The notes beneath the pieces are model-generated. The model was not told the DNA's origin. It made no database searches and was given only the letters and a program-made list of their open reading frames with translations. The position numbers were made by a program, and so were the translations under genes. Shown here piece by piece: positions 1 to 64,000 of a stretch of DNA of 64,000 nucleotides (its first letter is position 1; each line of letters begins with the position of its first letter). The DNA comes from Nitrosarchaeum sp. (GTDB taxonomy: Archaea; Thermoproteota; Nitrososphaeria; Nitrososphaerales; Nitrosopumilaceae), in contig BGOU01000008.1 in NCBI GenBank assembly GCA_003569705.1, positions 37,737-101,736 of the forward strand, given 5' to 3'.

Positions 1-5
1 CAGAA

Positions 6-299
6 ATGAATTCTTATTTTATCAGTATGATAACTAATGAAATGCTAAAAGAAATTTGTGACAAAGTTGAAAATTCACTTGAGAATTATGTTATAGAGTA
101 TAAAGGACAATTATTTGAAAATGGCAGAATCATTGAAGGTATGGAAATACAGATAAAAAATCAATATGAAGATAGATTATCAGGGATGATTCTTGCAAAA
201 GGCGAGGACATTAAATTGCTGTCAGAAGAAGAACAAAGGTATATCAAAAACAGAATAAAAAACACACTAGAATTATCTAAAAGGCAATACGATGCCTAA
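6..299 (+). CDS. hypothetical protein, 97 aa
   Basis: I do not recognise this family. The protein is charged, mostly helical in appearance and has no signal peptide or membrane segment; the C-terminal half is rich in Lys and Glu. Its ATG lies five bases inside the window edge, so the true start could lie upstream. It runs towards the DUF151-type gene on the opposite strand, with about 23 bp between the two stops. Confidence 0.6.
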   Translation: MNSYFISMITNEMLKEICDKVENSLENYVIEYKGQLFENGRIIEGMEIQIKNQYEDRLSGMILAKGEDIKLLSEEEQRYIKNRIKNTLELSKRQYDA

Positions 300-322
300 T
301 TAGAAAAAAGGGGCACTGTTAC

Positions 323-820
323 TTAGTTGATTTTTGGAATCTGTTGAAGGATGCTCTTTTTGATCAGTATTGGGATGCTGTAAAATGTGGCAAGTGCTAT
401 TGCATCTGACGCCCTATGGTTTCTCAGAATCATTTCTTTTTTCCCAGTAAAATACAGATTTGCCCTTAACGCCTCACCGCTTTCATATATCCTGACTTTA
501 ACTAGAAACACCCCAGATTCCTCACAGATACGCTCAAGCATATCATACATTGACGGAATATCACTGCGTTTGCCCTCTTGAAAATCAGAGATATTTTTTG
601 CAACATCAACTGAAAATGCAGAGATGGGAAATTCTTTACCATCATTTGTTTTGAGAATTACTGCACCCATACCCAAATCGGTAATGCCTACGTTATCTAT
701 TGTTACAACTTCAGAGTCTTCATCCAAATCAGTGATTTGTATTTTAGATTTTACATGAGTTATTTTCCTCCATAAATCCAATAAATTATTGATAGTAGAT
801 GGTATGTTCATAATTTGCAC
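323..820 (-). CDS. bifunctional nuclease (DUF151/BFN) domain protein
   Basis: A 165-residue protein with the BFN (DUF151) core: a strand region ending GKEFPISAFS (about 61-70), then a helical stretch, and the hallmark HRASDAIALA at 135-144 followed by a hydrophobic strand (IPILIKKSI). Family members are small dimeric proteins; some show RNase/DNase activity and plant relatives act in stress signalling, but the archaeal role is not established. The first 25 residues are additional to the core. It is convergent with the 97-aa hypothetical gene and has no operon partner. The family call is firm; nuclease activity is only inferred from the family name. Confidence 0.8.
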   Translation of the reverse strand: MQIMNIPSTINNLLDLWRKITHVKSKIQITDLDEDSEVVTIDNVGITDLGMGAVILKTNDGKEFPISAFSVDVAKNISDFQEGKRSDIPSMYDMLERICEESGVFLVKVRIYESGEALRANLYFTGKKEMILRNHRASDAIALATFYSIPILIKKSILQQIPKIN

Positions 821-917
821 TATATAGCAAATTCATTCTTTTAAACCCTCGGTATCAGATAAATGATTTACAGATGGGTTATGGTAGAAATATAGAGATA
901 ATACCAATCAAAATAGA

Positions 918-1307
918 ATGCCAGAGGTAAATATCAAAGAATACGAAAAGAGATGCCAAGAATTACTAGAAGATGACGAAGTAAGATTTGCAGGTTTATT
1001 AGATGAGTTTGGAAAACTATTGGCTGGAGGATATAACAAAGATATAGACCCTAAATTGACAAAAGAACAACACGATGCAGTGTGTAAGGAATTGGCAGCC
1101 AGGGTTGAAAAAAGAAAAAAATATGACACTGAATTAGGACGTGTGAAATATTCTGCATCACGTAGAGAACATGTTGTAATAATGAGTTTTCCAATTTATG
1201 AAAAAGTAATAATGATAGTAGCAGAACCAAATGTCAACATGGATAGATTGGCATTTAGAATAATAGAAAAATTAGGAAGTCAATGGGATGAGTTTTTCGG
1301 AAAATAG
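918..1307 (+). CDS. DUF6659-like conserved archaeal protein, 129 aa
   Basis: The protein begins with an acidic helix, then a segment (DDEVRFAGLLDEFGKLLAGG) that looks like the first strand-turn of a roadblock/profilin-like fold. Later come VKYSASRREHVVIMSF and VIMIVAEPNVNMDRLAFRII. This order matches the small DUF6659-type proteins multiplied in ammonia-oxidising archaea, assigned here by pattern recognition only. A second, divergent relative lies at 9103-9483 (compare its YIRFVGIVGKGGELLA). It stands alone between two minus-strand genes. Function unknown. Confidence 0.7.
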   Translation: MPEVNIKEYEKRCQELLEDDEVRFAGLLDEFGKLLAGGYNKDIDPKLTKEQHDAVCKELAARVEKRKKYDTELGRVKYSASRREHVVIMSFPIYEKVIMIVAEPNVNMDRLAFRIIEKLGSQWDEFFGK

Positions 1308-1334
1308 ATTTCAGTTTTTGAGAAAATACAGTAA

Positions 1335-1679
1335 CTACATTATTGTTCTTTTAAAATCATTCATATCTGAAATTGTATGTGTCGTCTCATGACCTATATC
1401 GTGGATGGTTGCACCGTTGTATTTTTTTGTAAAAATTGTTCCAGTTGCAATTAGCACTATGCCTATCGGAGTAGTCACCGGTTCAGGAGCTAAAACTAGA
1501 GCCATGCCAATTTTTTGCATCTTTTTTCCTGGTGATGGTGCTTTTCGCGTACATCTCAATGACTGAGCAGTGGATTTATCGTCAAATTTTGCCATGTCTG
1601 TGTATAGTGTTGCTCTTCGCTTTGCAGAATCAGAAGCCTTGCGTACTTTTTCTAACCGTGCCTTTAGATGATCAGCCAT
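1335..1679 (-). CDS. hypothetical protein with one hydrophobic segment, 114 aa
   Basis: Not recognised. The N-terminal half is very basic (many Lys/Arg), followed by a hydrophobic, Pro/Gly-containing stretch at about 57-85 (MALVLAPEPVTTPIGIVLIATG) that could be a membrane segment or hairpin. The C-terminus carries HDIGHETTHT, a His-rich short motif of unknown meaning. It is convergent with the DUF6659-like gene, the two stops being 27 bp apart. Confidence 0.55.
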   Translation of the reverse strand: MADHLKARLEKVRKASDSAKRRATLYTDMAKFDDKSTAQSLRCTRKAPSPGKKMQKIGMALVLAPEPVTTPIGIVLIATGTIFTKKYNGATIHDIGHETTHTISDMNDFKRTIM

Positions 1680-1800
1680 AACTAGTAATTTAGAAAAATA
1701 TAGTTAAGATTCAATGATCAATATCGATTACTTGCAAGTCAATAAAGAATAACAAAGGACATGCAATTATACTAGGTTCAGAATAGATACAAAGACCATA

Positions 1801-2265
1801 TTGAAGGCAAAAAATTCCAAGAGACTAGAGTCAATCAAGGCAGCTCACCAGTCAGAAAAAGCAAGCTACAGTGCAAGAATGGAGGACTATCTTGAGGTAA
1901 TTTCAGAGTTGGTAGAATTAAAAGGGTATGCCACAACACTAGATATTTCAAGATACATGAATGTAAGTGCACCAAGCGTTACAAAGATGCTACAGAGATT
2001 GGAGGAAAACAAGCTATTAGAATATGAGAAATATCATGGGATTAATCTAACAAATAAGGGCATGCAGATAGCTTATGAGATAAGACAAAATCATGGAATT
2101 TTGTTGGAATTTTTTGAAATTTTAGGATTAAGTCATGAAACTGCAAATAAAGATGCAGAAGAAAGTGAACATCATTTGGATCCCAAAACAATAAAACAAT
2201 TAAGAAAATTTATCACATTTTTAAAATCAAATCCAAAAATTTTAGAAAATTTTAAAAATCCTTGA
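1801..2265 (+). CDS. DtxR/MntR-family metal-dependent transcriptional regulator
   Basis: A 154-residue iron/manganese-dependent repressor without the C-terminal SH3-like domain, as in MntR. A winged helix lies at about 41-75 (ATTLDISRYMNVS, then SVTKMLQRLEENKLL). The MntR-type metal ligands can be traced: Asp29 and Glu32 in the first helix (MEDYLEVI), a His in IRQNHGILLEFF, and Glu/Glu/His in AEESEHHL near 120-127. A TTG start is used; no ATG fits, and an AT-rich TATA-like stretch lies about 27 bp upstream, as for leaderless mRNA. The 3' end overlaps the convergent ATPase gene by 14 bp. It probably senses Mn or Fe; its targets are not visible here. Confidence 0.85.
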   Translation: MKAKNSKRLESIKAAHQSEKASYSARMEDYLEVISELVELKGYATTLDISRYMNVSAPSVTKMLQRLEENKLLEYEKYHGINLTNKGMQIAYEIRQNHGILLEFFEILGLSHETANKDAEESEHHLDPKTIKQLRKFITFLKSNPKILENFKNP

Positions 2266-3604
2266 GAAATATTTGAATGTCATTTTGAGATGACGCAAGT
2301 TTCATGAGATTTCTGGAAGCATCAGAACGTTTAGGAATTACTATCTCCCCTTTTTTACCAATTCTGACAGATGTGACATATTTGTTATTAGCATAAATAT
2401 CAGCATGCATTGAAGAATATTCTCTATCAACAGTTAGTAATAATGCAGTTTTTGATTCTGAAAAAGTAAATTCTACATCATCAGACATATTGGCAGAATC
2501 AGAATTTTTTTCAACAACATCGATGTGAATTTTGAGTAATTTTTCAATCTCATTTATGTTAGAGCCACCCTTTCCAATAATGGATGCCATGCATTGCTTG
2601 TCAACCATAACCTTCACCCGATTATCAGATAATATCTCAACTTCCACTCGAGGATCGAATTTCTTAAAAATGTCTCGTATTTTGTCTTCTGCAAGTTTTT
2701 CAATTCCAACTTTTTTCACTTTTTTTGAGACTGGAACTATGACATTTTCTTCACCAAATGTATAGATCTCATGCTCTAGTGTATCATCGGCAAAATTCCT
2801 AATCTCAATTACAGGTCTTGCCAAGTCAGATTCAGTCATGCCGGTTGGAACTTTTACTACAAGCTCCAAGTCATAGATTTTGCCAATATGTCCATCTTTG
2901 ACAAAAACTACAGTGTCTATAACATTTGGAATTATTCCAAGTTCGATTTTTCCAATAAAGCGCTGAATCGCATCCAATGGCGAGTTTGCATGTACTACAC
3001 CTACCATTCCCACACCAGTTAGTCTTAGATCAGCAAATGTGCGAAAGTCTTCTCGTCTTCGCACTTCATCAAAAATCGTATAATCAGGACGAACCAATAA
3101 TAAAATATCAGCACTATTATCAAAACTGCCATCTAGTTTTGTATATTGTGTGATTCCAGGATCCACTTGTAAATCACGTGGAGATTCAAATGTTTTTACA
3201 ATCTTTCCTGTATGGTGGTAAAAATTAGCCAGACTGGATGCCAGAGTACTTTTTCCAGAGCCAGGAGGACCAGAGATTATAATTCCCTCGGCTCTATCAG
3301 AAAATCTCTTCATCAACTCTTCAGATATTTCATAATCATCAAGGGTTAATTTCACAATAGGGTGAACTATAGTGATTTCAAACGCTTCAGAAAATGGAGG
3401 ATATGTAATGGCGATTCGATAATCATTGTATTGAATTACAGATGCACCATTCTTTGAGATTTCCACAGTACTTGAATCAAAAATTGTTGTAGTTTCTAAG
3501 ATTTGAGATGACATGAATTGCAGATATTCTTTGGTTAGAATTTCATCTGATAGTTTTGTCAGATTAAAAGATCCTGGCTTTCCTTTTTTTGCCATGGGAT
3601 GCAT
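2252..3604 (-). CDS. PilT-like secretion-type ATPase with C-terminal KH domain
   Basis: A 450-residue protein with an N-terminal beta-rich part, a VirB11/PilT-type ATPase core (Walker A GPPGSGKST at 112-120; Walker-B-like YTIFDEVRRREDF; His-box region MVGVVHANSPLDA) and a KH domain carrying the GxxG motif in SIIGKGGSNINEIE (about 335-350), then a small C-terminal beta domain. In many archaea the same ATPase-KH module is fused behind a PIN domain; here the PIN part is the separate upstream gene, 8 bp away and in another frame. Together they suggest an ATP-driven RNA-binding nuclease complex, though this is unproven. The second ATG (residue 4) could also be the start. Confidence 0.8.
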   Translation of the reverse strand: MHPMAKKGKPGSFNLTKLSDEILTKEYLQFMSSQILETTTIFDSSTVEISKNGASVIQYNDYRIAITYPPFSEAFEITIVHPIVKLTLDDYEISEELMKRFSDRAEGIIISGPPGSGKSTLASSLANFYHHTGKIVKTFESPRDLQVDPGITQYTKLDGSFDNSADILLLVRPDYTIFDEVRRREDFRTFADLRLTGVGMVGVVHANSPLDAIQRFIGKIELGIIPNVIDTVVFVKDGHIGKIYDLELVVKVPTGMTESDLARPVIEIRNFADDTLEHEIYTFGEENVIVPVSKKVKKVGIEKLAEDKIRDIFKKFDPRVEVEILSDNRVKVMVDKQCMASIIGKGGSNINEIEKLLKIHIDVVEKNSDSANMSDDVEFTFSESKTALLLTVDREYSSMHADIYANNKYVTSVRIGKKGEIVIPKRSDASRNLMKLASSQNDIQIFLKDF

Positions 3605-3612
3605 GTTTTCTT

Positions 3613-4080
3613 TTAATGTACACTCATTGTTTCAGAATCAAAAAATTTTAAAAATTCTAAAACAATATTTTTAGGCAGTGGTTTTACAAACACAGATTCC
3701 AATCCTTCTGCCTGTGCCACTAAATGCTGAACATTATCTGAGGTGTAAAGAGTTGCCTGATTTTGTTTTGCCACATCCTTAATTATTGCATCAATTCTTC
3801 CAGTACCTGCCATACGAATATCCTCAGAGGTGGGATGAGAGCCCTTAATCGATATAACCAAACCAAAATTAGCAGATATGTCTTTAAGTTTTTTTATTCC
3901 TTCCAATCCGATGAACCCCTGTTCTTTTTTCTGAGATGCTTGTGATTGTAATTCGTCAAAAACTGCCTGAGGAATTATAATTTCAGAATCTATGATATGA
4001 CCAGATTCAATTTGGGCAATCAATTGTCCATTAATTATGATACTTGTATCAACAACGATCTTTGACAAATTTTCTATCAA
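3613..4080 (-). CDS. PIN-domain protein (VapC-like ribonuclease fold)
   Basis: A 155-residue PIN domain. Acidic residues expected at the active site are visible: Asp in KIVVDTSIIING, Glu in PQAVFDELQSQ, Asp in GTGRIDAIIKD and Asp in TLYTSDNVQHL. It lies directly upstream of the PilT-like ATPase-KH gene, in the order PIN-ATPase-KH seen as one protein in other archaea. No antitoxin partner is present, so it is unlikely to be a VapC toxin; processing or quality control of RNA together with the ATPase is more plausible (inference). Confidence 0.8.
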   Translation of the reverse strand: MIENLSKIVVDTSIIINGQLIAQIESGHIIDSEIIIPQAVFDELQSQASQKKEQGFIGLEGIKKLKDISANFGLVISIKGSHPTSEDIRMAGTGRIDAIIKDVAKQNQATLYTSDNVQHLVAQAEGLESVFVKPLPKNIVLEFLKFFDSETMSVH

Positions 4081-4105
4081 TTTTTAAATGAATCTAGACC
4101 CTAAA

Positions 4106-4471
4106 TTACTTTGCCAAAATATCTGAAATGACTTTCAAGACATTGTTAAAATCAAATGGTTTTGAAATAAAAGAAATGGCGCCTGAATCCAAACATTGTT
4201 GGATGATTTTTTGATCATCACTAGCAGTAATCAGTATAATCTTAGCAGTGGGATTTTGTGTAATAATTTCTCTGACAACAGTAAGGCCATCTTTTTTAGG
4301 CATTGCTAAATCTAAAAGTAGCAAGTCAGGATTTACTTTGGAAAATAATTCTACAGCTTCTGCACCGTCTTTTGCATCTCCTACTATAGTATGATCACCA
4401 ATTGACAAAATATCTTTCAGAACTAGTCTAATGGCATCAGAATCATCTGCAATCATAATATTTGCCATCAA
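4106..4471 (-). CDS. CheY-like response regulator receiver domain
   Basis: A stand-alone receiver domain of 121 residues. The acidic pair (ADD at 8-10), the phosphoacceptor Asp54 in LLLDLAMP, the conserved Thr in LITASDD and Lys in SKPF near 104 are all present. There is no output domain, so it must act by protein-protein contact or as a phosphate shuttle. It lies 34 bp downstream of the Hpt gene on the same strand, and both are divergent from the histidine kinase at 4924. Confidence 0.93.
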   Translation of the reverse strand: MMANIMIADDSDAIRLVLKDILSIGDHTIVGDAKDGAEAVELFSKVNPDLLLLDLAMPKKDGLTVVREIITQNPTAKIILITASDDQKIIQQCLDSGAISFISKPFDFNNVLKVISDILAK

Positions 4472-4505
4472 ATCATCATAGATTTCACGTAATTAAAAAT
4501 GTTGA

Positions 4506-4862
4506 TCAATGAGTAGAGAGGATTTTGGAAATTCTTTGTTTTATTTTATCCAGATTGTAATTTGAATTAGTCATTGAATTTTTCATTTCGTCAACTGCAT
4601 CTATTAGCGATTCAAATATTTCATCAGTAATAGCACCATCCATGATCTTTTTTAATACAGAATCAAGCAAAGAAGACAAACGCCCCACCTCTTCTTTTCC
4701 CATCATTGGTGCCAATCCTTTGATTTTATGAGTGGATTTTTGAAGTTTTGCGGCATTTGCAGATACATCCAGACTACTATGACAAAAATTCAAAATATTT
4801 TGAATTTCTGAAATTTCATCATTGATTTCAGCAGTGGCGATTTTGAGAAATTCATCAGACAT
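4506..4862 (-). CDS. Hpt (histidine phosphotransfer) domain protein
   Basis: A single 118-residue Hpt four-helix bundle. The phospho-accepting His45 sits in THKIKGLAPMMG, matching the HxxKG signature. It starts 62 bp from the divergent membrane histidine kinase and precedes the CheY gene, so the likely chain is kinase to receiver to Hpt or Hpt to CheY. The kinase itself has no receiver domain, so direct pairing is an inference from location. Confidence 0.88.
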   Translation of the reverse strand: MSDEFLKIATAEINDEISEIQNILNFCHSSLDVSANAAKLQKSTHKIKGLAPMMGKEEVGRLSSLLDSVLKKIMDGAITDEIFESLIDAVDEMKNSMTNSNYNLDKIKQRISKILSTH

Positions 4863-4890
4863 GCCAGATAGTTTGATAAAATCAACCCAT

Positions 4891-4900
4891 TATTTTTATA
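4891..4900 (+). promoter_or_regulatory. TATA box of the histidine kinase gene
   Basis: TATTTTTATA, 24-33 bp before the kinase ATG, is the expected distance for an archaeal promoter of a leaderless mRNA. No Shine-Dalgarno sequence precedes the ATG. Confidence 0.5.
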
Positions 4901-4923
4901 CCCTCTGTTAGATTTCAGAGATT

Positions 4924-6807
4924 ATGAAGATTATCAACAAGACTTACCTGTTAGTAACAATTCTAATTATTGCAGCAGTCATCAATTTGACATTACTTTA
5001 TCAGAGAGAACAGATAGATAACTCTGAATCATATTCCATCATCAAAGCAGGAGATCTTAAAGTACAGACAGAGTCTATTTTAGGATTAGCTGTATCCGTG
5101 GCAAACGGAAATGTTGGTGATAAAGATGAATTAAATGTAGAAATAGAAAATGTAGATTCAGTACTCGTCATGTTAAAAAACGGTGGGTCGGTTAACGGAC
5201 AAACAATACAAAAAACTCCTCCCACAATAACATCAGAGTATAATAAAGTAGTAACATCATGGAATACATATAAAGAAAAAGCATTGAACGTAGAAAAAAC
5301 ATCAGTGTTTGATAAAGAAGCCACAAACGCAATGAATTATGTACTACAAAAAAATAGTGAACTAGTTTTATCAACAGATTCATTATCTAAAGAATTATCA
5401 GATTTAGGAAGAGATTACAACAGACACAAAGAAATTGCCAATGAATTAGAAAAATCTGCAAAAGAGATAGGACAGCAAACTTTGTTAATTTCAATTGGAG
5501 AAGAAGAAAATACACAAGAAAAATTAAAGAAAGAAAGACTAGGATTTGAAATAGGTCTACGAAAATTATTAGGCATTTCAACAAAAGAACTAGATGTACA
5601 AAGCATAGGACAAAAACATGAGGTATTAATCCAAATTCCAAGAGAAAATTCAAATGAATTACGAAAACTAGATCCACTATGGGAAGCATTACAACCTAAA
5701 ATCAGCGTTCTTGAAGAAAGGGCATTACTATCTCCAAATTTTGATTCAGCAAAAAAAGAAATGAAAGATGAAAAAGTAGTTTTATTTTCAGAGATCGATA
5801 ATTTATTAAATTCTTGGAACGCACAAATCACCCATAAGGGTAATCAAGAACAATTAATCGTTGAGATTTTATTAATTATAGATATAGCAATATTCTTTCT
5901 AGTACTTTATGTTATTAGAGAATCTCTTTTACCTCTAAGATTAATCACAAATGCACTTTCAGGAATCAAAGAAGGGGCATATAGTGAAAAAATAAAATAC
6001 ACCAAGGGAGATGAGATAGGAGAATTAGTAGAGACATTTAACACAATGTCAGATACGATTAAAGAAAAAGAAGAAGAAACTAAAAAAACAGAAATTGCAA
6101 AAGATGAATTTTTAGCAATGATCACTCACGAATTAAAAACTCCACTAGTTCCCATTCAAGGATATGCAGATATTTTACTTAGTGAGCATTTAGGAAAATT
6201 AACAGACAAACAAAAAGAAAGAATAGAAATTATCAAAAGCAGTTCAGAAACACTACTATCATTAATATCAGATTTACTTGATGCTCAAAAACTAGAATTA
6301 GGTCAGCTCAAAATGAGAAAGGAGAATATCAACATAAATGACACAGTCACACATGCAATAGAAGTATTTTTGCCACAAGCACAAAAGAACAAAATACAAA
6401 TTATTTCAAACATGGAAGACTTTTCAATAGAACATGATCCAGTAAGAATAAAGCAAGTCATGACAAATTTAATTAAGAATAGTTTGACTGCCGTAGAATC
6501 AGAAAAAGGAAAAATCGAGATATCAATGAAAAATATGCCCCAAGAGATTCAAATCATAGTAAAAGATAACGGAGTGGGCATTCCATTAAATAAACAAAGT
6601 GATCTATTCAAGAAATTTTATCAGGTTGATGCATCACTGACAAGGGAAAAAGGTGGAAGTGGTTTAGGATTGTCAATATGCAAAGGCATAATAGAAAATC
6701 ATGGAGGTGCAATCACGGCAAAGAGCACACCAAATCAAGAAACGGTATTTACAGTCATACTACCAAAAAAAGAAGGGTCAGGAAAATCCCCAATAGGACT
6801 TGCTTAA
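4924..6807 (+). CDS. membrane sensor histidine kinase (HAMP-HisKA-HATPase)
   Basis: A 627-residue kinase. A first membrane helix at about 6-26 and a second at about 312-332 (LLIIDIAIFFLVLYV) enclose a 285-residue, Glu/Lys-rich, probably helical outside domain without a family I recognise. A HAMP linker follows (LLPLRLITNAL to TFNTMSDTI), then HisKA with phosphorylated His402 in ITHELKTPLVP. The HATPase domain carries an N box (NLIKNSLTAVE, about 515), a G1 box (DNGVGIP, about 548) and a G2 box (GGSGLGLS, about 578). It stands divergent from Hpt and CheY genes, which are its likely partners. The signal sensed is unknown. Confidence 0.92.
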   Translation: MKIINKTYLLVTILIIAAVINLTLLYQREQIDNSESYSIIKAGDLKVQTESILGLAVSVANGNVGDKDELNVEIENVDSVLVMLKNGGSVNGQTIQKTPPTITSEYNKVVTSWNTYKEKALNVEKTSVFDKEATNAMNYVLQKNSELVLSTDSLSKELSDLGRDYNRHKEIANELEKSAKEIGQQTLLISIGEEENTQEKLKKERLGFEIGLRKLLGISTKELDVQSIGQKHEVLIQIPRENSNELRKLDPLWEALQPKISVLEERALLSPNFDSAKKEMKDEKVVLFSEIDNLLNSWNAQITHKGNQEQLIVEILLIIDIAIFFLVLYVIRESLLPLRLITNALSGIKEGAYSEKIKYTKGDEIGELVETFNTMSDTIKEKEEETKKTEIAKDEFLAMITHELKTPLVPIQGYADILLSEHLGKLTDKQKERIEIIKSSSETLLSLISDLLDAQKLELGQLKMRKENININDTVTHAIEVFLPQAQKNKIQIISNMEDFSIEHDPVRIKQVMTNLIKNSLTAVESEKGKIEISMKNMPQEIQIIVKDNGVGIPLNKQSDLFKKFYQVDASLTREKGGSGLGLSICKGIIENHGGAITAKSTPNQETVFTVILPKKEGSGKSPIGLA

Positions 6808-7188
6808 AGAAAACAAACTCTCTTAACTAAAATCACTCACTCTCTTGAAAAAATTGGTTTTTTGCAATAGTCATTAATGAGTCATGAAAATGATAAAAAC
6901 GCTGAATTTTACGCAAATTGTGCCCTATATTTTGAATTCTTGCGTAAAAAAGGGAATAGTGACGATAATTTTGAGGATGAATACTACTTCACCATGCCTG
7001 CAATATCAAATCATTAAAGCAAATAATTTACGAATCTCAATTAATATTGGTTTTTTACGGATTTCACATTACAAGAATTTGCAGTCAAAATATAGCCATA
7101 CCAAAGATATGATTCTCAATATCATGATAATTTCAGTCTGATCAAATACAAATTGCAGTGGAACCGTAACCAATGATTATAGAGTGCC
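6808..7188. other. intergenic region with inverted repeat and TTTACG motifs
   Basis: No convincing gene: the only open frame (6884-7141, plus) has no family resemblance and odd composition. The stretch contains a 10-bp perfect inverted repeat and, in all, four copies of TTTACG or its complement CGTAAA at 6908, 6943, 7027 and 7054, then a small hairpin near 7110-7126. It leads into the uracil-DNA glycosylase gene and may hold its control region. Confidence 0.4.
6907..6949. repeat. 10-bp perfect inverted repeat, 23-bp spacer
   Basis: Arms TTTTACGCAA (6907-6916) and TTGCGTAAAA (6940-6949). The spacer is too long for a simple operator half-site spacing of one turn but equals about three helical turns centre to centre, so two copies of a protein could bind. 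Function unknown. Confidence 0.55.
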
Positions 7189-7812
7189 TTGAGGAAATGC
7201 ATGATGAAAGAGGATGACATGAATTCAGAATTAGAAATAACAAGACAAAAGGTAATAAAATGTACAAAGTGCGAACTCTCCAAAACAAGAACAAACTCAG
7301 TACCAGGTAAAGGAAATTTTCAATCAGATGTGATTTTTGTGGGAGAAGCACCTGGTAGAAATGAGGATAAAAAAGGTGAGCCATTTGTAGGAATTGCAGG
7401 ACAAAGGCTTACCATTGCATTAGAGGAGGCAGGGATATCAAGAGAGTCAATATACATTACAAATGTTGTAAAGTGCAGACCTCCAAACAACAGAGTTCCA
7501 ACAATTTCTGAAAGAGATACATGTCATGATTATCTTCAAAAAGAAATTGCCATAATAAAACCAAAAATAATATGTATTTTGGGAAATACTGCATTTAATT
7601 CAATTTTAGGCGGATCAGAGATTACAAAATATAGAGGCAAAATTGTAAAAAAAGACAATCAGTTTTATTTTTTGACAGTTCACCCAGCAGCCACAATTTA
7701 CAACCAAAAATTAATCACCATTCTAAAAGAAGACATTATCAAATTATTTGATTTGATCAGAGAGTTAAAAAATGGCAAACAAATTTTAGCAGATATTGAC
7801 TATACTACCTAG
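7189..7812 (+). CDS. uracil-DNA glycosylase, family 4-like
   Basis: Removes uracil from DNA as the first step of base excision repair. The first motif is GEAPGRNEDKKGEPFVG; the C-terminal motif is HPAATIYNQ. Four cysteines are spaced like the Fe-S ligands of family 4 enzymes: CTKCELS near the start, then Cys in KCRPP and one in ERDTCHDY; the assignment of ligands is tentative. The open frame begins at 7189, but the ATG at 7219 (MNSELEITR) is the better start by family length. The gene overlaps the alkyladenine glycosylase gene by 17 bp, making a two-enzyme base excision operon. Confidence 0.87.
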   Translation: MRKCMMKEDDMNSELEITRQKVIKCTKCELSKTRTNSVPGKGNFQSDVIFVGEAPGRNEDKKGEPFVGIAGQRLTIALEEAGISRESIYITNVVKCRPPNNRVPTISERDTCHDYLQKEIAIIKPKIICILGNTAFNSILGGSEITKYRGKIVKKDNQFYFLTVHPAATIYNQKLITILKEDIIKLFDLIRELKNGKQILADIDYTT

Positions 7813-8356
7813 AGCATTTTATTCACGTGATACTGTTACAGTTGCAAAAAGTTTACTAGGAAAAAAAATAGTACGAAAGATAGGGAAACAAGAGATTTCA
7901 GGAACAATCATAGAAACAGAAGCATACAGACATGCAGATGACCCAGCAAGTCATGCATTTAGAAAAATTACTGAGCGAAACAAAGTGATGTTTGACGAAG
8001 TTGGAAAGGCATATGTCTATTTTACCTATGGAATGCATTATTGTTTTAACATAGTTGCAAAAAGTCCAAAATTTGAGGCAGGTGCAGTGTTAATTCGTGC
8101 AATTACACCTGAAAAAGGAATAGAAGTGATGGAAAAAAACAGAGGCATAAAAGATAGAAAGAAACTCACAGACGGTCCTGCAAAGTTAACTCAGGCATTA
8201 GGAATTACCAAAGAGCACTATGGGGTGGACTTGACTGCAGATGCAAAATTATTCATTGTTGATGGAGTAAGGTCTGGGAAAATAATTGCCAGTCCCAGAA
8301 TTGGAATAAAAAATGCGACAGACAGATTGTGGAATTTCAAAATATCAATAAGATAA
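7796..8356 (+). CDS. DNA-3-methyladenine glycosylase (AAG/MPG family)
   Basis: A 186-residue glycosylase that removes alkylated purines. Family landmarks: ARxLLG-like start (VAKSLLGKKIV), catalytic ETEAY (IIETEAYRHADDPASHAF), AYVYFTYGMHYCFNIV, VLIRAITPEKG, DGPAKLTQALGI and PRIGI. A TTG start at 7796 is used; the next Met lies inside the catalytic core, so no better start exists. It overlaps the 3' end of the uracil-DNA glycosylase gene, which suggests coupled translation. Confidence 0.9.
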   Translation: MTILPRAFYSRDTVTVAKSLLGKKIVRKIGKQEISGTIIETEAYRHADDPASHAFRKITERNKVMFDEVGKAYVYFTYGMHYCFNIVAKSPKFEAGAVLIRAITPEKGIEVMEKNRGIKDRKKLTDGPAKLTQALGITKEHYGVDLTADAKLFIVDGVRSGKIIASPRIGIKNATDRLWNFKISIR

Positions 8357-8365
8357 AACTAGAAT

Positions 8366-8998
8366 TTATTTGTCATTGTTTTCATCCAATGTCCATGGTG
8401 CAAATCGTCCCAAAATTTTTTGCCAATCTAATCTTAAAAGCAAAACAACTACACCAGTCATCATTGCACCAAATATTATAATTCCAATATACACCGTAGT
8501 TACATCAGTCACATGTTCAAGATATGGATCTATCAAAGAAGTACCTAAATTATGAGAAATAAGAACAATGGCATAACTAAGAACAATCTTACCAGTAAGT
8601 GTAGCAATGAAAAATCTTTTTGGATTATATTTTGCCAATCCCAATGGAACGTAGACTAAATCATCAGGTATCGGGGTTGCGGCAGCAACAAACGCAGCAG
8701 CTGCACCATATCGTTTTACCAATCGCTCAAATGGGCGCATTCTCTTTCTAGTTTTTTCATTTAGAATATGTCGTCCTTCATAACTTACATAGAAAATAAT
8801 TTGTTTTGCAACAGTTGCAGTTAATGCAGAAATTAATACCAAAAGATGAATATTGAATTGATCACCTACAGACATTGAAGCAAGTAAAAGAAAACCAGGT
8901 AACGGAATAAACGGAATTAAAGAACCAAAAAAATTAACTAGCCCCAAACCAAGATATCCCACTTCTGGAGAAAATGGAAACAATGCAGTAAAATCCAC
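8366..8998 (-). CDS. DedA/VTT-family membrane protein
   Basis: A 210-residue integral membrane protein of the DedA/SNARE-associated (VTT) group. The re-entrant motif region GSLIPFIPLPGFLLLA comes early, an Arg-rich cytoplasmic loop (KTRKRMRPFERLVKRYG) sits mid-protein, the second conserved segment is FVAAATPIPDDLVYVPLGLA, and a last helix lies near 175-195. Relatives move lipids such as undecaprenyl-phosphate or phosphatidylethanolamine between leaflets; the archaeal substrate is unknown. Convergent with the glycosylase pair. Confidence 0.82.
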   Translation of the reverse strand: MDFTALFPFSPEVGYLGLGLVNFFGSLIPFIPLPGFLLLASMSVGDQFNIHLLVLISALTATVAKQIIFYVSYEGRHILNEKTRKRMRPFERLVKRYGAAAAFVAAATPIPDDLVYVPLGLAKYNPKRFFIATLTGKIVLSYAIVLISHNLGTSLIDPYLEHVTDVTTVYIGIIIFGAMMTGVVVLLLRLDWQKILGRFAPWTLDENNDK

Positions 8999-9019
8999 AA
9001 ATCAACGAGCCATCAGGCA

Positions 9020-9030
9020 TTATTTAATAA
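9020..9030 (+). promoter_or_regulatory. TATA box upstream of the DUF6659-like gene
   Basis: TTATTTAATAA lies 15-25 bp before an ATG at 9045 that opens a 29-codon frame, not before the TTG at 9103 used by the longer frame. This distance is typical for leaderless start at 9045 and supports the suspected frameshift described for the next gene. Confidence 0.45.
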
Positions 9031-9102
9031 AAGCGAACAGTTGAATGTTTGACGAAAGTACCTTACAATCATTAAAATATCATCTTTTTACAACCAAAAC
9101 AG

Positions 9103-9483
9103 TTGATCAAAAAAGAGTACCCAAAAATTTGTGATGGAATATCAGGAATTAGCCCATATATTAGATTTGTAGGGATAGTTGGGAAGGGTGGAGAACTATT
9201 AGCATACAAAAGAAGACCAGATTTAAAACCGCTTTTGGATGCAAAAAATACACAGTATCAATTTTCACATATTGCCATAAAAACAGATCTCGAGGAATTC
9301 TTTGATAAGAATCTTGGAGAAATAGAATTTGTTTGGGAGGAAAGAAAGAAGGTCCAAACAATATCGTTTGCAATTAAAAAAGTTCGTGTTTGGATATCAA
9401 TTGATAAAAAAGTAATTCGCTCAGAAATGCTAAGAATAATTGACTCTTGCTTGCCAATTGTAAAAAAATATGCTCAGGCATAA
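9103..9483 (+). CDS. DUF6659-like protein, possibly frameshifted at its start
   Basis: A 126-residue relative of the protein at 918-1307: KEYPKICDGISGISPYIRF then GIVGKGGELLA, a middle acidic part and IKKVRVWISIDKK near the end. The TTG start at 9103 is poorly placed. An ATG at 9045 directly downstream of a TATA box opens a frame (MFDESTLQSLKYHLF...) that reaches the A-run at 9107-9112; removing one A there would join it to this gene and give about 20 additional N-terminal residues. Whether the run is a read error or the TTG is real cannot be decided from the sequence. Function unknown. Confidence 0.65.
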   Translation: MIKKEYPKICDGISGISPYIRFVGIVGKGGELLAYKRRPDLKPLLDAKNTQYQFSHIAIKTDLEEFFDKNLGEIEFVWEERKKVQTISFAIKKVRVWISIDKKVIRSEMLRIIDSCLPIVKKYAQA

Positions 9484-9605
9484 ATTAATTGAATGTCATT
9501 ACGGTAAAATCACTTTAGATTCCAAGAGGATAGATTAAAACATAATTTACAACATAAAAATAATCATAGCAAACCTTAACTTTTTTAAAATAATCATTCC
9601 AAATC

Positions 9606-9905
9606 ATGGAAGAAATAGAGGAAATTCAAAAGTTAATTGATAAAATAAACACAAGAGAGTCTAATTCAAAAGAATATCAGGAAATGAAAATTGAAGAACT
9701 GAGTGCAGAGATTAAAAAAGTCATCAAATTTCAACAAGAATCATTACAAATGATTGAAGATTTTGAAGTAAAAGGAGTGCAGCAGGATTTGATAAAATAT
9801 GCAAAAATAATTTGTAAAAATACTATAGAAAGAGAAATATTAAAAATCCAAGAAATTTATCTTAAAAAAATTGAAAATGAGTATCTCAAATCAAATAAAA
9901 AGTGA
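9606..9905 (+). CDS. hypothetical coiled-coil protein, 99 aa
   Basis: Not recognised. The protein is almost entirely Glu/Lys/Ile-rich and should form long helices or a coiled coil; no cysteine pairs or catalytic motifs. It is convergent with the OppD-type ATPase gene, the stop codons being 1 bp apart. Confidence 0.5.
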   Translation: MEEIEEIQKLIDKINTRESNSKEYQEMKIEELSAEIKKVIKFQQESLQMIEDFEVKGVQQDLIKYAKIICKNTIEREILKIQEIYLKKIENEYLKSNKK

Positions 9906-9906
9906 A

Positions 9907-10839
9907 CTAGAGATCATCATATAACCAACATCTAACATAACCAGTTTTTGTTTTAAATTTTGGTGGAACCGTTTTACATTTTTCTATTGCAAGTGGACAT
10001 CTTTCAATGAAACGGCATTGAGTGGGAGATTCTAAAAGACTGGGAGGTATTCCTTTGATGTATTTAGGAATATTTCCTTTTAATTTTGGGATTGATTCTA
10101 AAAGTCCTTGTGTGTAAGGATGTTTTGGATTTTTGTAAATTTCATACGAAGAACCAAATTCAACCATATGTCCACCATACATTATTCCAATTTTATCAGC
10201 GATTTCAGATAGGACGGCTAGATCATGTGTGATTAGCATAAATGACATGCCATCTTTTTTGAGTTTTTTTAAGAGGTGGATGATTTGAGCCTGAATTAAA
10301 ACATCAAGTGCAGTTGTCGGTTCATCAGCAATAACAAATTTTGGTCTAAGTAATAACGCCATAGCAATTATCACTCTTTGTTTCATTCCACCACTGAGCT
10401 CGTGAGGATATTTCTTTAACACAATATCATCCAAACTCACAGAATGAATTGCATTTACAATTACCTCGTCTAAATTACCATTAAAGTTATGTTGTTTTAG
10501 AATTTCAATAAATTGTTCTTTTACAGTAAATACAGGGTCAAGAGAATTCATTGCCCCCTGAAATATCATTGAGATTTTTTTCCATCTAAATTTCTCAGCA
10601 AATTCAGATTCTGAAATCTCCAGTATGGGATTACTGTCAAAAAGAATTTCTCCAGTGGTGTCACCTCCCAAAAGCATCCTAATAATTGAAAGACCCAAAG
10701 TACTCTTACCACATGCGCTCTCCCCTGCAATTCCTATTGATTCACCGTCAGCCAAATCAAAGTCCACATCATCTACTGCATATACAGAACCCTTTGATGT
10801 GCGATATTGTGCAGAAAGTCCATTTACAATTAAGACCAT
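9907..10839 (-). CDS. ABC transporter ATP-binding protein, OppD/DppD type
   Basis: A 310-residue nucleotide-binding subunit of a peptide/nickel-type importer. Visible: Walker A GESACGKST, Q-loop MIFQGAMNSLDPV, signature LSGGMKQRV, Walker B FVIADEPTTALD, switch His in LITHDLAVLSEIAD, and the C-terminal oligopeptide-type tail with Cys residues (CRFIERCPLAIEKC). No permease, partner ATPase or binding protein lies beside it, so its partners must be elsewhere or it is an orphan. Substrate unknown. Confidence 0.88.
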   Translation of the reverse strand: MVLIVNGLSAQYRTSKGSVYAVDDVDFDLADGESIGIAGESACGKSTLGLSIIRMLLGGDTTGEILFDSNPILEISESEFAEKFRWKKISMIFQGAMNSLDPVFTVKEQFIEILKQHNFNGNLDEVIVNAIHSVSLDDIVLKKYPHELSGGMKQRVIIAMALLLRPKFVIADEPTTALDVLIQAQIIHLLKKLKKDGMSFMLITHDLAVLSEIADKIGIMYGGHMVEFGSSYEIYKNPKHPYTQGLLESIPKLKGNIPKYIKGIPPSLLESPTQCRFIERCPLAIEKCKTVPPKFKTKTGYVRCWLYDDL

Positions 10840-11147
10840 GTATGTCGTAATTCCAAACTAGAATTTTTGTTTTCATTAATGGATATAAACAACTTTACAA
10901 AATGTAAAAAATCGATTCAAATGAAATTGCCATGCAATTTTGATGTAAAAGTGAGACGTTGAAAATGCAAGGGTGATTTTGCCAACAAAAAGTCGGTCAA
11001 TCAGGTTTGTTTTGGCACCATGTATGGTACAAAAAATGAAGTTCACAATACATAGAAAATGAACATTTGGATTTCCAATTGATACAAAGTCATCAAAATT
11101 GTCAAAAATGCCCGAAACCTTGACATTAAGATAGAATTTGAGGAAAA
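10840..11147. other. intergenic region, no gene seen
   Basis: 308 bp between the divergent OppD-type ATPase and aspS. It is AT-rich, holds no coding-like frame, and no tRNA or box C/D pattern could be supported. It should carry both promoters. Confidence 0.4.
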
Positions 11148-12452
11148 ATGAAGGGTGAAAATGAATTGGGATTTGTTAAAACTCACGATATTGCAGAATT
11201 AAACGCAGAGAATATCGGAAAAGAGGTCGTATTAGGAGGATGGATTGAAGATCTACGAAAATTAGGAAAAATGACATTTATCACATTGCGCGATGTTTCA
11301 GGAATTTCTCAGATCATAGTAAAGGGTGAATTAAACGACAATCTAGAAGAGTTGAACCGTCAAAGCGTAATTTGCGTGAGAGGAATTGTACAAGAAACAA
11401 AGGCAAGAGATTTTAATTTTGAGATAAAAGCAGATGAGATAGAAGTATTGGCAAAGGCAGTACATCCATTACCTGTCGATCCAATTGGAAGAGTAGAGAG
11501 CAATATTGACACACGATTAAATCATCGTGCACTAGATATGCGAAACCAAAAAACTGCGTCTATTTTCAAATTACGACATTATGTGTTAGAAATATTACGT
11601 AAAACATTGGCAGAGAAAAAGTTTATTGAAATTACAACACCAAAAATAATTGGCAGTGCAAGTGAAGGAGGAGCGAATTTATTTTCACTAGATTATTTTG
11701 GTAAAACGGCATATCTTGCTCAAAGTCCACAGTTATACAAAGAACAAATGACAATAGGACTTGAGAGAGTTTATGAAATTTCTAATTTCTACAGAGCAGA
11801 AAATTCACATACAGGTCGTCATCTTAGTGAATTTACAAGTGTAGACATTGAAGCTGCATTTATGGACTATAATGATGTAATGAATATTTTAGAATCACTA
11901 GTAATGGAAGTATACAAAGTTACATCAGAAAAATGTAAAAAAGAACAAGAAAACATAGGACATATAATTGAAATTCCAACATCTCCTTTTGAAAGGATAA
12001 CATACACCCAAGTAATTGATGAGTTAAAAAAAGTGGGTGAAAAAGTTGAATTCGGAGATGACTTGCTTGATTCACATTTAAGAATAATTGGAAAAAATCA
12101 TCCAGGATTTTATTTCCTCACTGACTGGCCAATGAAATTAAAACCATTTTACATAAGAGAAAAAGATGAAGATCCTAAATTATCACGCTCATTTGATCTT
12201 CAATTTGGATATCTGGAATTATCATCTGGTGGAACTAGACTGCACAACCAAGAGATGCTAAAAGCCAGACTCAAAGAACAGGGTTTGGATCCAACTCAAT
12301 TTGCAGACCATCTTCAGACATTTGATTGGGGAATGCCGCCTCATTCGGGTTGGGGAATGGGATTGGACAGACTAATGACTACTCTTATTGGAATAGACAA
12401 TGTAAGAGAAGTTGTACTTTATCCAAGAGATCCGGACAGATTAAGCCCATAA
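11148..12452 (+). CDS. aspS: aspartyl-tRNA synthetase (archaeal type)
   Basis: Charges tRNA-Asp, possibly also tRNA-Asn. A 434-residue class II enzyme: OB-fold anticodon-binding domain at about 20-120, then motif 1 (FIEITTPKIIGSASEGGA), motif 2 (FYRAENSHTGRHLSEFTS, with the ATP-binding Arg) and motif 3 (GWGMGLDRLMT near 405). It lacks the bacterial GAD insertion and has the length of archaeal/eukaryotic AspRS. Whether it discriminates tRNA-Asp from tRNA-Asn cannot be decided here. Confidence 0.95.
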   Translation: MKGENELGFVKTHDIAELNAENIGKEVVLGGWIEDLRKLGKMTFITLRDVSGISQIIVKGELNDNLEELNRQSVICVRGIVQETKARDFNFEIKADEIEVLAKAVHPLPVDPIGRVESNIDTRLNHRALDMRNQKTASIFKLRHYVLEILRKTLAEKKFIEITTPKIIGSASEGGANLFSLDYFGKTAYLAQSPQLYKEQMTIGLERVYEISNFYRAENSHTGRHLSEFTSVDIEAAFMDYNDVMNILESLVMEVYKVTSEKCKKEQENIGHIIEIPTSPFERITYTQVIDELKKVGEKVEFGDDLLDSHLRIIGKNHPGFYFLTDWPMKLKPFYIREKDEDPKLSRSFDLQFGYLELSSGGTRLHNQEMLKARLKEQGLDPTQFADHLQTFDWGMPPHSGWGMGLDRLMTTLIGIDNVREVVLYPRDPDRLSP

Positions 12453-12493
12453 ATCAATTCAGATTTTTATTGCAAAAGAAATAACAACATTAC

Positions 12494-12736
12494 ATGATAG
12501 AACAAACAGATGCAAAAAAAGTAGTAGAAGTGATAGGAAATAATCTAATTGGAGTTTCACATGATTCCAATAACTTTCAAAAGTTGCCAGATTCTTTTTG
12601 GGGTTATTTTGCAAGAGGTCATGATACAAAAGGAACTTTTGGCGTAATAGTCACTTATTCTGAAAATGGAAATGATGTGGATGATCTAATCAAAATGTAT
12701 GAAGAATGGGTAAATAAAAATAAAGAATCAAAATAA
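12494..12736 (+). CDS. hypothetical protein, 80 aa
   Basis: Not recognised. A small soluble acidic protein with an aromatic centre (FWGYFARGHDTKGTFGVIVTY) that looks like two beta strands, and a final helix. It follows aspS by 41 bp on the same strand and may share its transcript. Convergent with a 43-aa cysteine-rich gene immediately downstream. Confidence 0.55.
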   Translation: MIEQTDAKKVVEVIGNNLIGVSHDSNNFQKLPDSFWGYFARGHDTKGTFGVIVTYSENGNDVDDLIKMYEEWVNKNKESK

Positions 12737-12737
12737 A

Positions 12738-12869
12738 CTATTTCGTATTCTTTAAGAGTTTTCTATACTCGCTGCATTCCGTACAAATGGGCTTTCCCTT
12801 GTATTTTGGATTACCATCCGTAATTTTCGAGGTGCCAGGATTTATTTTACAAATACTACAAACAACCAT
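12738..12869 (-). CDS. small zinc-ribbon-like protein, 43 aa
   Basis: Short open frame with two knuckles, CSIC near the N-terminus and CTEC in the C-terminal half, separated by a Lys/Gly-rich linker (about 24 residues). This spacing suits a single zinc ribbon. ATG start; the stop is 1 bp from the stop of the 80-aa gene on the other strand. I cannot name a family; small Zn proteins of this kind are often missed in annotation. Confidence 0.6.
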   Translation of the reverse strand: MVVCSICKINPGTSKITDGNPKYKGKPICTECSEYRKLLKNTK

Positions 12870-13174
12870 GAGTATACGTTAGAATATTCAATTTATAAAA
12901 ATTGGTATTTTTTCTAAAATTGGTAAATTCAAAGATATTGTAATTCAGATGATTTTAGTTGTTTAGAGATAAAAACAGGTGAAAAATTTACGCCTAAATC
13001 AAACAAAAATATCTTTAAAAAAATGCCAACCATATGATCAAATTATTTACACATTTGAGAAGATAATTAAAAATAAGATTATTTTTTGTGGATCTAAATT
13101 ATAAAACATTTTTGTGGATGGTAAAAACACAGAAAAAAATTCATGAAGAATACATTGAAAGTATTTCTTAATTT
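12870..13174. other. very AT-rich intergenic region
   Basis: 305 bp without a coding-like frame. It contains a direct repeat TTTTTGTGGAT at 13083-13093 and 13109-13119 and several poly-A/T tracts. It lies downstream of leuB, which ends at 13175, and upstream of the 43-aa gene. No RNA gene could be supported. Confidence 0.4.
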
Positions 13175-14188
13175 TTAGAGCCTGTCAGTAATTTCTTTGG
13201 TAAATTCAGATGTAGATTTATCTCCACCAATATCTTTAGTTTTGATACCCCTTTTTACCAAATCAAAAATGGTAGATTCTAGTTTGTTACCAACAGCAAT
13301 ACATTTTGAATCATTATGTTTTGCTCCAAGCCAGTCAAGCATCATTTTAATGGATAAGAGAAATGATGAAGGATTTGCAATGTTTTGTCCTGCAATATCA
13401 AATGCTGCACCATGAACTGGTTCAAACAATGCAAAGTTATCACCAATATTAGCAGCTGGTGCCATACCCAATCCACCTACAACTTGAGAGGATTCATCAG
13501 ATAAGATATCACCGTACAAATTGGTAGTCACTATGACATCAAATTGGTTCGGTTGACGAATGAGATTCATAGCACATGCATCAACATACATTTGTTCAAA
13601 TAAAATATCAGGATAGTCTTTTGCCACTTCACTGCAAGACTTTACAAATAAACCATCAGTGAGTCGCATTACGTTTGATTTATGAACACATGTAACTTTT
13701 TTCATAGAGTTACGTTGTTTTGCGGTTTCAAATGCATATTTTGCAATTCTCTTTGAGGCATATTCAGATATTATTTTTAATGCGACAGCTGAATCTCCCA
13801 AGCTAAATTCTTTACCAGTGTAAAGATCCTCAGTGTTCTCTCGAACAATTACCATATCAATATCATCCCTTAATGCAGGCATGTGAGGATATGATTTTGC
13901 AGGTCGAATATTGGCATAAAGATCAAGCATGCGTCTTAATACAACAATCACATCAGCGGCGCTCTCACCAACTGGTGCCTTTAAACAAGCATCTGATTTT
14001 TTAATTGTAGATATAGTTTCATCAGGAAGTGCCTTTCCAGTTTCTTTTAATGCTGTGTCTCCTGCACGTAATTTTGTAATATCAAATTTCAAGTCAAGTT
14101 TGTCATGAATTGTATTTAAAACAGATACTGCAGAATTTGAGAGTTCAGGTCCAATTCCATCTCCGGTGATTAATGAAATTCTGTACAT
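13175..14188 (-). CDS. leuB: 3-isopropylmalate dehydrogenase (isocitrate/isopropylmalate DH family)
   Basis: Oxidative decarboxylation of 3-isopropylmalate with NAD in leucine synthesis. A 337-residue protein with GDGIGPEL at the start, ANIRPAKSYP, VIVRENTEDLYTG, the substrate/metal site DACAMNLIRQP and NLYGDILSDESSQVVGGLGMAP, and EPVHGAAFDIAGQNIANP for the cofactor. The family also contains isocitrate and homoisocitrate enzymes; the position as last gene of an ilvB-ilvN-leuA-leuB cluster favours isopropylmalate. leuCD and ilvC are not in the window. Confidence 0.82.
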   Translation of the reverse strand: MYRISLITGDGIGPELSNSAVSVLNTIHDKLDLKFDITKLRAGDTALKETGKALPDETISTIKKSDACLKAPVGESAADVIVVLRRMLDLYANIRPAKSYPHMPALRDDIDMVIVRENTEDLYTGKEFSLGDSAVALKIISEYASKRIAKYAFETAKQRNSMKKVTCVHKSNVMRLTDGLFVKSCSEVAKDYPDILFEQMYVDACAMNLIRQPNQFDVIVTTNLYGDILSDESSQVVGGLGMAPAANIGDNFALFEPVHGAAFDIAGQNIANPSSFLLSIKMMLDWLGAKHNDSKCIAVGNKLESTIFDLVKRGIKTKDIGGDKSTSEFTKEITDRL

Positions 14189-14220
14189 AATGGAATTTTA
14201 TAATAAGGGAATTTTAGGAT

Positions 14221-15735
14221 TTAGCTTAATTGCTTCTGATTTAGCATTTTTTTGAGCATGATTCTATTAATGGCATCAATTACTGCTTGAACGCTGGTAG
14301 TAACAATATCCTCGCCTATTGATTTTGCAGAGACGCTGTTTCCTTGTGCATCTTCAACTCTAACTGTTACCTCACATAATGCAGTAGAACCACCAGATAT
14401 TGATGCCAATCCATAATCTTTGATTCTAAGTTCAGATATTTGTCCAGTAATTTTTTGAATTGCATTTAACGCAGCATCGACTGGACCAACACCATAATCA
14501 GTTCCGATAAAATCCTTACCATCAATGTTTAATTTAACAAATGCATATGGCATTGTTCCAATTCCAGTAGATACTGAAAATCCAGTTAATTGGACAATTC
14601 GTTTGATTCCTTTTTCCCCTAAAATATTACTTGCAATGGAAAGCAACTCAACATCGGTAATTTGTTTTCCTTGATCACCAATGATTTTTATTTTATCAAG
14701 AATTTGTTTTGCCTGATCATCTGTCGGATGTACACCATATTCAGCAAGCATTGCATTCATACCATGAATTCCGGCATGTTTTCCAACTTGAAGCCATCTC
14801 TTTCTTCCAACTAATTCAGGGCTGATTGGCTCATAGGTTAAAGGATTACTCAACACACCATGTGTATGAATTCCAGATTCATGACCAAATGCATTATCAC
14901 CCACAATTGCCTTGTTTGGTTGAACATGAACACCTACGGTTTTTGAGATAAATCTAGATGTTTCATAGAGTAATTCAGATTTAATTCCAGTTTCATATTT
15001 TTGATCATAAGGCAAGCACTTTAAGGCCATAACAAATTCTTCCAATGCTGCATTACCTGCTCTTTCACCAATTCCATTAATTGTAACATGGGCGCATTGA
15101 GCACCTGCCCTTATTCCAGATAATGAGTTTGCTACTGCCAATCCAAAGTCATTATGACAATGAACACTGATTGGAAGTTTTGTAGCTTCAATTGCATCTC
15201 TAGTGATTTCTGCCATATATTCAGGAGTTGCATATCCAACAGTATCAGGAATATCGATTCTATCAGCACCTGCTTTTGCAACTTCGCCAAATACATGTTT
15301 AAGAAAAGTTCTATCAGTTCTTGTTGCATCTTCTGCAGAAAACTCTACTTGTAATCCCCTGGACTTGCCATACTCTACTGCCTCTATTGCTTTTTCAAGT
15401 GCTTGTTCTCGTGTCATTTTGAGTTTGTATTCCAAGTGAATATCAGAAGTTGCGATAAAGGTGTGAATGTATTTTAATCCTGCATCAACTGCCGCATCAA
15501 TGTCTTTTTTATTAGTTCTAGCCAAACCACAGATATCCGCAGACAAACCTTCGCTTGCAATCATCTTTACAGCTTTGAATTCACCTTCAGAAATTACTGG
15601 AAACCCAGCTTCAATTGCATCAACGCCAAGTATGTCAAGTTTTTTTGCAATGGTAAGTTTTTGATCTGGCGATAATGAAATACCAGGTGTTTGTTCACCG
15701 TCTCTTAGTGTTGTATCAAAAATTCTAATTCTCAT
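14221..15735 (-). CDS. leuA: 2-isopropylmalate synthase
   Basis: Condenses acetyl-CoA with 2-ketoisovalerate, the committing step to leucine. A 504-residue protein: HMGL-like TIM barrel with FDTTLRDGEQTPG at the start, metal-binding HCHNDFGLAVAN, NAALEEFVMAL, then the linker region with GKHAGIHG, and a C-terminal regulatory domain (about 385-500, GTDYGVGPVDAALNAI) that binds leucine in the family. It overlaps ilvN by 4 bp and precedes leuB by 32 bp. A citramalate synthase cannot be wholly excluded from sequence alone, but the operon context supports LeuA. Confidence 0.88.
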   Translation of the reverse strand: MRIRIFDTTLRDGEQTPGISLSPDQKLTIAKKLDILGVDAIEAGFPVISEGEFKAVKMIASEGLSADICGLARTNKKDIDAAVDAGLKYIHTFIATSDIHLEYKLKMTREQALEKAIEAVEYGKSRGLQVEFSAEDATRTDRTFLKHVFGEVAKAGADRIDIPDTVGYATPEYMAEITRDAIEATKLPISVHCHNDFGLAVANSLSGIRAGAQCAHVTINGIGERAGNAALEEFVMALKCLPYDQKYETGIKSELLYETSRFISKTVGVHVQPNKAIVGDNAFGHESGIHTHGVLSNPLTYEPISPELVGRKRWLQVGKHAGIHGMNAMLAEYGVHPTDDQAKQILDKIKIIGDQGKQITDVELLSIASNILGEKGIKRIVQLTGFSVSTGIGTMPYAFVKLNIDGKDFIGTDYGVGPVDAALNAIQKITGQISELRIKDYGLASISGGSTALCEVTVRVEDAQGNSVSAKSIGEDIVTTSVQAVIDAINRIMLKKMLNQKQLS

Positions 15736-16214
15736 GCTCCACTCCTCTGTAAAGCCGCAACCCCTGTTCTTGCAACTTCAATGATTCCAAATGGTTTTGC
15801 CAATTCCTCAAAGGCTCTGATTTGATCAGGAGTTGCAGTCAACTCTACCATTATTGATTCTTTTCGGACATCATGTATTTTGCCCCCATATGCATTTGCC
15901 AATTTGTTTACCTCCATGCTATCATTAGCATTACTTAGTTTAATCTTAAAAATACTTAGTTCGCGATATACGGTTTTGTGTTCATCCAAGTGTTTTACCT
16001 CTATGGTATCAATCATCTTGTCGAGTTGTTTTACTATTTGTTCAACTTGTTTTTCATCGCCATATGTGGTAATAGTCATCCTTGAATATTCTGGATTGTC
16101 AGTTACACCAACAGAGATACTGTCAATATTGAAATTCCTGGATCTAAAAAGATGAGTAACTTTAAACAATATTCCCGGTTTATTTTCAACTAAAAGAGTA
16201 AGAATAGCCCACAT
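15732..16214 (-). CDS. ilvN: acetolactate synthase small (regulatory) subunit
   Basis: A 160-residue regulatory subunit with an N-terminal ACT domain (LTLLVENKPGILFKVTHLF, about 4-80) and the C-terminal AlsS-associated domain. In the family it binds valine and activates the large subunit. It is placed 9 bp after ilvB and overlaps leuA by 4 bp, so it is translated from the same message. Confidence 0.93.
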   Translation of the reverse strand: MWAILTLLVENKPGILFKVTHLFRSRNFNIDSISVGVTDNPEYSRMTITTYGDEKQVEQIVKQLDKMIDTIEVKHLDEHKTVYRELSIFKIKLSNANDSMEVNKLANAYGGKIHDVRKESIMVELTATPDQIRAFEELAKPFGIIEVARTGVAALQRSGA

Positions 16215-16223
16215 GATTAATCA

Positions 16224-17921
16224 CTATGAAGGTAAAATCATATCCGCAAGAGAAGTTCCTGGTGCTACAAATGGCAATACGTCTTCTTCAGGATCAATTG
16301 GAATATCAATCACTGTTGCAACATCGCTCTTCAATGCTGTTTTAATTGCCTTGTCAAGTTCATCCATGGACTGTGCACGTATTCCTTGAGCCCCATATGA
16401 TTCTGCTAGTTTTACATAATCTGGACATTTTCCTTGATCAACTCCTATCATTCGTCTATTATAGAAAGTTCTCTGCCATTGTGCAACCATTCCTAATGTA
16501 AAATTATTTAATAGAAATACAATCACTGGAATATCTTCCAACACTGCAGTTGCAAGAGAGTTTTCAGTCATACTAAAACTACCATCTCCTGCAATATCCA
16601 CTACAGGAACATCCGGTCTTGCTACTTTAGCACCTATTGCCGCAGGAAATCCCCACCCCATAGTTCCAAGCCCAGTAGAACTAAAGAAGGTACCAGGTTG
16701 TATCACATCATAAAATAAAGATGCCCACATTTGATGTTGACCTACTTCAGTAGTCACAATAGATTCACGAGGTAACACTTCTCTGAGTTTTCTCAAGATT
16801 TTTGCGGCACCCATTTCACCTGGATGTAGTTTCAAATTTTCTTTCCAATACGCTTTGGTTTCTTTTACATGTTTAATCCAAGTATTTTCTTCAGTTCTTT
16901 TGGTTGCTCTTTGCATAAGCATCTTTACCATAATTCGAAGTGAAGCACGCACGTCACCAACCACTGCAACAGAGGTAGTCTGATTTTTACCAATTTCAGC
17001 AGGATCTACATCCATATGAATAATTTTTAACCTCTTTTCAAAAGCTTCAAAAGTTCCAACAGATCTATCAGAAAATCTTGTACCTATTGCCAATACACAA
17101 TCAGCTTCAGTCATCATCTTGTTTGCCTCTGCATGACCATGCATTCCAATTGGTCCCAATGATAATGGATGATTCTCTGGAAATGCACCTTTTCCTTTGA
17201 AAGTAGTAACGACTGGAATCATTAATAATTCAGCTATTGATTGAAGTTCTGCAAATGCAGATGAGATAATTGTTCCACCACCAGCTAATATGATAGGTCT
17301 TTCTGCACTAAGTAACATCTCAATTGCTCTTTCAACATGTACAATATCAGGATCAGTCCATGGATTATATCCACGAATTTTAAATTCATCTGGAAAAATC
17401 ATATTTGCTTCTTTTTGTTGGACATCTTTTGGAATATCAATAAGAACAGGTCCAGGTCTGCCAGTTTCCGCAATGTAAAATCCTTTTCTAACTACTCCAG
17501 GAATTTCACCAGGAGTTCTAGGTTGAAATGCATATTTTACAACAGGGTTTGCCATTCCAATAATATCACTTTCCTGAAATGCGTCTTTTCCAATCATCGC
17601 TACTGGAACTTGGCCAGTAACTGCAATCATAGGAGAAGAGTCAGCTTGTGCAGTAGCAATACCAGTTAGAATGTTAGTAGCACCAGGTCCAGACGTAGCA
17701 AAACACACACCAGGTTTTCTGCTGACTCGTCCAAATCCATCTGCCATATGTGCAGCAGATTGCTCATGTCTAACCAAGATATGTCGAATGTTACATCTAG
17801 CAAATTCATCATACATTGGAAGGTTTGCACCTCCGGGTAAACCAAATACTTCTTTGACGCCTTCTTTTTCCATAGCAACCATCAATGCTCTGGCACCTGT
17901 CATAGTTTCCATTTTATTCAA
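16224..17921 (-). CDS. ilvB: acetolactate synthase large subunit
   Basis: Makes acetolactate or acetohydroxybutyrate from pyruvate, first common step of valine, leucine and isoleucine synthesis. A 565-residue ThDP enzyme: catalytic Glu in LVRHEQSAAHMADG, FAD/middle domain at about 190-330, and ThDP/Mg site GDGSFSMTENSLATAV with NN at its end. First gene of the ilvB-ilvN-leuA-leuB operon. The 230 bp upstream, shared with a divergent NTF2-like gene, should contain the promoter; no attenuator is obvious. Confidence 0.95.
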   Translation of the reverse strand: MNKMETMTGARALMVAMEKEGVKEVFGLPGGANLPMYDEFARCNIRHILVRHEQSAAHMADGFGRVSRKPGVCFATSGPGATNILTGIATAQADSSPMIAVTGQVPVAMIGKDAFQESDIIGMANPVVKYAFQPRTPGEIPGVVRKGFYIAETGRPGPVLIDIPKDVQQKEANMIFPDEFKIRGYNPWTDPDIVHVERAIEMLLSAERPIILAGGGTIISSAFAELQSIAELLMIPVVTTFKGKGAFPENHPLSLGPIGMHGHAEANKMMTEADCVLAIGTRFSDRSVGTFEAFEKRLKIIHMDVDPAEIGKNQTTSVAVVGDVRASLRIMVKMLMQRATKRTEENTWIKHVKETKAYWKENLKLHPGEMGAAKILRKLREVLPRESIVTTEVGQHQMWASLFYDVIQPGTFFSSTGLGTMGWGFPAAIGAKVARPDVPVVDIAGDGSFSMTENSLATAVLEDIPVIVFLLNNFTLGMVAQWQRTFYNRRMIGVDQGKCPDYVKLAESYGAQGIRAQSMDELDKAIKTALKSDVATVIDIPIDPEEDVLPFVAPGTSLADMILPS

Positions 17922-18152
17922 TCAAATCCATCTCCATAATTTTAATGTGTTAAAATTCAGAGCACATTTTACAGTACTAGATCAACTAGTAATAAAATAC
18001 CCAATGTACCAGTTGTCGTTGCGCTCATTGAAATTCAAAAGTAACATACGATTGATAGCTAATAAAGATTCTCAGAAAATTACCAGTGTTTTTTGATGTG
18101 TTTAGTCCAGAAGACTTAAACTGATAATTTTTCATATTTTGAAATAGCCATT

Positions 18153-18557
18153 TTGTCTGAAAATGAAGAAATTATTAAAATAATTGAAACACTGCTTGAA
18201 TCAGGAAAGACAAAGGATTTTTCATCACTCAGAGATATCCACCTCAATGATTCCAGATTTTCAAGTTTTAGTGATTTGCCACCATATGATCTAAAAGATT
18301 TTCAAAATACGATTGAATTGGAGGAATTAAAATTCATAAGCATTTCAGATTATGACTATCAAATTAAAAATTTGAAAATAAGCGTATTTGGAGATACGGC
18401 TGTTGTTGCTTTGGAATTAAATCAAAAAGGAATGTTGATAGATAACAAAGCATACACGGGTGAACATATTTCAATTGATGGTAGGGCAACTTTTGTGTTA
18501 GTTAAACAACCAACATGGAAAATTGCACATATTCATCTATCTAAAATAAAAAACTAG
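18153..18557 (+). CDS. SnoaL/NTF2-like domain protein
   Basis: A 134-residue protein with an NTF2-like alpha+beta cone: helical start (EEIIKIIETLLESGKTKDFSSL), then strands ending with FGDTAVVALEL, GRATFVLVKQPTWKIAHIHLSKI. The last strand pattern (W-K-I-x-H-x-H-x-S) is typical of SnoaL_3/DUF4440 relatives. TTG start, with an AT-rich TATA-like stretch about 25 bp upstream. Ligand or reaction unknown. Confidence 0.75.
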   Translation: MSENEEIIKIIETLLESGKTKDFSSLRDIHLNDSRFSSFSDLPPYDLKDFQNTIELEELKFISISDYDYQIKNLKISVFGDTAVVALELNQKGMLIDNKAYTGEHISIDGRATFVLVKQPTWKIAHIHLSKIKN

Positions 18558-18573
18558 TATCACTATTTATTTT

Positions 18574-19740
18574 CTACTGGTTTGTTTTGTTGTGGTTTAT
18601 TTTGATTAGGTTGGTTTGATTTGATTTGTGGTTTGTTTTGTTGTGGTTTATTTTGATTAGGTTGGTTTGATTTGATTTGTGGTTTGTTTTGTTGTGGTTT
18701 ATTTTGATTTTGGGTTGGTTTGATTTGATTTGTGGTTTGTTTTGTTGTGGTTTATTTTGATTAGGTTGGTTTGATTTGATTTGTGGTTTGTTTTGTTGTG
18801 GTTTATTTTGATTAGGTTGGTTTGATTTGATTTGTGGTTTGTTTTGTTGTGGTTTATTTTGATTAGGTTGGTTTGATTTGATTTGTGGTTTGTTTTGTTG
18901 TGGTTTATTTTGATTAGGTTGGTTTGATTTGATTTGTGGTTTGTTTTGTTGTGGTTTTTCATTACGCAATGTTTGGTATAATTTGAATGCTTGATCAACA
19001 GTTGCGTTTCCATGAACAATATATCTAACAGCTCTAATCATTGCGACTGGATTTTCAGATTGCCAGATATTTCTACCCATATCAACGCCTACTGCACCGC
19101 CTTTGATTGCATTATATGTTAATTGTAATGCATCTCGCTCTGGAATCTTTTTGCCTCCTGCAACAATTATTGGGACAGGACAAGATTGAACAACTTTCTC
19201 AAAATTATCACAATAATAGGTTTTAACAATATGAGCACCTTGTTCAGCAGCTATTCTACACGCTAATGAAAGGTATCTAGCATCTTTTCCAAGTTCTTTA
19301 CCAACTGCAGTTACTGCAAGTACTGGGATTCCATATTCTTCTGCTTCATTAACTAATTTTCCAAGATTTACAATAGTTTGATGTTCATATTTTGAGCCAA
19401 CAAAAATAGACATGGCAAGTGCACTGGCATTTAGTCTAATTGCATCTTTAATACTAACGGTAATTTCTTCTCGAGATAAATCCTCACCAATAATACTTGA
19501 ACCACCAGATACTCGTAAAATCATAGGGACATTGGTAAAGGTTGGAACTGATGTTCTTTGTACACCTCTTGTGAGCATCAAAGAATCACAGTATTTCAAT
19601 AGTGGTGCAATTACTTTTTTTGGATTTTCTAATTTTTCAGTAGGACCTAAAAAATATCCATGATCAACTGCTAACATCAATGCACGATTATTTTGTGGTT
19701 TGATAATTTGTGAAAGTCTATTTTGTAATCCCCAATCCAT
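18574..19740 (-). CDS. LsrF-like class I aldolase/thiolase with repeat tail, frameshifted in the repeats
   Basis: Residues 1-261 form a DeoC/FbaB-type (beta/alpha)8 barrel closest in pattern to LsrF, the 3-hydroxy-5-phosphonooxypentane-2,4-dione thiolase of autoinducer-2 breakdown: DWGLQNRLSQI start, MLAVDHGYFLGPT, Schiff-base Lys region HIVKTYYCDNFEKV, IIVAGGKKIPERDAL, GAVGVDMGRNIWQSENPVAM. Archaeal fructose-bisphosphate aldolase or ADTH synthase are alternatives. Residues 262-388 are a low-complexity Gln/Asn/Lys/Pro tail encoded by a 51-bp repeat array. One unit is 53 bp, so the tail switches frame and ends at 18574; without that change it would end VENK at 18563. Confidence 0.75.
   Translation of the reverse strand: MDWGLQNRLSQIIKPQNNRALMLAVDHGYFLGPTEKLENPKKVIAPLLKYCDSLMLTRGVQRTSVPTFTNVPMILRVSGGSSIIGEDLSREEITVSIKDAIRLNASALAMSIFVGSKYEHQTIVNLGKLVNEAEEYGIPVLAVTAVGKELGKDARYLSLACRIAAEQGAHIVKTYYCDNFEKVVQSCPVPIIVAGGKKIPERDALQLTYNAIKGGAVGVDMGRNIWQSENPVAMIRAVRYIVHGNATVDQAFKLYQTLRNEKPQQNKPQIKSNQPNQNKPQQNKPQIKSNQPNQNKPQQNKPQIKSNQPNQNKPQQNKPQIKSNQPNQNKPQQNKPQIKSNQPKIKINHNKTNHKSNQTNLIKINHNKTNHKSNQTNLIKINHNKTNQ
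18578..18957 (-). repeat. 51-bp tandem repeat array, seven units plus a 21-bp partial
   Basis: Seven head-to-tail units followed by a partial unit (18937-18957). Six units are 51 bp and, by eye, identical; the third from the left (18680-18732) is 53 bp, where GATTAGG becomes GATTTTGGG on the plus strand. Each unit encodes 17 residues of the type NQNKPQQNKPQIKSNQP in the gene's main frame. Near-identity of units implies recent expansion and a likely site of copy-number change. Confidence 0.95.
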
Positions 19741-19786
19741 ATCTCTTCGATTTTGAAAGAATAGAAATACCTTTCTTAAGCCTTTC

Positions 19787-20815
19787 TTATTTTGTAATAA
19801 TTATTTTCATTGCATTATCACCGCTTCTAGCATGATCAAATGCTTTTTGAGAGTCTTGAATATGATACGTGTGAGTCACTAATTGTTTGACATCTATTTG
19901 AGATGATTCTATTAATCTAAGAGCCTCTTTGGTATCATTATCAGATGCAGCATAACTTGTCACCAGTATAATTTCTTTAGAATATATTTTACTCATATTC
20001 AAAACAATTTTTGCATCCTTTGAGGGAACACCAAACATCATGACAGCCCCACCTTTTCGTACAACATCAATTGCATCTTCCAATGCTTTGAGACTACTTG
20101 TTGCAACTATTGCCACATCTACTCCTTTTCCTTCAGTATTATCCAAAATTCTTTGTTTTCTATTTTCATCTAGAGAATTAATAGAGGCTGTAATGTTAAA
20201 TTTTTTTGCAAATCCTAATCTAAAATCATTTACATCAAAACAGAAAATCTTTGAAAATTTTTTAGATTTTGCAAGCATCACGTGCATCATGCCAGTGGGG
20301 CCAACACCAAAAATTGCAACCGAGTCTCCTTCCTGATAAGAGTATTTTGTCCATGCCCTAACACAACATGCTAAAGGTTCAATCATTGCAGCTTCTTCAA
20401 AACTCATAGAATCTGGAATTTTGAGCACGCCACCATGTTCTACATTCCATTTTGGTACAACATATTCTTCAGATAAACCACAGGGTGAAAGATTTGTTTC
20501 ATAATATTTTGAGCACATTGTTTCATTACCATGTTTACACAAGTGACAAGAATAACACGGAACATGATGGTGAGTAAATACTCTATCACCTTTTTTAAAT
20601 TCAGTTACATCAGAGCTAACATCAATAATTATTCCAGCAGGTTCATGACCTAACCGCATTGAAGGTTGTCCATATTCTCCAAAGACTTTTTCCAAATCAG
20701 ACCCACATATACCACATGCGTGCATTTGTACCAAAATATCTCCAGAACTCAATGTCGGATTTTCTATTTCATTAATTGAGACAACAGAGGGTTCTCTGAC
20801 AGACGCAGTCTTCAT
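19787..20815 (-). CDS. zinc-dependent alcohol dehydrogenase (MDR family)
   Basis: A 342-residue medium-chain dehydrogenase of the sorbitol/threonine dehydrogenase type. Catalytic zinc ligands appear in CGICGSD and GHEPAGI; the structural zinc cluster is a set of Cys in VPCYSCHLCKHGNETMC; the NAD(P) Rossmann motif is AIFGVGPTGMMHV near 170. It is 47 bp upstream of the LsrF-like gene on the same strand, so the two may form an operon acting on a sugar or keto-sugar phosphate. Substrate unknown. Confidence 0.87.
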   Translation of the reverse strand: MKTASVREPSVVSINEIENPTLSSGDILVQMHACGICGSDLEKVFGEYGQPSMRLGHEPAGIIIDVSSDVTEFKKGDRVFTHHHVPCYSCHLCKHGNETMCSKYYETNLSPCGLSEEYVVPKWNVEHGGVLKIPDSMSFEEAAMIEPLACCVRAWTKYSYQEGDSVAIFGVGPTGMMHVMLAKSKKFSKIFCFDVNDFRLGFAKKFNITASINSLDENRKQRILDNTEGKGVDVAIVATSSLKALEDAIDVVRKGGAVMMFGVPSKDAKIVLNMSKIYSKEIILVTSYAASDNDTKEALRLIESSQIDVKQLVTHTYHIQDSQKAFDHARSGDNAMKIIITK

Positions 20816-20852
20816 ATCAAAACTTTAGAAGACTGAATATAAGTAGATTAAA

Positions 20853-21146
20853 TTATACACCAAGGATCTTTTTGAGCATCAATCTATAATCAACCTCAGT
20901 TTTTTCACTTCCCGCTGAAGGTAATGCAAAAACCAATGTGGATTTTATTGCTCGAAGTGCAGTCAGTTCATCACTAATAGATTCAGTCATATCATCACTT
21001 ACCAAAACTAATCCAACGTCAGGATTATCAGTTAGTTTCTTAATTTCATCTAATGCTTTTTTAGGGGTATCTGAGATTATTCCAGGTACTCCTGCTAATT
21101 GGAAACTGGTAACAAAGGATTTGCTTCCTACAGTGAATATTTTCAC
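20853..21146 (-). CDS. atpF: A-type ATP synthase subunit F
   Basis: A 97-residue subunit F of the archaeal A1A0 ATPase: KIFTVGSKSFVTSFQLAGVPG at the start, a central LVLVSDDMTESISDEL and VFALPSAGSEK, matching the Rossmann-like fold that binds the central stalk. It is not beside other ATPase genes; it precedes the zinc alcohol dehydrogenase by 37 bp. Divergent from the 99-aa gene at 21236. Confidence 0.85.
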   Translation of the reverse strand: MKIFTVGSKSFVTSFQLAGVPGIISDTPKKALDEIKKLTDNPDVGLVLVSDDMTESISDELTALRAIKSTLVFALPSAGSEKTEVDYRLMLKKILGV

Positions 21147-21235
21147 AGATCAAAATTTTGTTTATTCTAATTTAACCCTTTTTGGTAGGTATTAGATCAG
21201 GAAAGATTGATTTAGTTTAAGAAACCAAACAAATC

Positions 21236-21535
21236 ATGATAAAAATTGACACTCAGAAAAATGTCTATTTATTCACGCATGGAAGAATGGATCTACAAGA
21301 AAAAGCAGTAAGTGCCCTAGTCTCAAAAGGATTCTCAAAGGAGAAAATAGTCATGGCATTACCAAGTAAAGTTGGAAATGTAGGAGATTACATGGCAATG
21401 CTTTGGATGCCACCTACCCCAGATCACATAAAAATTCAACACATAACCAAAGTTGAAGACGTGAAACCAGAGGGAATGGTTGGACTTTGGAAAGGCGTTT
21501 CAAAAGACGACATTGAAACTATACCATTGGGATAG
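21236..21535 (+). CDS. hypothetical protein, 99 aa
   Basis: Not recognised. Compact alpha/beta appearance (KNVYLFTHGRMDLQEKAVSAL, later KIQHITKVEDVK). It starts 90 bp from atpF on the other strand and could be linked to it by a shared promoter region. The stop is 2 bp from the end of the convergent 83-aa gene. Confidence 0.6.
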   Translation: MIKIDTQKNVYLFTHGRMDLQEKAVSALVSKGFSKEKIVMALPSKVGNVGDYMAMLWMPPTPDHIKIQHITKVEDVKPEGMVGLWKGVSKDDIETIPLG

Positions 21536-21537
21536 AA

Positions 21538-21789
21538 TTAACTAAATCCAGCGCCAAATTCATCACCCTTTTGAAGAGGGTCACCAGAATCCAAATTTTT
21601 TAATTTTAAATAAAGCAATGATTCGTAGACTAGCTTCATTGCATCCTCATCATTTAGATTCGAATTAGATTTTACGTGGTCATTATATTTTTGTAGTTTC
21701 TGAGCATTTTGCTCATCAGCAGATAATTCATCTTTTTCCATCATTGTTGCAATTTTTTCAATTAGAGAATCGTATTGATTTTCATCCAT
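21538..21789 (-). CDS. hypothetical acidic helical protein, 83 aa
   Basis: Not recognised. Glu/Asp-rich helices followed by a Gly-rich end (GDPLQKGDEFGAGFS). No cysteine, membrane or catalytic motif. It lies 50 bp downstream of the SWIM-domain gene on the same strand and may be cotranscribed. Confidence 0.55.
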   Translation of the reverse strand: MDENQYDSLIEKIATMMEKDELSADEQNAQKLQKYNDHVKSNSNLNDEDAMKLVYESLLYLKLKNLDSGDPLQKGDEFGAGFS

Positions 21790-21838
21790 AATTATTTTGT
21801 ATTATTTCTAGTTATTAACAGTTCTAATAATAGAATTT

Positions 21839-22141
21839 TCATAAATCAGAAATTAATCCTGAAAGAAAATCACCATATTCTTCATCAGAAAATCTAATCG
21901 TTTCTATTTTATTTTCTTTTTTAGCCAAATGTGTAGATTCTAAATGGTAGCAAGTTGTTTTTCCATTTAATCTGCCAAAATAATATCCAGGACACGAACA
22001 GTATTCAGCATCAGGATCTAACCAATGTTCTTTACCTTTTCCAACGACAGTCCAAATTTTTCTTTGACTGGGTTCAAAAAGATGTAATTTAACTCGTTTT
22101 TCAGAAACTAGAGATTCAATTCTCTCAGAATCTTTGTTCAT
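21839..22141 (-). CDS. SWIM zinc-finger domain protein
   Basis: A 100-residue protein that is little more than a SWIM finger: C-x-C in EYCSCPGYYF, then C-x-H in TTCYHLES, with the usual strand before it (KIWTVVGKGKEHWLDP). In archaea and bacteria SWIM domains accompany DNA or protein binding; stand-alone copies have been linked to recombination factors, but no function can be assigned. Divergent from the metallophosphoesterase at 22173. Confidence 0.8.
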   Translation of the reverse strand: MNKDSERIESLVSEKRVKLHLFEPSQRKIWTVVGKGKEHWLDPDAEYCSCPGYYFGRLNGKTTCYHLESTHLAKKENKIETIRFSDEEYGDFLSGLISDL

Positions 22142-22172
22142 AAGAATTTAATCCAAAGTCTATTGTATATCT

Positions 22173-22925
22173 TTGATGCTCAAAACAAGAATAATTTCAT
22201 CAAAACCAATAATGGTTTTAGAGGGGGAAAAAAAGAATCTAATAATTACAGATATTCATATTGGATTTGAAAGCACTCTTGCATCAAATGAGATCTTTAT
22301 CGGAAAAAATACGTCAATCAATGAAACAATAGATGAATTATCAAGTGTAATTGATTCAGAAAAGCCAGACGCGCTGATTTTATTAGGAGATATAAAATCC
22401 AGCATAAAAAATATCTCAAAAAGCGAATGGGACGAAGTTCCGTTATTTTTTAAGAGAATAAAACAGAAATGCGATGTGATATTAATTCCTGGAAATCATG
22501 ATGCAAACATACAGAGACTAGTTCCGGAAAATATCTCAATGATCAGTTCTACGGGAATGGTGGAAGAAAATATTTTGCTCACGCATGGACATACAATGCC
22601 TTCAGAAAATTTTTCCCATGTAGATAAAATCATCATGGGTCATGTACATCCGGTATTTTTTCAAGAAGATTCAGTACTAAATGGACAAAGAGTATGGATT
22701 TCAATGAAAACAAAAAAACAAAATATTTTTCCAAATAAATCAGGAGATATAGAAATAACAATCATCCCATCATTTAACAGATATTTTTATGCAACTCATA
22801 AAAGAAAATATAAAAAATCAATTTCCCCCATAATAGAAAAAATAAAACAGGTGTCATCTGCCAAAATAATCACATTAGATGGAACTATTATTGGAGATGA
22901 ATCGATAATTGATCAAGTGTTATAG
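22173..22925 (+). CDS. metallophosphoesterase, COG1407/PdeM-like
   Basis: Calcineurin-like phosphoesterase of about 250 residues. Dimetal motifs: TDIHIGFE, LLGDIKSS, PGNHDAN, LTHGHTMPS and GHVHPVFF. The first ORF codon is TTG at 22173; the ATG at 22176 is the likelier start. Bacterial relatives (PdeM) sit with DNA ligase-associated repair genes; the archaeal ones are uncharacterised nucleases or phosphodiesterases. The SWIM gene on the other side of the promoter region is a possible functional neighbour. Confidence 0.82.
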   Translation: MMLKTRIISSKPIMVLEGEKKNLIITDIHIGFESTLASNEIFIGKNTSINETIDELSSVIDSEKPDALILLGDIKSSIKNISKSEWDEVPLFFKRIKQKCDVILIPGNHDANIQRLVPENISMISSTGMVEENILLTHGHTMPSENFSHVDKIIMGHVHPVFFQEDSVLNGQRVWISMKTKKQNIFPNKSGDIEITIIPSFNRYFYATHKRKYKKSISPIIEKIKQVSSAKIITLDGTIIGDESIIDQVL

Positions 22926-22982
22926 TTGAATTCAAATCAAGAATAGGTTTTTGTTACAAATGGTATTTTGTGATCATAATAG

Positions 22983-25900
22983 TTATTCAATTTTATCATA
23001 TGGTTCTATAGGATCTTTTGTTGTTTCATTATCTTTGAGCCATTCTAGAGTCTTTACAAATGAATCAGCTAGCTCAATAGTTGTAAGAACTGGAATTCCT
23101 AATTCAAGTGCTTTTCTTCTAATTTGATATTCATCCTCAAGCATTCCAACATATTTTTCAAGTGTTGATGTGCTAGGAATATTTATGATAAAATCTATCT
23201 TTCGTTCATAAAGCAAATCTGCAATGTTAGGTTTTCTTGTAGGTTCTGAAATTTTGTGAACTACTTCAACATCACCAATCTTTTCTTCAAAAAATTCTGC
23301 AGTATGCTCAGTTGCAACGATCTTAAATCCAAGACTTTTCAATCGTGCGATTGGTTGCAATAACTTTTCTTTATTTTGAGAACCACCAACTGTAACAAGT
23401 GCTGTGCCTGTCTTTGGGAGAGTATATCCTGCAGAAGTAAGCCCTTTAGCTAATGCATCGTAAAAGCTTGTTCCAAAGCATGCAACTTCGCCAGTAGATT
23501 GCATTTCCACGCCTAGTCTAATATCTGCCCCCTCTAGTTGCATAAAGGAGAATTGAGGTACCTTGATTCCAAAATTTGGAATTTTTTGCCATTTATTTTC
23601 AGGTAATTTGGGAAGGGGTTTACCCAAAATTGCCTTTGCTGCTAACAAGATAAGATTTGTCTTAACAAGTTTTGATACAAATGGCATAGAACGAGATGCT
23701 CTAATGTTTAGTTCAATTACATAGACATGATCATCATGAATTAGAAATTGTAGATTAAATGGTCCTTTAACATTAAACGTTTTTGCAATCTTTGTAGAGT
23801 ATTCAGTGATAGTTTCAATAGTTTTATTGTTTAGTCTCCATGGCGGAATACACATCATGGCATCACCTGAATGAACACCTGCACTTTCAATGTGTTCAAC
23901 TATGGCGCCAATTATAACATCAGTTCCATTACTGACTCCATCAACATCTACTTCTAGTGAATTTAACATGAATTTTGAGATAACTACTGGATGATCAGGT
24001 GATACATCAGTTGCTTCTTTAACATATTTTTTTAATTCATCTTGGGACCATACAACTTTCATTGCAGCGCCAGATAACACATATGAAGGTCTAACAATTA
24101 CTGGGAAACCTACGTTTTGTGCAAAACTTTTTGCCTCAGCAGTATTTGAGAATGCTTGCCATCTTGGTTGTTGAATATGTAATTTATCTAATTCCGCACT
24201 GAATTTGGAACGATCTTCTGCTCTATCAACATCATTTGCAGCAGTACCAATTATGTTAATACCATTTTTTGCAAGACCTAATGTTAAATTATTTGCAGTT
24301 TGACCTCCAACACAAGTAACTATACCTTTTGGATTTTCAAATTCTGCAATATCCAAAATTCTTTCCAAAGTTAATTCTTCAAAGTACAATCGACTACAAA
24401 TATCATAATCAGTTGAAACAGTTTCAGGATTACAGTTTACAACTGAAACATTTTTTTCGCCATTTTCTTGCAAACCCCAAACCATATTTACAGTGCCCCA
24501 ATCAAACTCTACACTGCTGCCAATACGATAAGGACCTGCGCCAAGTACGATGACGCCTTTTTCATCAGGTGTTATTTGAATATCATTTTGATTACCGCCA
24601 TATGTCAGATAGAGGTAGTTGGTAACTGCAGGCCATTCAGCTGCCAAAGTATCAATTTGCTTTACAGAAGGTAAAACACCCGCTTTTTTACGTATTTCAC
24701 GTATTTCTTCAGCAGGTTTGTCTTTTGCACGCGCAATTTGCTTGTCAGAGAATCCCATCTTTTTTGATTCCCAAAGCAAGGGAGTGTCAAGTGGCTCTTT
24801 TTTTAATTTAGATTCAATATCCACGATATTTTTGATTTTTTCAATAAACCAAGGATCAATTGCAGAAAGTCGATAGATTCTCTCAACTGAGATTCCCATC
24901 TTAAGAGCGGCTGCAACATAATACAAAATCAAATCATCAGGATGAGATAGGTGATCTTCTATTTGCTCTTCGTCATATGATTCCATATTTGCTCGATTTA
25001 GAACAAGACCGTCATTTCCAATGTCAAGCATTCGTATTGATTTTTGTAATGATTCCTCAAAGCTTCTTCCAACTGCCATAACTTCACCAACTGATTTCAT
25101 GGTAGGACCAAGTTTTCGTTTTACAAGATCAAATTTTGCAAAATCCCATCTAGGATGTTTACATACAATGTAATCCAAAGAAGGTTCAAAACAAGCAGTG
25201 GTAGATTTTGTAATTCTATTTTCTAATTCGGGCAATGTATATCCCAATCCAATTTTTGCAGACATGTATGCAAGTGGATAACCTGTTGCTTTACTTGCAA
25301 GTGCAGAGGATCGTGATAATCGAGGATTGATTTCTATTGCAACGTATCTATCAGAATCAGGATCCAATCCATATTGTATGTTACATTCACCTACAATTCC
25401 AACATGTTTTGTTGCACGCAAAGCTGCAGTGCGAAGCATGTGATATTCATGATTGTCAATTGTTTGAGAAGGTGCAACAACAATATTATCACCAGTGTGA
25501 ACTTTCATTGAAAGAACATTTTCCATATTACAAACAATTACATTATTTCCATCATAATCTTGCATCACTTCATATTCTATTTGCTTCCAATGTCCAATGT
25601 ATTCCTCAATTAGAACTTGACCCACAAGACTTGCCCTTAGCCCTCGTTCAACAATTTCGTGTAATTCAATTTCATTGTAAGCAACTCCACCTCCCTTACC
25701 GCCAAGTGTATACGCTACTCGAATAATTACAGGGTATCCTAATTCTTGAGCAATTTCTTTGGCATCTGTAAAATTTGTAACAGTTCTACTTTTTAGAATT
25801 GGAACATTGCACTGATTCATAGAGTCTTTGAAGAGTTGACGGTCCTCAGTTCTTTGAATTCCCTGAATTTGTGTGCCCAAAACATGCACTCCATACTTTT

Positions 25901-26036
25901 CAAGTATGCCTGCTTGTGCAAGATTAACACCACAATTCAAAGCAGTCTGACCCCCATATGCCAGCATTATCCCATCAGGCCTTTCCTTTTCGATAATAGA
26001 TTCTACATACTCGACATTCACAGGTAACAAATACAC
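22983..26036 (-). CDS. carB: carbamoyl-phosphate synthase large subunit (N-terminus disrupted)
   Basis: Makes carbamoyl phosphate for pyrimidines and arginine from ammonia delivered by CarA. The 1017-residue frame contains both ATP-grasp halves (first with VIRVAYTLGGKGGG, second with VIVRPSYVLSGAAM), the synthetase repeat GAGPYRIGSSVEFDWG, and the C-terminal MGS-like domain. The expected first 60-70 residues are missing from this frame but are encoded directly upstream (26037-26247), where a 22-bp insertion with a stop codon breaks the frame. The internal ATG at 26036 is therefore probably not the natural start. carA lies immediately upstream. Confidence 0.9.
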   Translation of the reverse strand: MYLLPVNVEYVESIIEKERPDGIMLAYGGQTALNCGVNLAQAGILEKYGVHVLGTQIQGIQRTEDRQLFKDSMNQCNVPILKSRTVTNFTDAKEIAQELGYPVIIRVAYTLGGKGGGVAYNEIELHEIVERGLRASLVGQVLIEEYIGHWKQIEYEVMQDYDGNNVIVCNMENVLSMKVHTGDNIVVAPSQTIDNHEYHMLRTAALRATKHVGIVGECNIQYGLDPDSDRYVAIEINPRLSRSSALASKATGYPLAYMSAKIGLGYTLPELENRITKSTTACFEPSLDYIVCKHPRWDFAKFDLVKRKLGPTMKSVGEVMAVGRSFEESLQKSIRMLDIGNDGLVLNRANMESYDEEQIEDHLSHPDDLILYYVAAALKMGISVERIYRLSAIDPWFIEKIKNIVDIESKLKKEPLDTPLLWESKKMGFSDKQIARAKDKPAEEIREIRKKAGVLPSVKQIDTLAAEWPAVTNYLYLTYGGNQNDIQITPDEKGVIVLGAGPYRIGSSVEFDWGTVNMVWGLQENGEKNVSVVNCNPETVSTDYDICSRLYFEELTLERILDIAEFENPKGIVTCVGGQTANNLTLGLAKNGINIIGTAANDVDRAEDRSKFSAELDKLHIQQPRWQAFSNTAEAKSFAQNVGFPVIVRPSYVLSGAAMKVVWSQDELKKYVKEATDVSPDHPVVISKFMLNSLEVDVDGVSNGTDVIIGAIVEHIESAGVHSGDAMMCIPPWRLNNKTIETITEYSTKIAKTFNVKGPFNLQFLIHDDHVYVIELNIRASRSMPFVSKLVKTNLILLAAKAILGKPLPKLPENKWQKIPNFGIKVPQFSFMQLEGADIRLGVEMQSTGEVACFGTSFYDALAKGLTSAGYTLPKTGTALVTVGGSQNKEKLLQPIARLKSLGFKIVATEHTAEFFEEKIGDVEVVHKISEPTRKPNIADLLYERKIDFIINIPSTSTLEKYVGMLEDEYQIRRKALELGIPVLTTIELADSFVKTLEWLKDNETTKDPIEPYDKIE

Positions 26037-26247
26037 TTTATTTGCAAATCTAGTATCTGTCTGAATTGTTGCAATGTTTGGATTGATTAAGATACTTTTC
26101 AGTCCATCTTCGTGTATTGCTTTGAGGCATTGGCTTCCGGAGTAGTCAAATTGACGGTCGTTTTTAGCGACTCTCGCCGGCTTCTCCGATTTTTATTGCC
26201 CCACTACCAAGTACAAGAATTTTTTTTATCGACTCATTCTTCGGCAG
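26037..26247 (-). pseudogene. carB: disconnected N-terminal end of carB with a 22-bp insertion
   Basis: Read on the minus strand, 26247-26173 encodes LPKNESIKKILVLGSGAI then KIGEAGE, and 26150-26037 encodes FDYSGSQCLKAIHEDG and onward into the main frame. Joined, this gives the universally conserved AGEFDYSGSQ of CarB. Between the two lies 26151-26172 (22 bp), which brings an in-frame TAA. The coding start appears to be CTG at 26247, preceded by GGAGG at 26257-26261 with 9 bp spacing; no ATG, GTG or TTG is available in frame. Error, mutation and tiny intron are all possible. Confidence 0.8.
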
Positions 26248-27316
26248 ATTTACCTTCCTCCATAAGGTGCTTGAGTTCTTCAAAGACGAATTTACAATCA
26301 TAAGGACCTGGTGCAGCTTCTGGATGAAACTGAACGGCAATACAATTTTGTTTTTTGTGTTTTATTCCTTCGACTGTTTTATCGTCTGCGTTTGTAAACC
26401 ATAAATCAAATTCAGATGCATTCAAAGATTCAGGAGTTATTCCATAACCGTGATTCTGACTAGTAACATAAACTTGATCATTATCTAAATTAACACATGG
26501 TTTGTTTTGTCCTCGATGACCATATTTCAATTTGTAAGTTTGAGTGTTTCCTGCAAGACCGATTATTTGTGCACCTAAACAAATACCAAGGGTTGGAATA
26601 TTTTTTTCAATTAGTTGTCTTGCAGTTTCAATAGTGTTAGAACATTTTTGAGGATCTCCAGGACCATTACTAATTACAACACCTTTTGGATGATACGACA
26701 TAATTTTTTCAAAAGATGTATTCCAAGGTAATTTTATTACTTTGTATCCAAGTTCACGAATATTTCTCAGTATTGCATTTTTTGTACCGGTGTCAATTAC
26801 AACGACTGATTTTTCTTCAGACCCATACACCACTTCTTGTTTTGTAGATACCGTATCCATAAATTGTTCAGAATTGTAATTAGGTGCAGATGCAAGTTGT
26901 TTTTTTACTTCATCTACATTGATTTCGGTATCAGACACCACTAGGGCAGCCATCATTACTCCTCCAGTACGAATTTTTTTTGTTAGCGCTCTTGTATCGA
27001 TTCCAGAAATCCCAGGAATTTTTTCATTATATAACCACTCATCAAGAGTCATCAATAGATTCCAGTGGCTAGCAGTCAAAGAGAGTTCATGAACAACTAA
27101 CCCCCTTAGCTGAATTTTATTAGATTCAAAGAATTTTGGAATTCCATCTTGATCTTTAATTGATGGATCCGGCACACCGTAGTTTCCCACAAGAGGATAG
27201 GTAAGTGTAAGAATTTGTCCGCTATACGACGGATCAGTTAGAGTCTCGGTATACCCCACCATTCCTGTATTAAAGACGATTTCACCAAAAACGGTTGTAG
27301 AATAACCAAACCCCAT
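26234..27316 (-). CDS. carA: carbamoyl-phosphate synthase small (glutaminase) subunit
   Basis: Hydrolyses glutamine to feed ammonia to CarB. The N-terminal CarA domain (GEIVFNTGMVGYTETLTDPSY) is followed by a class I glutamine amidotransferase with nucleophile Cys in TLGICLGAQIIGLAGN and the catalytic His/Glu in AVQFHPEAAPGP. The ATG at 27316 is too far in: the same frame upstream encodes KFGKLIFDDGTVLDG, which belongs to the domain, back to about 27391, where a TAG closes it at 27409-27407. No ATG, GTG or TTG lies between; ATT at 27391 after GAGG is one possible start. It precedes carB. Confidence 0.92.
   Translation of the reverse strand: MGFGYSTTVFGEIVFNTGMVGYTETLTDPSYSGQILTLTYPLVGNYGVPDPSIKDQDGIPKFFESNKIQLRGLVVHELSLTASHWNLLMTLDEWLYNEKIPGISGIDTRALTKKIRTGGVMMAALVVSDTEINVDEVKKQLASAPNYNSEQFMDTVSTKQEVVYGSEEKSVVVIDTGTKNAILRNIRELGYKVIKLPWNTSFEKIMSYHPKGVVISNGPGDPQKCSNTIETARQLIEKNIPTLGICLGAQIIGLAGNTQTYKLKYGHRGQNKPCVNLDNDQVYVTSQNHGYGITPESLNASEFDLWFTNADDKTVEGIKHKKQNCIAVQFHPEAAPGPYDCKFVFEELKHLMEEGKSAEE
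26257..26261 (-). promoter_or_regulatory. Shine-Dalgarno GGAGG before the carB CTG start
   Basis: GGAGG on the minus strand, 9 bases before CTG at 26247, inside the end of carA. It supports a non-standard CTG start of carB and translation from the carAB message. Confidence 0.55.
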
Positions 27317-27468
27317 CCCGTCAAGGACAGTACCATCATCAAAAATCAGCTTTCCAAACTTGTTTGCATGGATTGATTTCTTTGTAGTAATTGTAACCCT
27401 CGACGACTACTTTTGATTATGGATTTAAGTTTTTTGAAGGTTGATCGCAAAGAGAAATTAAAATGTTC

Positions 27469-28662
27469 TCAGAGGGCTCTGAATTCTTCACTCCACTTGT
27501 GATATGCACGGATCATTTCAAGTGAAACACTTGGTTTTCTTCTTTCCATAATTGTCTTAAAGTCAGCTGTTGTGAGTTCACGTGGTTGTATTGGTGCTTC
27601 ACCAGCTACTGGTTCATGATAATCAGGTGCATTAAATATTTCATGAACTGCCTTGATTTGTGCGGCTTGACAAACGTCTTTGATATCACTTGCACTGTAA
27701 CCATCAAATAATTTTGCGAGTTCTGTTATGTTAACTCTAAGGTCTTTTTTCAATGGTGCAGTGTATTGTTCAAATAACTTTTCTCTCGCTTCTTGAGTTG
27801 GAAGTGAAACATAGATTCTTTTTTGGAATCTTCTAAGAAAAGGCCAATCAAGACTCCATGGTTTGTTTGTAGCGCCAATAACATAAAGCATCAAATCTTT
27901 ACCTTTACCATTAACACCGTCCATTTCTGTCAAGAATTGATTTTTTGTTCTAACCTCTCCTCCAACTTCACTACTTCTAGATCCTAAAAGAGAATCAACT
28001 TCATCGACAAAAAGAATTACAGGTTTTCCTTCTTTTTCAGCATACTTTCTCGCCATAGCAAATAATTTTGAAACATTTTTTTCAGCCTCACCTAACCACT
28101 TACTCATCATAGATGCAGCATCTACATTAATGAAATAGCCATCCATTTCATTTGCAGTGGCAGCTGCCAACATGGTTTTTCCAGTTCCTGGTGGACCATA
28201 GAGAAGCATTCCTTTTGGCCAGCCCAAAGGAAACAAATCAGGTCTTTTTGTAGGATAAACTATTGATTCACGCAATGCATTTTTTGCATCATCTAATCCA
28301 ATTACTTCACTCCAACTAATATTGGGTTTTTCTTTCATTACAAGATCTTCAAAATCATTTTCGTCAGTTTGTCTTTGTACAGAAGCTTTCTGTTCTTTAG
28401 GAGAAGCATTTGGATCAACTGCAGGCTCCACTCCACGTGATTCTTGAAGTGCGGTTATTCGGTTATGATAAGAATTACATCTGTCTTTGTAAATAGGATT
28501 AAGTTTGCTTGTTGGATAAAGTTGCAATAGTTTTACAAGAGAGTCAATTGCTCGCTGATAATGTGTAATGGCCATACCTCGTGCCCCTTGAGAGTCAAAC
28601 TTGATTGCCTCTGAAGCATACTTGCTTGCATTATTTTCTAATTCTTGTGGGGCTAAACTCAT
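27469..28662 (-). CDS. cdvC: CdvC, Vps4-like AAA ATPase of the archaeal division machinery
   Basis: Disassembles ESCRT-III-like (CdvB) filaments during cell division. The 397-residue protein has an MIT domain (about 1-75), a linker, then one AAA domain: Walker A GPPGTGKT at 156-163, Walker B ILFVDEVD at 216-223, arginine finger region LRRFQKRIYV, and the Vps4-type C-terminal helix (RAYHKWSEEF). It is the third gene of an apparent operon, overlapping by 4 bp an unnamed 165-aa helical protein, which itself overlaps an ESCRT-III-like protein. carAB follows downstream. Confidence 0.94.
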   Translation of the reverse strand: MSLAPQELENNASKYASEAIKFDSQGARGMAITHYQRAIDSLVKLLQLYPTSKLNPIYKDRCNSYHNRITALQESRGVEPAVDPNASPKEQKASVQRQTDENDFEDLVMKEKPNISWSEVIGLDDAKNALRESIVYPTKRPDLFPLGWPKGMLLYGPPGTGKTMLAAATANEMDGYFINVDAASMMSKWLGEAEKNVSKLFAMARKYAEKEGKPVILFVDEVDSLLGSRSSEVGGEVRTKNQFLTEMDGVNGKGKDLMLYVIGATNKPWSLDWPFLRRFQKRIYVSLPTQEAREKLFEQYTAPLKKDLRVNITELAKLFDGYSASDIKDVCQAAQIKAVHEIFNAPDYHEPVAGEAPIQPRELTTADFKTIMERRKPSVSLEMIRAYHKWSEEFRAL

Positions 28663-29156
28663 ATTACTTGCACATCATTCCCTTGAGAATTTTCTTGGTA
28701 TTCAGAGGTGTTAATCGCTGTAGTAAAATTGGTTAAATTAATTGAACTAGTTTTAGGAGCATCCTCAGTGAATTCATTCAGATATGATTTTTCAAGGTCA
28801 GATTTTTCTGAAATTCTAGAGTGCATGTTCTTGACTTTATTAATAGAATCCTCAGCAGATAAAATTAGTTCAGAGATTTCATCATCAACACATTCTATTG
28901 ATTGAGCAGATTCGGCGATAATTGAAACAAACTGCTGTAAAATCAAACGTGTCTCTTTTTTATCCTCATATTTTGAGAGCATGAAATTAGCCAATCCCAC
29001 AATTTTATTTATATCCTGTAATTCCTCCAAGGTTAATTTATCAATTTTAACATCAGGGGTATTAGAGAGTGATATTTTTTTTTCAATTTTTGCCGATAGT
29101 GATTGGATATGATCTATATCTTTTACAAAACCACGTTTGGAGCTAAGAAAATTCAA
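28659..29156 (-). CDS. unnamed helical protein coupled to CdvC, 165 aa
   Basis: Not a family I can name. The first 120 residues are predicted helical (IDHIQSLSAKIEKKISL, DKLTLEELQDINKIVGLANF, LQQFVSIIAESAQSIECVDDEI), then a Ser/Thr/Asn-rich, likely disordered tail. Layout resembles a reduced ESCRT-III subunit: helical core plus flexible tail that could bind the MIT domain of CdvC. Both ends overlap its neighbours by 4 bp (ATGA), which argues for coupled translation and a shared complex. ESCRT-III membership is inference. Confidence 0.7.
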   Translation of the reverse strand: MNFLSSKRGFVKDIDHIQSLSAKIEKKISLSNTPDVKIDKLTLEELQDINKIVGLANFMLSKYEDKKETRLILQQFVSIIAESAQSIECVDDEISELILSAEDSINKVKNMHSRISEKSDLEKSYLNEFTEDAPKTSSINLTNFTTAINTSEYQENSQGNDVQVI

Positions 29157-29713
29157 GTATTGGATGCTTTAGAAAAATCAAGATTAGGATACTGCTTACT
29201 TATTTTAGAGTCCACCATCAATTTTACTTCATTTAGCATTGAAGATGACTCGATATTTGATTGACTAAAATCAAATCTAGCCTCAGTAAGAATTGCAGAA
29301 TCAAAAAGAATACTTCCCAAATGAACAGATAACTCTGAAAGATTTTGACTGCAGACAGGAAGCAGGGTAAAAAGTTGAGCACTCACAGTCCTTATCATAG
29401 GGATTGTTAAAGGCAAAAGTTCAGGGATGCTGTTTATTCCAGAGATAGAGTTTAGCCTTTTTTGAATTTGTGAGAGAATCTCTAATGAAAAGATTATGGT
29501 TCTTTCAAAATCAAGTGCTTTAACATAAGTGTGATCATCATCGTCTAATTCTAAGAAATTACGGTTTAGTTTTTTTAGTTCAATTTTTTTTCTTTTTAAA
29601 ATATCCACAATACTATTTAGTAAATCACTTGAATATTCGAGTCTTGGGACAATAGTGACAGTCTGAGATACATTTACACACTCTACTCTAACCAAATTTG
29701 AATTACACATCAT
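29153..29713 (-). CDS. ESCRT-III (CdvB)-like protein, divergent, 186 aa
   Basis: First gene of the cdvC operon. The core, about 35-150, follows the order seen in CdvB: a basic helix with KRKKIELKKLNRNF, an ERTIIFSLEILSQIQKRLN helix (compare the LALEQVxxRLET helix of CdvB), an IPELLPLTIPMIRTVSAQL stretch and a LLPVCSQNLSELSVHLGSIL helix. It is shorter than classical CdvB and has no visible winged-helix tail. Likely a CdvC substrate or regulator; assignment rests on motif order, not on a search. The second Met may be the start. Confidence 0.65.
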   Translation of the reverse strand: MMCNSNLVRVECVNVSQTVTIVPRLEYSSDLLNSIVDILKRKKIELKKLNRNFLELDDDDHTYVKALDFERTIIFSLEILSQIQKRLNSISGINSIPELLPLTIPMIRTVSAQLFTLLPVCSQNLSELSVHLGSILFDSAILTEARFDFSQSNIESSSMLNEVKLMVDSKISKQYPNLDFSKASNT

Positions 29714-29873
29714 ATCAATTTGTCAACAGATATTTGATATTTCAGTACAGTGTCACAATTTTATCAGTAACCGCAGTAACACCTCGCAATGGTTACAATT
29801 TTGAATTTTTTTTGAGTATTTGTGTAAAGGAATTTAGCTCTCAATGTTACCTAATCAGGTGTAAAGAAGAATC

Positions 29874-31034
29874 ATGGTAAATGGGCATGCATTAACTGTC
29901 AGTCTTGAAGAATTTGGCTTGAGCAAGTATGAGGCTCAGGCATATGTTGCCCTTATCTCAAAGGGGACAATATCAGCAGCAGAACTTGCGTATTATTCAG
30001 ATATTCCAAGAACCAAAATATATCCCACATTATTAAAGTTGGAAAACAAGAAATTAGCAATAATTTCAAAGAGCAAACCAATCATGTGCACAGCAATTGC
30101 ACCTGAAGATGCATTTGATTCAATTATCGATGAGCAAATTAACAAAGTAAATGCAATGAACACACTAGTTTCAAATCTAAAAAAAGCAAGTGAGGAAAGC
30201 AGGAAATCCAGAGGTTCAGAAGAAAAAAGATATTTTCACGTTAGTGCAAATAATGTCCTAGAACAGCTAAGAATAATGATAGAAGGTTCAAAATCTTCAA
30301 TCAATATCATGGCAGATCAATGGGGGTTAGAATTACTAGGAGAATGCAAAGAACAACTACTATCAGTGCTTCGTAGAAATTCAGAAGTCAGATTGTTACT
30401 CCCATCCACACAAATTTGTTCAGAATTATACAGGGCAATTCCAAATGAGGTAAAAATCAGAGTATCAGATACAATACAAAATTGTTTTGTTTTTGACGAA
30501 ACTGAAGTATTGATTGTAGATAACGAGAATGGTAAGGGTGCAATATTCTCATCAACAGAAGTGTTGGGAATAAATCAAAACAGAGTATTTGCAGATATTT
30601 GGAGAAATTCAATTAAAACAGAATCACTTGCAGACATGACAAAAAATGAAGCCCAAGAAATTTACAAAATTATTCGAATTATTAATGAAAATGGGCTTAC
30701 ACATATTCTAAATTCAACAATGGTTTCAAAAAAACCAGAGTTAGACATGCTCAAATTACTTGAAAAGAACGGAATTAATTTAAAAAGTAAATCACTGGAT
30801 GAAATAATTGAGATTCTAGATGCAGTACTACAAATAATGTGTTCAGGTCATGTGAATTTTGATGCCAATACTAAAAACATAACAATAGAATCAAAATTAA
30901 ATAGCGGTCATTCATTACCGTGGGCATCAATTTTGGATGAATGTCTACAAAAACAAGGTTACAAAACAAGAACAGTGTATCAAAATAATTCAAACAAGGG
31001 CGAAAAAGTCCTCATCAAAATAAGTAAAAGCTAA
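29874..31034 (+). CDS. TrmB-family transcriptional regulator with C-terminal extension
   Basis: A 386-residue protein with a TrmB winged helix at the start (LEEFGLSKYEAQAYVALI, then AAELAYYSDIPRTKIYPTLLKLENKKLA), a coiled linker (about 95-115) and a PLD-like sugar/effector region (VLEQLRIMIEGSKSSINIMAD). Residues from about 275 to the end add a further alpha/beta domain that I do not recognise. It is divergent from the cdvC operon, 160 bp away, so it could control that operon or itself. Confidence 0.82.
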   Translation: MVNGHALTVSLEEFGLSKYEAQAYVALISKGTISAAELAYYSDIPRTKIYPTLLKLENKKLAIISKSKPIMCTAIAPEDAFDSIIDEQINKVNAMNTLVSNLKKASEESRKSRGSEEKRYFHVSANNVLEQLRIMIEGSKSSINIMADQWGLELLGECKEQLLSVLRRNSEVRLLLPSTQICSELYRAIPNEVKIRVSDTIQNCFVFDETEVLIVDNENGKGAIFSSTEVLGINQNRVFADIWRNSIKTESLADMTKNEAQEIYKIIRIINENGLTHILNSTMVSKKPELDMLKLLEKNGINLKSKSLDEIIEILDAVLQIMCSGHVNFDANTKNITIESKLNSGHSLPWASILDECLQKQGYKTRTVYQNNSNKGEKVLIKISKS

Positions 31035-31060
31035 AATCAGATAAGTATTTCACAAATATC

Positions 31061-31513
31061 ATGATTGATGAAAAAATAAAATCATTAGGAATTAACCTGC
31101 CCATTCCACCTAGTCCTGCCGGATCTTACATCCCAGTAGTAAAATCAGGAAATTTACTATATGTCTCAGGTCAGATTCCAATGGAAGATGGAAAAGTAGC
31201 ATTCACAGGAAAGGTTTCAGATACAAATATTGAAACGGCACAAAAATCAGCAAGAATTTGTGCAATCAACATACTTGCTCAACTCAAAAAAGAATTAGGA
31301 GATTTAGAAAAGATTTCCAAAATCGTGAGAATATCAGGATTTGTAAATTCAATACCAGAATTTACACAACAACCAAAAGTAATCAATGCAGCTTCTGATT
31401 TATTTTACGAAATATTTGGAGAATGTGGAAAACACTCTAGAATTGCAGTTGGAGTATCAAGTTTGCCGTTAAATTCAATGACAGAGATTGACGCCATAGT
31501 AGAAATGAAATAA
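31061..31513 (+). CDS. RidA/YjgF-family protein
   Basis: A 150-residue member of the Rid family, which hydrolyses reactive enamines/imines. Seen: PPSPAGSYIPVVKSGNLLYVSGQIP, a middle helix (ARICAINILAQLKKELGDL) and the C-terminal strand SLPLNSMTEIDAIVEMK. The archetypal substrate-binding Arg (RVEIEA-type) is in HSRIAVGVSSLP, so it belongs to a Rid subgroup rather than strict RidA. It follows the TrmB gene by 27 bp and may share its transcript. Confidence 0.85.
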   Translation: MIDEKIKSLGINLPIPPSPAGSYIPVVKSGNLLYVSGQIPMEDGKVAFTGKVSDTNIETAQKSARICAINILAQLKKELGDLEKISKIVRISGFVNSIPEFTQQPKVINAASDLFYEIFGECGKHSRIAVGVSSLPLNSMTEIDAIVEMK

Positions 31514-31536
31514 AAAATATCCAATTTTGAGATTAT

Positions 31537-32592
31537 TTAATTTAATTTTTTATTAAATTCTTTAAGAAATGTTTGAATTTTTAGTTTTGGAATAACTGCT
31601 CCACATGCTTTATCATGTCCACCACCAGACCCACCAAGATCAGTTGCAAGAATATTAACAATTTTACCCAAATGAATTTTGCAAGATCTTGAGCCTCTAA
31701 CAGATACGGCATAGATACCATGATCAACTCTTTCTTTGTAGGCAACACCCACATCTTTTCCAGATAATCCTAAAACAAAATTAACTGCGCCACTTGCGCC
31801 AGAATCCATAATTTCCATATATCCAATGTTTGACATAGTCTTCATTCCTTTTTTGACTTTGTCAATTATTAGTGCTAGTTTCTCAACTTGAATTTGTGCA
31901 AATTCAAAGGTATTTGGAATTTGGTGTGGGAATTTCGAATCAGCCAATTCTTCTACCAAATATAACAGATAATCAGGATCTTTTTGGTGTCCAACAATAT
32001 TGTAAGTAAGAACAGTTGCGTTAATCAAAGCAAATTGTCTATCGTAGATTTGAAGTAATTTAGAACCAATTGGTCTGTCTTCCATATAATCAGTAATGGC
32101 AGCACATGCTGCAATAAACGAAGCATGATCAGAGAGTTTTGATTTGAATGCATTATAGACCTGAACTGTGGTGCATTCATTGATATCATGAATCATTTTA
32201 ACTTTAATTTTTTCCAAGTCTTTTGTAATTTTTGGATCAATATCATGATGATCAATGTATGTTACTGCAACATGATTCTTTTTTAAAACTCTTAAAATTT
32301 CAACAAATTCATCTTGATTCTTTTTACTAAGACCTAAATCGCAAATATACAATGATTTTAATTTTTCATCCGCACAAACTTTCTGTATAGCCTCCATCTG
32401 TGATGGATAATCAACCAAAACAGAATCACCACCAAAAGCCTGTCTGATCAAAGCTGCAGAACTAATACCGTCAGCATCTTCTTTATGTGAAATACAAATA
32501 ACTTTAGTTCTTTGTGATTGAGGGGTCTTTGGTTTTGTTGTCGTTTTTTTCTTGATAGTTTTTGTTGTTTTCTTTGTTTTAGATGCGACCAT
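31537..32592 (-). CDS. DHH-family phosphoesterase (RecJ/NrnA-like)
   Basis: A 351-residue protein starting with a Lys/Thr-rich basic tail of about 25 residues. The DHH motifs are HKEDADGISSAAL, YICDLGL, and TYIDHHDIDP, followed by a DHHA1 domain ending in GGSGGGHDKACGA. Family members degrade nanoRNA, cyclic dinucleotides or single-stranded DNA. No partner gene points to one of these. Convergent with the RidA gene. Confidence 0.86.
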   Translation of the reverse strand: MVASKTKKTTKTIKKKTTTKPKTPQSQRTKVICISHKEDADGISSAALIRQAFGGDSVLVDYPSQMEAIQKVCADEKLKSLYICDLGLSKKNQDEFVEILRVLKKNHVAVTYIDHHDIDPKITKDLEKIKVKMIHDINECTTVQVYNAFKSKLSDHASFIAACAAITDYMEDRPIGSKLLQIYDRQFALINATVLTYNIVGHQKDPDYLLYLVEELADSKFPHQIPNTFEFAQIQVEKLALIIDKVKKGMKTMSNIGYMEIMDSGASGAVNFVLGLSGKDVGVAYKERVDHGIYAVSVRGSRSCKIHLGKIVNILATDLGGSGGGHDKACGAVIPKLKIQTFLKEFNKKLN

Positions 32593-32639
32593 TATTGTCG
32601 ATTCACTTGTATACCCTCATTTAAATCAAGAATGAATTA

Positions 32640-32834
32640 TTACTTTGATTCCAGAGATTCTTGTTTTATACTTTGATTTACCAAAGAGGTGGAATTTACA
32701 AATGCATCATAAAATGACATTCCATTCATCTGAGTTTGAATATCAATTTCTTGAATTTTACGTAATTCATCTCCAGATGCAGTTAAAACGAGATTATCGA
32801 GTTTCTCTAAAAGTTGTCGTTCAGAGGGAGTCAT
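32640..32834 (-). CDS. small hypothetical protein with GMSFYD motif, 64 aa
   Basis: Not recognised. Two helices around a Gly-Met-Ser-Phe-Tyr-Asp centre. The 86-aa protein on the other side of the citrate synthase gene has GITFYD at a similar place, so the two may be related small proteins. It is 48 bp upstream of the DHH gene on the same strand. Confidence 0.55.
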   Translation of the reverse strand: MTPSERQLLEKLDNLVLTASGDELRKIQEIDIQTQMNGMSFYDAFVNSTSLVNQSIKQESLESK

Positions 32835-32953
32835 TTAATTTTTAATTAAAAATAATCATTTATGAGCCAGAGTTGCCATATTAGACTAATTACTAAACTT
32901 CATAGACATGATTTCTTGCGAAAATATAATAAAAGATTTCTCATAGGATAGTT

Positions 32954-34117
32954 GTGGAGACAAAAAACATAGGCTTACGTGGGATTCAGGTTGCAGATAC
33001 AAGAATCTCAAGTATTGATGGGGAAAAAGGCAAGCTGATTTACCGCGGTTATGATATCTTAGAACTAACAAAAAAATCAAACTATGAAGAAACGGCATAT
33101 TTGTTATTACATGATGAATTACCAACCAAAGAACAACTATCAGAGTTCAAATCCAAACTAAATGAGGCAAGATGGATTCCCAAAAGAATGCAAATCAACA
33201 TGGGAAATTGGAGAAAAGATGCCGATCCAATGGATATGCTACAAGCATTTGTTGCCGCACTGGCAGGATATTATGATGAAGAATTTGCAAGCAAAGAGGC
33301 AAGTTATGATAAAGCAATCAATCTAATTGCCAAAGTACCTACAATAATTGCAAGTTGGCAGAGAGTCAGAGACGGATTAGAAATAATTGATCCTGACCCA
33401 GATTTAGATCACGCAGCAAATTTTCTCTACATGATGTTTGGAGTAAAACCAGACAAAGAAATTGAAAAGATTTTTGATACATGTTTGATTCTTCATGCAG
33501 AACACACCTTTAATGCATCTACATTTGTTGCAAGACAGGTCGCATCAACTAGAGCTCATATGTACTCAGCAATAAGTGCGGCAATCGGTGCATTGAGTGG
33601 GGAATTGCATGGAGGTGCAAATACAGAGGTAATGAAGATGCTTTTAGATATTGGTACTATAGATAATGTCGTTCCATGGGTTAAGGAAAAATTGAGCAAG
33701 GGTGAGAGAATAATGGGAATGGGTCATGCAGTGTATAAAACATATGATCCTAGAGCAGAGGTCCTAAAAGAATTATCAAGAAAGCTTGCTGCAAAAACAG
33801 GTGAACCGTGGTATGACATTACAGAAAAAGTAGAAACAACTACAATTGCAGAAATAAAATTGCAGAGAGGAAAAGATATCTATCCAAATGTAGATTTGTA
33901 CAGTGCTTCAATTTACCATATGCTAAAAATTCCAATGGATCTTAACACTCCAATTTTTGCAATATCAAGAGTTGCAGGGTGGGCTGCACACATAATTGAA
34001 GAAAAATTTGCAGAGGCAGCACCAAAGACTGCATTATACAGACCAGAAGCAGTCTATGTTGGAAAATATTGTGGACCAGAAGGTTGTGAATACGAGGTCC
34101 TGGACTTGAGAAAGTAA
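32954..34117 (+). CDS. gltA: citrate synthase
   Basis: Joins oxaloacetate and acetyl-CoA to citrate. A 387-residue enzyme of the archaeal/Gram-positive size. Catalytic residues are visible: His in SGELHGGANTEVM, His in MGMGHAVYKTYDPRA and Asp in NVDLYSASIYH. The GTG start at 32954 is favoured by the TxxIGLRGIQVADT beginning of the family. It is framed by two small minus-strand genes. Confidence 0.95.
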   Translation: METKNIGLRGIQVADTRISSIDGEKGKLIYRGYDILELTKKSNYEETAYLLLHDELPTKEQLSEFKSKLNEARWIPKRMQINMGNWRKDADPMDMLQAFVAALAGYYDEEFASKEASYDKAINLIAKVPTIIASWQRVRDGLEIIDPDPDLDHAANFLYMMFGVKPDKEIEKIFDTCLILHAEHTFNASTFVARQVASTRAHMYSAISAAIGALSGELHGGANTEVMKMLLDIGTIDNVVPWVKEKLSKGERIMGMGHAVYKTYDPRAEVLKELSRKLAAKTGEPWYDITEKVETTTIAEIKLQRGKDIYPNVDLYSASIYHMLKIPMDLNTPIFAISRVAGWAAHIIEEKFAEAAPKTALYRPEAVYVGKYCGPEGCEYEVLDLRK

Positions 34118-34120
34118 TTT

Positions 34121-34381
34121 TTAATTTCTTGTGTTAAGCCATTCTTTTGCTTTAGAATTTACATCGTGTTTGTACAAAACTTCAAAAACCATATCATAAA
34201 ATGTGATGCCTTTTTTTTGTGCCTGATCATCTAGCCAACGAATTCCATCAGCCAATTCTGGATCATATTCTGAAAATTCTACGAGTTCATCAACCATTTT
34301 TGAAAAGAATGTTTGTGACTCTAACATGTGTTGTTCTTTTAATCTTTGATCATAAGGGCGGGATTCAAAATATATAGACAA
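34121..34381 (-). CDS. small hypothetical protein with GITFYD motif, 86 aa
   Basis: Not recognised. Helical and acidic (FSKMVDELVEFSEYDPELADGI), then GITFYDMVFEVLYKH. It shares the G-x-x-FYD core with the 64-aa protein at 32640-32834. Three bp separate its stop from that of citrate synthase. Confidence 0.6.
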   Translation of the reverse strand: MSIYFESRPYDQRLKEQHMLESQTFFSKMVDELVEFSEYDPELADGIRWLDDQAQKKGITFYDMVFEVLYKHDVNSKAKEWLNTRN

Positions 34382-34403
34382 AAAACCGTTATTTGGTTGA
34401 CAA

Positions 34404-34799
34404 TTGGAGCACGTTTTATTTTTTGATGGAAATACAAAGGCAATATCATGGGTTATTCAAACAAACAATTCAATCATAGAGCAAAAAAGAGAACATGTCG
34501 ATATTTACTTGGATAAAGTAACCAGTCAACAATCAAAATACATCGGACTACATGTTGGGATGTTTTGGGGCATTGGCACATTTATCATAAAAAACCAAGA
34601 TGTTGTAAAAATAGCAATAGACGATAAATCAATCTTTGAGCACCTATCAACAAATCAAAAAAGCCATGATGAATTTATTGAAAAAAGAACTCATTTTATC
34701 AAACAGTTAATTGAACAAAGAGAGTTAAAAATTCAATATACATTGATAAGACCAGAGGAAAACGTTGCTGCTAAAAAAATACAATGCAAAGGGGCTTAA
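34404..34799 (+). CDS. hypothetical protein, 131 aa
   Basis: Not recognised. TTG start; compact with a Gly-rich centre (YIGLHVGMFWGIGTFIIKN) that might form a hairpin, and a basic helical end. Divergent from the 86-aa gene with 22 bp between starts, so at most a minimal bidirectional promoter fits. Confidence 0.55.
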   Translation: MEHVLFFDGNTKAISWVIQTNNSIIEQKREHVDIYLDKVTSQQSKYIGLHVGMFWGIGTFIIKNQDVVKIAIDDKSIFEHLSTNQKSHDEFIEKRTHFIKQLIEQRELKIQYTLIRPEENVAAKKIQCKGA

Positions 34800-35117
34800 G
34801 ACCAAAAACGAGAGTTACTTGGTGAGAGCCCCAATGCATCTTATATTTCACAATAGTGGAATGAATGATATAAAAAATAATTGTTCAATATGATTGACCA
34901 TAGTTAAAATCAATTAAAGCGATCATGTAATATTTTCAACAGTTTTTTTAGATTTATGTAAATTTTTGAAGAAAATCAGAAATCACACATATGGCGAAAC
35001 TTCAGTAGGTAATTATTTAGATGAAATGTGGTTTTCTAAATATTCCAATTATTTTAAATGGTAAACGTAATACTAAAGATTAGATTTATTTAGCTTGAGG
35101 AAATCCTTGGATTACTT
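34800..35117. other. intergenic region upstream of the cupredoxin gene
   Basis: 318 bp with no coding-like frame. It contains a TATA-like TTTATTTA at 35085-35092, about 26 bp before the cupredoxin ATG. I see no RNA gene or repeat. Confidence 0.4.
35085..35092 (+). promoter_or_regulatory. TATA-like element before the cupredoxin gene
   Basis: TTTATTTA ends 25 bp before the ATG at 35118, the usual spacing for leaderless archaeal genes. Confidence 0.4.
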
Positions 35118-35681
35118 ATGACAAGTATGGATAAAGCAGCAATTGCATTTTCAATTGCAATTGTAGCTGTCGGTGTAGGATTTGCATTCTATGCTGGTCA
35201 CGTTCAAAATAACGCTCCAGTAGTACCGGCTCCAGTAATGACTAAAACTGAGATGCCAAAAATGCAAGCACCTACAACAACAGAAAAAACTGTAAAAATA
35301 AAAGAAGAGGTAAAGATGGAAGAGAAACCAGCTGTGCCAGTTGAAGAACCAGCTGTGCCAGTTGAAGAATCATCTGCACCAAAAACAGTTAGTGTAACAA
35401 TTCCAACAGGATCTTCATCTCCAGGTTGTGAAACATCCAATGCGTGTTATTTACCAGCATCAACTACAATCAATGTAGGTGATACAGTAGAATGGAAAAA
35501 CACAGATACTGCAGCACACACAGTAACAGGTGGTAGCCCATCAGATGGCCCATCTGGTGTATTTGACAGTAGTTTAATCATGGCAGGCGCATCATTTGAA
35601 AATACATTTGATGAGGCAGGAAGTTATGATTACTTCTGCATGGTACATCCATGGATGGTTGGAAACGTTCAAGTGAACTAA
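35118..35681 (+). CDS. membrane-anchored cupredoxin (plastocyanin-like blue copper protein)
   Basis: A 187-residue protein: N-terminal membrane helix (about 6-27, AAIAFSIAIVAVGVGFAFYAG), a Pro/Glu/Lys-rich linker, then a cupredoxin domain from about 93. Type 1 copper ligands can be read as His in AAHTVTGG and Cys, His, Met in YDYFCMVHPWMVGN. It faces the outside and probably moves electrons, in line with the copper-based respiratory chain of ammonia-oxidising archaea. An additional Cys pair (CETSNAC) precedes the core. The linker contains a 21-bp duplication. Confidence 0.92.
   Translation: MTSMDKAAIAFSIAIVAVGVGFAFYAGHVQNNAPVVPAPVMTKTEMPKMQAPTTTEKTVKIKEEVKMEEKPAVPVEEPAVPVEESSAPKTVSVTIPTGSSSPGCETSNACYLPASTTINVGDTVEWKNTDTAAHTVTGGSPSDGPSGVFDSSLIMAGASFENTFDEAGSYDYFCMVHPWMVGNVQVN
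35328..35369 (+). repeat. 21-bp tandem duplication in the cupredoxin linker
   Basis: Two exact head-to-tail copies (35328-35348 and 35349-35369), each coding for seven residues (PAVPVEE). It lengthens the flexible linker without changing frame. Confidence 0.85.
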
Positions 35682-35687
35682 CCGAAA

Positions 35688-35712
35688 TTTTTTCTTTTTT
35701 CTTATTTTATTT
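35688..35712. terminator. T-rich transcription terminator between cupredoxin and uvrC
   Basis: A pyrimidine run of about 25 bases with several T5-T6 tracts directly after the cupredoxin stop. Archaeal termination on poly-T without a hairpin fits. On the opposite strand uvrC ends within it. Confidence 0.45.
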
Positions 35713-37288
35713 GATTTTTACGTATTGCTCTATTGTATGCCACTCCAAATCTATGAGTCTCATCTCGAGCATATTGTAAAATTTTCAATGAAGGTTTATC
35801 TTTTGAAATTACAATAGAATTTTTTTGGTTTGGAGTAAATATCTCCTCGTTTTCTTTAGCAAGGGAAATGCAATTAATCTTTAATCCGAGTGATTGCAAT
35901 GACTTGAGTGCAGCGTTTAGTTGCCCTTTTCCACCATCAATTAATATCAAATCAGGTAGATCAGAATGTTCTTCTAATAATCTAAGATATCTTCGTTTGA
36001 TGATCTCACTTATCATTGCAAAGTCATCTCTGCCAGAAACTGTTTTAATTTTGAATTTTCGGTATCCAGATTTGTTTGGTTTACCATCTACAAATCTAGA
36101 CATTGAACCTACTGCAAAATCATCTCCATGATTTGAAATATCAAAGCATTCAATGATGCTAGGAATTGCAGGAAGATGCAATATCTCTTGTAGTTCTATC
36201 AAGCCAAGATCACCGCCCTTGGAATGAATCAATGAAATATTCTTTAAAATCAAATTAATGATATCCTTTCTTTTACCACGTTGTGGGCAAATAATTTCAA
36301 CTGAGAATCCTGCCTGTTCAGATAGCAATGATTCTAAAAGTATTTTATTTTCAGGAAGTTCACTGACAAGGATAAATTTTGGAATTTTGTGAATAGTGTA
36401 ATACTGAAAAAGAAAATTTGAAAAACTATTATCCCCAACAAGATCAAAAAAGAATTTGTCGCTGTCTCGCATTACTCCATTAATCATCCTGAAATTCATT
36501 ACAGTTATAGTTTGATCTTTATTTCCAATTCCAAAGTATTCCTCATCAGAATTCTCAACATATTCCATTTTTTGTTTTGTTTGAAGACTACCCAATCTAA
36601 TCAAAGTATCACGGATATCCTTTGCACGTTCAAATTGTTGTGATTCAGCAGCTTGGGTCATTTCTTCTTTTAATTTTTTTGTGAAAACCAGAGTTTGGTT
36701 TTTTCCTTTTAGTACTTCTTCTAATGAAGATACATGTTGATTGTATTTGTCTTGAGCATCTTTGAATTCACATGGACCTTCACAGTTTCCTAAATGGTAT
36801 TCCAGACATACTTTTTTTGGCAATTGTGTACAGATTCTAATTTGAAATGCTTTTCGTAGAGTGCCAATTGTAAGTAGTTTTGAGCTACCTTGCATGAATG
36901 GACCAAATATTTTTCCACCACCTAGAAACTTTCCATCATGTGTTCTTCTTGCAACAAGCAGTCTAGGGTATTTTTCGTTGGATATTCGAAGATAGGTATA
37001 GCGCTGTTGATCTTTTAATTCAATATTAAATTTGGGCCTGTATTTTTTTATCATATTTGATTCTAAAAGGAATGCTTCGCTTTCATTATCAGTTAAAACA
37101 AATTCAATATCAAAAATGTTTTCCACAAGCTTTTGTGTTTTGTAATTCTGATTTTTTAAAAAATATGACTTTACTCTGTTTTTTAGATTCTTTGCCTTTC
37201 CGATATAGATAATTTTCCTATCGGAATCTTTCATTAAATATATGCCAGGATTTGAGGGAATGTGAATTTTTGAAATATCAAAAGTCAT
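35702..37288 (-). CDS. uvrC: UvrC, nucleotide excision repair endonuclease subunit
   Basis: Makes both incisions around DNA lesions after UvrAB recognition. The 528-residue protein has an N-terminal GIY-YIG nuclease ([25 protein letters not shown]), a Cys cluster ([23 protein letters not shown]), a UVR motif near 205-235 and the RNase H-like 5' nuclease domain ([18 protein letters not shown] ... [11 protein letters not shown] ... [13 protein letters not shown]). It is about 70 residues shorter than bacterial UvrC and lacks the C-terminal helix-hairpin-helix pair. Its start overlaps the end of uvrA by 4 bp. Confidence 0.94.
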
Positions 37289-37857
37289 TGCTTTAGTAGT
37301 TTTTTGAGATATTTTCCAGTATAGCTTCCAGGTGCTTTTGCAACTTGATCAGGCGTGCCTACAGCAATTATTTTACCACCCTCATCACCACCCTCAGGTC
37401 CCAAATCAATTAACCAGTCAGAGTTTTTGATTACATCCATGTTGTGCTCAATTACTAGTACGGTATTTCCTAGATTTACAAGTCTGTTTAGCACATCAAG
37501 AAGTTTTTGAACATCTGCAAAATGCAATCCCGTAGTAGGCTCATCAAGAATGTAAAATGTTTTTCCTGTTCCTCGTTTGGATAATTCAGATGCAAGTTTT
37601 ACTCTTTGTGCCTCTCCGCCAGATAAAGTAGTAGATGATTGTCCTAGCTTGATGTAACCCAACCCAACATCAAAAACGGTTTGTAATTTTCTTTTGATTG
37701 AAGGAATGTTTTCAAAAAATTGCAGTGCCTCGTAAACGGTCATATCCAATACATCTGAAATATTTTTTCCTTTATACAAAACAGATAGAGTTTCAGAGTT
37801 GTATCGTTTTCCTTTGCATTCATCACACTTTACATAAACATCAGATAAAAATTGCAT
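37285..37857 (-). CDS. uvrA: UvrA, C-terminal fragment after a frameshift
   Basis: A 190-residue frame containing the C-terminal part of the second ABC half of UvrA: second zinc-site half [10 protein letters not shown], signature [12 protein letters not shown], Walker [14 protein letters not shown] and switch His in VLVIEHNMD. The sequence between this ATG and the first fragment (37858-37919) also encodes UvrA in the same frame ([19 protein letters not shown]), so this is not an independent gene but the second piece of one gene broken by a one-base loss. Confidence 0.88.
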
Positions 37858-37907
37858 TTCAATTTGTTTTACACCATCACCATCACAAGCAAAACATCTT
37901 CCATCAG

Positions 37908-40103
37908 CTACATTAAAGAGAATTGGCCTACAGTGTATCCTCTCTCTTTTGATAATTCAGTATTTGCATATAATTCTCTTATAAAAGTAAATGTGCCGAT
38001 ATATGTTGCAGGATTAGAACGTGGGGTTCTCCCAATTGGAGATTGATCAATTGCAATTACTTTATCGATATTTTCCAGACCTAAAATTTCACGGTGACTT
38101 CCAGATTTTAAATTAGATTTGTAAAAATGATTCTCAAGGGATTTTAATAAAATATCATTTATCAAAGTAGATTTTCCAGAACCAGATACACCAGTTACAG
38201 AAACAAAAAGGCCCAGTGGTATTTCCACATCAATATTTTTTAGATTATTTTCAGATGCTCCTTTAATAATTAACGAACCAGAGCGATTACGTATCTTCCC
38301 TTCAAGTTTTATCAGTGAATTGTTTTTTAGATAATCTCCAGTGACAGATTTATTATCATTGAGAATTTGGTCAATAGTTCCTTCAAAGACTACATTTCCT
38401 CCATGCACTCCTGCACCAGGACCCAAATCTACAATCCAGTCTGAATTTCGTATAACTTCTTCGTCATGCTCCACTACAATTACAGTATTTCCAAGATTTC
38501 GTAGCTTTGTTAGCGTTTTAATGAGACGTTCGTTATCACGTTGATGCAAACCAATTGTAGGTTCATCAAGAACATACAAAACTCCAGTAAGATTAGACCC
38601 AATCTGAGTTGCCAATCTAATCCTTTGAGATTCACCACCAGATAAAGTAGAACTTAATCTATTCAGAGTGATATAGTTTAATCCTACGTTCATTAAAAAT
38701 TCTAATCTTGCTTTAATTTCTTTAAGGACATCTCGTGCAATGTATTGTTCATTTTCAGTTAACTTTAATGTAGAAAAAAAATCATAACAGTGATCAATGG
38801 ATAAATCACAAACATCCATAATTCCCTTATCATTAATTTTGACTGCCAGTGATTCTGGTTTTAATTTTTTTCCATTACATACGGTACATGGTGTATCTCG
38901 CATGAATTGTTTTAGCCATTCACGTTTTGATTCAGAATCAGTTTCCATAAAAGAGCGTTGAAGATTAACTAGTACTCCTTCAAATGCATTAGTGTATTGC
39001 CAAGAAGAATCGCCAGATTTAGAACTATATTTAAAATCAATCAGGTCATTAGTTCCGTGCAAAATAATTCTAAGATGTTTTGGTGCTATTTTTTCAATAG
39101 GTGTCATCAAATCAAAACCAAATTTTTTTCCAACAGATCTTAATGCTTGTTTTCTAAATGCAGAAAATCGTCCACTCCATGGAACAATTGCACCATCTAA
39201 AATGGATTTGCTCTTATCAGGAATTACAAGATCTGCATCAAATTCCATATTTACCCCCAATCCATTACATGCCTTACACATTCCAAATGGAGAATTAAAT
39301 GAAAATGTCCTAGGCTCTAATTCACCAATAGTCAATCCACAATAAGGACATGCATTGTTTTGTGAAAAAATTTTTTCTGATTTTTCAGATGAAATCATGA
39401 CATCGCCTTTGGATGCTTTGATTGCAGTTTGGATTGCCTCAAATAATCTAGATTTTTCAGATTTTTCTGTCTGTATTCTATCCACTACAATCTCAATATT
39501 GTGCCATTTCTGTCTGTCAAGTGTTGGAAACTGTTCATCTAGGCTCAAAATCTCCCCATCTAGGCGTATTCTAGAATATCCGTCTTTTTTTATCTGTTCA
39601 AATAATTTCTCATATGTTCCTTTTTTTCTCTGAATAATTGGAGATAAAATTAGAATCTTTTGTCCAGCAAAATCTTTTAGAATAGAATCACAGATAGTTT
39701 CAATGGATTGACTAGATATTTTTCTAGCGCAATTTGTACAATAAGGAATTCCAATTCTTGCATAAAGTAATCTCACATAATCATAGATTTCAGTAGTTGT
39801 TCCAACAGTAGAACGTGGATTCTTACTTGTAGTTTTTTGTTGAATAGATATTGCAGGAGAGAGTCCTTCTATAGAATCAACATCAGGTTTGTCCATTAAT
39901 TCAAGGAACTGTCGTGCATAAGCAGAAAGTGATTCTACATAACGTCTCTGTCCTTCAGCATAAATTGTATCAAAAGCCAAAGTTGATTTTCCAGAGCCAG
40001 ATAGTCCACTAATAACAACAAGTTTATTTTTTGGAATATCAACATCAATATTTTTTAGATTATGATGTCTTGCACCACGAATTTTTAATTTATTTTCTAC
40101 CAT
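37908..40103 (-). CDS. uvrA: UvrA, N-terminal 731 residues up to a frameshift
   Basis: Damage-recognition ATPase of nucleotide excision repair. This frame holds the first ABC ATPase (Walker [11 protein letters not shown] at about 28-38, inserted zinc site [18 protein letters not shown], signature [12 protein letters not shown], Walker [12 protein letters not shown]) and the start of the second (Walker [14 protein letters not shown]). It ends abruptly at VGQFSLM, where the family continues [10 protein letters not shown]. Adding one base to the A-run at 37915-37917 restores a protein of about 939 residues. It overlaps uvrB by 14 bp. Confidence 0.92.
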
Positions 40104-42042
40104 CTTTGAATTTAATCTCCTTTTCCAGTCTTTTTATTCTATCTCGACATTCAATTGCACGCTCAAAATCTAATTCTTCAGAATATTTTTTCATCTGAGA
40201 TTCAAGTTCAATAATATCAGTAGCAAGATCATGTATAGATTTTAGTTTAGATTCATCTAATGTGGTAACTTGTTCAGGAACTGATTTTATAATTGTCTGT
40301 GGAATGATATTATGCTCCGTGTTGTATTGTATTTGTTTTTCTTTACGTCTTTTTGTCTCATCGATTGCATGAGACATTGATTTTGTAATATTATCAGCAT
40401 ACATAATTACCGAGCCATTTACATTTCGTGCAGCTCTTCCAAATGTTTGAATCAAACTAGTAAAGTTTCTCAAAAATCCTTCCTTGTCTGCATCTAAAAT
40501 TGCAACTAGTGAAACCTCAGGAATGTCCAATCCCTCCCTTAACAAATTAATTCCAACTAGAACATCAAATTCGCCTAATCGTAGTTGTCGAATTAATTCT
40601 GTTCTTTGCAATCCTTCTATTTCAGAGTGCATGTATCTCACTCTCACCTGTTTTTTTGAAAGATATTCAGCAAGATCTTCAGCCATACGCTTTGTTAGAG
40701 TGGTAACTAAAACACGCTCATTTTGGGCTGCTCTTTTGGCAATTTCATGAATTAGATCATCCATTTGATCCTTTGTTGGCCTAATCTCTACGGATGGATC
40801 AAGTAGTCCAGTAGGCCTTACTAGTTGCTCTGCTATTTGAGTTGATATTTTTTTCTCATAATCACTCGGAGTTGCAGACACAAAAATTGTGTTTTTCAGA
40901 TAGCCCTCAAATTCTTCAAATTTTAATGGTCTGTTATCATATGCACTTGGTAGACGAAATCCATATGTCACTAGTTGCATTTTTCTTGAATAGTCACCTT
41001 TGTACATTCCATGTAGTTGTGGCAAAGTAACATGTGACTCATCAATTACAAGTAAATAATCATCTCCAAAAAAATCCATCAGACAAAATGCTTTCTCACC
41101 AGGTTGTCTCCCATCAAAATGTCTTGAATAATTTTCAATTCCTGAACAATAACCCAACTCACCTATCATCTCCAAATCATATTTCGTTCTCATTTCCAGT
41201 CTTTGTTTTTCTAATTCATTTAATTCTGGCAGTCGTTGTTCTAGCTCATCTTTAATTGAAAGTACAGCTTTTTCTCTGACATCTTTTGCAATCAGATAAT
41301 GTTTTGCAGGAAAAATTTTCATATGAGTTATACTGTGTTTTTCTTTAAGGGATATACTATCAAGTAAAGCGATTTTTTCTATGTCATCACCAAACATTGA
41401 AATTCGTACAATATCTTCAGAATATGCAGGAACAATATCTATCGTGTCACCCTTTACTCTGAAATTACCAGGAGCTACTTCGATGTCATTTCTTTCATAT
41501 CTTGCATCAATGAATTTTTTTATTAGTTCGTTTCTTTTTATCACATCACCTGCAGTAATTGTAATTGCCAAATCATCCCAATCCTGAGGATTGCCAAGGG
41601 AGTAAATGCAAGACACTGTTGAGACAATAATCGTTGGATCTCCAGATAGGAGCATTGCAGTTGCCTCTAATCGTAATTTTTCAATTTTTTCATTTATTTG
41701 AGTGTCTTTTTCAATATAGGTATCTGTCTGAGGTAAATAACTTTCAGGCTGATAATAATCATAATAAGATACAAAATAACCCACATTATTTTTTGGAAAA
41801 AACTGCTTGAATTCAGAATACAGTTGTGCAGCCAGAGTTTTGTTGTGAGATATGACCAATGTGTTTTTTCCAGTTCTTGCAATGACATTTGCAATAGAAA
41901 ATGTCTTTCCACTGCCAGTTACACCAAGTAATGTCTGAATTGTTCCCTTCTTCACACCGTCAACTAGTGTATCAATTGCTTGTGGTTGATCACCAGTAGG
42001 TTCAAACTCTGATACTAGTTCAAATTTATGACTTTGTTGCAA
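40090..42042 (-). CDS. uvrB: UvrB, nucleotide excision repair helicase subunit
   Basis: A 650-residue DEAD-like helicase: Walker A GVTGSGKTFS near 40, beta-hairpin region YYDYYQPESYLPQTD, DESH box (VIDESHVTLPQ), helicase motif VI (QTFGRAARN) and a C-terminal UVR motif (YSEELDFERAIECRDRIKRLE) for UvrC contact. First gene of uvrB-uvrA-uvrC. The system is of bacterial type; its presence in some archaea is attributed to horizontal transfer. Confidence 0.96.
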   Translation of the reverse strand: MQQSHKFELVSEFEPTGDQPQAIDTLVDGVKKGTIQTLLGVTGSGKTFSIANVIARTGKNTLVISHNKTLAAQLYSEFKQFFPKNNVGYFVSYYDYYQPESYLPQTDTYIEKDTQINEKIEKLRLEATAMLLSGDPTIIVSTVSCIYSLGNPQDWDDLAITITAGDVIKRNELIKKFIDARYERNDIEVAPGNFRVKGDTIDIVPAYSEDIVRISMFGDDIEKIALLDSISLKEKHSITHMKIFPAKHYLIAKDVREKAVLSIKDELEQRLPELNELEKQRLEMRTKYDLEMIGELGYCSGIENYSRHFDGRQPGEKAFCLMDFFGDDYLLVIDESHVTLPQLHGMYKGDYSRKMQLVTYGFRLPSAYDNRPLKFEEFEGYLKNTIFVSATPSDYEKKISTQIAEQLVRPTGLLDPSVEIRPTKDQMDDLIHEIAKRAAQNERVLVTTLTKRMAEDLAEYLSKKQVRVRYMHSEIEGLQRTELIRQLRLGEFDVLVGINLLREGLDIPEVSLVAILDADKEGFLRNFTSLIQTFGRAARNVNGSVIMYADNITKSMSHAIDETKRRKEKQIQYNTEHNIIPQTIIKSVPEQVTTLDESKLKSIHDLATDIIELESQMKKYSEELDFERAIECRDRIKRLEKEIKFKDGRK

Positions 42043-42187
42043 CAGTTACAATAATCCAAAACTGAACTTATAGCTAACGTTTGGAGAGTAAAACACCAAT
42101 GGTTCACAGTAATTAAGAACGAAAGAGTTAGCACCAGTGAACATATTTTTCATTTATTTATTAATCAAAAAATAACAGTTTTCACAG

Positions 42188-42301
42188 ATGGAAAAGATTT
42201 GCAAAAACTGCAAACATGTATTTGAGAATCGTGCAGTGGATTGTTGCTCATTTGATTGTAGTGAGCAATATTTTGAAAAACAAAGTCAAATTCTAAACTG
42301 A
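42188..42301 (+). CDS. small cysteine-rich protein, 37 aa
   Basis: A complete short frame with CKNC, a CC pair and a further Cys (CCSFDC). The spacing suits one zinc knuckle pair, similar in style to small FYVE- or ribbon-like fragments found beside many archaeal genes. It lies alone between uvrB (divergent) and the PPOX gene (convergent). Family unknown. Confidence 0.55.
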   Translation: MEKICKNCKHVFENRAVDCCSFDCSEQYFEKQSQILN

Positions 42302-42333
42302 ATTTGATGCAATGGCAATATCACAAATAGATA

Positions 42334-42981
42334 TTACCAAACAGGTTCATCGACCATCTGCAATCCGTTTTCAGTTATCTCAAATCCCATAATTTTCAAA
42401 GTTGCTTTTGCAGTAAGAGAATTTTTCTTTAATATTTTTTCTGCCAAATCAATTCTACTCTCTGCACGCATGTGTTGTCCGATTTTGTATTTTCCATGTA
42501 GTGTATCAGGAATTACTTTGATTACAGCAACTCCGTCTAAAACTCTCATAGTAGATTGAATTGGATCATATCCTCCCTCAGGCTGATATTTTTTCATAAG
42601 ACCATTTAGTGCAAGTGTTTTTTCCTCTCTATCTGTCACTAGTGATGCTTTGCCTTTGATTACAATACTAATGTATAATGTATCTGCAAGTGAAGCATTT
42701 TTTGGATCTTCAAAATAGGAAGGCAGAAATTCCAATTCCCTGTCAACTTCAAAACCAACTTTGTTATTTCGATTGATATTATCAATTTTTTCACCTTTGA
42801 TATGAGAATGCATGTATACAGAATCATTTAGAAAAACAAAATTCATAGGTATTATCTGAGGATATCCATTCTCATCAATACTAGAAACTCGTCCGACGTG
42901 TTCTTGGCTCAAAAATTCTTGTATTTTTTGATATGATTTGATTTGTAAAATTCCAACTAGTTGCAACAAGGTTATTTTCAT
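42334..42981 (-). CDS. pyridoxamine 5'-phosphate oxidase-like flavin-binding protein
   Basis: A 215-residue split-barrel FMN/F420-binding protein: HVGRVSSIDENGYPQIIPMNFV, then MHSHIKGEKIDNINRNNKVGFEV and VIKGKASLV. No PNPOx substrate residues are apparent, so it is not a true PdxH. Because ammonia-oxidising archaea make F420, a deazaflavin cofactor is possible. Convergent with the 37-aa gene. Confidence 0.8.
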   Translation of the reverse strand: MKITLLQLVGILQIKSYQKIQEFLSQEHVGRVSSIDENGYPQIIPMNFVFLNDSVYMHSHIKGEKIDNINRNNKVGFEVDRELEFLPSYFEDPKNASLADTLYISIVIKGKASLVTDREEKTLALNGLMKKYQPEGGYDPIQSTMRVLDGVAVIKVIPDTLHGKYKIGQHMRAESRIDLAEKILKKNSLTAKATLKIMGFEITENGLQMVDEPVW

Positions 42982-43039
42982 TAATAATATTATAAATCCA
43001 GATCATAATCTCTAAAATACGGGGGGGTTAAAGAAAATC

Positions 43040-43264
43040 ATGGATGATCCTTATCTAAATGATCTAAAAGACGAGTTTAAAAAATACTCATCAGAATTAA
43101 AAACATTAAATAAAAAACTCTTAAAATCAAATTCATCTGAAGAACAATCAAGAATTATAAAAAAAATAGACAGCATTGCAAAAGAGATGGAAAAAAATCA
43201 AATACAATCAGTCAAAGTAACAAAATCAAGATTAAAAGAAAAAGGTAAATCAAAAAAATCCTAA
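43040..43264 (+). CDS. hypothetical coiled-coil protein, 74 aa
   Basis: Not recognised. Nearly all Lys/Glu/Ser/Leu/Ile in a helical pattern, basic C-terminus. A run of seven G (43021-43027) lies 12 bp before its start in otherwise AT-rich DNA. It precedes the winged-helix-like gene by 47 bp on the same strand. Confidence 0.55.
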   Translation: MDDPYLNDLKDEFKKYSSELKTLNKKLLKSNSSEEQSRIIKKIDSIAKEMEKNQIQSVKVTKSRLKEKGKSKKS

Positions 43265-43311
43265 TCTCAATCAAAATTCCTAAATTATAGGATAAATGTA
43301 GAGTAAGAGGA

Positions 43312-43740
43312 TTGGACGAAAGAGAAGAAGAGCGATTGAGAGCAACATTATTGGCACTTAAAACATTAGAAGAGTGGGGTGGAACTAATTCTAGATTTAT
43401 TTGGTTTAGAGAACTACATAGAATTACAGATATTGACAAAGGGTTACTAAGAAACATCATCAATGATTTAAAAAAATCAAAAGAAGTTCAAGAGATGCAC
43501 GGTACAAATAACAGAATATTTTTCTGTCTAAGAAAATATTATAAAAAATGTCACGACATAGAATTTAGATTTAAAGGAAAACCAATAATGCTCAGAGACG
43601 GAAGTAAAGTCAAAGTAATACAAGGTGAAACCAACTCTACCGCACGTACAAGAAAAAGATTAGAAAAACAACAAAAAAGACGACAAGTAAAATCATACAC
43701 TAGAATGAAAAGCAGAAACAGAAGACCACATAAATCATAA
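43312..43740 (+). CDS. winged-helix-like protein with basic tail, 142 aa
   Basis: No family name. The first 75 residues fit a winged helix (LRATLLALKTLEEWGG, ITDIDKGLLRNIINDLKKSKEVQEM), followed by a short beta region and about 35 residues that are almost a quarter to a third Arg/Lys (TARTRKRLEKQQKRRQVK), likely contacting nucleic acid. TTG start; no ATG fits. May be a DNA- or RNA-binding regulator. Confidence 0.6.
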   Translation: MDEREEERLRATLLALKTLEEWGGTNSRFIWFRELHRITDIDKGLLRNIINDLKKSKEVQEMHGTNNRIFFCLRKYYKKCHDIEFRFKGKPIMLRDGSKVKVIQGETNSTARTRKRLEKQQKRRQVKSYTRMKSRNRRPHKS

Positions 43741-43751
43741 ATTAACCATCA

Positions 43752-43979
43752 TTAAGGGTCATCGACTTTTCTGCGCATAAGATTAAATTCGGCGCGTTTT
43801 AGTTTTGCAGATTCTGCTACATCTTCAGTCATATCATATAGATGATGGAGTTCCAACCCTGATGATATCTCATCTTCTTTTTGGTCCTCTAATTCCAACT
43901 CAAGATTAGACAAAATATCTATATTTTCTTCCAGAATTTTCAGGCATTTTTTTATTGCCTCAGGAAGCTCATCATCCAT
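43752..43979 (-). CDS. hypothetical acidic protein, 75 aa
   Basis: Not recognised. Acidic helices (EAIKKCLKILEENIDILSNLELEL), Asp-Asp-Pro end. Convergent with the winged-helix-like gene, 11 bp between stops. Confidence 0.55.
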   Translation of the reverse strand: MDDELPEAIKKCLKILEENIDILSNLELELEDQKEDEISSGLELHHLYDMTEDVAESAKLKRAEFNLMRRKVDDP

Positions 43980-44030
43980 TATGAATATGTAAAATTAGCA
44001 TAGTAAATGATTTTCGATGTGTAAATGGGC

Positions 44031-45158
44031 TTATTTTTGTAATTTTTCTCTCAGATAAGGCATTACATGGCTTGCAAATTTATCAATAGAGCCAAAGTAG
44101 TTTTTGCCCCAGAATCGAATTACAAAGTGGTTTACACCTGCTTTCATGAATCGCTCAAATGTTGGAATGATATCATCAGGGGTACCAACTGCAGTTGATG
44201 AACGAGCAATTTTATCAGGAATTTTTGTTGCAGCATCTCTCATCTTGACAATCCAAGATTGATCTGACATTGAATATTCTGTAAAGTATTTTACAAAATC
44301 AAATCCTTCAATTTCTTTAATACCGTGAACACGCAACACTTCAGGTTTGAACAAACTTACCTTTACTGCTTCTTTCATTTTTGCCCAAGATTCTTCTGCA
44401 TCTTCTGAAAAGTAAACATCAATATCTAATGCATATTGGAAATTATCCTTTTCTTTTTGAGTTCTGTTATGTGTATCCATAGATACTTGAATTTGTTTTG
44501 CATGATCTTCAAATAATTCTGGAGTGTAACCTATTGGCAACCATCCATCACCAAGTTTTCCAGTAAGTTCCAAAGTGCGTGTACCGCCTGATGCCATGTA
44601 TGTTGGTGGATGTGGTTTTCTAATTGGTGGTGCTTGAAGACATGCACCTTCTAATTTGTAATATTTACCATCATAATTTACAGTATGATCAGGAGTAGAG
44701 CCATACAAAGTTTTGATAACTTGAATTTGTTCTTCCCATTTAGAAACTGGTTTTTCAAAAGGAATACAAAATTCTTTTAGATTTTGAGCCTCACCTGCGC
44801 CAATTCCTAAAATTGCTCTTCCTTTTGAAATTCTGTCAAGTGTGATTGTAGCTAGTGCAATGTTTGATGGATGTCTTCTAATTGCATCAGTTACACATGT
44901 TCCTAATTCAACATTATTTGTAACTGCGGCAATTGCAGATAGCATTACCCAAGGATCTAAAACAATTGCATTTTTCCATTGTGGGACATTTGTGTGGTCC
45001 ATATAGAAAATAGAGTCATAACCTGTTTTATCGGCAAGCATACAAGCAGTTAGAATTTGATCTTCAGTATACCCTGCACGGGCAACATTTAGTCCATTTT
45101 GAATACCGAATTTTAATGGTTTTTCAGTAATCATACACTTAGTGAATAAGATTAGCAT
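44031..45158 (-). CDS. LLM-class (luciferase-like) F420/flavin oxidoreductase
   Basis: A 375-residue TIM-barrel oxidoreductase of the bacterial luciferase/Mer superfamily: KFGIQNGLNVARAGYTEDQI, FYMDHTNVP, ELGTCVTDAIRRHPSNIA, ISKGRAILGIGAGEAQNL and MASGGTRTLELTGKLGDGWLP. Resemblance to F420-dependent methylenetetrahydromethanopterin reductase and glucose-6-phosphate dehydrogenase is general; the substrate cannot be read. The upstream Met at 45143 or later may be the actual start because the first 15 residues lie outside the core. Confidence 0.85.
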   Translation of the reverse strand: MLILFTKCMITEKPLKFGIQNGLNVARAGYTEDQILTACMLADKTGYDSIFYMDHTNVPQWKNAIVLDPWVMLSAIAAVTNNVELGTCVTDAIRRHPSNIALATITLDRISKGRAILGIGAGEAQNLKEFCIPFEKPVSKWEEQIQVIKTLYGSTPDHTVNYDGKYYKLEGACLQAPPIRKPHPPTYMASGGTRTLELTGKLGDGWLPIGYTPELFEDHAKQIQVSMDTHNRTQKEKDNFQYALDIDVYFSEDAEESWAKMKEAVKVSLFKPEVLRVHGIKEIEGFDFVKYFTEYSMSDQSWIVKMRDAATKIPDKIARSSTAVGTPDDIIPTFERFMKAGVNHFVIRFWGKNYFGSIDKFASHVMPYLREKLQK

Positions 45159-45235
45159 AAATAAGTTTAGTCAAAACAGCCAATTTCGCAGTTTATCAGT
45201 AAAATAGAAAAAAAGTAAAAAAATATTGAAATTTT

Positions 45236-46180
45236 TTACAGATTACCTGATTTAATATCCTGTAGACACTTGATGACGTCTTCTTTGGAGATTGGGATTG
45301 GGTTTGGATCCAAATGTCCTCTATCAGTCATTACGGTATCTGCTGCATCTGAAACATCGGCTTTTAGATCAAGTTTGTCAAAGCCCAGTTTTTTCATGGC
45401 TTCCTTGAATCTATCATAGAAGATGGATTTGTTATGCTTGTGTGCAACTGTAGTACAAGAAGATAAAGAATAACCATGTGGTACTCCTTCATTTGAGAAT
45501 ACGTATGATAGTGCATGTCCAAGTGTAGTTGAACAGTTACCAAATCCAATACCAGATAACATTGAACCGTATGGATAATTTTCTGGTTTGTTATTCATTA
45601 TTGCATCATATAGAATCTCAAATGCTTGTTTACACATTGTTCTTGTAAAGTCATTACCAAGTTTGCTGTCATAGCCCTCGGTTGCTTGAGCGCATGCATC
45701 ACAAACAGAACTTTTGATGACTTGTTCTGGAGTACCGTCCATAAAATATGAATCCACTACAGCCATGTCAGCAAGAAATCTGTCTTCTCGTAGCAATTTC
45801 TTTTTTCCATCAAATTTCAAAACACAATACGTTGTCATTTCAGCTCCAGTTCCAAATGTAGTTGGAATTAGGATTTTTTCTTTTTTCATCTCTGGTGCAG
45901 CATATTTTACTACATCCATTGAACTTCCGCCACCCAATCCAATTAGGACTGAGGGATTTTTGTCTTTGAATTGTGAAATTACAGTATTGACATCATCAAT
46001 TGATGGTTCAGGCGTTACTTGATCATACAGCATATAGTCCGTAATCCCCATTTTGTCAAGCCATTTGTCAGAAAGTGCTGGAGGAACGGTTGTAACAACT
46101 AGGGCATTTTTTGGATATTCTGTTTCACCAAGTGCATTTTTTCCAAAATTGATAATTTTTGGAATACGTACTGAGTACAT
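45236..46180 (-). CDS. iron-containing alcohol dehydrogenase, candidate semialdehyde reductase
   Basis: A 314-residue group III dehydrogenase: nucleotide site GLGGGSSMDVVKYAA, PTTFGTGAEMT, and metal ligands Asp (VCDACAQATEG), His (LGHALSYVF) and His (VPHGYSL). In ammonia-oxidising archaea an enzyme of this class is implicated as succinic/malonic semialdehyde reductase of the 3-hydroxypropionate/4-hydroxybutyrate cycle; that this gene is the one is an inference from length and context (sucCD lies in the same window). It is somewhat shorter than most members. Confidence 0.82.
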   Translation of the reverse strand: MYSVRIPKIINFGKNALGETEYPKNALVVTTVPPALSDKWLDKMGITDYMLYDQVTPEPSIDDVNTVISQFKDKNPSVLIGLGGGSSMDVVKYAAPEMKKEKILIPTTFGTGAEMTTYCVLKFDGKKKLLREDRFLADMAVVDSYFMDGTPEQVIKSSVCDACAQATEGYDSKLGNDFTRTMCKQAFEILYDAIMNNKPENYPYGSMLSGIGFGNCSTTLGHALSYVFSNEGVPHGYSLSSCTTVAHKHNKSIFYDRFKEAMKKLGFDKLDLKADVSDAADTVMTDRGHLDPNPIPISKEDVIKCLQDIKSGNL

Positions 46181-46234
46181 GAATCAAAGGCATCATTGAT
46201 TATTATTATATCTTACAGTAAGAGAAATTAGCAT

Positions 46235-47512
46235 ATGATTATTCAAAATTTTGAAGATTTAGCAACATCAGAAAAGAAAAGAGAATGCTTAGAGATTTTG
46301 GAGGCTGGATTAAAAGCTGCAGACCCAGAGAATATCATACCAAAATTTGTTACTCCAGAAGAAATTAAAATTCATGGACAAATTCTCAAACTAAGCGGTT
46401 TTTCCAACATGTACACAGTCGCATTTGGGAAAGCGGGTGATTCTATGACTAGGGCATTAAATGAAATTATTCCAATTAAAAGTGGAATTATAGTAATTCC
46501 AAAAGGGTCCAAATCAAAAATAAAAAGCAAGAAATTTCAGATTTTTAATTCTGGGCATCCAAAACCAGATCAAACAAGCGTAAAGGCTGCAAAAGAAGTA
46601 ACAAAATTTCTTCAAAATAGAAGAGAGGGAGAATTGGTGATATTTCTGGTTTCAGGTGGGGGATCATCACTACTTGCCATTCCAGACGACATAATATTGG
46701 ATGATAAAATCTATGTAACCGATCTATTGTTAAAATCAGGTGCCACCATTCAAGAATTTAATTGCATTAGAAAGCATTTATCAAAAATAAAAGGTGGCAG
46801 ACTAGTTGAAAATATCAAATGTGATGGAATTGGACTTGTAATGTCAGATGTTGAAGGAGATGATCTTTCATCTATTGCATCAGGAACAACATACATGGAC
46901 AATACCACTTTTTTAGATGCACTAAACATAATCAACAAATACAAATTAAAAAATAAAATCCCATTAGAAATTCTACAAAGATTAGAAGATGGATTTAAAG
47001 GAAAAATTCCTGAAACCCCAAAAAATGCAAAGATAGAAAATTATGTCATTGCAAATAACAAAGATTGTCTAAAAGCAATGGAATCCAAAGCCAAAGAATT
47101 TGGGTATAAAGTAAAAACAATACAAGTGTTTGGCAACATAAAAGATGCTACAAAAACAATCATGGAAAATATATCAGATGAACAAAAAAGTTGTCTGATT
47201 TTTGGTGGAGAAACTACAGTTGAAGTAATTGGGAAAGGATCAGGTGGGAGAAATCAGGAATTAGTTTTAAGAATTTTAAAGAATGCACAAAATTTAAAAA
47301 AAATGATCATTTCATCAATGGGGACAGATGGAATAGATGGAAGTACATTTTTTGCAGGAGCCATAACAGAGAACGTCAAAATGGATGAATCAATAATTAA
47401 AGAATTCTTAAAAAATAGTGACTCTGGAAGATTTTTTCAAAAACAAAAAAGCAACATCAGAACAGATTTTACTCACACAAATCTGATGGACATAGGCGTG
47501 ATATTGAAGTAA
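46235..47512 (+). CDS. glycerate 2-kinase (MOFRL/GckA family)
   Basis: Phosphorylates D-glycerate to 2-phosphoglycerate. The 425-residue protein has the glycerate kinase domain (VAFGKAGDSMTRALNEI, FLVSGGGSSLLAIPDD, HLSKIKGGRLVENI, MSDVEGDDLSSIASG) and the C-terminal MOFRL domain (FGGETTVEVIGKGSGGRNQELVL, SMGTDGIDGSTFFAGAI). Divergent from the iron alcohol dehydrogenase, 54 bp between starts. Confidence 0.92.
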   Translation: MIIQNFEDLATSEKKRECLEILEAGLKAADPENIIPKFVTPEEIKIHGQILKLSGFSNMYTVAFGKAGDSMTRALNEIIPIKSGIIVIPKGSKSKIKSKKFQIFNSGHPKPDQTSVKAAKEVTKFLQNRREGELVIFLVSGGGSSLLAIPDDIILDDKIYVTDLLLKSGATIQEFNCIRKHLSKIKGGRLVENIKCDGIGLVMSDVEGDDLSSIASGTTYMDNTTFLDALNIINKYKLKNKIPLEILQRLEDGFKGKIPETPKNAKIENYVIANNKDCLKAMESKAKEFGYKVKTIQVFGNIKDATKTIMENISDEQKSCLIFGGETTVEVIGKGSGGRNQELVLRILKNAQNLKKMIISSMGTDGIDGSTFFAGAITENVKMDESIIKEFLKNSDSGRFFQKQKSNIRTDFTHTNLMDIGVILK

Positions 47513-47516
47513 ATCG

Positions 47517-47621
47517 TTAATTGCACAAAACTTGTTTTTCTATTTTTTCCTTTTCTTTTCTCATTCTGGCTATAACTGCAGCCAATTGTGCATCATGAAT
47601 TTCATCAAGGGTTTCGCACAT
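47517..47621 (-). CDS. candidate small protein, 34 aa
   Basis: Short frame with an amphipathic Ala/Arg/Lys/Glu helix (DEIHDAQLAAVIARMRKEK). Codon use resembles the neighbours and the frame fills the gap after the glycerate kinase. No family; expression evidence is needed to accept it. Confidence 0.35.
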   Translation of the reverse strand: MCETLDEIHDAQLAAVIARMRKEKEKIEKQVLCN

Positions 47622-47768
47622 ACCAAAAGAATATCTTGCACATACTTAAATCATGAATGAAAATTTACCAGAATTATTTTGTAATTTTTTTATGAATAAA
47701 CTAATGTTTACAGATATTGGTGCATAGTGTTTTAATAGAATGGTGACGTATTTAGTCCAGATATAGCC

Positions 47769-48008
47769 ATGTTGGAAAAACAATTCAATCCAGATTTACT
47801 ATATAACAGAATTGTCCATTATTACATAGATAAAAAAGGATATTCAAAAGATAAGGCAAATTCAATTGCACAATCAGTAGTAAAAAGAGAAGCGCAAAGA
47901 AGAATATGTAAAAATGAAAAGTGTAAGCATTTTTCACATGATCATATTAGAAATTCTGAAACATGTTTGGTTTTAGATTGTGACTGTGGAAATTTTCAAA
48001 CTAGATAA
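47769..48008 (+). CDS. hypothetical zinc-binding protein, 79 aa
   Basis: An N-terminal helical part with a Gly-Tyr-Ser-Lys-Asp-Lys-Ala pattern is followed by a Cys/His cluster: CKNEKCKHFSHDH, then TCLVLDCDCGNFQ. Five Cys and three His suggest at least one zinc site. Family not recognised. The last 8 bp overlap the convergent beta-CASP nuclease gene. Confidence 0.65.
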   Translation: MLEKQFNPDLLYNRIVHYYIDKKGYSKDKANSIAQSVVKREAQRRICKNEKCKHFSHDHIRNSETCLVLDCDCGNFQTR

Positions 48009-48987
48009 AATCATCCAAAGAATTTTCACGTAATGGTTGTGCATTAATTCCAATTTTTTTTAGGTGTTCAGCAAATTCCTTAACAAATCCATGAATGGTA
48101 TAAACCTGTTCTGCCCCTGAACGTACCACCATATCTACTAGCTCATTAAAATCACAATGATCACTCATTGGAATTGAATAATCAGATCGTCTCCCGAATG
48201 CAAACCTAGTAGATTGTGCCCAACCACTAAAACCGATAGTTACTGCACCATATTTTGATTTCATATCTTTGAGAAATTGGTTCTTTTCAGACATCATTGG
48301 TGCAACCATTACCCATGGTTTTTTTGATAATAATCCATTTTTTTCTGCTTCAGAATGACCAATTCCATCATTTAGAGATACACCAAGTTGCTGATGAAGT
48401 GTGTTCATTTGTTTTACAGAATCATGAAAGTAAAGAGGCCCCCAATGTCCAAAGAGTTGAGTAATAGTTTGAGCTTTTCCTAGCTGATAACCCAATAATA
48501 TGACAGGTATGCCTTTTCCATAAAGTTCTGAAATTAATTCATTTACTTGTTTTTGTATGTCTTGTAATTTTGGAAAGACAAATTCAGGCAAACCAAATGT
48601 GCATTCTGTGATCAGTGTTTTACATTTTGGGATAATTGCACCTTTTAGAAACCCACGATTTCTCGTACAGATATCGCCAGTATAGAAAATATCATCAAAA
48701 AGTAATCCCTTTGCACCCAAAATATGACCGCTGTCAATTAATGAAAAATCATCCATACTTTGAACATGGTTTTCCATCTTAAAGCCTCTAAGATGTGCAA
48801 TCTCACTGGTTTCAATTGATGAAAGTATTGTACCGCCATTTTTTGATGGGAGATGATCAAAGTGTGCATGAGATATAAAATTCACTCCAGTTGAATTAGT
48901 ATTTTTTGGATCCAGGTGTATCTTTCTCCCATCAATCTCACACAAGATACCATTTTTTGTCATTCTAATAGGATGTGGCAATGTCAA
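48001..48987 (-). CDS. metallo-beta-lactamase/beta-CASP-type exonuclease
   Basis: A 328-residue MBL-fold nuclease of the COG1236 group. Metal motifs: SHAHFDHLP (about 40), DSGHILGAKGLLF, YTGDICTRNRG and a late SDHCDFNEL; the beta-CASP part carries VILLGYQLGKAQ and VYTIHGF. Relatives include the ligase-associated DNA exonuclease and SNM1/CPSF types, so DNA repair or RNA processing are both open. Divergent from purN. Confidence 0.85.
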   Translation of the reverse strand: MTLPHPIRMTKNGILCEIDGRKIHLDPKNTNSTGVNFISHAHFDHLPSKNGGTILSSIETSEIAHLRGFKMENHVQSMDDFSLIDSGHILGAKGLLFDDIFYTGDICTRNRGFLKGAIIPKCKTLITECTFGLPEFVFPKLQDIQKQVNELISELYGKGIPVILLGYQLGKAQTITQLFGHWGPLYFHDSVKQMNTLHQQLGVSLNDGIGHSEAEKNGLLSKKPWVMVAPMMSEKNQFLKDMKSKYGAVTIGFSGWAQSTRFAFGRRSDYSIPMSDHCDFNELVDMVVRSGAEQVYTIHGFVKEFAEHLKKIGINAQPLRENSLDDFI

Positions 48988-49039
48988 ACAAAATAATTAG
49001 ATTTGATATAAATTGCAGGTTTGATTTACTATTGACTAG

Positions 49040-49657
49040 TTGCTAAATTTAGGAATTTTAATTTCAGGTCGCGGAAGCAACATGGAGTATATTTTAAAAT
49101 CAATTAAACGTAAAAAAATTCCAATAAACCCAGCTATCATCATATCAAACAAATCAGATGCCAAAGGCTTAAAGATTGCACAGAGACTAGGCATCAAAAC
49201 AGAGGTAATCGAAAGTAAAGATTTCAAAGGAAGTAGATCAGAATATGATAAAAAAATAATAACAGTGCTAGAAAAGTATGGAGTCACACCAAAAAATGGA
49301 CTGGTGTGTTTAGCAGGGTTTATGAGAATAATTAGTCCTGAATTTGTTAAAAAATATAAAAATAGAATTATCAATATTCATCCAGCTTTGCTTCCATCTT
49401 TTCCAGGACTTGATGCCCAAAAACAGGCAATAGAGTATGGTTCAAAATATTCAGGATGTACAGTGCATTTTGTAGATTCGGGTGTTGATACAGGACCAAT
49501 AATTTTGCAATCAATAGTCAAAATAAGAAAAGGAGATACGGAAAAAACATTATCCAAACGCATTTTGGCAACAGAGCACAGAGCATATCCGGAAGCTATC
49601 AGATTATTTGCAGAAAAGAAAATAAAAATTTCAGGCAGAAAAACAATAATCAGTTAA
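49040..49657 (+). CDS. purN: phosphoribosylglycinamide formyltransferase
   Basis: Third step of purine synthesis, formyl transfer from 10-formyl-THF to GAR. A 205-residue enzyme: GILISGRGSNMEYIL for the phosphate, catalytic LAGFMRIISPEF, NIHPALLPSFPGLDAQ, and the catalytic Asp in HFVDSGVDTGPIILQ. TTG start at 49040 gives the family N-terminus; no ATG precedes it. The other folate and purine genes folD, the cyclo-ligase and purD lie within 4 kb. Confidence 0.95.
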   Translation: MLNLGILISGRGSNMEYILKSIKRKKIPINPAIIISNKSDAKGLKIAQRLGIKTEVIESKDFKGSRSEYDKKIITVLEKYGVTPKNGLVCLAGFMRIISPEFVKKYKNRIINIHPALLPSFPGLDAQKQAIEYGSKYSGCTVHFVDSGVDTGPIILQSIVKIRKGDTEKTLSKRILATEHRAYPEAIRLFAEKKIKISGRKTIIS

Positions 49658-49974
49658 GAATCAGGTCCGCTAAAAAAATACAATACAACTAGTTCTTTTG
49701 AATTACCATGAAAAAAATGTGTTATTTTTTTTCCTACAAAATACATTTTATTCTCAGAAACAGAATAATCCACATCTTTAATTTTTAAAAAACCATCACC
49801 TTTGAGAACAAAGTATACTTCGTCACTATCATGAGGCTCTTGTGTATCTTTCTCTCCAGGTTGCAATACCAACACACCTGCAGCCAGATTTTCGTTATTG
49901 ATAAAAGTGTGAAAATAATTGTCACTGTTTCTTATTTTTTCAATGTATTCGTTTACATCAAAAACTAATTTCAT
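49654..49974 (-). CDS. cupin-domain protein
   Basis: A 106-residue single cupin: motif 1 HTFINNENLAAGVLVLQPGEKDTQEPHDSDEV is only partly standard, with His in EPHDSDEVYFVLKGDGFLKI; motif 2 resembles MYFVGKKITHFFHGN. One metal site with His/Glu ligands is likely. Substrate unknown. It overlaps purN by 4 bp at the convergent ends and follows the ABM-domain gene by 1 bp. Confidence 0.78.
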   Translation of the reverse strand: MKLVFDVNEYIEKIRNSDNYFHTFINNENLAAGVLVLQPGEKDTQEPHDSDEVYFVLKGDGFLKIKDVDYSVSENKMYFVGKKITHFFHGNSKELVVLYFFSGPDS

Positions 49975-49975
49975 T

Positions 49976-50260
49976 TTATTGTGAAGCTACAGTGTAAAAT
50001 TTTGGTTCCGGAAGTTTCTCCATGTATGATGCAGCCATAGAATGAACTTTTTCATGTTCCGGGCTTTGATGCATTTTACTGAATTTTTCAAGATTCTCAA
50101 ATTCAACCAACACACGATGCTTACCGTCTTTAGTTTCCAAAAGACGCCTATTTACAAATCCATCAAATTTAGATACAACTTTGTTTGATTCAGAAAACCA
50201 TTTTTTAAAGTCAGCAACAGAATCATGTTTTATTTGAATATCAGATATCACTATAAACAT
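49976..50260 (-). CDS. antibiotic biosynthesis monooxygenase (ABM)-domain protein
   Basis: A 94-residue ferredoxin-like ABM fold: IVISDIQIKHDSVADFKKWFSESN, FVNRRLLETKDGKHRVLVEFEN, FSKMHQSPEHEKVH, FYTVASQ. Members include heme-degrading and quinone-forming monooxygenases and many unknowns. It lies directly upstream of the cupin gene, so the two are probably coexpressed. Confidence 0.78.
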   Translation of the reverse strand: MFIVISDIQIKHDSVADFKKWFSESNKVVSKFDGFVNRRLLETKDGKHRVLVEFENLEKFSKMHQSPEHEKVHSMAASYMEKLPEPKFYTVASQ

Positions 50261-50358
50261 AATATCACACCAATAGGGTCACATAATTTCTTTACTCAGA
50301 TTTTCAAATTCAGAACAATGTATTCCAAGGATTAAATATCTACAAGCCAGAAATAATC

Positions 50359-51225
50359 GTGATGACAGGCATCAAAATAGATGGAAAAGAGATTGCCCAA
50401 ACGGTAAAAGACAGAGTCAAAAAAGCTGTTGAAGAGTTAAAGAAACAAGGAATTAACCCATGTTTGGCAACTATTCTAGTTGGGGATAATCAAGCATCTG
50501 CCACTTATGTTAAAAATAAGCACAAAGCCTGCGAAGAAGTAGGAATCATAACCAAAGACTACAAACTATCATCAAGTATCACACAATTTGAAATAAATAA
50601 AATAATTGTCGAATTAAATAATGATAAATCAATTCATGGAATTTTAGTTCAATTACCATTACCTAATCAATTAGATGAGTTTGTTACAACATCTAGAATT
50701 TCTCCATTAAAAGATGTAGATGGCTTAACACCACACAATGTGGGTTTACTTGCAATGAAAAAAGCAGTACTTGTTGCATGTACACCATTGGGAGTGATGG
50801 AAATGTTTGATTATCACAATATAGAGTTGGAGGGGAAAAACATTGTTCTAATAAATCGAAGTAATTTGATAGGAAAACCGCTATACCATTTACTTTTGGC
50901 AAGAAATGCAACAGTAATTACATGTCATTCTAAAACAAAAAATATCAAGGAATTATGTCAGTTAGCAGATATTGTAATTACAGCGGTTGGTGATAGAAGC
51001 AAGTTTACATTAACACCAGATATGATAAAAAAAGATGCAATTGTAATTGATGTTGCAATCTCAAGATATAAAGAAAAACTCGTAGGAGATATAGATTATG
51101 ATCAGATTATCCAAAAAGCATCTTATGCAACACCTGTTCCAGGTGGGGTAGGTCCCATGACAGTTGCAATGTTATTGAAAAATACAATAACAGCCGCATC
51201 ATTGAGTAGTCAAATTGAAAGATAA
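50359..51225 (+). CDS. folD: methylene-THF dehydrogenase/cyclohydrolase
   Basis: Interconverts methylene- and 10-formyl-THF. A 288-residue bifunctional enzyme: substrate motif SATYVKNKHKACEEVGI with catalytic Lys, HGILVQLPLPNQL, DVDGLTPHN, NADP motif LINRSNLIGKPL and VPGGVGPMTVAML. The GTG at 50359 is directly followed by ATG at 50362, so either may start. It overlaps the cyclo-ligase gene by 11 bp. Confidence 0.95.
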   Translation: MMTGIKIDGKEIAQTVKDRVKKAVEELKKQGINPCLATILVGDNQASATYVKNKHKACEEVGIITKDYKLSSSITQFEINKIIVELNNDKSIHGILVQLPLPNQLDEFVTTSRISPLKDVDGLTPHNVGLLAMKKAVLVACTPLGVMEMFDYHNIELEGKNIVLINRSNLIGKPLYHLLLARNATVITCHSKTKNIKELCQLADIVITAVGDRSKFTLTPDMIKKDAIVIDVAISRYKEKLVGDIDYDQIIQKASYATPVPGGVGPMTVAMLLKNTITAASLSSQIER

Positions 51226-51784
51226 TTCAGAGAAAACATCATTACGTGAATTCCTCCTTGAGAAAAGAGATGGAACATCTTTTGATTTAATGAAAATTGC
51301 AAGCAAGGCAATACTAAAGAAATTAAAAAAAATAGAATCATTTAGAAATGCACAAAAAATTGGAGCGTACTATCCAATAGGCAGTGAAATACTGACACAG
51401 GACATTATGCAAGAAGCCCTAAGTGAGGGAAAAGAGGTATTTTTGCCCAAAGTAACAGGAAAAAATATGGAATTTAGAAAAATCGAGAATTTCAGTAATT
51501 TAGAAAACGGTAGTTTTGACATAATGGAGCCTCGTAACGAATGTCCTGTAGATAATAATCTGGATGTGATACTTGTTCCAACAGTAGGGATATCACCAAC
51601 TGGAGTAAGGCTAGGATACGGTCATGGGTTTTATGATAGATTTTTAGCTGAAAATAAAATTGAAACGATTTCATTGACGTTGGAAAAACAGATTATAAAA
51701 AATATTCCACGTTCAGATCACGATGTAATTATTAATTGGATCGTTACAGAAGACAGAGTGATTGATACATCAGATATAAGATAG
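51215..51784 (+). CDS. 5-formyltetrahydrofolate cyclo-ligase
   Basis: Converts 5-formyl-THF to 5,10-methenyl-THF. A 189-residue enzyme with RDGTSFDLMKIASKAI at the start, GAYYPIGSEILTQ, EVFLPKV, LVPTVGISPTGVRLGYGHGFYDRFLAE. TTG start within the end of folD implies coupled translation. Convergent with purD with a 15-bp overlap. Confidence 0.9.
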   Translation: MKDNSEKTSLREFLLEKRDGTSFDLMKIASKAILKKLKKIESFRNAQKIGAYYPIGSEILTQDIMQEALSEGKEVFLPKVTGKNMEFRKIENFSNLENGSFDIMEPRNECPVDNNLDVILVPTVGISPTGVRLGYGHGFYDRFLAENKIETISLTLEKQIIKNIPRSDHDVIINWIVTEDRVIDTSDIR

Positions 51785-53032
51785 ACCTTTTTTACCGATA
51801 TCTTTTCTATAGTATTTGTGGGGCCAAGAAATTTTTTCTGCTGCAATGTATGCATTTGAAATTGCAGATGCCAAAGTATCACCAAGTGCAGTAACTCCTA
51901 AAACGCGTCCACCATTTGATAGGATTTTTACATCTTGTTTTTTTGTTCCTGCATGAAAGACCATGGCATTTTTAGGAATTAAATCAAATCCAGTAATCTC
52001 TTCATCTTTTAGATATGATTCAGGATATCCTTCAGAGGCCAAAACAATACAAACAGATGATTGATTTTTCCAAGTAATTTGTGGCATCATAGATAGTGTT
52101 CCATCTACACTTGCAACAAAATAATCATACAAATCAAAATCCATTCTCATAGTGATTGGCTGACATTCAGGATCACCCATTCGCACGTTATACTCTAAGA
52201 CGTATGGTTCATTGTCTCTAATCATCACTCCGGCATAGAGAAATCCTTTGAAGACAATACCCTCGTTTTTCATTGATTGTAATGTTTTATTGATTATTTT
52301 ATTTTGGATTTTTTCAGCAAGAATATCATCAATGACAGGAGTTGGTGAATATGCGCCCATTCCACCAGTGTTAGGACCTTTATCATCATCAAAGATTCTT
52401 TTGTGATCTTGGCTTGTGGCCATTGGTATTGCAGTTACACCATCACATAATGCAATGTAAGATGCTTCAATTCCGTCAATTCTTTCCTCTACAATAATGC
52501 GATTTCCAGCATCACCAAATGTCTTTTTTACCAATATTGTATGAATTGCGGCAATTGCCTCATCAGTGTTATTACAAACAATCACTCCCTTTCCAGAAGC
52601 AAGACCGTCTGCCTTGACTACGACATTATAATCAAGAGACTTGACGTATTCCTCTGCTTTCTTTGAATCCTCAAAGATTTCAAATCGTGCAGTTTGAATA
52701 CCATTTCTTTTCATAAAATTTTTTGCCCAAATTTTACTAGATTCTAATTGTGCCGCTTTTTGAGATGGACCAAAAATTTTGAGATTCATTTGATTAAATC
52801 TATCTACAATTCCTGCAGCAAGAGGAGTCTCAGGACCAACTACAGTAAAACAATTATTTTTTTGAGCAAAATCAGCTAATGCATTTAGATCATCAATATC
52901 AATTGAAATGTTATTTTCTGTTCCGCCATTTCCAGGCGCTGTGAAAACTTTATCAACTTTGGAGCTTTGAGATAATTTCCATGATAATGCATGTTCGCGT
53001 CCACCAGAACCGATAACTAAAACATTAACCAA
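51770..53032 (-). CDS. purD: phosphoribosylamine-glycine ligase
   Basis: Second step of purine synthesis. A 420-residue ATP-grasp enzyme: VLVIGSGGREHALSWKL, FGPSQKAAQLESSKIWAKNF, VVKADGLASGKGVIV, GNRIIVEERIDG, NTGGMGAYSP, and YNVRMGDPECQPITMRM for the metal site. No additional domain is present. Confidence 0.96.
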   Translation of the reverse strand: MVNVLVIGSGGREHALSWKLSQSSKVDKVFTAPGNGGTENNISIDIDDLNALADFAQKNNCFTVVGPETPLAAGIVDRFNQMNLKIFGPSQKAAQLESSKIWAKNFMKRNGIQTARFEIFEDSKKAEEYVKSLDYNVVVKADGLASGKGVIVCNNTDEAIAAIHTILVKKTFGDAGNRIIVEERIDGIEASYIALCDGVTAIPMATSQDHKRIFDDDKGPNTGGMGAYSPTPVIDDILAEKIQNKIINKTLQSMKNEGIVFKGFLYAGVMIRDNEPYVLEYNVRMGDPECQPITMRMDFDLYDYFVASVDGTLSMMPQITWKNQSSVCIVLASEGYPESYLKDEEITGFDLIPKNAMVFHAGTKKQDVKILSNGGRVLGVTALGDTLASAISNAYIAAEKISWPHKYYRKDIGKKGLSYI

Positions 53033-53092
53033 CAGAAATTATATTTCACTCAATTATATAATCCAAGATATCAAAATGCAAAAAAGGGGTTT

Positions 53093-53230
53093 TTACTCAA
53101 ATGCGTGTTTCCACATTTTTGCCAGTTTTGTCTGACAGTCATCACAGTTTTCTAGATGTTCATAGAATTTTTTTGTATTTTGCGCATATGATTTTACCAT
53201 CCCTTCTTGGATTTTATCAAAGTTAAACAT
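53093..53230 (-). CDS. small CxxC protein, 45 aa
   Basis: A complete short frame upstream of purD on the same strand (61 bp). Helical, with CDDC near the centre (NCDDCQTKLAKMWKH). A zinc or redox role is possible; family unknown. ATG is close to a promoter-like region shared with ileS. Confidence 0.55.
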   Translation of the reverse strand: MFNFDKIQEGMVKSYAQNTKKFYEHLENCDDCQTKLAKMWKHAFE

Positions 53231-53289
53231 GAAATTCTACGAGTATTGCAACTTAATAAAATTCCGAAATATCAAAAAATCAATTTAGC

Positions 53290-53296
53290 TTTATAA
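53290..53296 (+). promoter_or_regulatory. TATA box of ileS
   Basis: TTTATAA ends 25 bp before the ATG at 53322, matching a leaderless archaeal transcript. Confidence 0.5.
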
Positions 53297-53321
53297 TGCC
53301 ACACTCATATCAAAATCTAAG

Positions 53322-56300
53322 ATGGAACTTTCATCAAAATTTGATGCAAAAGCAATTGAATCAGAGATAAGAAAATACATCAAATCAATTGATGTTGAGA
53401 AACTAATCTTTGAGTCAGACAAGCCTGAGAAAATAATGTTTATCGAAGGTCCTCCCACTATGAATGGGGTTCCACATGCAGGGCATCTTAGAGGACGCGT
53501 GATTAAGGATCTATGGTACAGATTCAACACATTGCAGGGGAAAAAAATCACATTTAATGGAGGATGGGACACACAGGGACTTCCAGTGGAATTACAAGCA
53601 GAAAAAGAGCTTGGAGTAACTGGTGGTAAATCAGAAGTCATTGAAAAAGTTGGAATTGAAAAACTAGTTGAGGAATGCAAACGTATTGTAAAAAAATTCA
53701 ATACCAAATGGATTGAGGTAGATAATTCACTTGGAATGTCATTTAATCACAATAAAGCATATTGGACTTATCGAGACGAATTTATTGAAAGGGAGTGGCA
53801 GGTTCTCAAAAAAGCACATGAAAATAAAATACTAGAAGAAGACTTTACAGTAATTGCATATTGTCCAAGCTGCCAAACATCACTTAGTCATGCCGAAGTT
53901 AATCAAGGGTATGCAGAAGTAAAAGATCCATCATTATACTATAAAGTTAAACTCAGAGATGAAGATGCATATCTGATTGTTTGGACCACAATGCCATTTA
54001 CTCTAGTTACAGATGCAATGGTAGGACTGAATCCAGATGAGGATTACGCATATGTCAAAGTGGAAAATGAAACATGGGTTATTGGAAAAACAAGACTGGA
54101 AGAATTTTTCAAGGAAGTAAATATCGAAAAGCATGAAATTGTAAAGACTGCAAAAGGTTCAGAGTTTGAGGGGAAAAAGTACATCCATCCGCTTTTGAAT
54201 TTAATTCCAGGACTAGATGAATGTGCAAAGGAAAATAACTTTCATGTTGCAGTATCAGAAGAATTTGTAGAGGTTACAACAGGTAGCGGTTTGGTTCATT
54301 TGTCTCCTGCCAATGGGGAAGAAGATATAAAAATTGCAAACAAAAGAAAAGTCAAAGTATTCAGCCCCATTAATGATCAGGTAAAGTTTACCAGTTTGGC
54401 TGGAAAGTACGAGGGAATGTTTGTCAGAGATGCAGATAGAATAATTGTAGATGATCTCAAAGAATGTGATGCACTTGTAAAAATTGGAAAAATCAAGCAC
54501 AAATACCCATTATGTTGGAGATCTCAGCACCCAATTGTATGGCTTGCACGAAAAGGTTGGTTTTACAAACTAGATAGATTAGAAGATAAGGCAATTGCCG
54601 CAGCAGAAAGTGTAGAATACTTTTTTGACCAGCCAAAAAACAGATTTTTGGGAATAATTAAAGAGAAACATCCATGGTGTATATCTCGAGAGAGAATTTG
54701 GGGATGTCCATTACCAGTTTGGATATGCAAGGAGTGTGGAGAACAAAATTGGTTCTTTACAAGAAAAGAAATCATAGATTCTGCAGCAAACTTACCTGAT
54801 GGACCAAATTTTGAATTACATCGTCCGTGGATTGACAACATCACCATAAAATGTAAACAATGCAACAGTGCAAATACAAAAAGAGAAGAATATGTTTTAG
54901 ATACATGGCACAATAGTGGTTCTGCCCCATATTCATCATTAACAGATGAAGAGTATTCCAAAGGAATACCTGCACCATTTTTCACAGAAGGTATTGATCA
55001 AACAAGAGGATGGGCATATACACTATTGATAGAAAATGTGATTTTAAACAATGGTCCAATTTCACCATTCAAGTCATTTTTGTTTCAAGGTCATGTACTT
55101 GATGAGAAGGGAGGTAAGATGAGTAAAAGTTTAGGAAATGTAATAGATGGTGCAGAATTACTAGAAAAATATCCAGTAGATTTGATTAGATTTTATTTTA
55201 TCTGGAAGGCAAGTCCAATAGAGCCACTTAGTTTCAGTACTGATGAGTTAATGTCAAGACCATATCAAGTACTCAATACACTGTTTAATTTGCATCTGTA
55301 TTTTAAACAAAATAGTGAGTACGATAATTTTGAGAATACAAAAACAATCTCATGGGCAAAAGAAAATGAATTGCTAACATCTCCAGATATTTGGCTTTTA
55401 TCAAAATTACAAAAATTAATCAAAAAAACAACAGAGCGTAATGAGTCGTGTAAATTCCATGAAGCCGCAAAAGCAGTTGATGACTTTATCATAAATAATC
55501 TTAGTCAGATATACATCCCAATTACCAGAGGGGAGTTATGGGATGAGGATGAGTCAAAAAAGAACAGAAGACTAGCAATTTATGCAATCCTAAGGGAGGT
55601 GCTCAAAACATTAGATATTTTGATTCATCCACTTTGTCCATTTACTAGCGAGTATCTCTATCAGGCAACATTTGATGGAAAAAAGAGCATTTTGCTAGAC
55701 AAATGGCCACAGTACCAAGAAATTTTAGTCAATGAAGAGATTGAAGAATCATTTGACATCATGAAAGACATAGTTTCAATTTCATCTGCTGCAAGAATGA
55801 AAGGAAAGCTAAAACGCCGATGGCCATTAGCTGAAGCATTAATTTGTGTAAGTAAAGGTCAGAAACAAAAATTAGAATCACTGTCTCCTTTGCTAATGTC
55901 ACAACTCAATGTAGAAAAATTCACAGTTTTTGAAACAGAAAAAGACTCGGGATTAGAACAAGTATTGGAATTAAAGCAGCTAAACTTACCTCTCAGATCA
56001 GTTGTGGAATTGGAAAGAAAACGAATAGGCCCTAAAGCAAAACAGCACATGATAAAACTCGTCAATGTATTTTCAGAAACCAACAAAGAAGAAATCATAT
56101 CATCACTCCAAAAAGAAGGACAGTACAACTATGAAATTGATGGTGAAAAAATTTCGCTGGACAGAGAAGATTTCACAGTAGATTTTGATGCAAGTGAAGA
56201 ATTTGCAGTATCAAAGCGGGATAACTATATCGTATTCATATCTACTTTAAGAAACAAAGAGATGATGGCAAGGGGTTTGATAAAAGATGTTGCAAGAAGA

Positions 56301-56519
56301 CTGCAAACATTAAGAAAAGAAAGAGGATACAATCCAACAGATATTCTCAATGTTGCATCAATACTTGATTTAGATGAAGAGTCACTAGAAATGATAAAAG
56401 AAAAATCAGAAGATTTGGCATTTTTAGTTAGGGTAAAACAAGTAAATTTTACAGAATCATGCAAAGAGTACAAAGATGACGATATTGACGGTCAAAAGAT
56501 AAGGATTTCAGTAGAATAA
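53322..56519 (+). CDS. ileS: isoleucyl-tRNA synthetase (archaeal/eukaryal type)
   Basis: A class I synthetase of 1065 residues. HIGH-type motif GVPHAGHLRG near 50, an editing CP1 domain (about 185-410), two Cys clusters in CPSCQTSLSH and CKECGEQN/CKQCNSAN, the KMSKS motif GGKMSKSLGN near 600, and the C-terminal anticodon-binding domain. The Cys-rich inserts and late C-terminal domain agree with archaeal IleRS. Single gene unit with its own TATA box. Confidence 0.96.
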   Translation: MELSSKFDAKAIESEIRKYIKSIDVEKLIFESDKPEKIMFIEGPPTMNGVPHAGHLRGRVIKDLWYRFNTLQGKKITFNGGWDTQGLPVELQAEKELGVTGGKSEVIEKVGIEKLVEECKRIVKKFNTKWIEVDNSLGMSFNHNKAYWTYRDEFIEREWQVLKKAHENKILEEDFTVIAYCPSCQTSLSHAEVNQGYAEVKDPSLYYKVKLRDEDAYLIVWTTMPFTLVTDAMVGLNPDEDYAYVKVENETWVIGKTRLEEFFKEVNIEKHEIVKTAKGSEFEGKKYIHPLLNLIPGLDECAKENNFHVAVSEEFVEVTTGSGLVHLSPANGEEDIKIANKRKVKVFSPINDQVKFTSLAGKYEGMFVRDADRIIVDDLKECDALVKIGKIKHKYPLCWRSQHPIVWLARKGWFYKLDRLEDKAIAAAESVEYFFDQPKNRFLGIIKEKHPWCISRERIWGCPLPVWICKECGEQNWFFTRKEIIDSAANLPDGPNFELHRPWIDNITIKCKQCNSANTKREEYVLDTWHNSGSAPYSSLTDEEYSKGIPAPFFTEGIDQTRGWAYTLLIENVILNNGPISPFKSFLFQGHVLDEKGGKMSKSLGNVIDGAELLEKYPVDLIRFYFIWKASPIEPLSFSTDELMSRPYQVLNTLFNLHLYFKQNSEYDNFENTKTISWAKENELLTSPDIWLLSKLQKLIKKTTERNESCKFHEAAKAVDDFIINNLSQIYIPITRGELWDEDESKKNRRLAIYAILREVLKTLDILIHPLCPFTSEYLYQATFDGKKSILLDKWPQYQEILVNEEIEESFDIMKDIVSISSAARMKGKLKRRWPLAEALICVSKGQKQKLESLSPLLMSQLNVEKFTVFETEKDSGLEQVLELKQLNLPLRSVVELERKRIGPKAKQHMIKLVNVFSETNKEEIISSLQKEGQYNYEIDGEKISLDREDFTVDFDASEEFAVSKRDNYIVFISTLRNKEMMARGLIKDVARRLQTLRKERGYNPTDILNVASILDLDEESLEMIKEKSEDLAFLVRVKQVNFTESCKEYKDDDIDGQKIRISVE

Positions 56520-56690
56520 CAATCAACACGGTAAATAACCAAGATTCAAAGTCATTTTTTCTCTGGAAGGATATTTTGTTTTTTTACTACATTGATTCTA
56601 GATAAAAGGTGAGATTGCAATGCACTTACCTGGCAATATGTCACTTTTCTGGAAAATTTAATTACAAAATTTATTTTTGATGAAATGTAA

Positions 56691-56700
56691 TATTTTTATT
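56691..56700 (+). promoter_or_regulatory. TATA-like element before the Dps-like gene
   Basis: TATTTTTATT, 26-35 bp before ATG at 56726. A second AT-rich block lies just upstream near 56661-56680. Confidence 0.4.
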
Positions 56701-56725
56701 AGAACAGATAATTGAACAAACCAAT

Positions 56726-57313
56726 ATGCCCGAATCAAAAACACCAACAGTTGTTGGAATCAATGTTCTAAAACAAAATGGCTTGGACGTAGAGGAATTA
56801 AAAAAACTATTGATTCAAAATGCTTCAGTAGAATTTACTGCCTACTACTATTTCACCAATTTGAGAGCACATTGTACAGGCTTGGAAGGAGAAGGACTCA
56901 AAGGAATTATTGAGGACGCTAGACTAGAAGATCTTAGCCACTTTGAATCATGTCTTGAGAGAATATACCAATTAGGTGGTTCTCTTCCAAATGATGCAAT
57001 AGAATTCATCAAAATGTCAGGATGTGAGTTCTTACAGCTTCCAGCAAATCCAACAGATCACAAGGCAATACTAGAAAAATGTCTCAAAGCCGAACAAGGT
57101 GCAATTGTCAACTGGGATAAAGTCTGTAAACTGACTTTTGGAAAAGATCCTACAACGTATGACATTGCAAAAGATATTTTGGCAGAGGAGATCGAACATG
57201 AGTCATGGTTCCTAGAATTAATCTATGGAAGACCATCAGGACACATGAGAAGAAAATACTCTGGGGAAAGACCACACACCAGAAAACATTCTAGAGCACT
57301 TGATATGGCATAA
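56726..57313 (+). CDS. Dps-like ferritin-fold protein (DPSL)
   Basis: A 195-residue four-helix ferritin fold. Iron ligands are readable as Glu in NASVEFTAYYYF, Glu/His in LEDLSHFESCLERIY, and Glu/Glu/His in ILAEEIEHESWFLELIY, with Cys residues (SGCEFLQL) between, the layout of thioferritin/DPSL proteins that use peroxide to store iron and protect DNA. The C-terminus is basic (GHMRRKYSGERPHTRKH), which could bind DNA. Own promoter. Confidence 0.83.
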   Translation: MPESKTPTVVGINVLKQNGLDVEELKKLLIQNASVEFTAYYYFTNLRAHCTGLEGEGLKGIIEDARLEDLSHFESCLERIYQLGGSLPNDAIEFIKMSGCEFLQLPANPTDHKAILEKCLKAEQGAIVNWDKVCKLTFGKDPTTYDIAKDILAEEIEHESWFLELIYGRPSGHMRRKYSGERPHTRKHSRALDMA

Positions 57314-57410
57314 AGCCAAATCACATTCTTTTCTTTTAATTAAAAATGAACCAACTGGTTAGCTTTTAGCTAATCAGGTATGATAAATAGAAAAAACGTG
57401 TAATGATTGT

Positions 57411-57740
57411 ATGGTAAAACAGATTAGTCTTGATGCTTGGCAAATTCAGCATCTAACCGATCTGTTAAAAAAAGGCTCAGAGATTGTTGCAAAGACCAAC
57501 AAACCAATTGTACTGTATAGACAAACATTGGAAGAAGAAGAAGAGGCCTATGAAGAAATTGTATGCACACTTGTCAAAGATTATGTAATTGAACAACTAG
57601 TTACATCAGGAGGAGTACTAGTACCAAACTTTCATCAGCAGTTTGTTTTTACAATTGAAGAGTTTCCGCAAGAATTATTGAGAAAAAGTCGTGATCGATT
57701 TTTGCAAGTAATTGATTTTCTTGAAGAACAGCTAAATTAG
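57411..57740 (+). CDS. hypothetical protein, 109 aa
   Basis: Not recognised. Two helical segments around an acidic run of five Glu in ETLEEEEEAYEEIV; no cofactor motifs. It lies between the Dps-like gene and sucC on the same strand and ends 40 bp before sucC. Confidence 0.6.
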   Translation: MVKQISLDAWQIQHLTDLLKKGSEIVAKTNKPIVLYRQTLEEEEEAYEEIVCTLVKDYVIEQLVTSGGVLVPNFHQQFVFTIEEFPQELLRKSRDRFLQVIDFLEEQLN

Positions 57741-57780
57741 CATCATAATTAATAAAGACCGTAAAATCGTTGGTTTTTGC

Positions 57781-58887
57781 ATGCATTTACTAGAGTTTCA
57801 AGCAAAAGAATTATTCAGAGAATATGGAATTAATCTTCTCCCAAGTAAGGCATCAACGACCATTGAAGAAGGTAGAAAACATGCAAAAGAGTTAGGATAT
57901 CCATTTGTGATTAAAATTCAGGTTCCAGTAGGAGGTAGAGGAAAAGCTGGAGGCATTCAAAAATGCCAAAATGATGATGAATTTGAGCTAAAGTATCCTC
58001 AAGTTTTAGGATTAACAATCAAAGGAGAAAAGGCACGTGCAATTTTACTTGAAAAGATGGCAGATATTAAAAAAGAGTTGTACCTGTCATTGTTTTTGAA
58101 TCGTTCAAAAAGATGCTATACAATTATTGCATCGCCGGAGGGTGGAGTTGAAATTGAATCAGTTAAAAATCAAATCATAAAAGAAGTTGGGCTTGGAGAT
58201 GTTTCAGAACAAGTAGCCAGAGAGGTTGCAAAAGAGATGAAATTAGAAGGAACCCTAGCTGATGAATTTGTAGATATTTTACAAAAACTAGCAAAACTTA
58301 CAGTTGAAAAAGAATCTGAATTGACAGAAATAAACCCACTTGCAATTATGCAGAATGGTTCATTGATGGCATTGGATGGAAAATTTGTTACAGATGACAA
58401 CAGTAATTTTAGACATGATGAATTACAAAAATATCAAGAAAAAACAGAAATTGAAGTAAGAGCAGAAAAAAGCGGATTTTCACTAGTGGAATTAGATGGA
58501 GATATTGCAGTTGTTGGAAATGGTGCAGGATTGGTAATGTCCACACTAGATATGTTATCAGATAATGGCGGGAAACCAGCATGTTTCTTAGATGTTGGAG
58601 GTGGTGCAACAACTGAATCAGTTTACGAGGCGCTTACTTTGATTAGCAAAATGAGTAGAGTCAAAGGAATTTTGGTTAATCTTTACGGAGGAATTGTAAA
58701 AACAACTGTAGTTGCAGAAGCATTTCTTAAAGCGTATGACGATAATCTGATCAATCTTCCAGTATTTGCAAGACTCAAAGGCACTGAATCTGAAAAAGCA
58801 AAAGAAATGCTAAAAGAATCTAGAACCAAAATTTATGATTCAATAGAAGAGGCAATTAATGCAGCAGTTATGGGGATTAAAAAATGA
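57781..58887 (+). CDS. sucC: succinyl-CoA synthetase beta subunit (ADP-forming type)
   Basis: A 368-residue ATP-grasp protein: HLLEFQAKELFREYGINL, VPVGGRGKAGGIQKC, ESELTEINPLAIM and CoA-ligase region NLYGGIVKTTVVAEA. Together with SucD it makes succinyl-CoA with ATP. In ammonia-oxidising archaea this can serve the TCA route or the carbon-fixation cycle. Overlaps sucD by 4 bp. Confidence 0.92.
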   Translation: MHLLEFQAKELFREYGINLLPSKASTTIEEGRKHAKELGYPFVIKIQVPVGGRGKAGGIQKCQNDDEFELKYPQVLGLTIKGEKARAILLEKMADIKKELYLSLFLNRSKRCYTIIASPEGGVEIESVKNQIIKEVGLGDVSEQVAREVAKEMKLEGTLADEFVDILQKLAKLTVEKESELTEINPLAIMQNGSLMALDGKFVTDDNSNFRHDELQKYQEKTEIEVRAEKSGFSLVELDGDIAVVGNGAGLVMSTLDMLSDNGGKPACFLDVGGGATTESVYEALTLISKMSRVKGILVNLYGGIVKTTVVAEAFLKAYDDNLINLPVFARLKGTESEKAKEMLKESRTKIYDSIEEAINAAVMGIKK

Positions 58888-59801
58888 CAGATATTTTCAA
58901 ACTATTAAGAGGAAATCCGGATGATTCAGATTACAAGAAAAAAGGAGTGATTGTTCAGGGAATTACGGGAGCGTATGGATCATTGCATGCAAAAAATATG
59001 ATGGCATATGGAACAAATGTTGTTGCAGGCGTTACTCCAGGAAAAGGAGGCCAGAAATTCGAAGGTAAAGTTCCAATTTACAACACAGTCAAAGAAGCAG
59101 TAGATGCAAGTGATGCAAAAATTTCAATTATTTTTGTCCCAGCAAAATTCTTTTTGGGAGCTGCAAAAGAAGCACTAGAAGCAGGAATTAAACTACTAGT
59201 AGCAATACCAGAACATGTTCCAATTAGAGATACAATGGAAGTCATAGATTTAGCAAACAAAAAAGATGCCATAATTATAGGACCAAACACCCCAGGTGTA
59301 ATGATTCCAGAATTGATAAAAATAGGAATTATGCCGCCCATGCCATTTAAGGCAGGAAAAATTGCAGTGTTATCAAAAAGTGGCACGTTACTTTATGAAA
59401 TTTCAGACGCATTAACAAATGCAGGATTTGGACAATCCATAACAATAGGAGTTGGTGGAGACCCAATTAACGGAACACGAATGATTGATGCATTTGACAT
59501 GGTCAAAGATATTCCAGACCTAGAAGGATTGGTAGTAATAGGAGAAATCGGAGGAGACTCGGAAGAAATTTTGGCTCAACGTATCATAGATATCGGATTC
59601 AAAAAACCAACTGTTGCATACATTGCAGGAAGATCAGCACCAAAAGAAAAAAGAATGGGTCATGCAGGAGCAATAGTAATGGGAACATATGGTTCTGCAG
59701 AATCCAAAGTATCCATGTTTAACAAGGCAAACATACCAGTAGCAAATAGACCATCTCAAGTACCAGTATTACTAGCAGGAAAAATGCAACAATCCGATTA
59801 G
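58884..59801 (+). CDS. sucD: succinyl-CoA synthetase alpha subunit
   Basis: A 305-residue CoA-binding subunit: GVIVQGITGAYGSLHAKNM, TNVVAGVTPGKGGQ, GPNTPGVMIPELIKIGIMP and the phosphohistidine region MGHAGAIVMGTYGSAESK (active-site His). The substrate range could include other short acids in this family. Same operon as sucC; rpl40e follows 30 bp later. Confidence 0.93.
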   Translation: MTDIFKLLRGNPDDSDYKKKGVIVQGITGAYGSLHAKNMMAYGTNVVAGVTPGKGGQKFEGKVPIYNTVKEAVDASDAKISIIFVPAKFFLGAAKEALEAGIKLLVAIPEHVPIRDTMEVIDLANKKDAIIIGPNTPGVMIPELIKIGIMPPMPFKAGKIAVLSKSGTLLYEISDALTNAGFGQSITIGVGGDPINGTRMIDAFDMVKDIPDLEGLVVIGEIGGDSEEILAQRIIDIGFKKPTVAYIAGRSAPKEKRMGHAGAIVMGTYGSAESKVSMFNKANIPVANRPSQVPVLLAGKMQQSD

Positions 59802-59831
59802 AATAAAAGAGAGAGATTAAGGAGAAAATTA

Positions 59832-59999
59832 ATGCCTATTACAGATCCAGAGAAAAAACGTATTGCTCAAACTGCTCGTCTAGTTATGAAAATATGCTTT
59901 AACTGTGGATGCAGAAACGACATTAATGCAACCAGATGCAGAAAATGTAGAAACCCATACTTGAGATTAAAGAACAGAAATCTCGGCGTCAAAAAGTAG
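59832..59999 (+). CDS. rpl40e: ribosomal protein L40e
   Basis: A 55-residue small basic ribosomal protein with the four-Cys zinc site CFNC...CRKC (ICFNCGCRND, TRCRKCRNPYLRLK). The start PITDPEKKRIAQ matches archaeal L40e. It follows sucD closely and may share its transcript. Confidence 0.95.
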   Translation: MPITDPEKKRIAQTARLVMKICFNCGCRNDINATRCRKCRNPYLRLKNRNLGVKK

Positions 60000-60001
60000 A
60001 A

Positions 60002-60271
60002 TTAAAAATTCATCAATCTTTGTCTATATTGTACTATTGCGGATTTTATTTTCGGTTGATATTCGGAGATAAATGCCCTTACAGCATTTTCATTTTCTAA
60101 TTCCTCAATGTTTAATTGCAAATCATCAGGTAATTGATCATTCATGTGATAAAGCACTTTGGAGGCTTCGATGTATTGACCTAAATTTGCTGAATAGTCA
60201 AATGCCAATTGCATTCGTTCAACTAGCGCATCAAATTCACGTAAAGACATGATTGATTTTTTGATTTTCAA
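60002..60271 (-). CDS. hypothetical helical protein, 89 aa
   Basis: Not recognised. Helical (LREFDALVERMQLAFDY), acidic centre with ELENENAVRAFISEY, basic end. Start could be the Met at 60250 (MSLREFDALV). Convergent with rpl40e, 2 bp between stops. Confidence 0.6.
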   Translation of the reverse strand: MKIKKSIMSLREFDALVERMQLAFDYSANLGQYIEASKVLYHMNDQLPDDLQLNIEELENENAVRAFISEYQPKIKSAIVQYRQRLMNF

Positions 60272-60350
60272 TAGAAAAGGTCAAGGTTATCATGATATCA
60301 GATAGATAAAGAACCAAAGACAAAAAAGATGCTTATTTTGTAATTTTGTT

Positions 60351-60441
60351 GGACCGGTTGTCTAGTGGTTAGGATGACGCACTCACACTGCGTAAGGAGA
60401 AATTCCCGCAAAGGTCGTGGGTTCAAATCCCACCCGGTCCA
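60351..60441 (+). tRNA. tRNA-Val (anticodon CAC) with a 17-18 nt intron-like insertion
   Basis: Acceptor GGACCGG pairs with CCGGTCC (60434-60440), discriminator A at 60441, no encoded CCA. D-arm GTCT/GGAT, anticodon stem ACGCA/TGCGT with loop CTCACAC (anticodon CAC at 60384-60386), and T-arm GTGGG/CCCAC with TTCAAAT loop all fit. Between the anticodon stem and the T-stem there are 23 nt (60394-60416) instead of 5; AAGG occurs at both ends. Removing about 18 nt leaves a normal 73-nt tRNA, so an intron near position 44/45 is likely. Confidence 0.92.
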
Positions 60442-60489
60442 CATATCCATCATATGTCCAAAAGAGAATAGTTTACAAAATCATATTGA

Positions 60490-60801
60490 TTACCCATAAT
60501 CAATTTTCTTTATTCGCACGGTACTTCCTTTAGTTTCTAGATAATGTCCAATAAAATTAGTCATTTGTTCTCCAATTTTATATCCTAATGCCCCCTCCAT
60601 TATGCCTGATTTTTCAATTCTTTCTGCCAACTCTTCACTAATCTGAATATTAAAAAATGTCCAACCAAATTTTTCAAACGGTTTTTCAATCGTGCATCCA
60701 TTTTGCACATTGCATTCTATTTCTAGATCTGCCAAAGCTTGTCTTACTATTGGAATCTCCTTCTCATAACTTCTGGTACTAAGCTGAAATAATGGATTCA
60801 A
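60490..60801 (-). CDS. hypothetical protein, 103 aa
   Basis: Not recognised. Alpha/beta appearance with IPIVRQALADLEIECNVQNGC near the start and an even composition; possibly a small dimeric protein. It lies alone downstream of the tRNA gene, convergent with it. Confidence 0.6.
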   Translation of the reverse strand: MNPLFQLSTRSYEKEIPIVRQALADLEIECNVQNGCTIEKPFEKFGWTFFNIQISEELAERIEKSGIMEGALGYKIGEQMTNFIGHYLETKGSTVRIKKIDYG

Positions 60802-61052
60802 GATGTGTTAGTCTATTGAGAATTATCTTACCAATCTATATTGTTTGAGGATTTCATTTGCAATTGGTAGATTGTTTTAGGTGCAAATGAGATTACCCAT
60901 AAAAAGATGAATCACAAGTACATCATACTATAGAACTTAAAATGATATGAATCGCAAATAATACAACAAAAAACAGATTATTCAGGCATTATTAAGACGG
61001 TATTTCCAACTCATATCTTTAAAATATTACACCCATAAAAGAAAGTAAAATT

Positions 61053-62345
61053 ATGGATTTTGGATCTAGTTTTTTTTCATCACTTATAATTTTCATAATT
61101 GTTTATGGCTTGATCATTTTTAGAAATATACGAGGAGTGAATGTTCCAATATGGGCAAGTATGACTTTTGGAGCCATTGCAGTTTTAGTTTTGCAAGTCA
61201 TAACAATTGACGATGCATTTTCAGCCATAAATTTTGACGTGATATTTTTTCTTCTTGGAATGTTCATTCTAGTTTCAGGGTTAGAGTCTTCTGGAATGTT
61301 AAATTATATGGTAAATAGAATCTTGTCATTTGCAAAAACACCTAATCAAATTTTGTTTTTTATTTTATTTGTAATGGGTTTAATGTCTGCATTTCTTATC
61401 AACGATACAATTGCTCTTGTAGCAACACCGATTGTGATTGGATTGGCAAAGCCAATGAATATTCGTCCAGCTCCAATGTTGATCTCCTTAGCATTTGGAA
61501 TTACAATAGGCAGTATGATGACTCCAATGGGCAATCCACAAAATTTGTTAATTTCCCTTCATAGCGGAATAGAGTTTCCACTTTTTACTTTTCTTAGATA
61601 TCTGTTTTTGCCAACCATGACATGTTTGCTAGTCACCTATTTTATCATAAAACGGTACTACAAAAAGGAATTTTCAAATGCAGTCATGTCACAAAATATG
61701 ATTTCAAATGTAGTTTTAGAATCAAATCTTGCAAAAAAATCATCAATTATAATCATCATCACGGTGATAGGATTCTTTGTCATTGGACTGATAAAATTAT
61801 TTGGCATTTCAACTGAATTGAATTTTAGCCATATTGCAATATTTGGAGGAATTTCATTGCTTTTGATTAGCAATAAAAAGAAACAGATTATCAAAGGGAT
61901 CAACTGGCAAATAATTGTATTTTTTGTAGCCATGTTTGTGTTTATGCAAGGAGTGTGGAATGGAGGAATCATAGAATTACTTCAGACAATATTACCATTT
62001 GATACAAATCCAAACTCACATACATCGCCAATTAACATAATCGGGACAAGTATTCTAACAAGTCAAGTAGTCAGTAATGTGCCATTTGTAGCAATATCCA
62101 TTCCAATTTTACAAAATTATGGTTTTTCATCAATGGATACAATGTCATGGATTGCCCTTGCAGCAGGAAGTACTATTGCGGGAAACTTGACTATTTTGGG
62201 GGCTGCAAGTAATGTAATAATTTTAGAAGCAGCCGAAAGAAAACATAGTGTTGCTTTTACGTTTAAGGAATTTTTTAAAATTGGTGCCATAGTGACTGCT
62301 GCAAACATGTTGATTCTGGTATTTTTCATAACATTTCCTTTCTAG
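61053..62345 (+). CDS. SLC13/ArsB-NhaD-like transporter
   Basis: A 430-residue membrane protein with 10-11 hydrophobic helices. The family signatures are NFDVIFFLLGMFILVSGLES, INDTIALVATPIVIGLA and the paired TIGSMMTPMGNPQNLLI, later repeated as TSQVVSNVPFVAISI and AAGSTIAGNLTILGAASNVII. This pattern occurs in CitM/ArsB/NhaD-type ion transporters for anions such as arsenite, dicarboxylates or sulfate. Substrate unknown; no arsenic genes nearby. Confidence 0.85.
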   Translation: MDFGSSFFSSLIIFIIVYGLIIFRNIRGVNVPIWASMTFGAIAVLVLQVITIDDAFSAINFDVIFFLLGMFILVSGLESSGMLNYMVNRILSFAKTPNQILFFILFVMGLMSAFLINDTIALVATPIVIGLAKPMNIRPAPMLISLAFGITIGSMMTPMGNPQNLLISLHSGIEFPLFTFLRYLFLPTMTCLLVTYFIIKRYYKKEFSNAVMSQNMISNVVLESNLAKKSSIIIIITVIGFFVIGLIKLFGISTELNFSHIAIFGGISLLLISNKKKQIIKGINWQIIVFFVAMFVFMQGVWNGGIIELLQTILPFDTNPNSHTSPINIIGTSILTSQVVSNVPFVAISIPILQNYGFSSMDTMSWIALAAGSTIAGNLTILGAASNVIILEAAERKHSVAFTFKEFFKIGAIVTAANMLILVFFITFPF

Positions 62346-62444
62346 TAAACATGAATCCATTAGAACACAGAGTGTGAATTTGAATACCAGCATATCAGAA
62401 ATTTAGTATTAGTATCTCGACATATCGTCTAGACTTGTATACAT

Positions 62445-62630
62445 TCATCTAGAAATTACTTCATTTTCCATTAGTGATATTATCGACAAAATCTGTTCTT
62501 TATCACCAAAACAAGTTTTACCAGAGAGACATGTGGAACACACTAGCCATTCAGGATTATAATTTCTGCCCTTGACTCCCTTGTAAGTTACTTTATACTT
62601 TGGAGTATGTCGCTCTTCACAGATATTCAT
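62445..62630 (-). CDS. small CxxC protein, 61 aa
   Basis: Strand-rich small protein with CSTC then CFGD near the centre (LVCSTCLSGKTCFG), and CEE at the start, so three or four Cys may bind one metal. It overlaps the 33-aa frame upstream by 4 bp, so both are likely on one message with a clear TATA box. Confidence 0.65.
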   Translation of the reverse strand: MNICEERHTPKYKVTYKGVKGRNYNPEWLVCSTCLSGKTCFGDKEQILSIISLMENEVISR

Positions 62631-62728
62631 TGTACAATCTCCTTTGTTTGTTGTTTTATTTTCATAATGACGTGTTTTGTCATTTTCAGCAAATCAGACA
62701 TGTTAGAATCTGCTTCAAATTGTTCCAT
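62627..62728 (-). CDS. candidate small protein, 33 aa, coupled to the 61-aa gene
   Basis: ATG 20 bp after a strong TATA box, then a short frame with an amphipathic basic helix (LLKMTKHVIMKIKQQ). Its TGA overlaps the ATG of the 61-aa gene (ATGA), a coupling signature that favours a real two-gene leaderless message. Confidence 0.5.
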   Translation of the reverse strand: MEQFEADSNMSDLLKMTKHVIMKIKQQTKEIVQ

Positions 62729-62747
62729 GAAAATAGTTACGAGGTGA

Positions 62748-62756
62748 AATATATAA
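62748..62756 (-). promoter_or_regulatory. TATA box of the two small minus-strand genes
   Basis: Minus-strand GGTTATATATTT contains TATATATTT, about 20-28 bp before the ATG at 62728. Confidence 0.5.
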
Positions 62757-62894
62757 CCAGATGTCAGTTTGGAAAGTTACAATTACAATTCAGGCATGCT
62801 CAGATGTAGAGGATAAATTGCCAGGAGAGATTATTTTAATTCAGAAAGGGCCTTGACTACATCGGTTTTGCTTACAATTCCAGATAATTGATCA

Positions 62895-63212
62895 TTAATC
62901 AAAAACACCTACTCCATTGATATTATTATCAATCATCTCAGTACAAGCCATAACTAGATCATCATTATAGTCAATTGAGACAATATTTGGAGTCATGACA
63001 TCTTTTGCAAGAATAGTTCCACCAAATCCGCTTTGAGTCAAAAATCCTTTTCTAGGAAAAACTACTGAAATTAAAGGATCAGAATTATCCAACACATCAT
63101 TGTCTTTTCCCATAGTCATTGAAATTCTAAACAAATCCCCAAAAGTAACAACTCCCTTGGCTTTATTTTCATTATTTTTTATAATCAATCTAGACACTTT
63201 ATCTTCAATCAT
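62895..63212 (-). CDS. CBS-domain fragment 3 (105 aa)
   Basis: Frame after the break at 63224-63226; starts at an internal Met (MIEDKVSRLIIKN) and ends early at 62895 within VGVFD, where another run (62901-62905) shifts the frame. Contains the third CBS core and the start of the fourth. Confidence 0.6.
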   Translation of the reverse strand: MIEDKVSRLIIKNNENKAKGVVTFGDLFRISMTMGKDNDVLDNSDPLISVVFPRKGFLTQSGFGGTILAKDVMTPNIVSIDYNDDLVMACTEMIDNNINGVGVFD

Positions 63213-63457
63213 TTTGGAGACAATTTGTAAAGAGGATCATCTAGATACATTGAAGAATAAGATACGGTCATTACATCTCCAACTCTTTTGTGACCAACAT
63301 AATTTTGAATGTAATAACGAGTGAGATCAGTCTTTGTAACAATTCCAACAGTGTCAGAAGAAGACACACCGACAGAACCAATATTTTTAGTGTTCATGAT
63401 ATGCGCTACATCTTCAACAGGAGTAGACTCATTTACCTGGATTAGTGGTTTTGCCAC
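63209..63457 (-). CDS. CBS-domain fragment 2 (82 aa)
   Basis: Frame containing the second CBS motif, beginning at an internal Met or MAKPLIQVNESTP and ending at PLYKLSPK where the third part should continue KIVSKMIEDK. Not an independent gene in my reading. Confidence 0.55.
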   Translation of the reverse strand: MAKPLIQVNESTPVEDVAHIMNTKNIGSVGVSSSDTVGIVTKTDLTRYYIQNYVGHKRVGDVMTVSYSSMYLDDPLYKLSPK

Positions 63458-63477
63458 ATCAGATACTGGAATTTCAG

Positions 63478-63675
63478 TTAAATTTTTTCAGAGTCATTTA
63501 CTAGTAAAAAAAATCCGATATCTTTTTCAGTGATAATTCCCACGATATCACCAGAATCATTAGTGGTGAGAAGACGGCTTATTTTTGAATTAGCCATGTG
63601 AGACATCGCTTTAAAAAGTGAAGCAGAATTTTCAATTGTTATAGGTTTTTTCATGATTTGTTTTACAATGCTCAT
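63478..63675 (-). CDS. CBS-domain fragment 1 (65 aa), true N-terminus
   Basis: Begins MSIVKQIMKKPITIENSASL, the probable true start of the CBS protein, and stops at VNDSEKI; with one more A in the run at 63483-63488 it reads on as KNLTEIPVSDVAKPL into fragment 2. Confidence 0.6.
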   Translation of the reverse strand: MSIVKQIMKKPITIENSASLFKAMSHMANSKISRLLTTNDSGDIVGIITEKDIGFFLLVNDSEKI

Positions 63676-63909
63676 ATGAGAACTAGTTTCTCAGAGCCTT
63701 AAAATGCAAGTGATGATTTCTAGAAATGAAATTCAATGTTTAATTGAAATATAAGATAAAACAAATGTGGTTTAAAACATCGAAAAATAGGCTCAAATCG
63801 ACGCTAGATAAATTTTTCAAATAAGATAAATCACATGAATGCAAATTCAAAATTTATAAAAAAAGTAATAGAATTCATATACAGATTCCATCGTTTCAAT
63901 TTCTAGAAG

Positions 63910-64000
63910 ATGAGCAAAAATTTTTGGCACGATATAGAGTCAGGTACAGATATTCCAGAAATAATCAATGTAATAGTAGAGATTCCAAAGGGATCTATGA
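63910..64000 (+). CDS. ppa: inorganic pyrophosphatase, 5' end only
   Basis: The first 30 codons (MSKNFWHDIESGTD, INVIVEIPKGSM) match the start of family I soluble inorganic pyrophosphatases, which begin this way in archaea. The gene continues beyond the window edge, so the active site is not visible. Confidence 0.75.
   Translation, partial: MSKNFWHDIESGTDIPEIINVIVEIPKGSM

Follow-up and report, generated by a model that had tools for sequence, protein, structure and literature searches.

Why should carB, the gene for the large subunit of carbamoyl-phosphate synthase, be broken after 25 codons by a short segment that carries a stop codon? The locus lies in the window, by which we mean the whole 64,000-nt stretch of Nitrosarchaeum DNA analysed here. 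On the minus strand it reads GCC GGC GAG (the end of GEAGE), then 22 nt (AGTCGCTAAAAACGACCGTCAA), then TTT GAC TAC (the start of FDYSG), so that the insert is flanked by the CarB residues Glu25 and Phe26. The insert shifts the reading frame and brings in a TAA in frame with exon 1, and the frame of exon 2 is open for 1055 codons to a stop at 22983. The parts of the gene are these:

22983..26247, minus strand: interrupted carB gene (carbamoyl-phosphate synthase large subunit), predicted spliced product 1080 aa
26173..26247, minus strand: carB exon 1, 25 codons, LPKNESIKKILVLGSGAIKIGEAGE, with a putative CTG start
26151..26172, minus strand: 22-nt insert, the predicted bulge-helix-bulge (BHB) intron
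22983..26150, minus strand: carB exon 2, FDYSGSQ... through to the stop

CarB proteins of 1080 aa also occur among intronless relatives. The initial annotation had put a 22-bp insertion at exactly this place and had described in it a TAA and a GTCG/CGAC hairpin with a 7-nt loop, all of which are present. Allowing up to 3 mismatches, the insert sequence occurs once in the 1.46-Mb genome. Removal of 22 nt one base earlier (GA^G...CA^A) likewise yields Glu-Phe, so sequence alone leaves the border ambiguous; it is the modelled BHB geometry, described below, that selects 26151-26172.

The start codon of CarB is apparently CTG (26245-26247, minus strand), inside the end of carA and 9 nt after a GGAGG. 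At this position 146 insert-bearing loci have CTG (88), ATG (39), CTA (9) or AAA (6), and 56 intronless loci have TTG (32) or ATG (24).

Distribution of the insert among relatives

The initial annotation had proposed looking for the same segment in related genomes, and an insert was found at the same Glu/Phe boundary in 18 of 18 genomes of the genus (20-22 nt overall, 21 nt in some genomes and 22 in others). One genus genome holds a second carB (L022, G013:C35), 80% identical over residues 25-237 and with a 20-nt insert, which represents either contamination or a second lineage. Across the family the same codon boundary is occupied in 138 of 250 genomes, all 138 of them read; 84 were found with a pattern for the inner hairpin and 54 with a covariance model that was built on 52 distinct sequences and gave a match of any kind in 223 of the 250. 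An insert was called from model matches spanning at least 83 nt, a 63-nt span meaning no insert, and among the matches listed ten others in the family span 63 nt. All 22 genera of the family include at least one insert-bearing genome.

Beyond the family, matches of insert length were obtained in 60 of 70 genomes of a second family of the order (61 with any match; 34 read) and in 13 of 46 genomes of a third (28 with any match; 13 read). Another family of the order gave none in 7 genomes, 6 of which have a model match. When 398 genomes were drawn from the phylum, none of the matches listed from beyond the order has the insert, all being 63 nt. The search of four families of the order covered 43 genera, 37 of which have the insert; it is present in 211 genomes in total, with its sequence read in 185 (138, 34 and 13) and called from match length alone in 26. 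The 190 insert-bearing loci that were read correspond to 187 places, three having been fetched twice. The insert occurs in 24 of 80 named carB loci and is absent from the other 56, whose titles are mostly Nitrosopumilus, marine group I or Nitrosopelagicus.

Over the 190 loci the inserts measure 20-27, 30, 33 or 40 nt, and at none of them could the insert be read through, that is, have a length divisible by three and no stop. In three loci of the second family (L380, L391 and L394) an enlarged intron loop gives inserts of 33, 30 and 40 nt, with the inner helix and exon flanks retained.

A stop-bearing insert of 22 nt in a conserved gene looks at first sight like damage, whether from faulty sequencing or assembly or from a mutation that recently disabled the gene in a single strain, and many of the named comparison records are metagenome assemblies. 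We nevertheless give this explanation next to no credence: 185 genomes of three families have the insert at one and the same place, with differences that preserve the structure, several carriers are single-contig genomes (e.g. G001, G002, G082, G117), and exon 1 is strongly selected as protein. The same conservation disposes of two alternatives left by the initial annotation, an assembly error and a strain that lacks this carB, and establishes the insertion as real. Because the insert is conserved in 18 of 18 genus genomes and at 190 loci with structure-preserving changes, a chance origin is excluded.

Presence and absence are interleaved within the order. Three genomes (G029, G042, G229) give a carB model match without the insert, or the score of such a match, and have insert-bearing congeners; in g13 and g14 (family f1) and g27 (f4), many genomes have the same insert-less match beside carriers. 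Such insert-less genes beside carriers in one genus suggest repeated precise loss. A gene tree of exon 2, made by a quick method with long branches flagged, requires at least 12 changes of state over 218 rows (147 with and 71 without the insert), the starred branches forcing 4; it leaves out 5 of 20 fetched intronless stretches, all outside the order, which the search expression did not match. The tree supports repeated change in what would be the intron's history, in a form that fits loss and gain alike.

Predicted structure of the insert and its flanks

The insert and its flanking codons can be drawn as a BHB motif with the following elements:

26168..26171, minus strand: inner helix, 5' strand GUCG, paired in 146 of 146 distinct sequences
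26157..26160, minus strand: inner helix, 3' strand CGAC
26161..26167, minus strand: terminal loop CUAAAAA, containing the in-frame UAA; length and sequence vary in relatives
26175..26178, minus strand: central helix, 5' strand GGCG (exon 1)
26153..26156, minus strand: central helix, 3' strand CGUC (intron end); first pair missing in 24 of 146
26172..26174, minus strand: 5' bulge AG^A, cut predicted past the second nucleotide
26148..26152, minus strand: 3' side loop AA^UUU, cut predicted past the second nucleotide
26180..26188, minus strand: outer helix, 5' strand (exon 1), CGGAG.AG.C, one mismatch
26138..26147, minus strand: outer helix, 3' strand (exon 2)
26198..26202, minus strand: outermost helix, 5' strand GGGGC (exon 1), from RNAalifold, constrained third positions
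26124..26128, minus strand: outermost helix, 3' strand GCCUC (exon 2), from RNAalifold, constrained third positions

With some variation in letters among relatives, the consensus runs from the outer strand CGGAG.AG.C through the central GGCG, the bulge AR^A and the inner GUCG to the loop, and back through CGAC, the central CGYY and AA^UUY to the outer strand of exon 2. RNAalifold, applied to 52 distinct sequences, returned the same 16 pairs, together with a further U-G pair and the outermost helix GGGGC/GYCUC. Of 146 distinct sequences, 122 have a central helix of 4 bp; in the other 24 it has 3 bp, the first pair being G x A. What was found is a BHB in relaxed form, with a 4-bp helix, a 3-nt bulge on the 5' side and, in place of a 3-nt bulge, a 5-nt loop on the 3' side. 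Cuts at AG^A and AA^U would, on this model, remove exactly 26151-26172 and so restore the Glu-Phe junction that intronless relatives have. The initial annotation had held that no BHB could be built at a border that preserves Glu-Phe; it was right that the strict form is lacking, but the GGCG/CGUC helix, the AG^A bulge and the AA^UUU loop do give that border.

The inner helix is paired in 584 of 584 cells of 146 distinct sequences, against a mean of 512 and a maximum of 525 in 1000 shuffles, 84 of the genomes having come from a search pattern in which GGCGAR and the inner helix are preset. Its second pair occurs as U-A, C-G or U-G, its third as C-G, U-A, A-U, G-C or U-G, and its fourth as G-C or A-U. 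Two-sided changes number 55 cells in 87 sequences, counted in an alignment fitted to the model, against 18.0 +/- 5.7 in shuffled alignments, 0 of 500 of which reach 55. The inner helix is thereby conserved through compensatory change. Wider relatives were taken in because the 52 closest sequences by themselves gave no two-sided change; in the full set, the changes seen in the outer and central helices are all one-sided and of the GU kind.

Energy models of single sequences give a different picture. The 61 nt around the site in the window fold no better than shuffles (z -0.95), and the pairing probability of the central helix is 0.06 in the window, where the 190 loci average 0.55; in silico, a rival pairing, CGG/UUG, competes with the central helix of the window's own copy. 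The BHB core falls within 2 kcal/mol of the minimum-energy fold at 0 of 190 loci (mean -13.8 against -26.9), a comparison given little weight, the outermost helix having been omitted from the core. It is comparison of sequences, and not folding of a single one, that is decisive for the predicted carB BHB.

A hairpin in the gap between two exons that belong to one protein would also suit a ribosome that skips the insert by programmed bypass or frameshift, as at phage T4 gene 60, and differing gap lengths would be tolerable to such a mechanism. Bypass of the gene 60 type requires that the take-off and landing codons match. Here exon 1 ends in the codon GAR, whereas in 184 sequences the insert ends in CAA, TAA, AAA, CAG, CAT, AAG, TAT or AAT and never in GAR. 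Lengths of 20-27, 30, 33 and 40 nt exclude a fixed frameshift, and the BHB cut sites coincide with the borders of the insert. We therefore regard bypass as very unlikely, and retain a BHB intron as the preferred reading. A group I or group II intron was rejected on size, the inserts being only 20-40 nt; the ribozyme core of such introns is well over 100 nt.

Codon constraint and selection on the exons

The third codon positions of the exons follow the predicted pairing. In insert-bearing genes (110 distinct sequences) the mean entropy of third positions is 0.35 bits at 10 paired sites and 1.15 bits at 10 unpaired sites (one-sided Mann-Whitney p = 1.2e-4); in intronless genes (55 distinct sequences) the same two sets of sites give 0.98 and 0.74 bits and do not differ (two-sided p = 0.26). 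Carriers have GAC TAC TCC nearly fixed, where intronless relatives have mostly GAT TAT TCT. Two sites of the outermost helix, at -28 and +27 nt relative to the insert, have 0.78 and 0.60 bits in carriers against 1.77 and 1.87 bits in intronless genes. Sites -28, -16, -13, -10, +6, +9, +12 and +27 lie outside the GGCGAR and inner-helix search pattern.

Exon 1 is also under strong selection at the protein level. Over its last 17 codons, 4000 random pairs drawn from 184 distinct sequences differ by 24,477 synonymous changes and 3,270 that alter the amino acid, and the first codons of exon 2 behave likewise, amino acids being kept and synonymous sites varying. A pseudogene was rejected on the same count, which gives no sign of relaxed selection.

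This bears on whether CarB could be made from exon 2 alone by internal initiation, with exon 1 and the insert as a leader or dead remnant. Two database proteins, P0014 (named Nitrosarchaeum) and P0023 (named Nitrosotenuis), are N-terminally truncated CarBs that start downstream of the insert, and the first start listed for the window is a GTG at 26036. Yet the first in-frame start past the insert is unconserved among relatives (codon 39 in 82 of 184, elsewhere in 77, none within 60 codons in 25), and the conserved amino acids and variable synonymous sites of exon 1 and early exon 2 speak against a remnant, which makes internal initiation extremely unlikely. Because exon 1 is protein and no internal start is conserved, exon 1 has to be brought together with exon 2, and the simplest place for this is the mRNA.

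The hairpin might instead be a conserved mRNA element, such as a regulatory leader, with translation stopping at about 27 residues and carbamoyl phosphate obtained otherwise. The beginning of carB suits a regulator, and the conserved 85-nt structure, exon parts included, exceeds what a bare BHB needs. Such a leader leaves unexplained the 1055 open codons of exon 2, the exact restoration of Glu-Phe at the borders and the simple absence of the insert from intronless relatives; the other matches to the CarB N-terminus in the genome are the second half of carB itself and weaker partial hits, at 29-33% identity. The probability that we attach to it is vanishingly small.

Database proteins

Among the best 120 proteins of either protein search, none that covers the junction is more than 90% identical to this CarB, so no listed record documents splicing of carB. 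An intact junction is present in 156 of 240 listed CarB proteins, 28 of which are nearer to an insert-bearing than to an intronless locus; most of these are distant or have short alignments, the clearest being P0018 (95.5% against 80.2%). P0018, P0016, P0011, P0013 and P0100 have the intact Glu-Phe and are nearer to insert-bearing loci. The 28 were set aside as evidence because either cDNA or intronless relatives could have supplied them. The predicted tryptic peptide spanning the Glu-Phe junction is IGEAGEFDYSGSQCLK.

Splicing machinery and other predicted introns

The genome has two PF01974 genes, for subunits of the splicing endonuclease, and an RtcB gene. For the first PF01974 protein, of 178 aa, the best alignments are with 3p1z_B, 2cv8_A and 3ajv_B, PDB chains of A. 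pernix and S. tokodaii, whose aligned Tyr, His and Lys it retains, presumably the catalytic residues of the endonuclease; the second (187 aa) is without the His. The first also retains the Lys matching position 44 of 3p1z_B, which the available text of PMC6379350 describes as the residue in a crenarchaeal loop needed for relaxed substrates. According to the text available from PMC4090602, the splicing endonuclease of Thaumarchaeota is of alpha2beta2 type. By gene presence, this organism probably has both endonuclease and ligase, with the assembly of the two subunits presumed.

Six stretches picked for a long tRNA match were run through ARAGORN, which predicted anticodon-loop introns of 14-50 nt in five of them; one of the five, in a 'stop' tRNA, is not credible. 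The sixth is a tRNA-Val(CAC) at 60351-60442 of the window (plus strand, 92 nt); its predicted intron is 60395-60412, and once these 18 nt, just past the anticodon stem, are removed, the tRNA measures 74 nt and its variable loop is normal. On inspection, the segment has a UGCG/CGCA central helix at its borders and a GGA/UCC inner helix, and it is predicted to be a non-canonical BHB intron of the size class of the carB insert.

Proposed mechanism

We conclude that the 22 nt in carB are very probably an ancient BHB pre-mRNA intron of the order, cut by EndA and joined by RtcB. The tiny archaeal intron that the initial annotation had offered as one possibility is the reading favoured by the evidence; the removal itself we infer from sequence. 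The tRNA-splicing endonuclease would cut at AG^A on the 5' side and AA^U on the 3' side, and RtcB would seal GAG to TTT. The spliced mRNA, read from the upstream CTG, would give full CarB of 1080 aa, while the unspliced mRNA would give a peptide of only about 27 residues.

A bolder claim is that the insert is the second established intron in an archaeal protein gene, the first found order-wide outside Crenarchaeota, and that it has been kept for gating CarB output; we hold this tentatively and think it rather unlikely. The 85-nt stem, made of intron and exon bases at codon 25, would then act as a switch between a dead end of about 27 residues and full CarB, and the tRNA-splicing capacity of the cell would set the supply of pyrimidine and arginine. 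Splicing as a gate on CarB supply is speculation.

Relation to known systems

The closest known case is the cbf5 intron of Crenarchaeota (Desulfurococcales, Sulfolobales). As described in the available text of PMC2738675, cbf5 introns lie in a protein gene, are mostly relaxed BHBs with predicted cuts at their borders, past the second bulge residue, and are associated with a hetero-oligomeric endonuclease and a common origin with lineage losses; these are likenesses to what we propose for carB. The same text treats introns in other archaeal protein genes as predicted and unconfirmed (PMC2738675). In the text available from PMC7714728, cbf5 mRNA is the only additional BHB intron reported, to which the HVO_1309 5' UTR is added. 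The carB insert differs from the cbf5 intron in gene and phylum, in its 20-40 nt placed after codon 25, in an outer stem to which both exons contribute bases, and in its occurrence in ammonia oxidisers, mostly organisms of moderate temperature. Splicing of cbf5 has cDNA support, whereas that of carB is inferred. With carB as host gene in place of cbf5, the gene for an RNA pseudouridine synthase, membership in the cbf5 intron family was rejected: the insert would work alike and is not a member.

Archaeal tRNA introns of BHB or relaxed (hBH, HBh') form share the 4-bp helix between two cleaved bulges (PMC6379350, in the text available) and short length, 11 to 175 nt (PMC2738675, likewise), and are processed by the same enzymes as proposed for carB; the host of the carB insert is by contrast an mRNA, and its outer helix is made from codons and not from a tRNA stem. 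The BHB in the 5' UTR of HVO_1309 in Haloferax volcanii is, in the text available, also an mRNA substrate of the splicing endonuclease (PMC7714728). That site differs in lying in an untranslated leader, where no protein is interrupted, and the enzymes of Euryarchaeota differ in being alpha4 or alpha2 (PMC4090602, in the text available). The 12-bp putative introns of an archaeal virus (Peng et al.) are likewise very short and inside protein genes, but they are inserted during infection, their splicing is putative, and the available text of PMC2738675 reports no conservation across families.

A carB intron was not found in the literature covered, which comprised titles, starts of abstracts and passages; the passages available from PMC12397907 and PMC13149111 hold nothing on carB.

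Implications

In the passages of the literature examined, no archaeal protein gene other than cbf5 is named as having a confirmed BHB intron. If our reading is true, carB would be a second case, in a central biosynthetic gene, and would make archaeal mRNA splicing general and testable. It would also explain why CarB is N-terminally truncated in databases for some carriers, and it advises a check for BHB motifs whenever 20-40 nt interrupt the frame of an archaeal gene, before an error is assumed. The carriers belong to an ecologically important order in which the intron has apparently been lost repeatedly, and with cultured members in the group, the carB intron would offer a clean system for the study of intron gain, loss and function.
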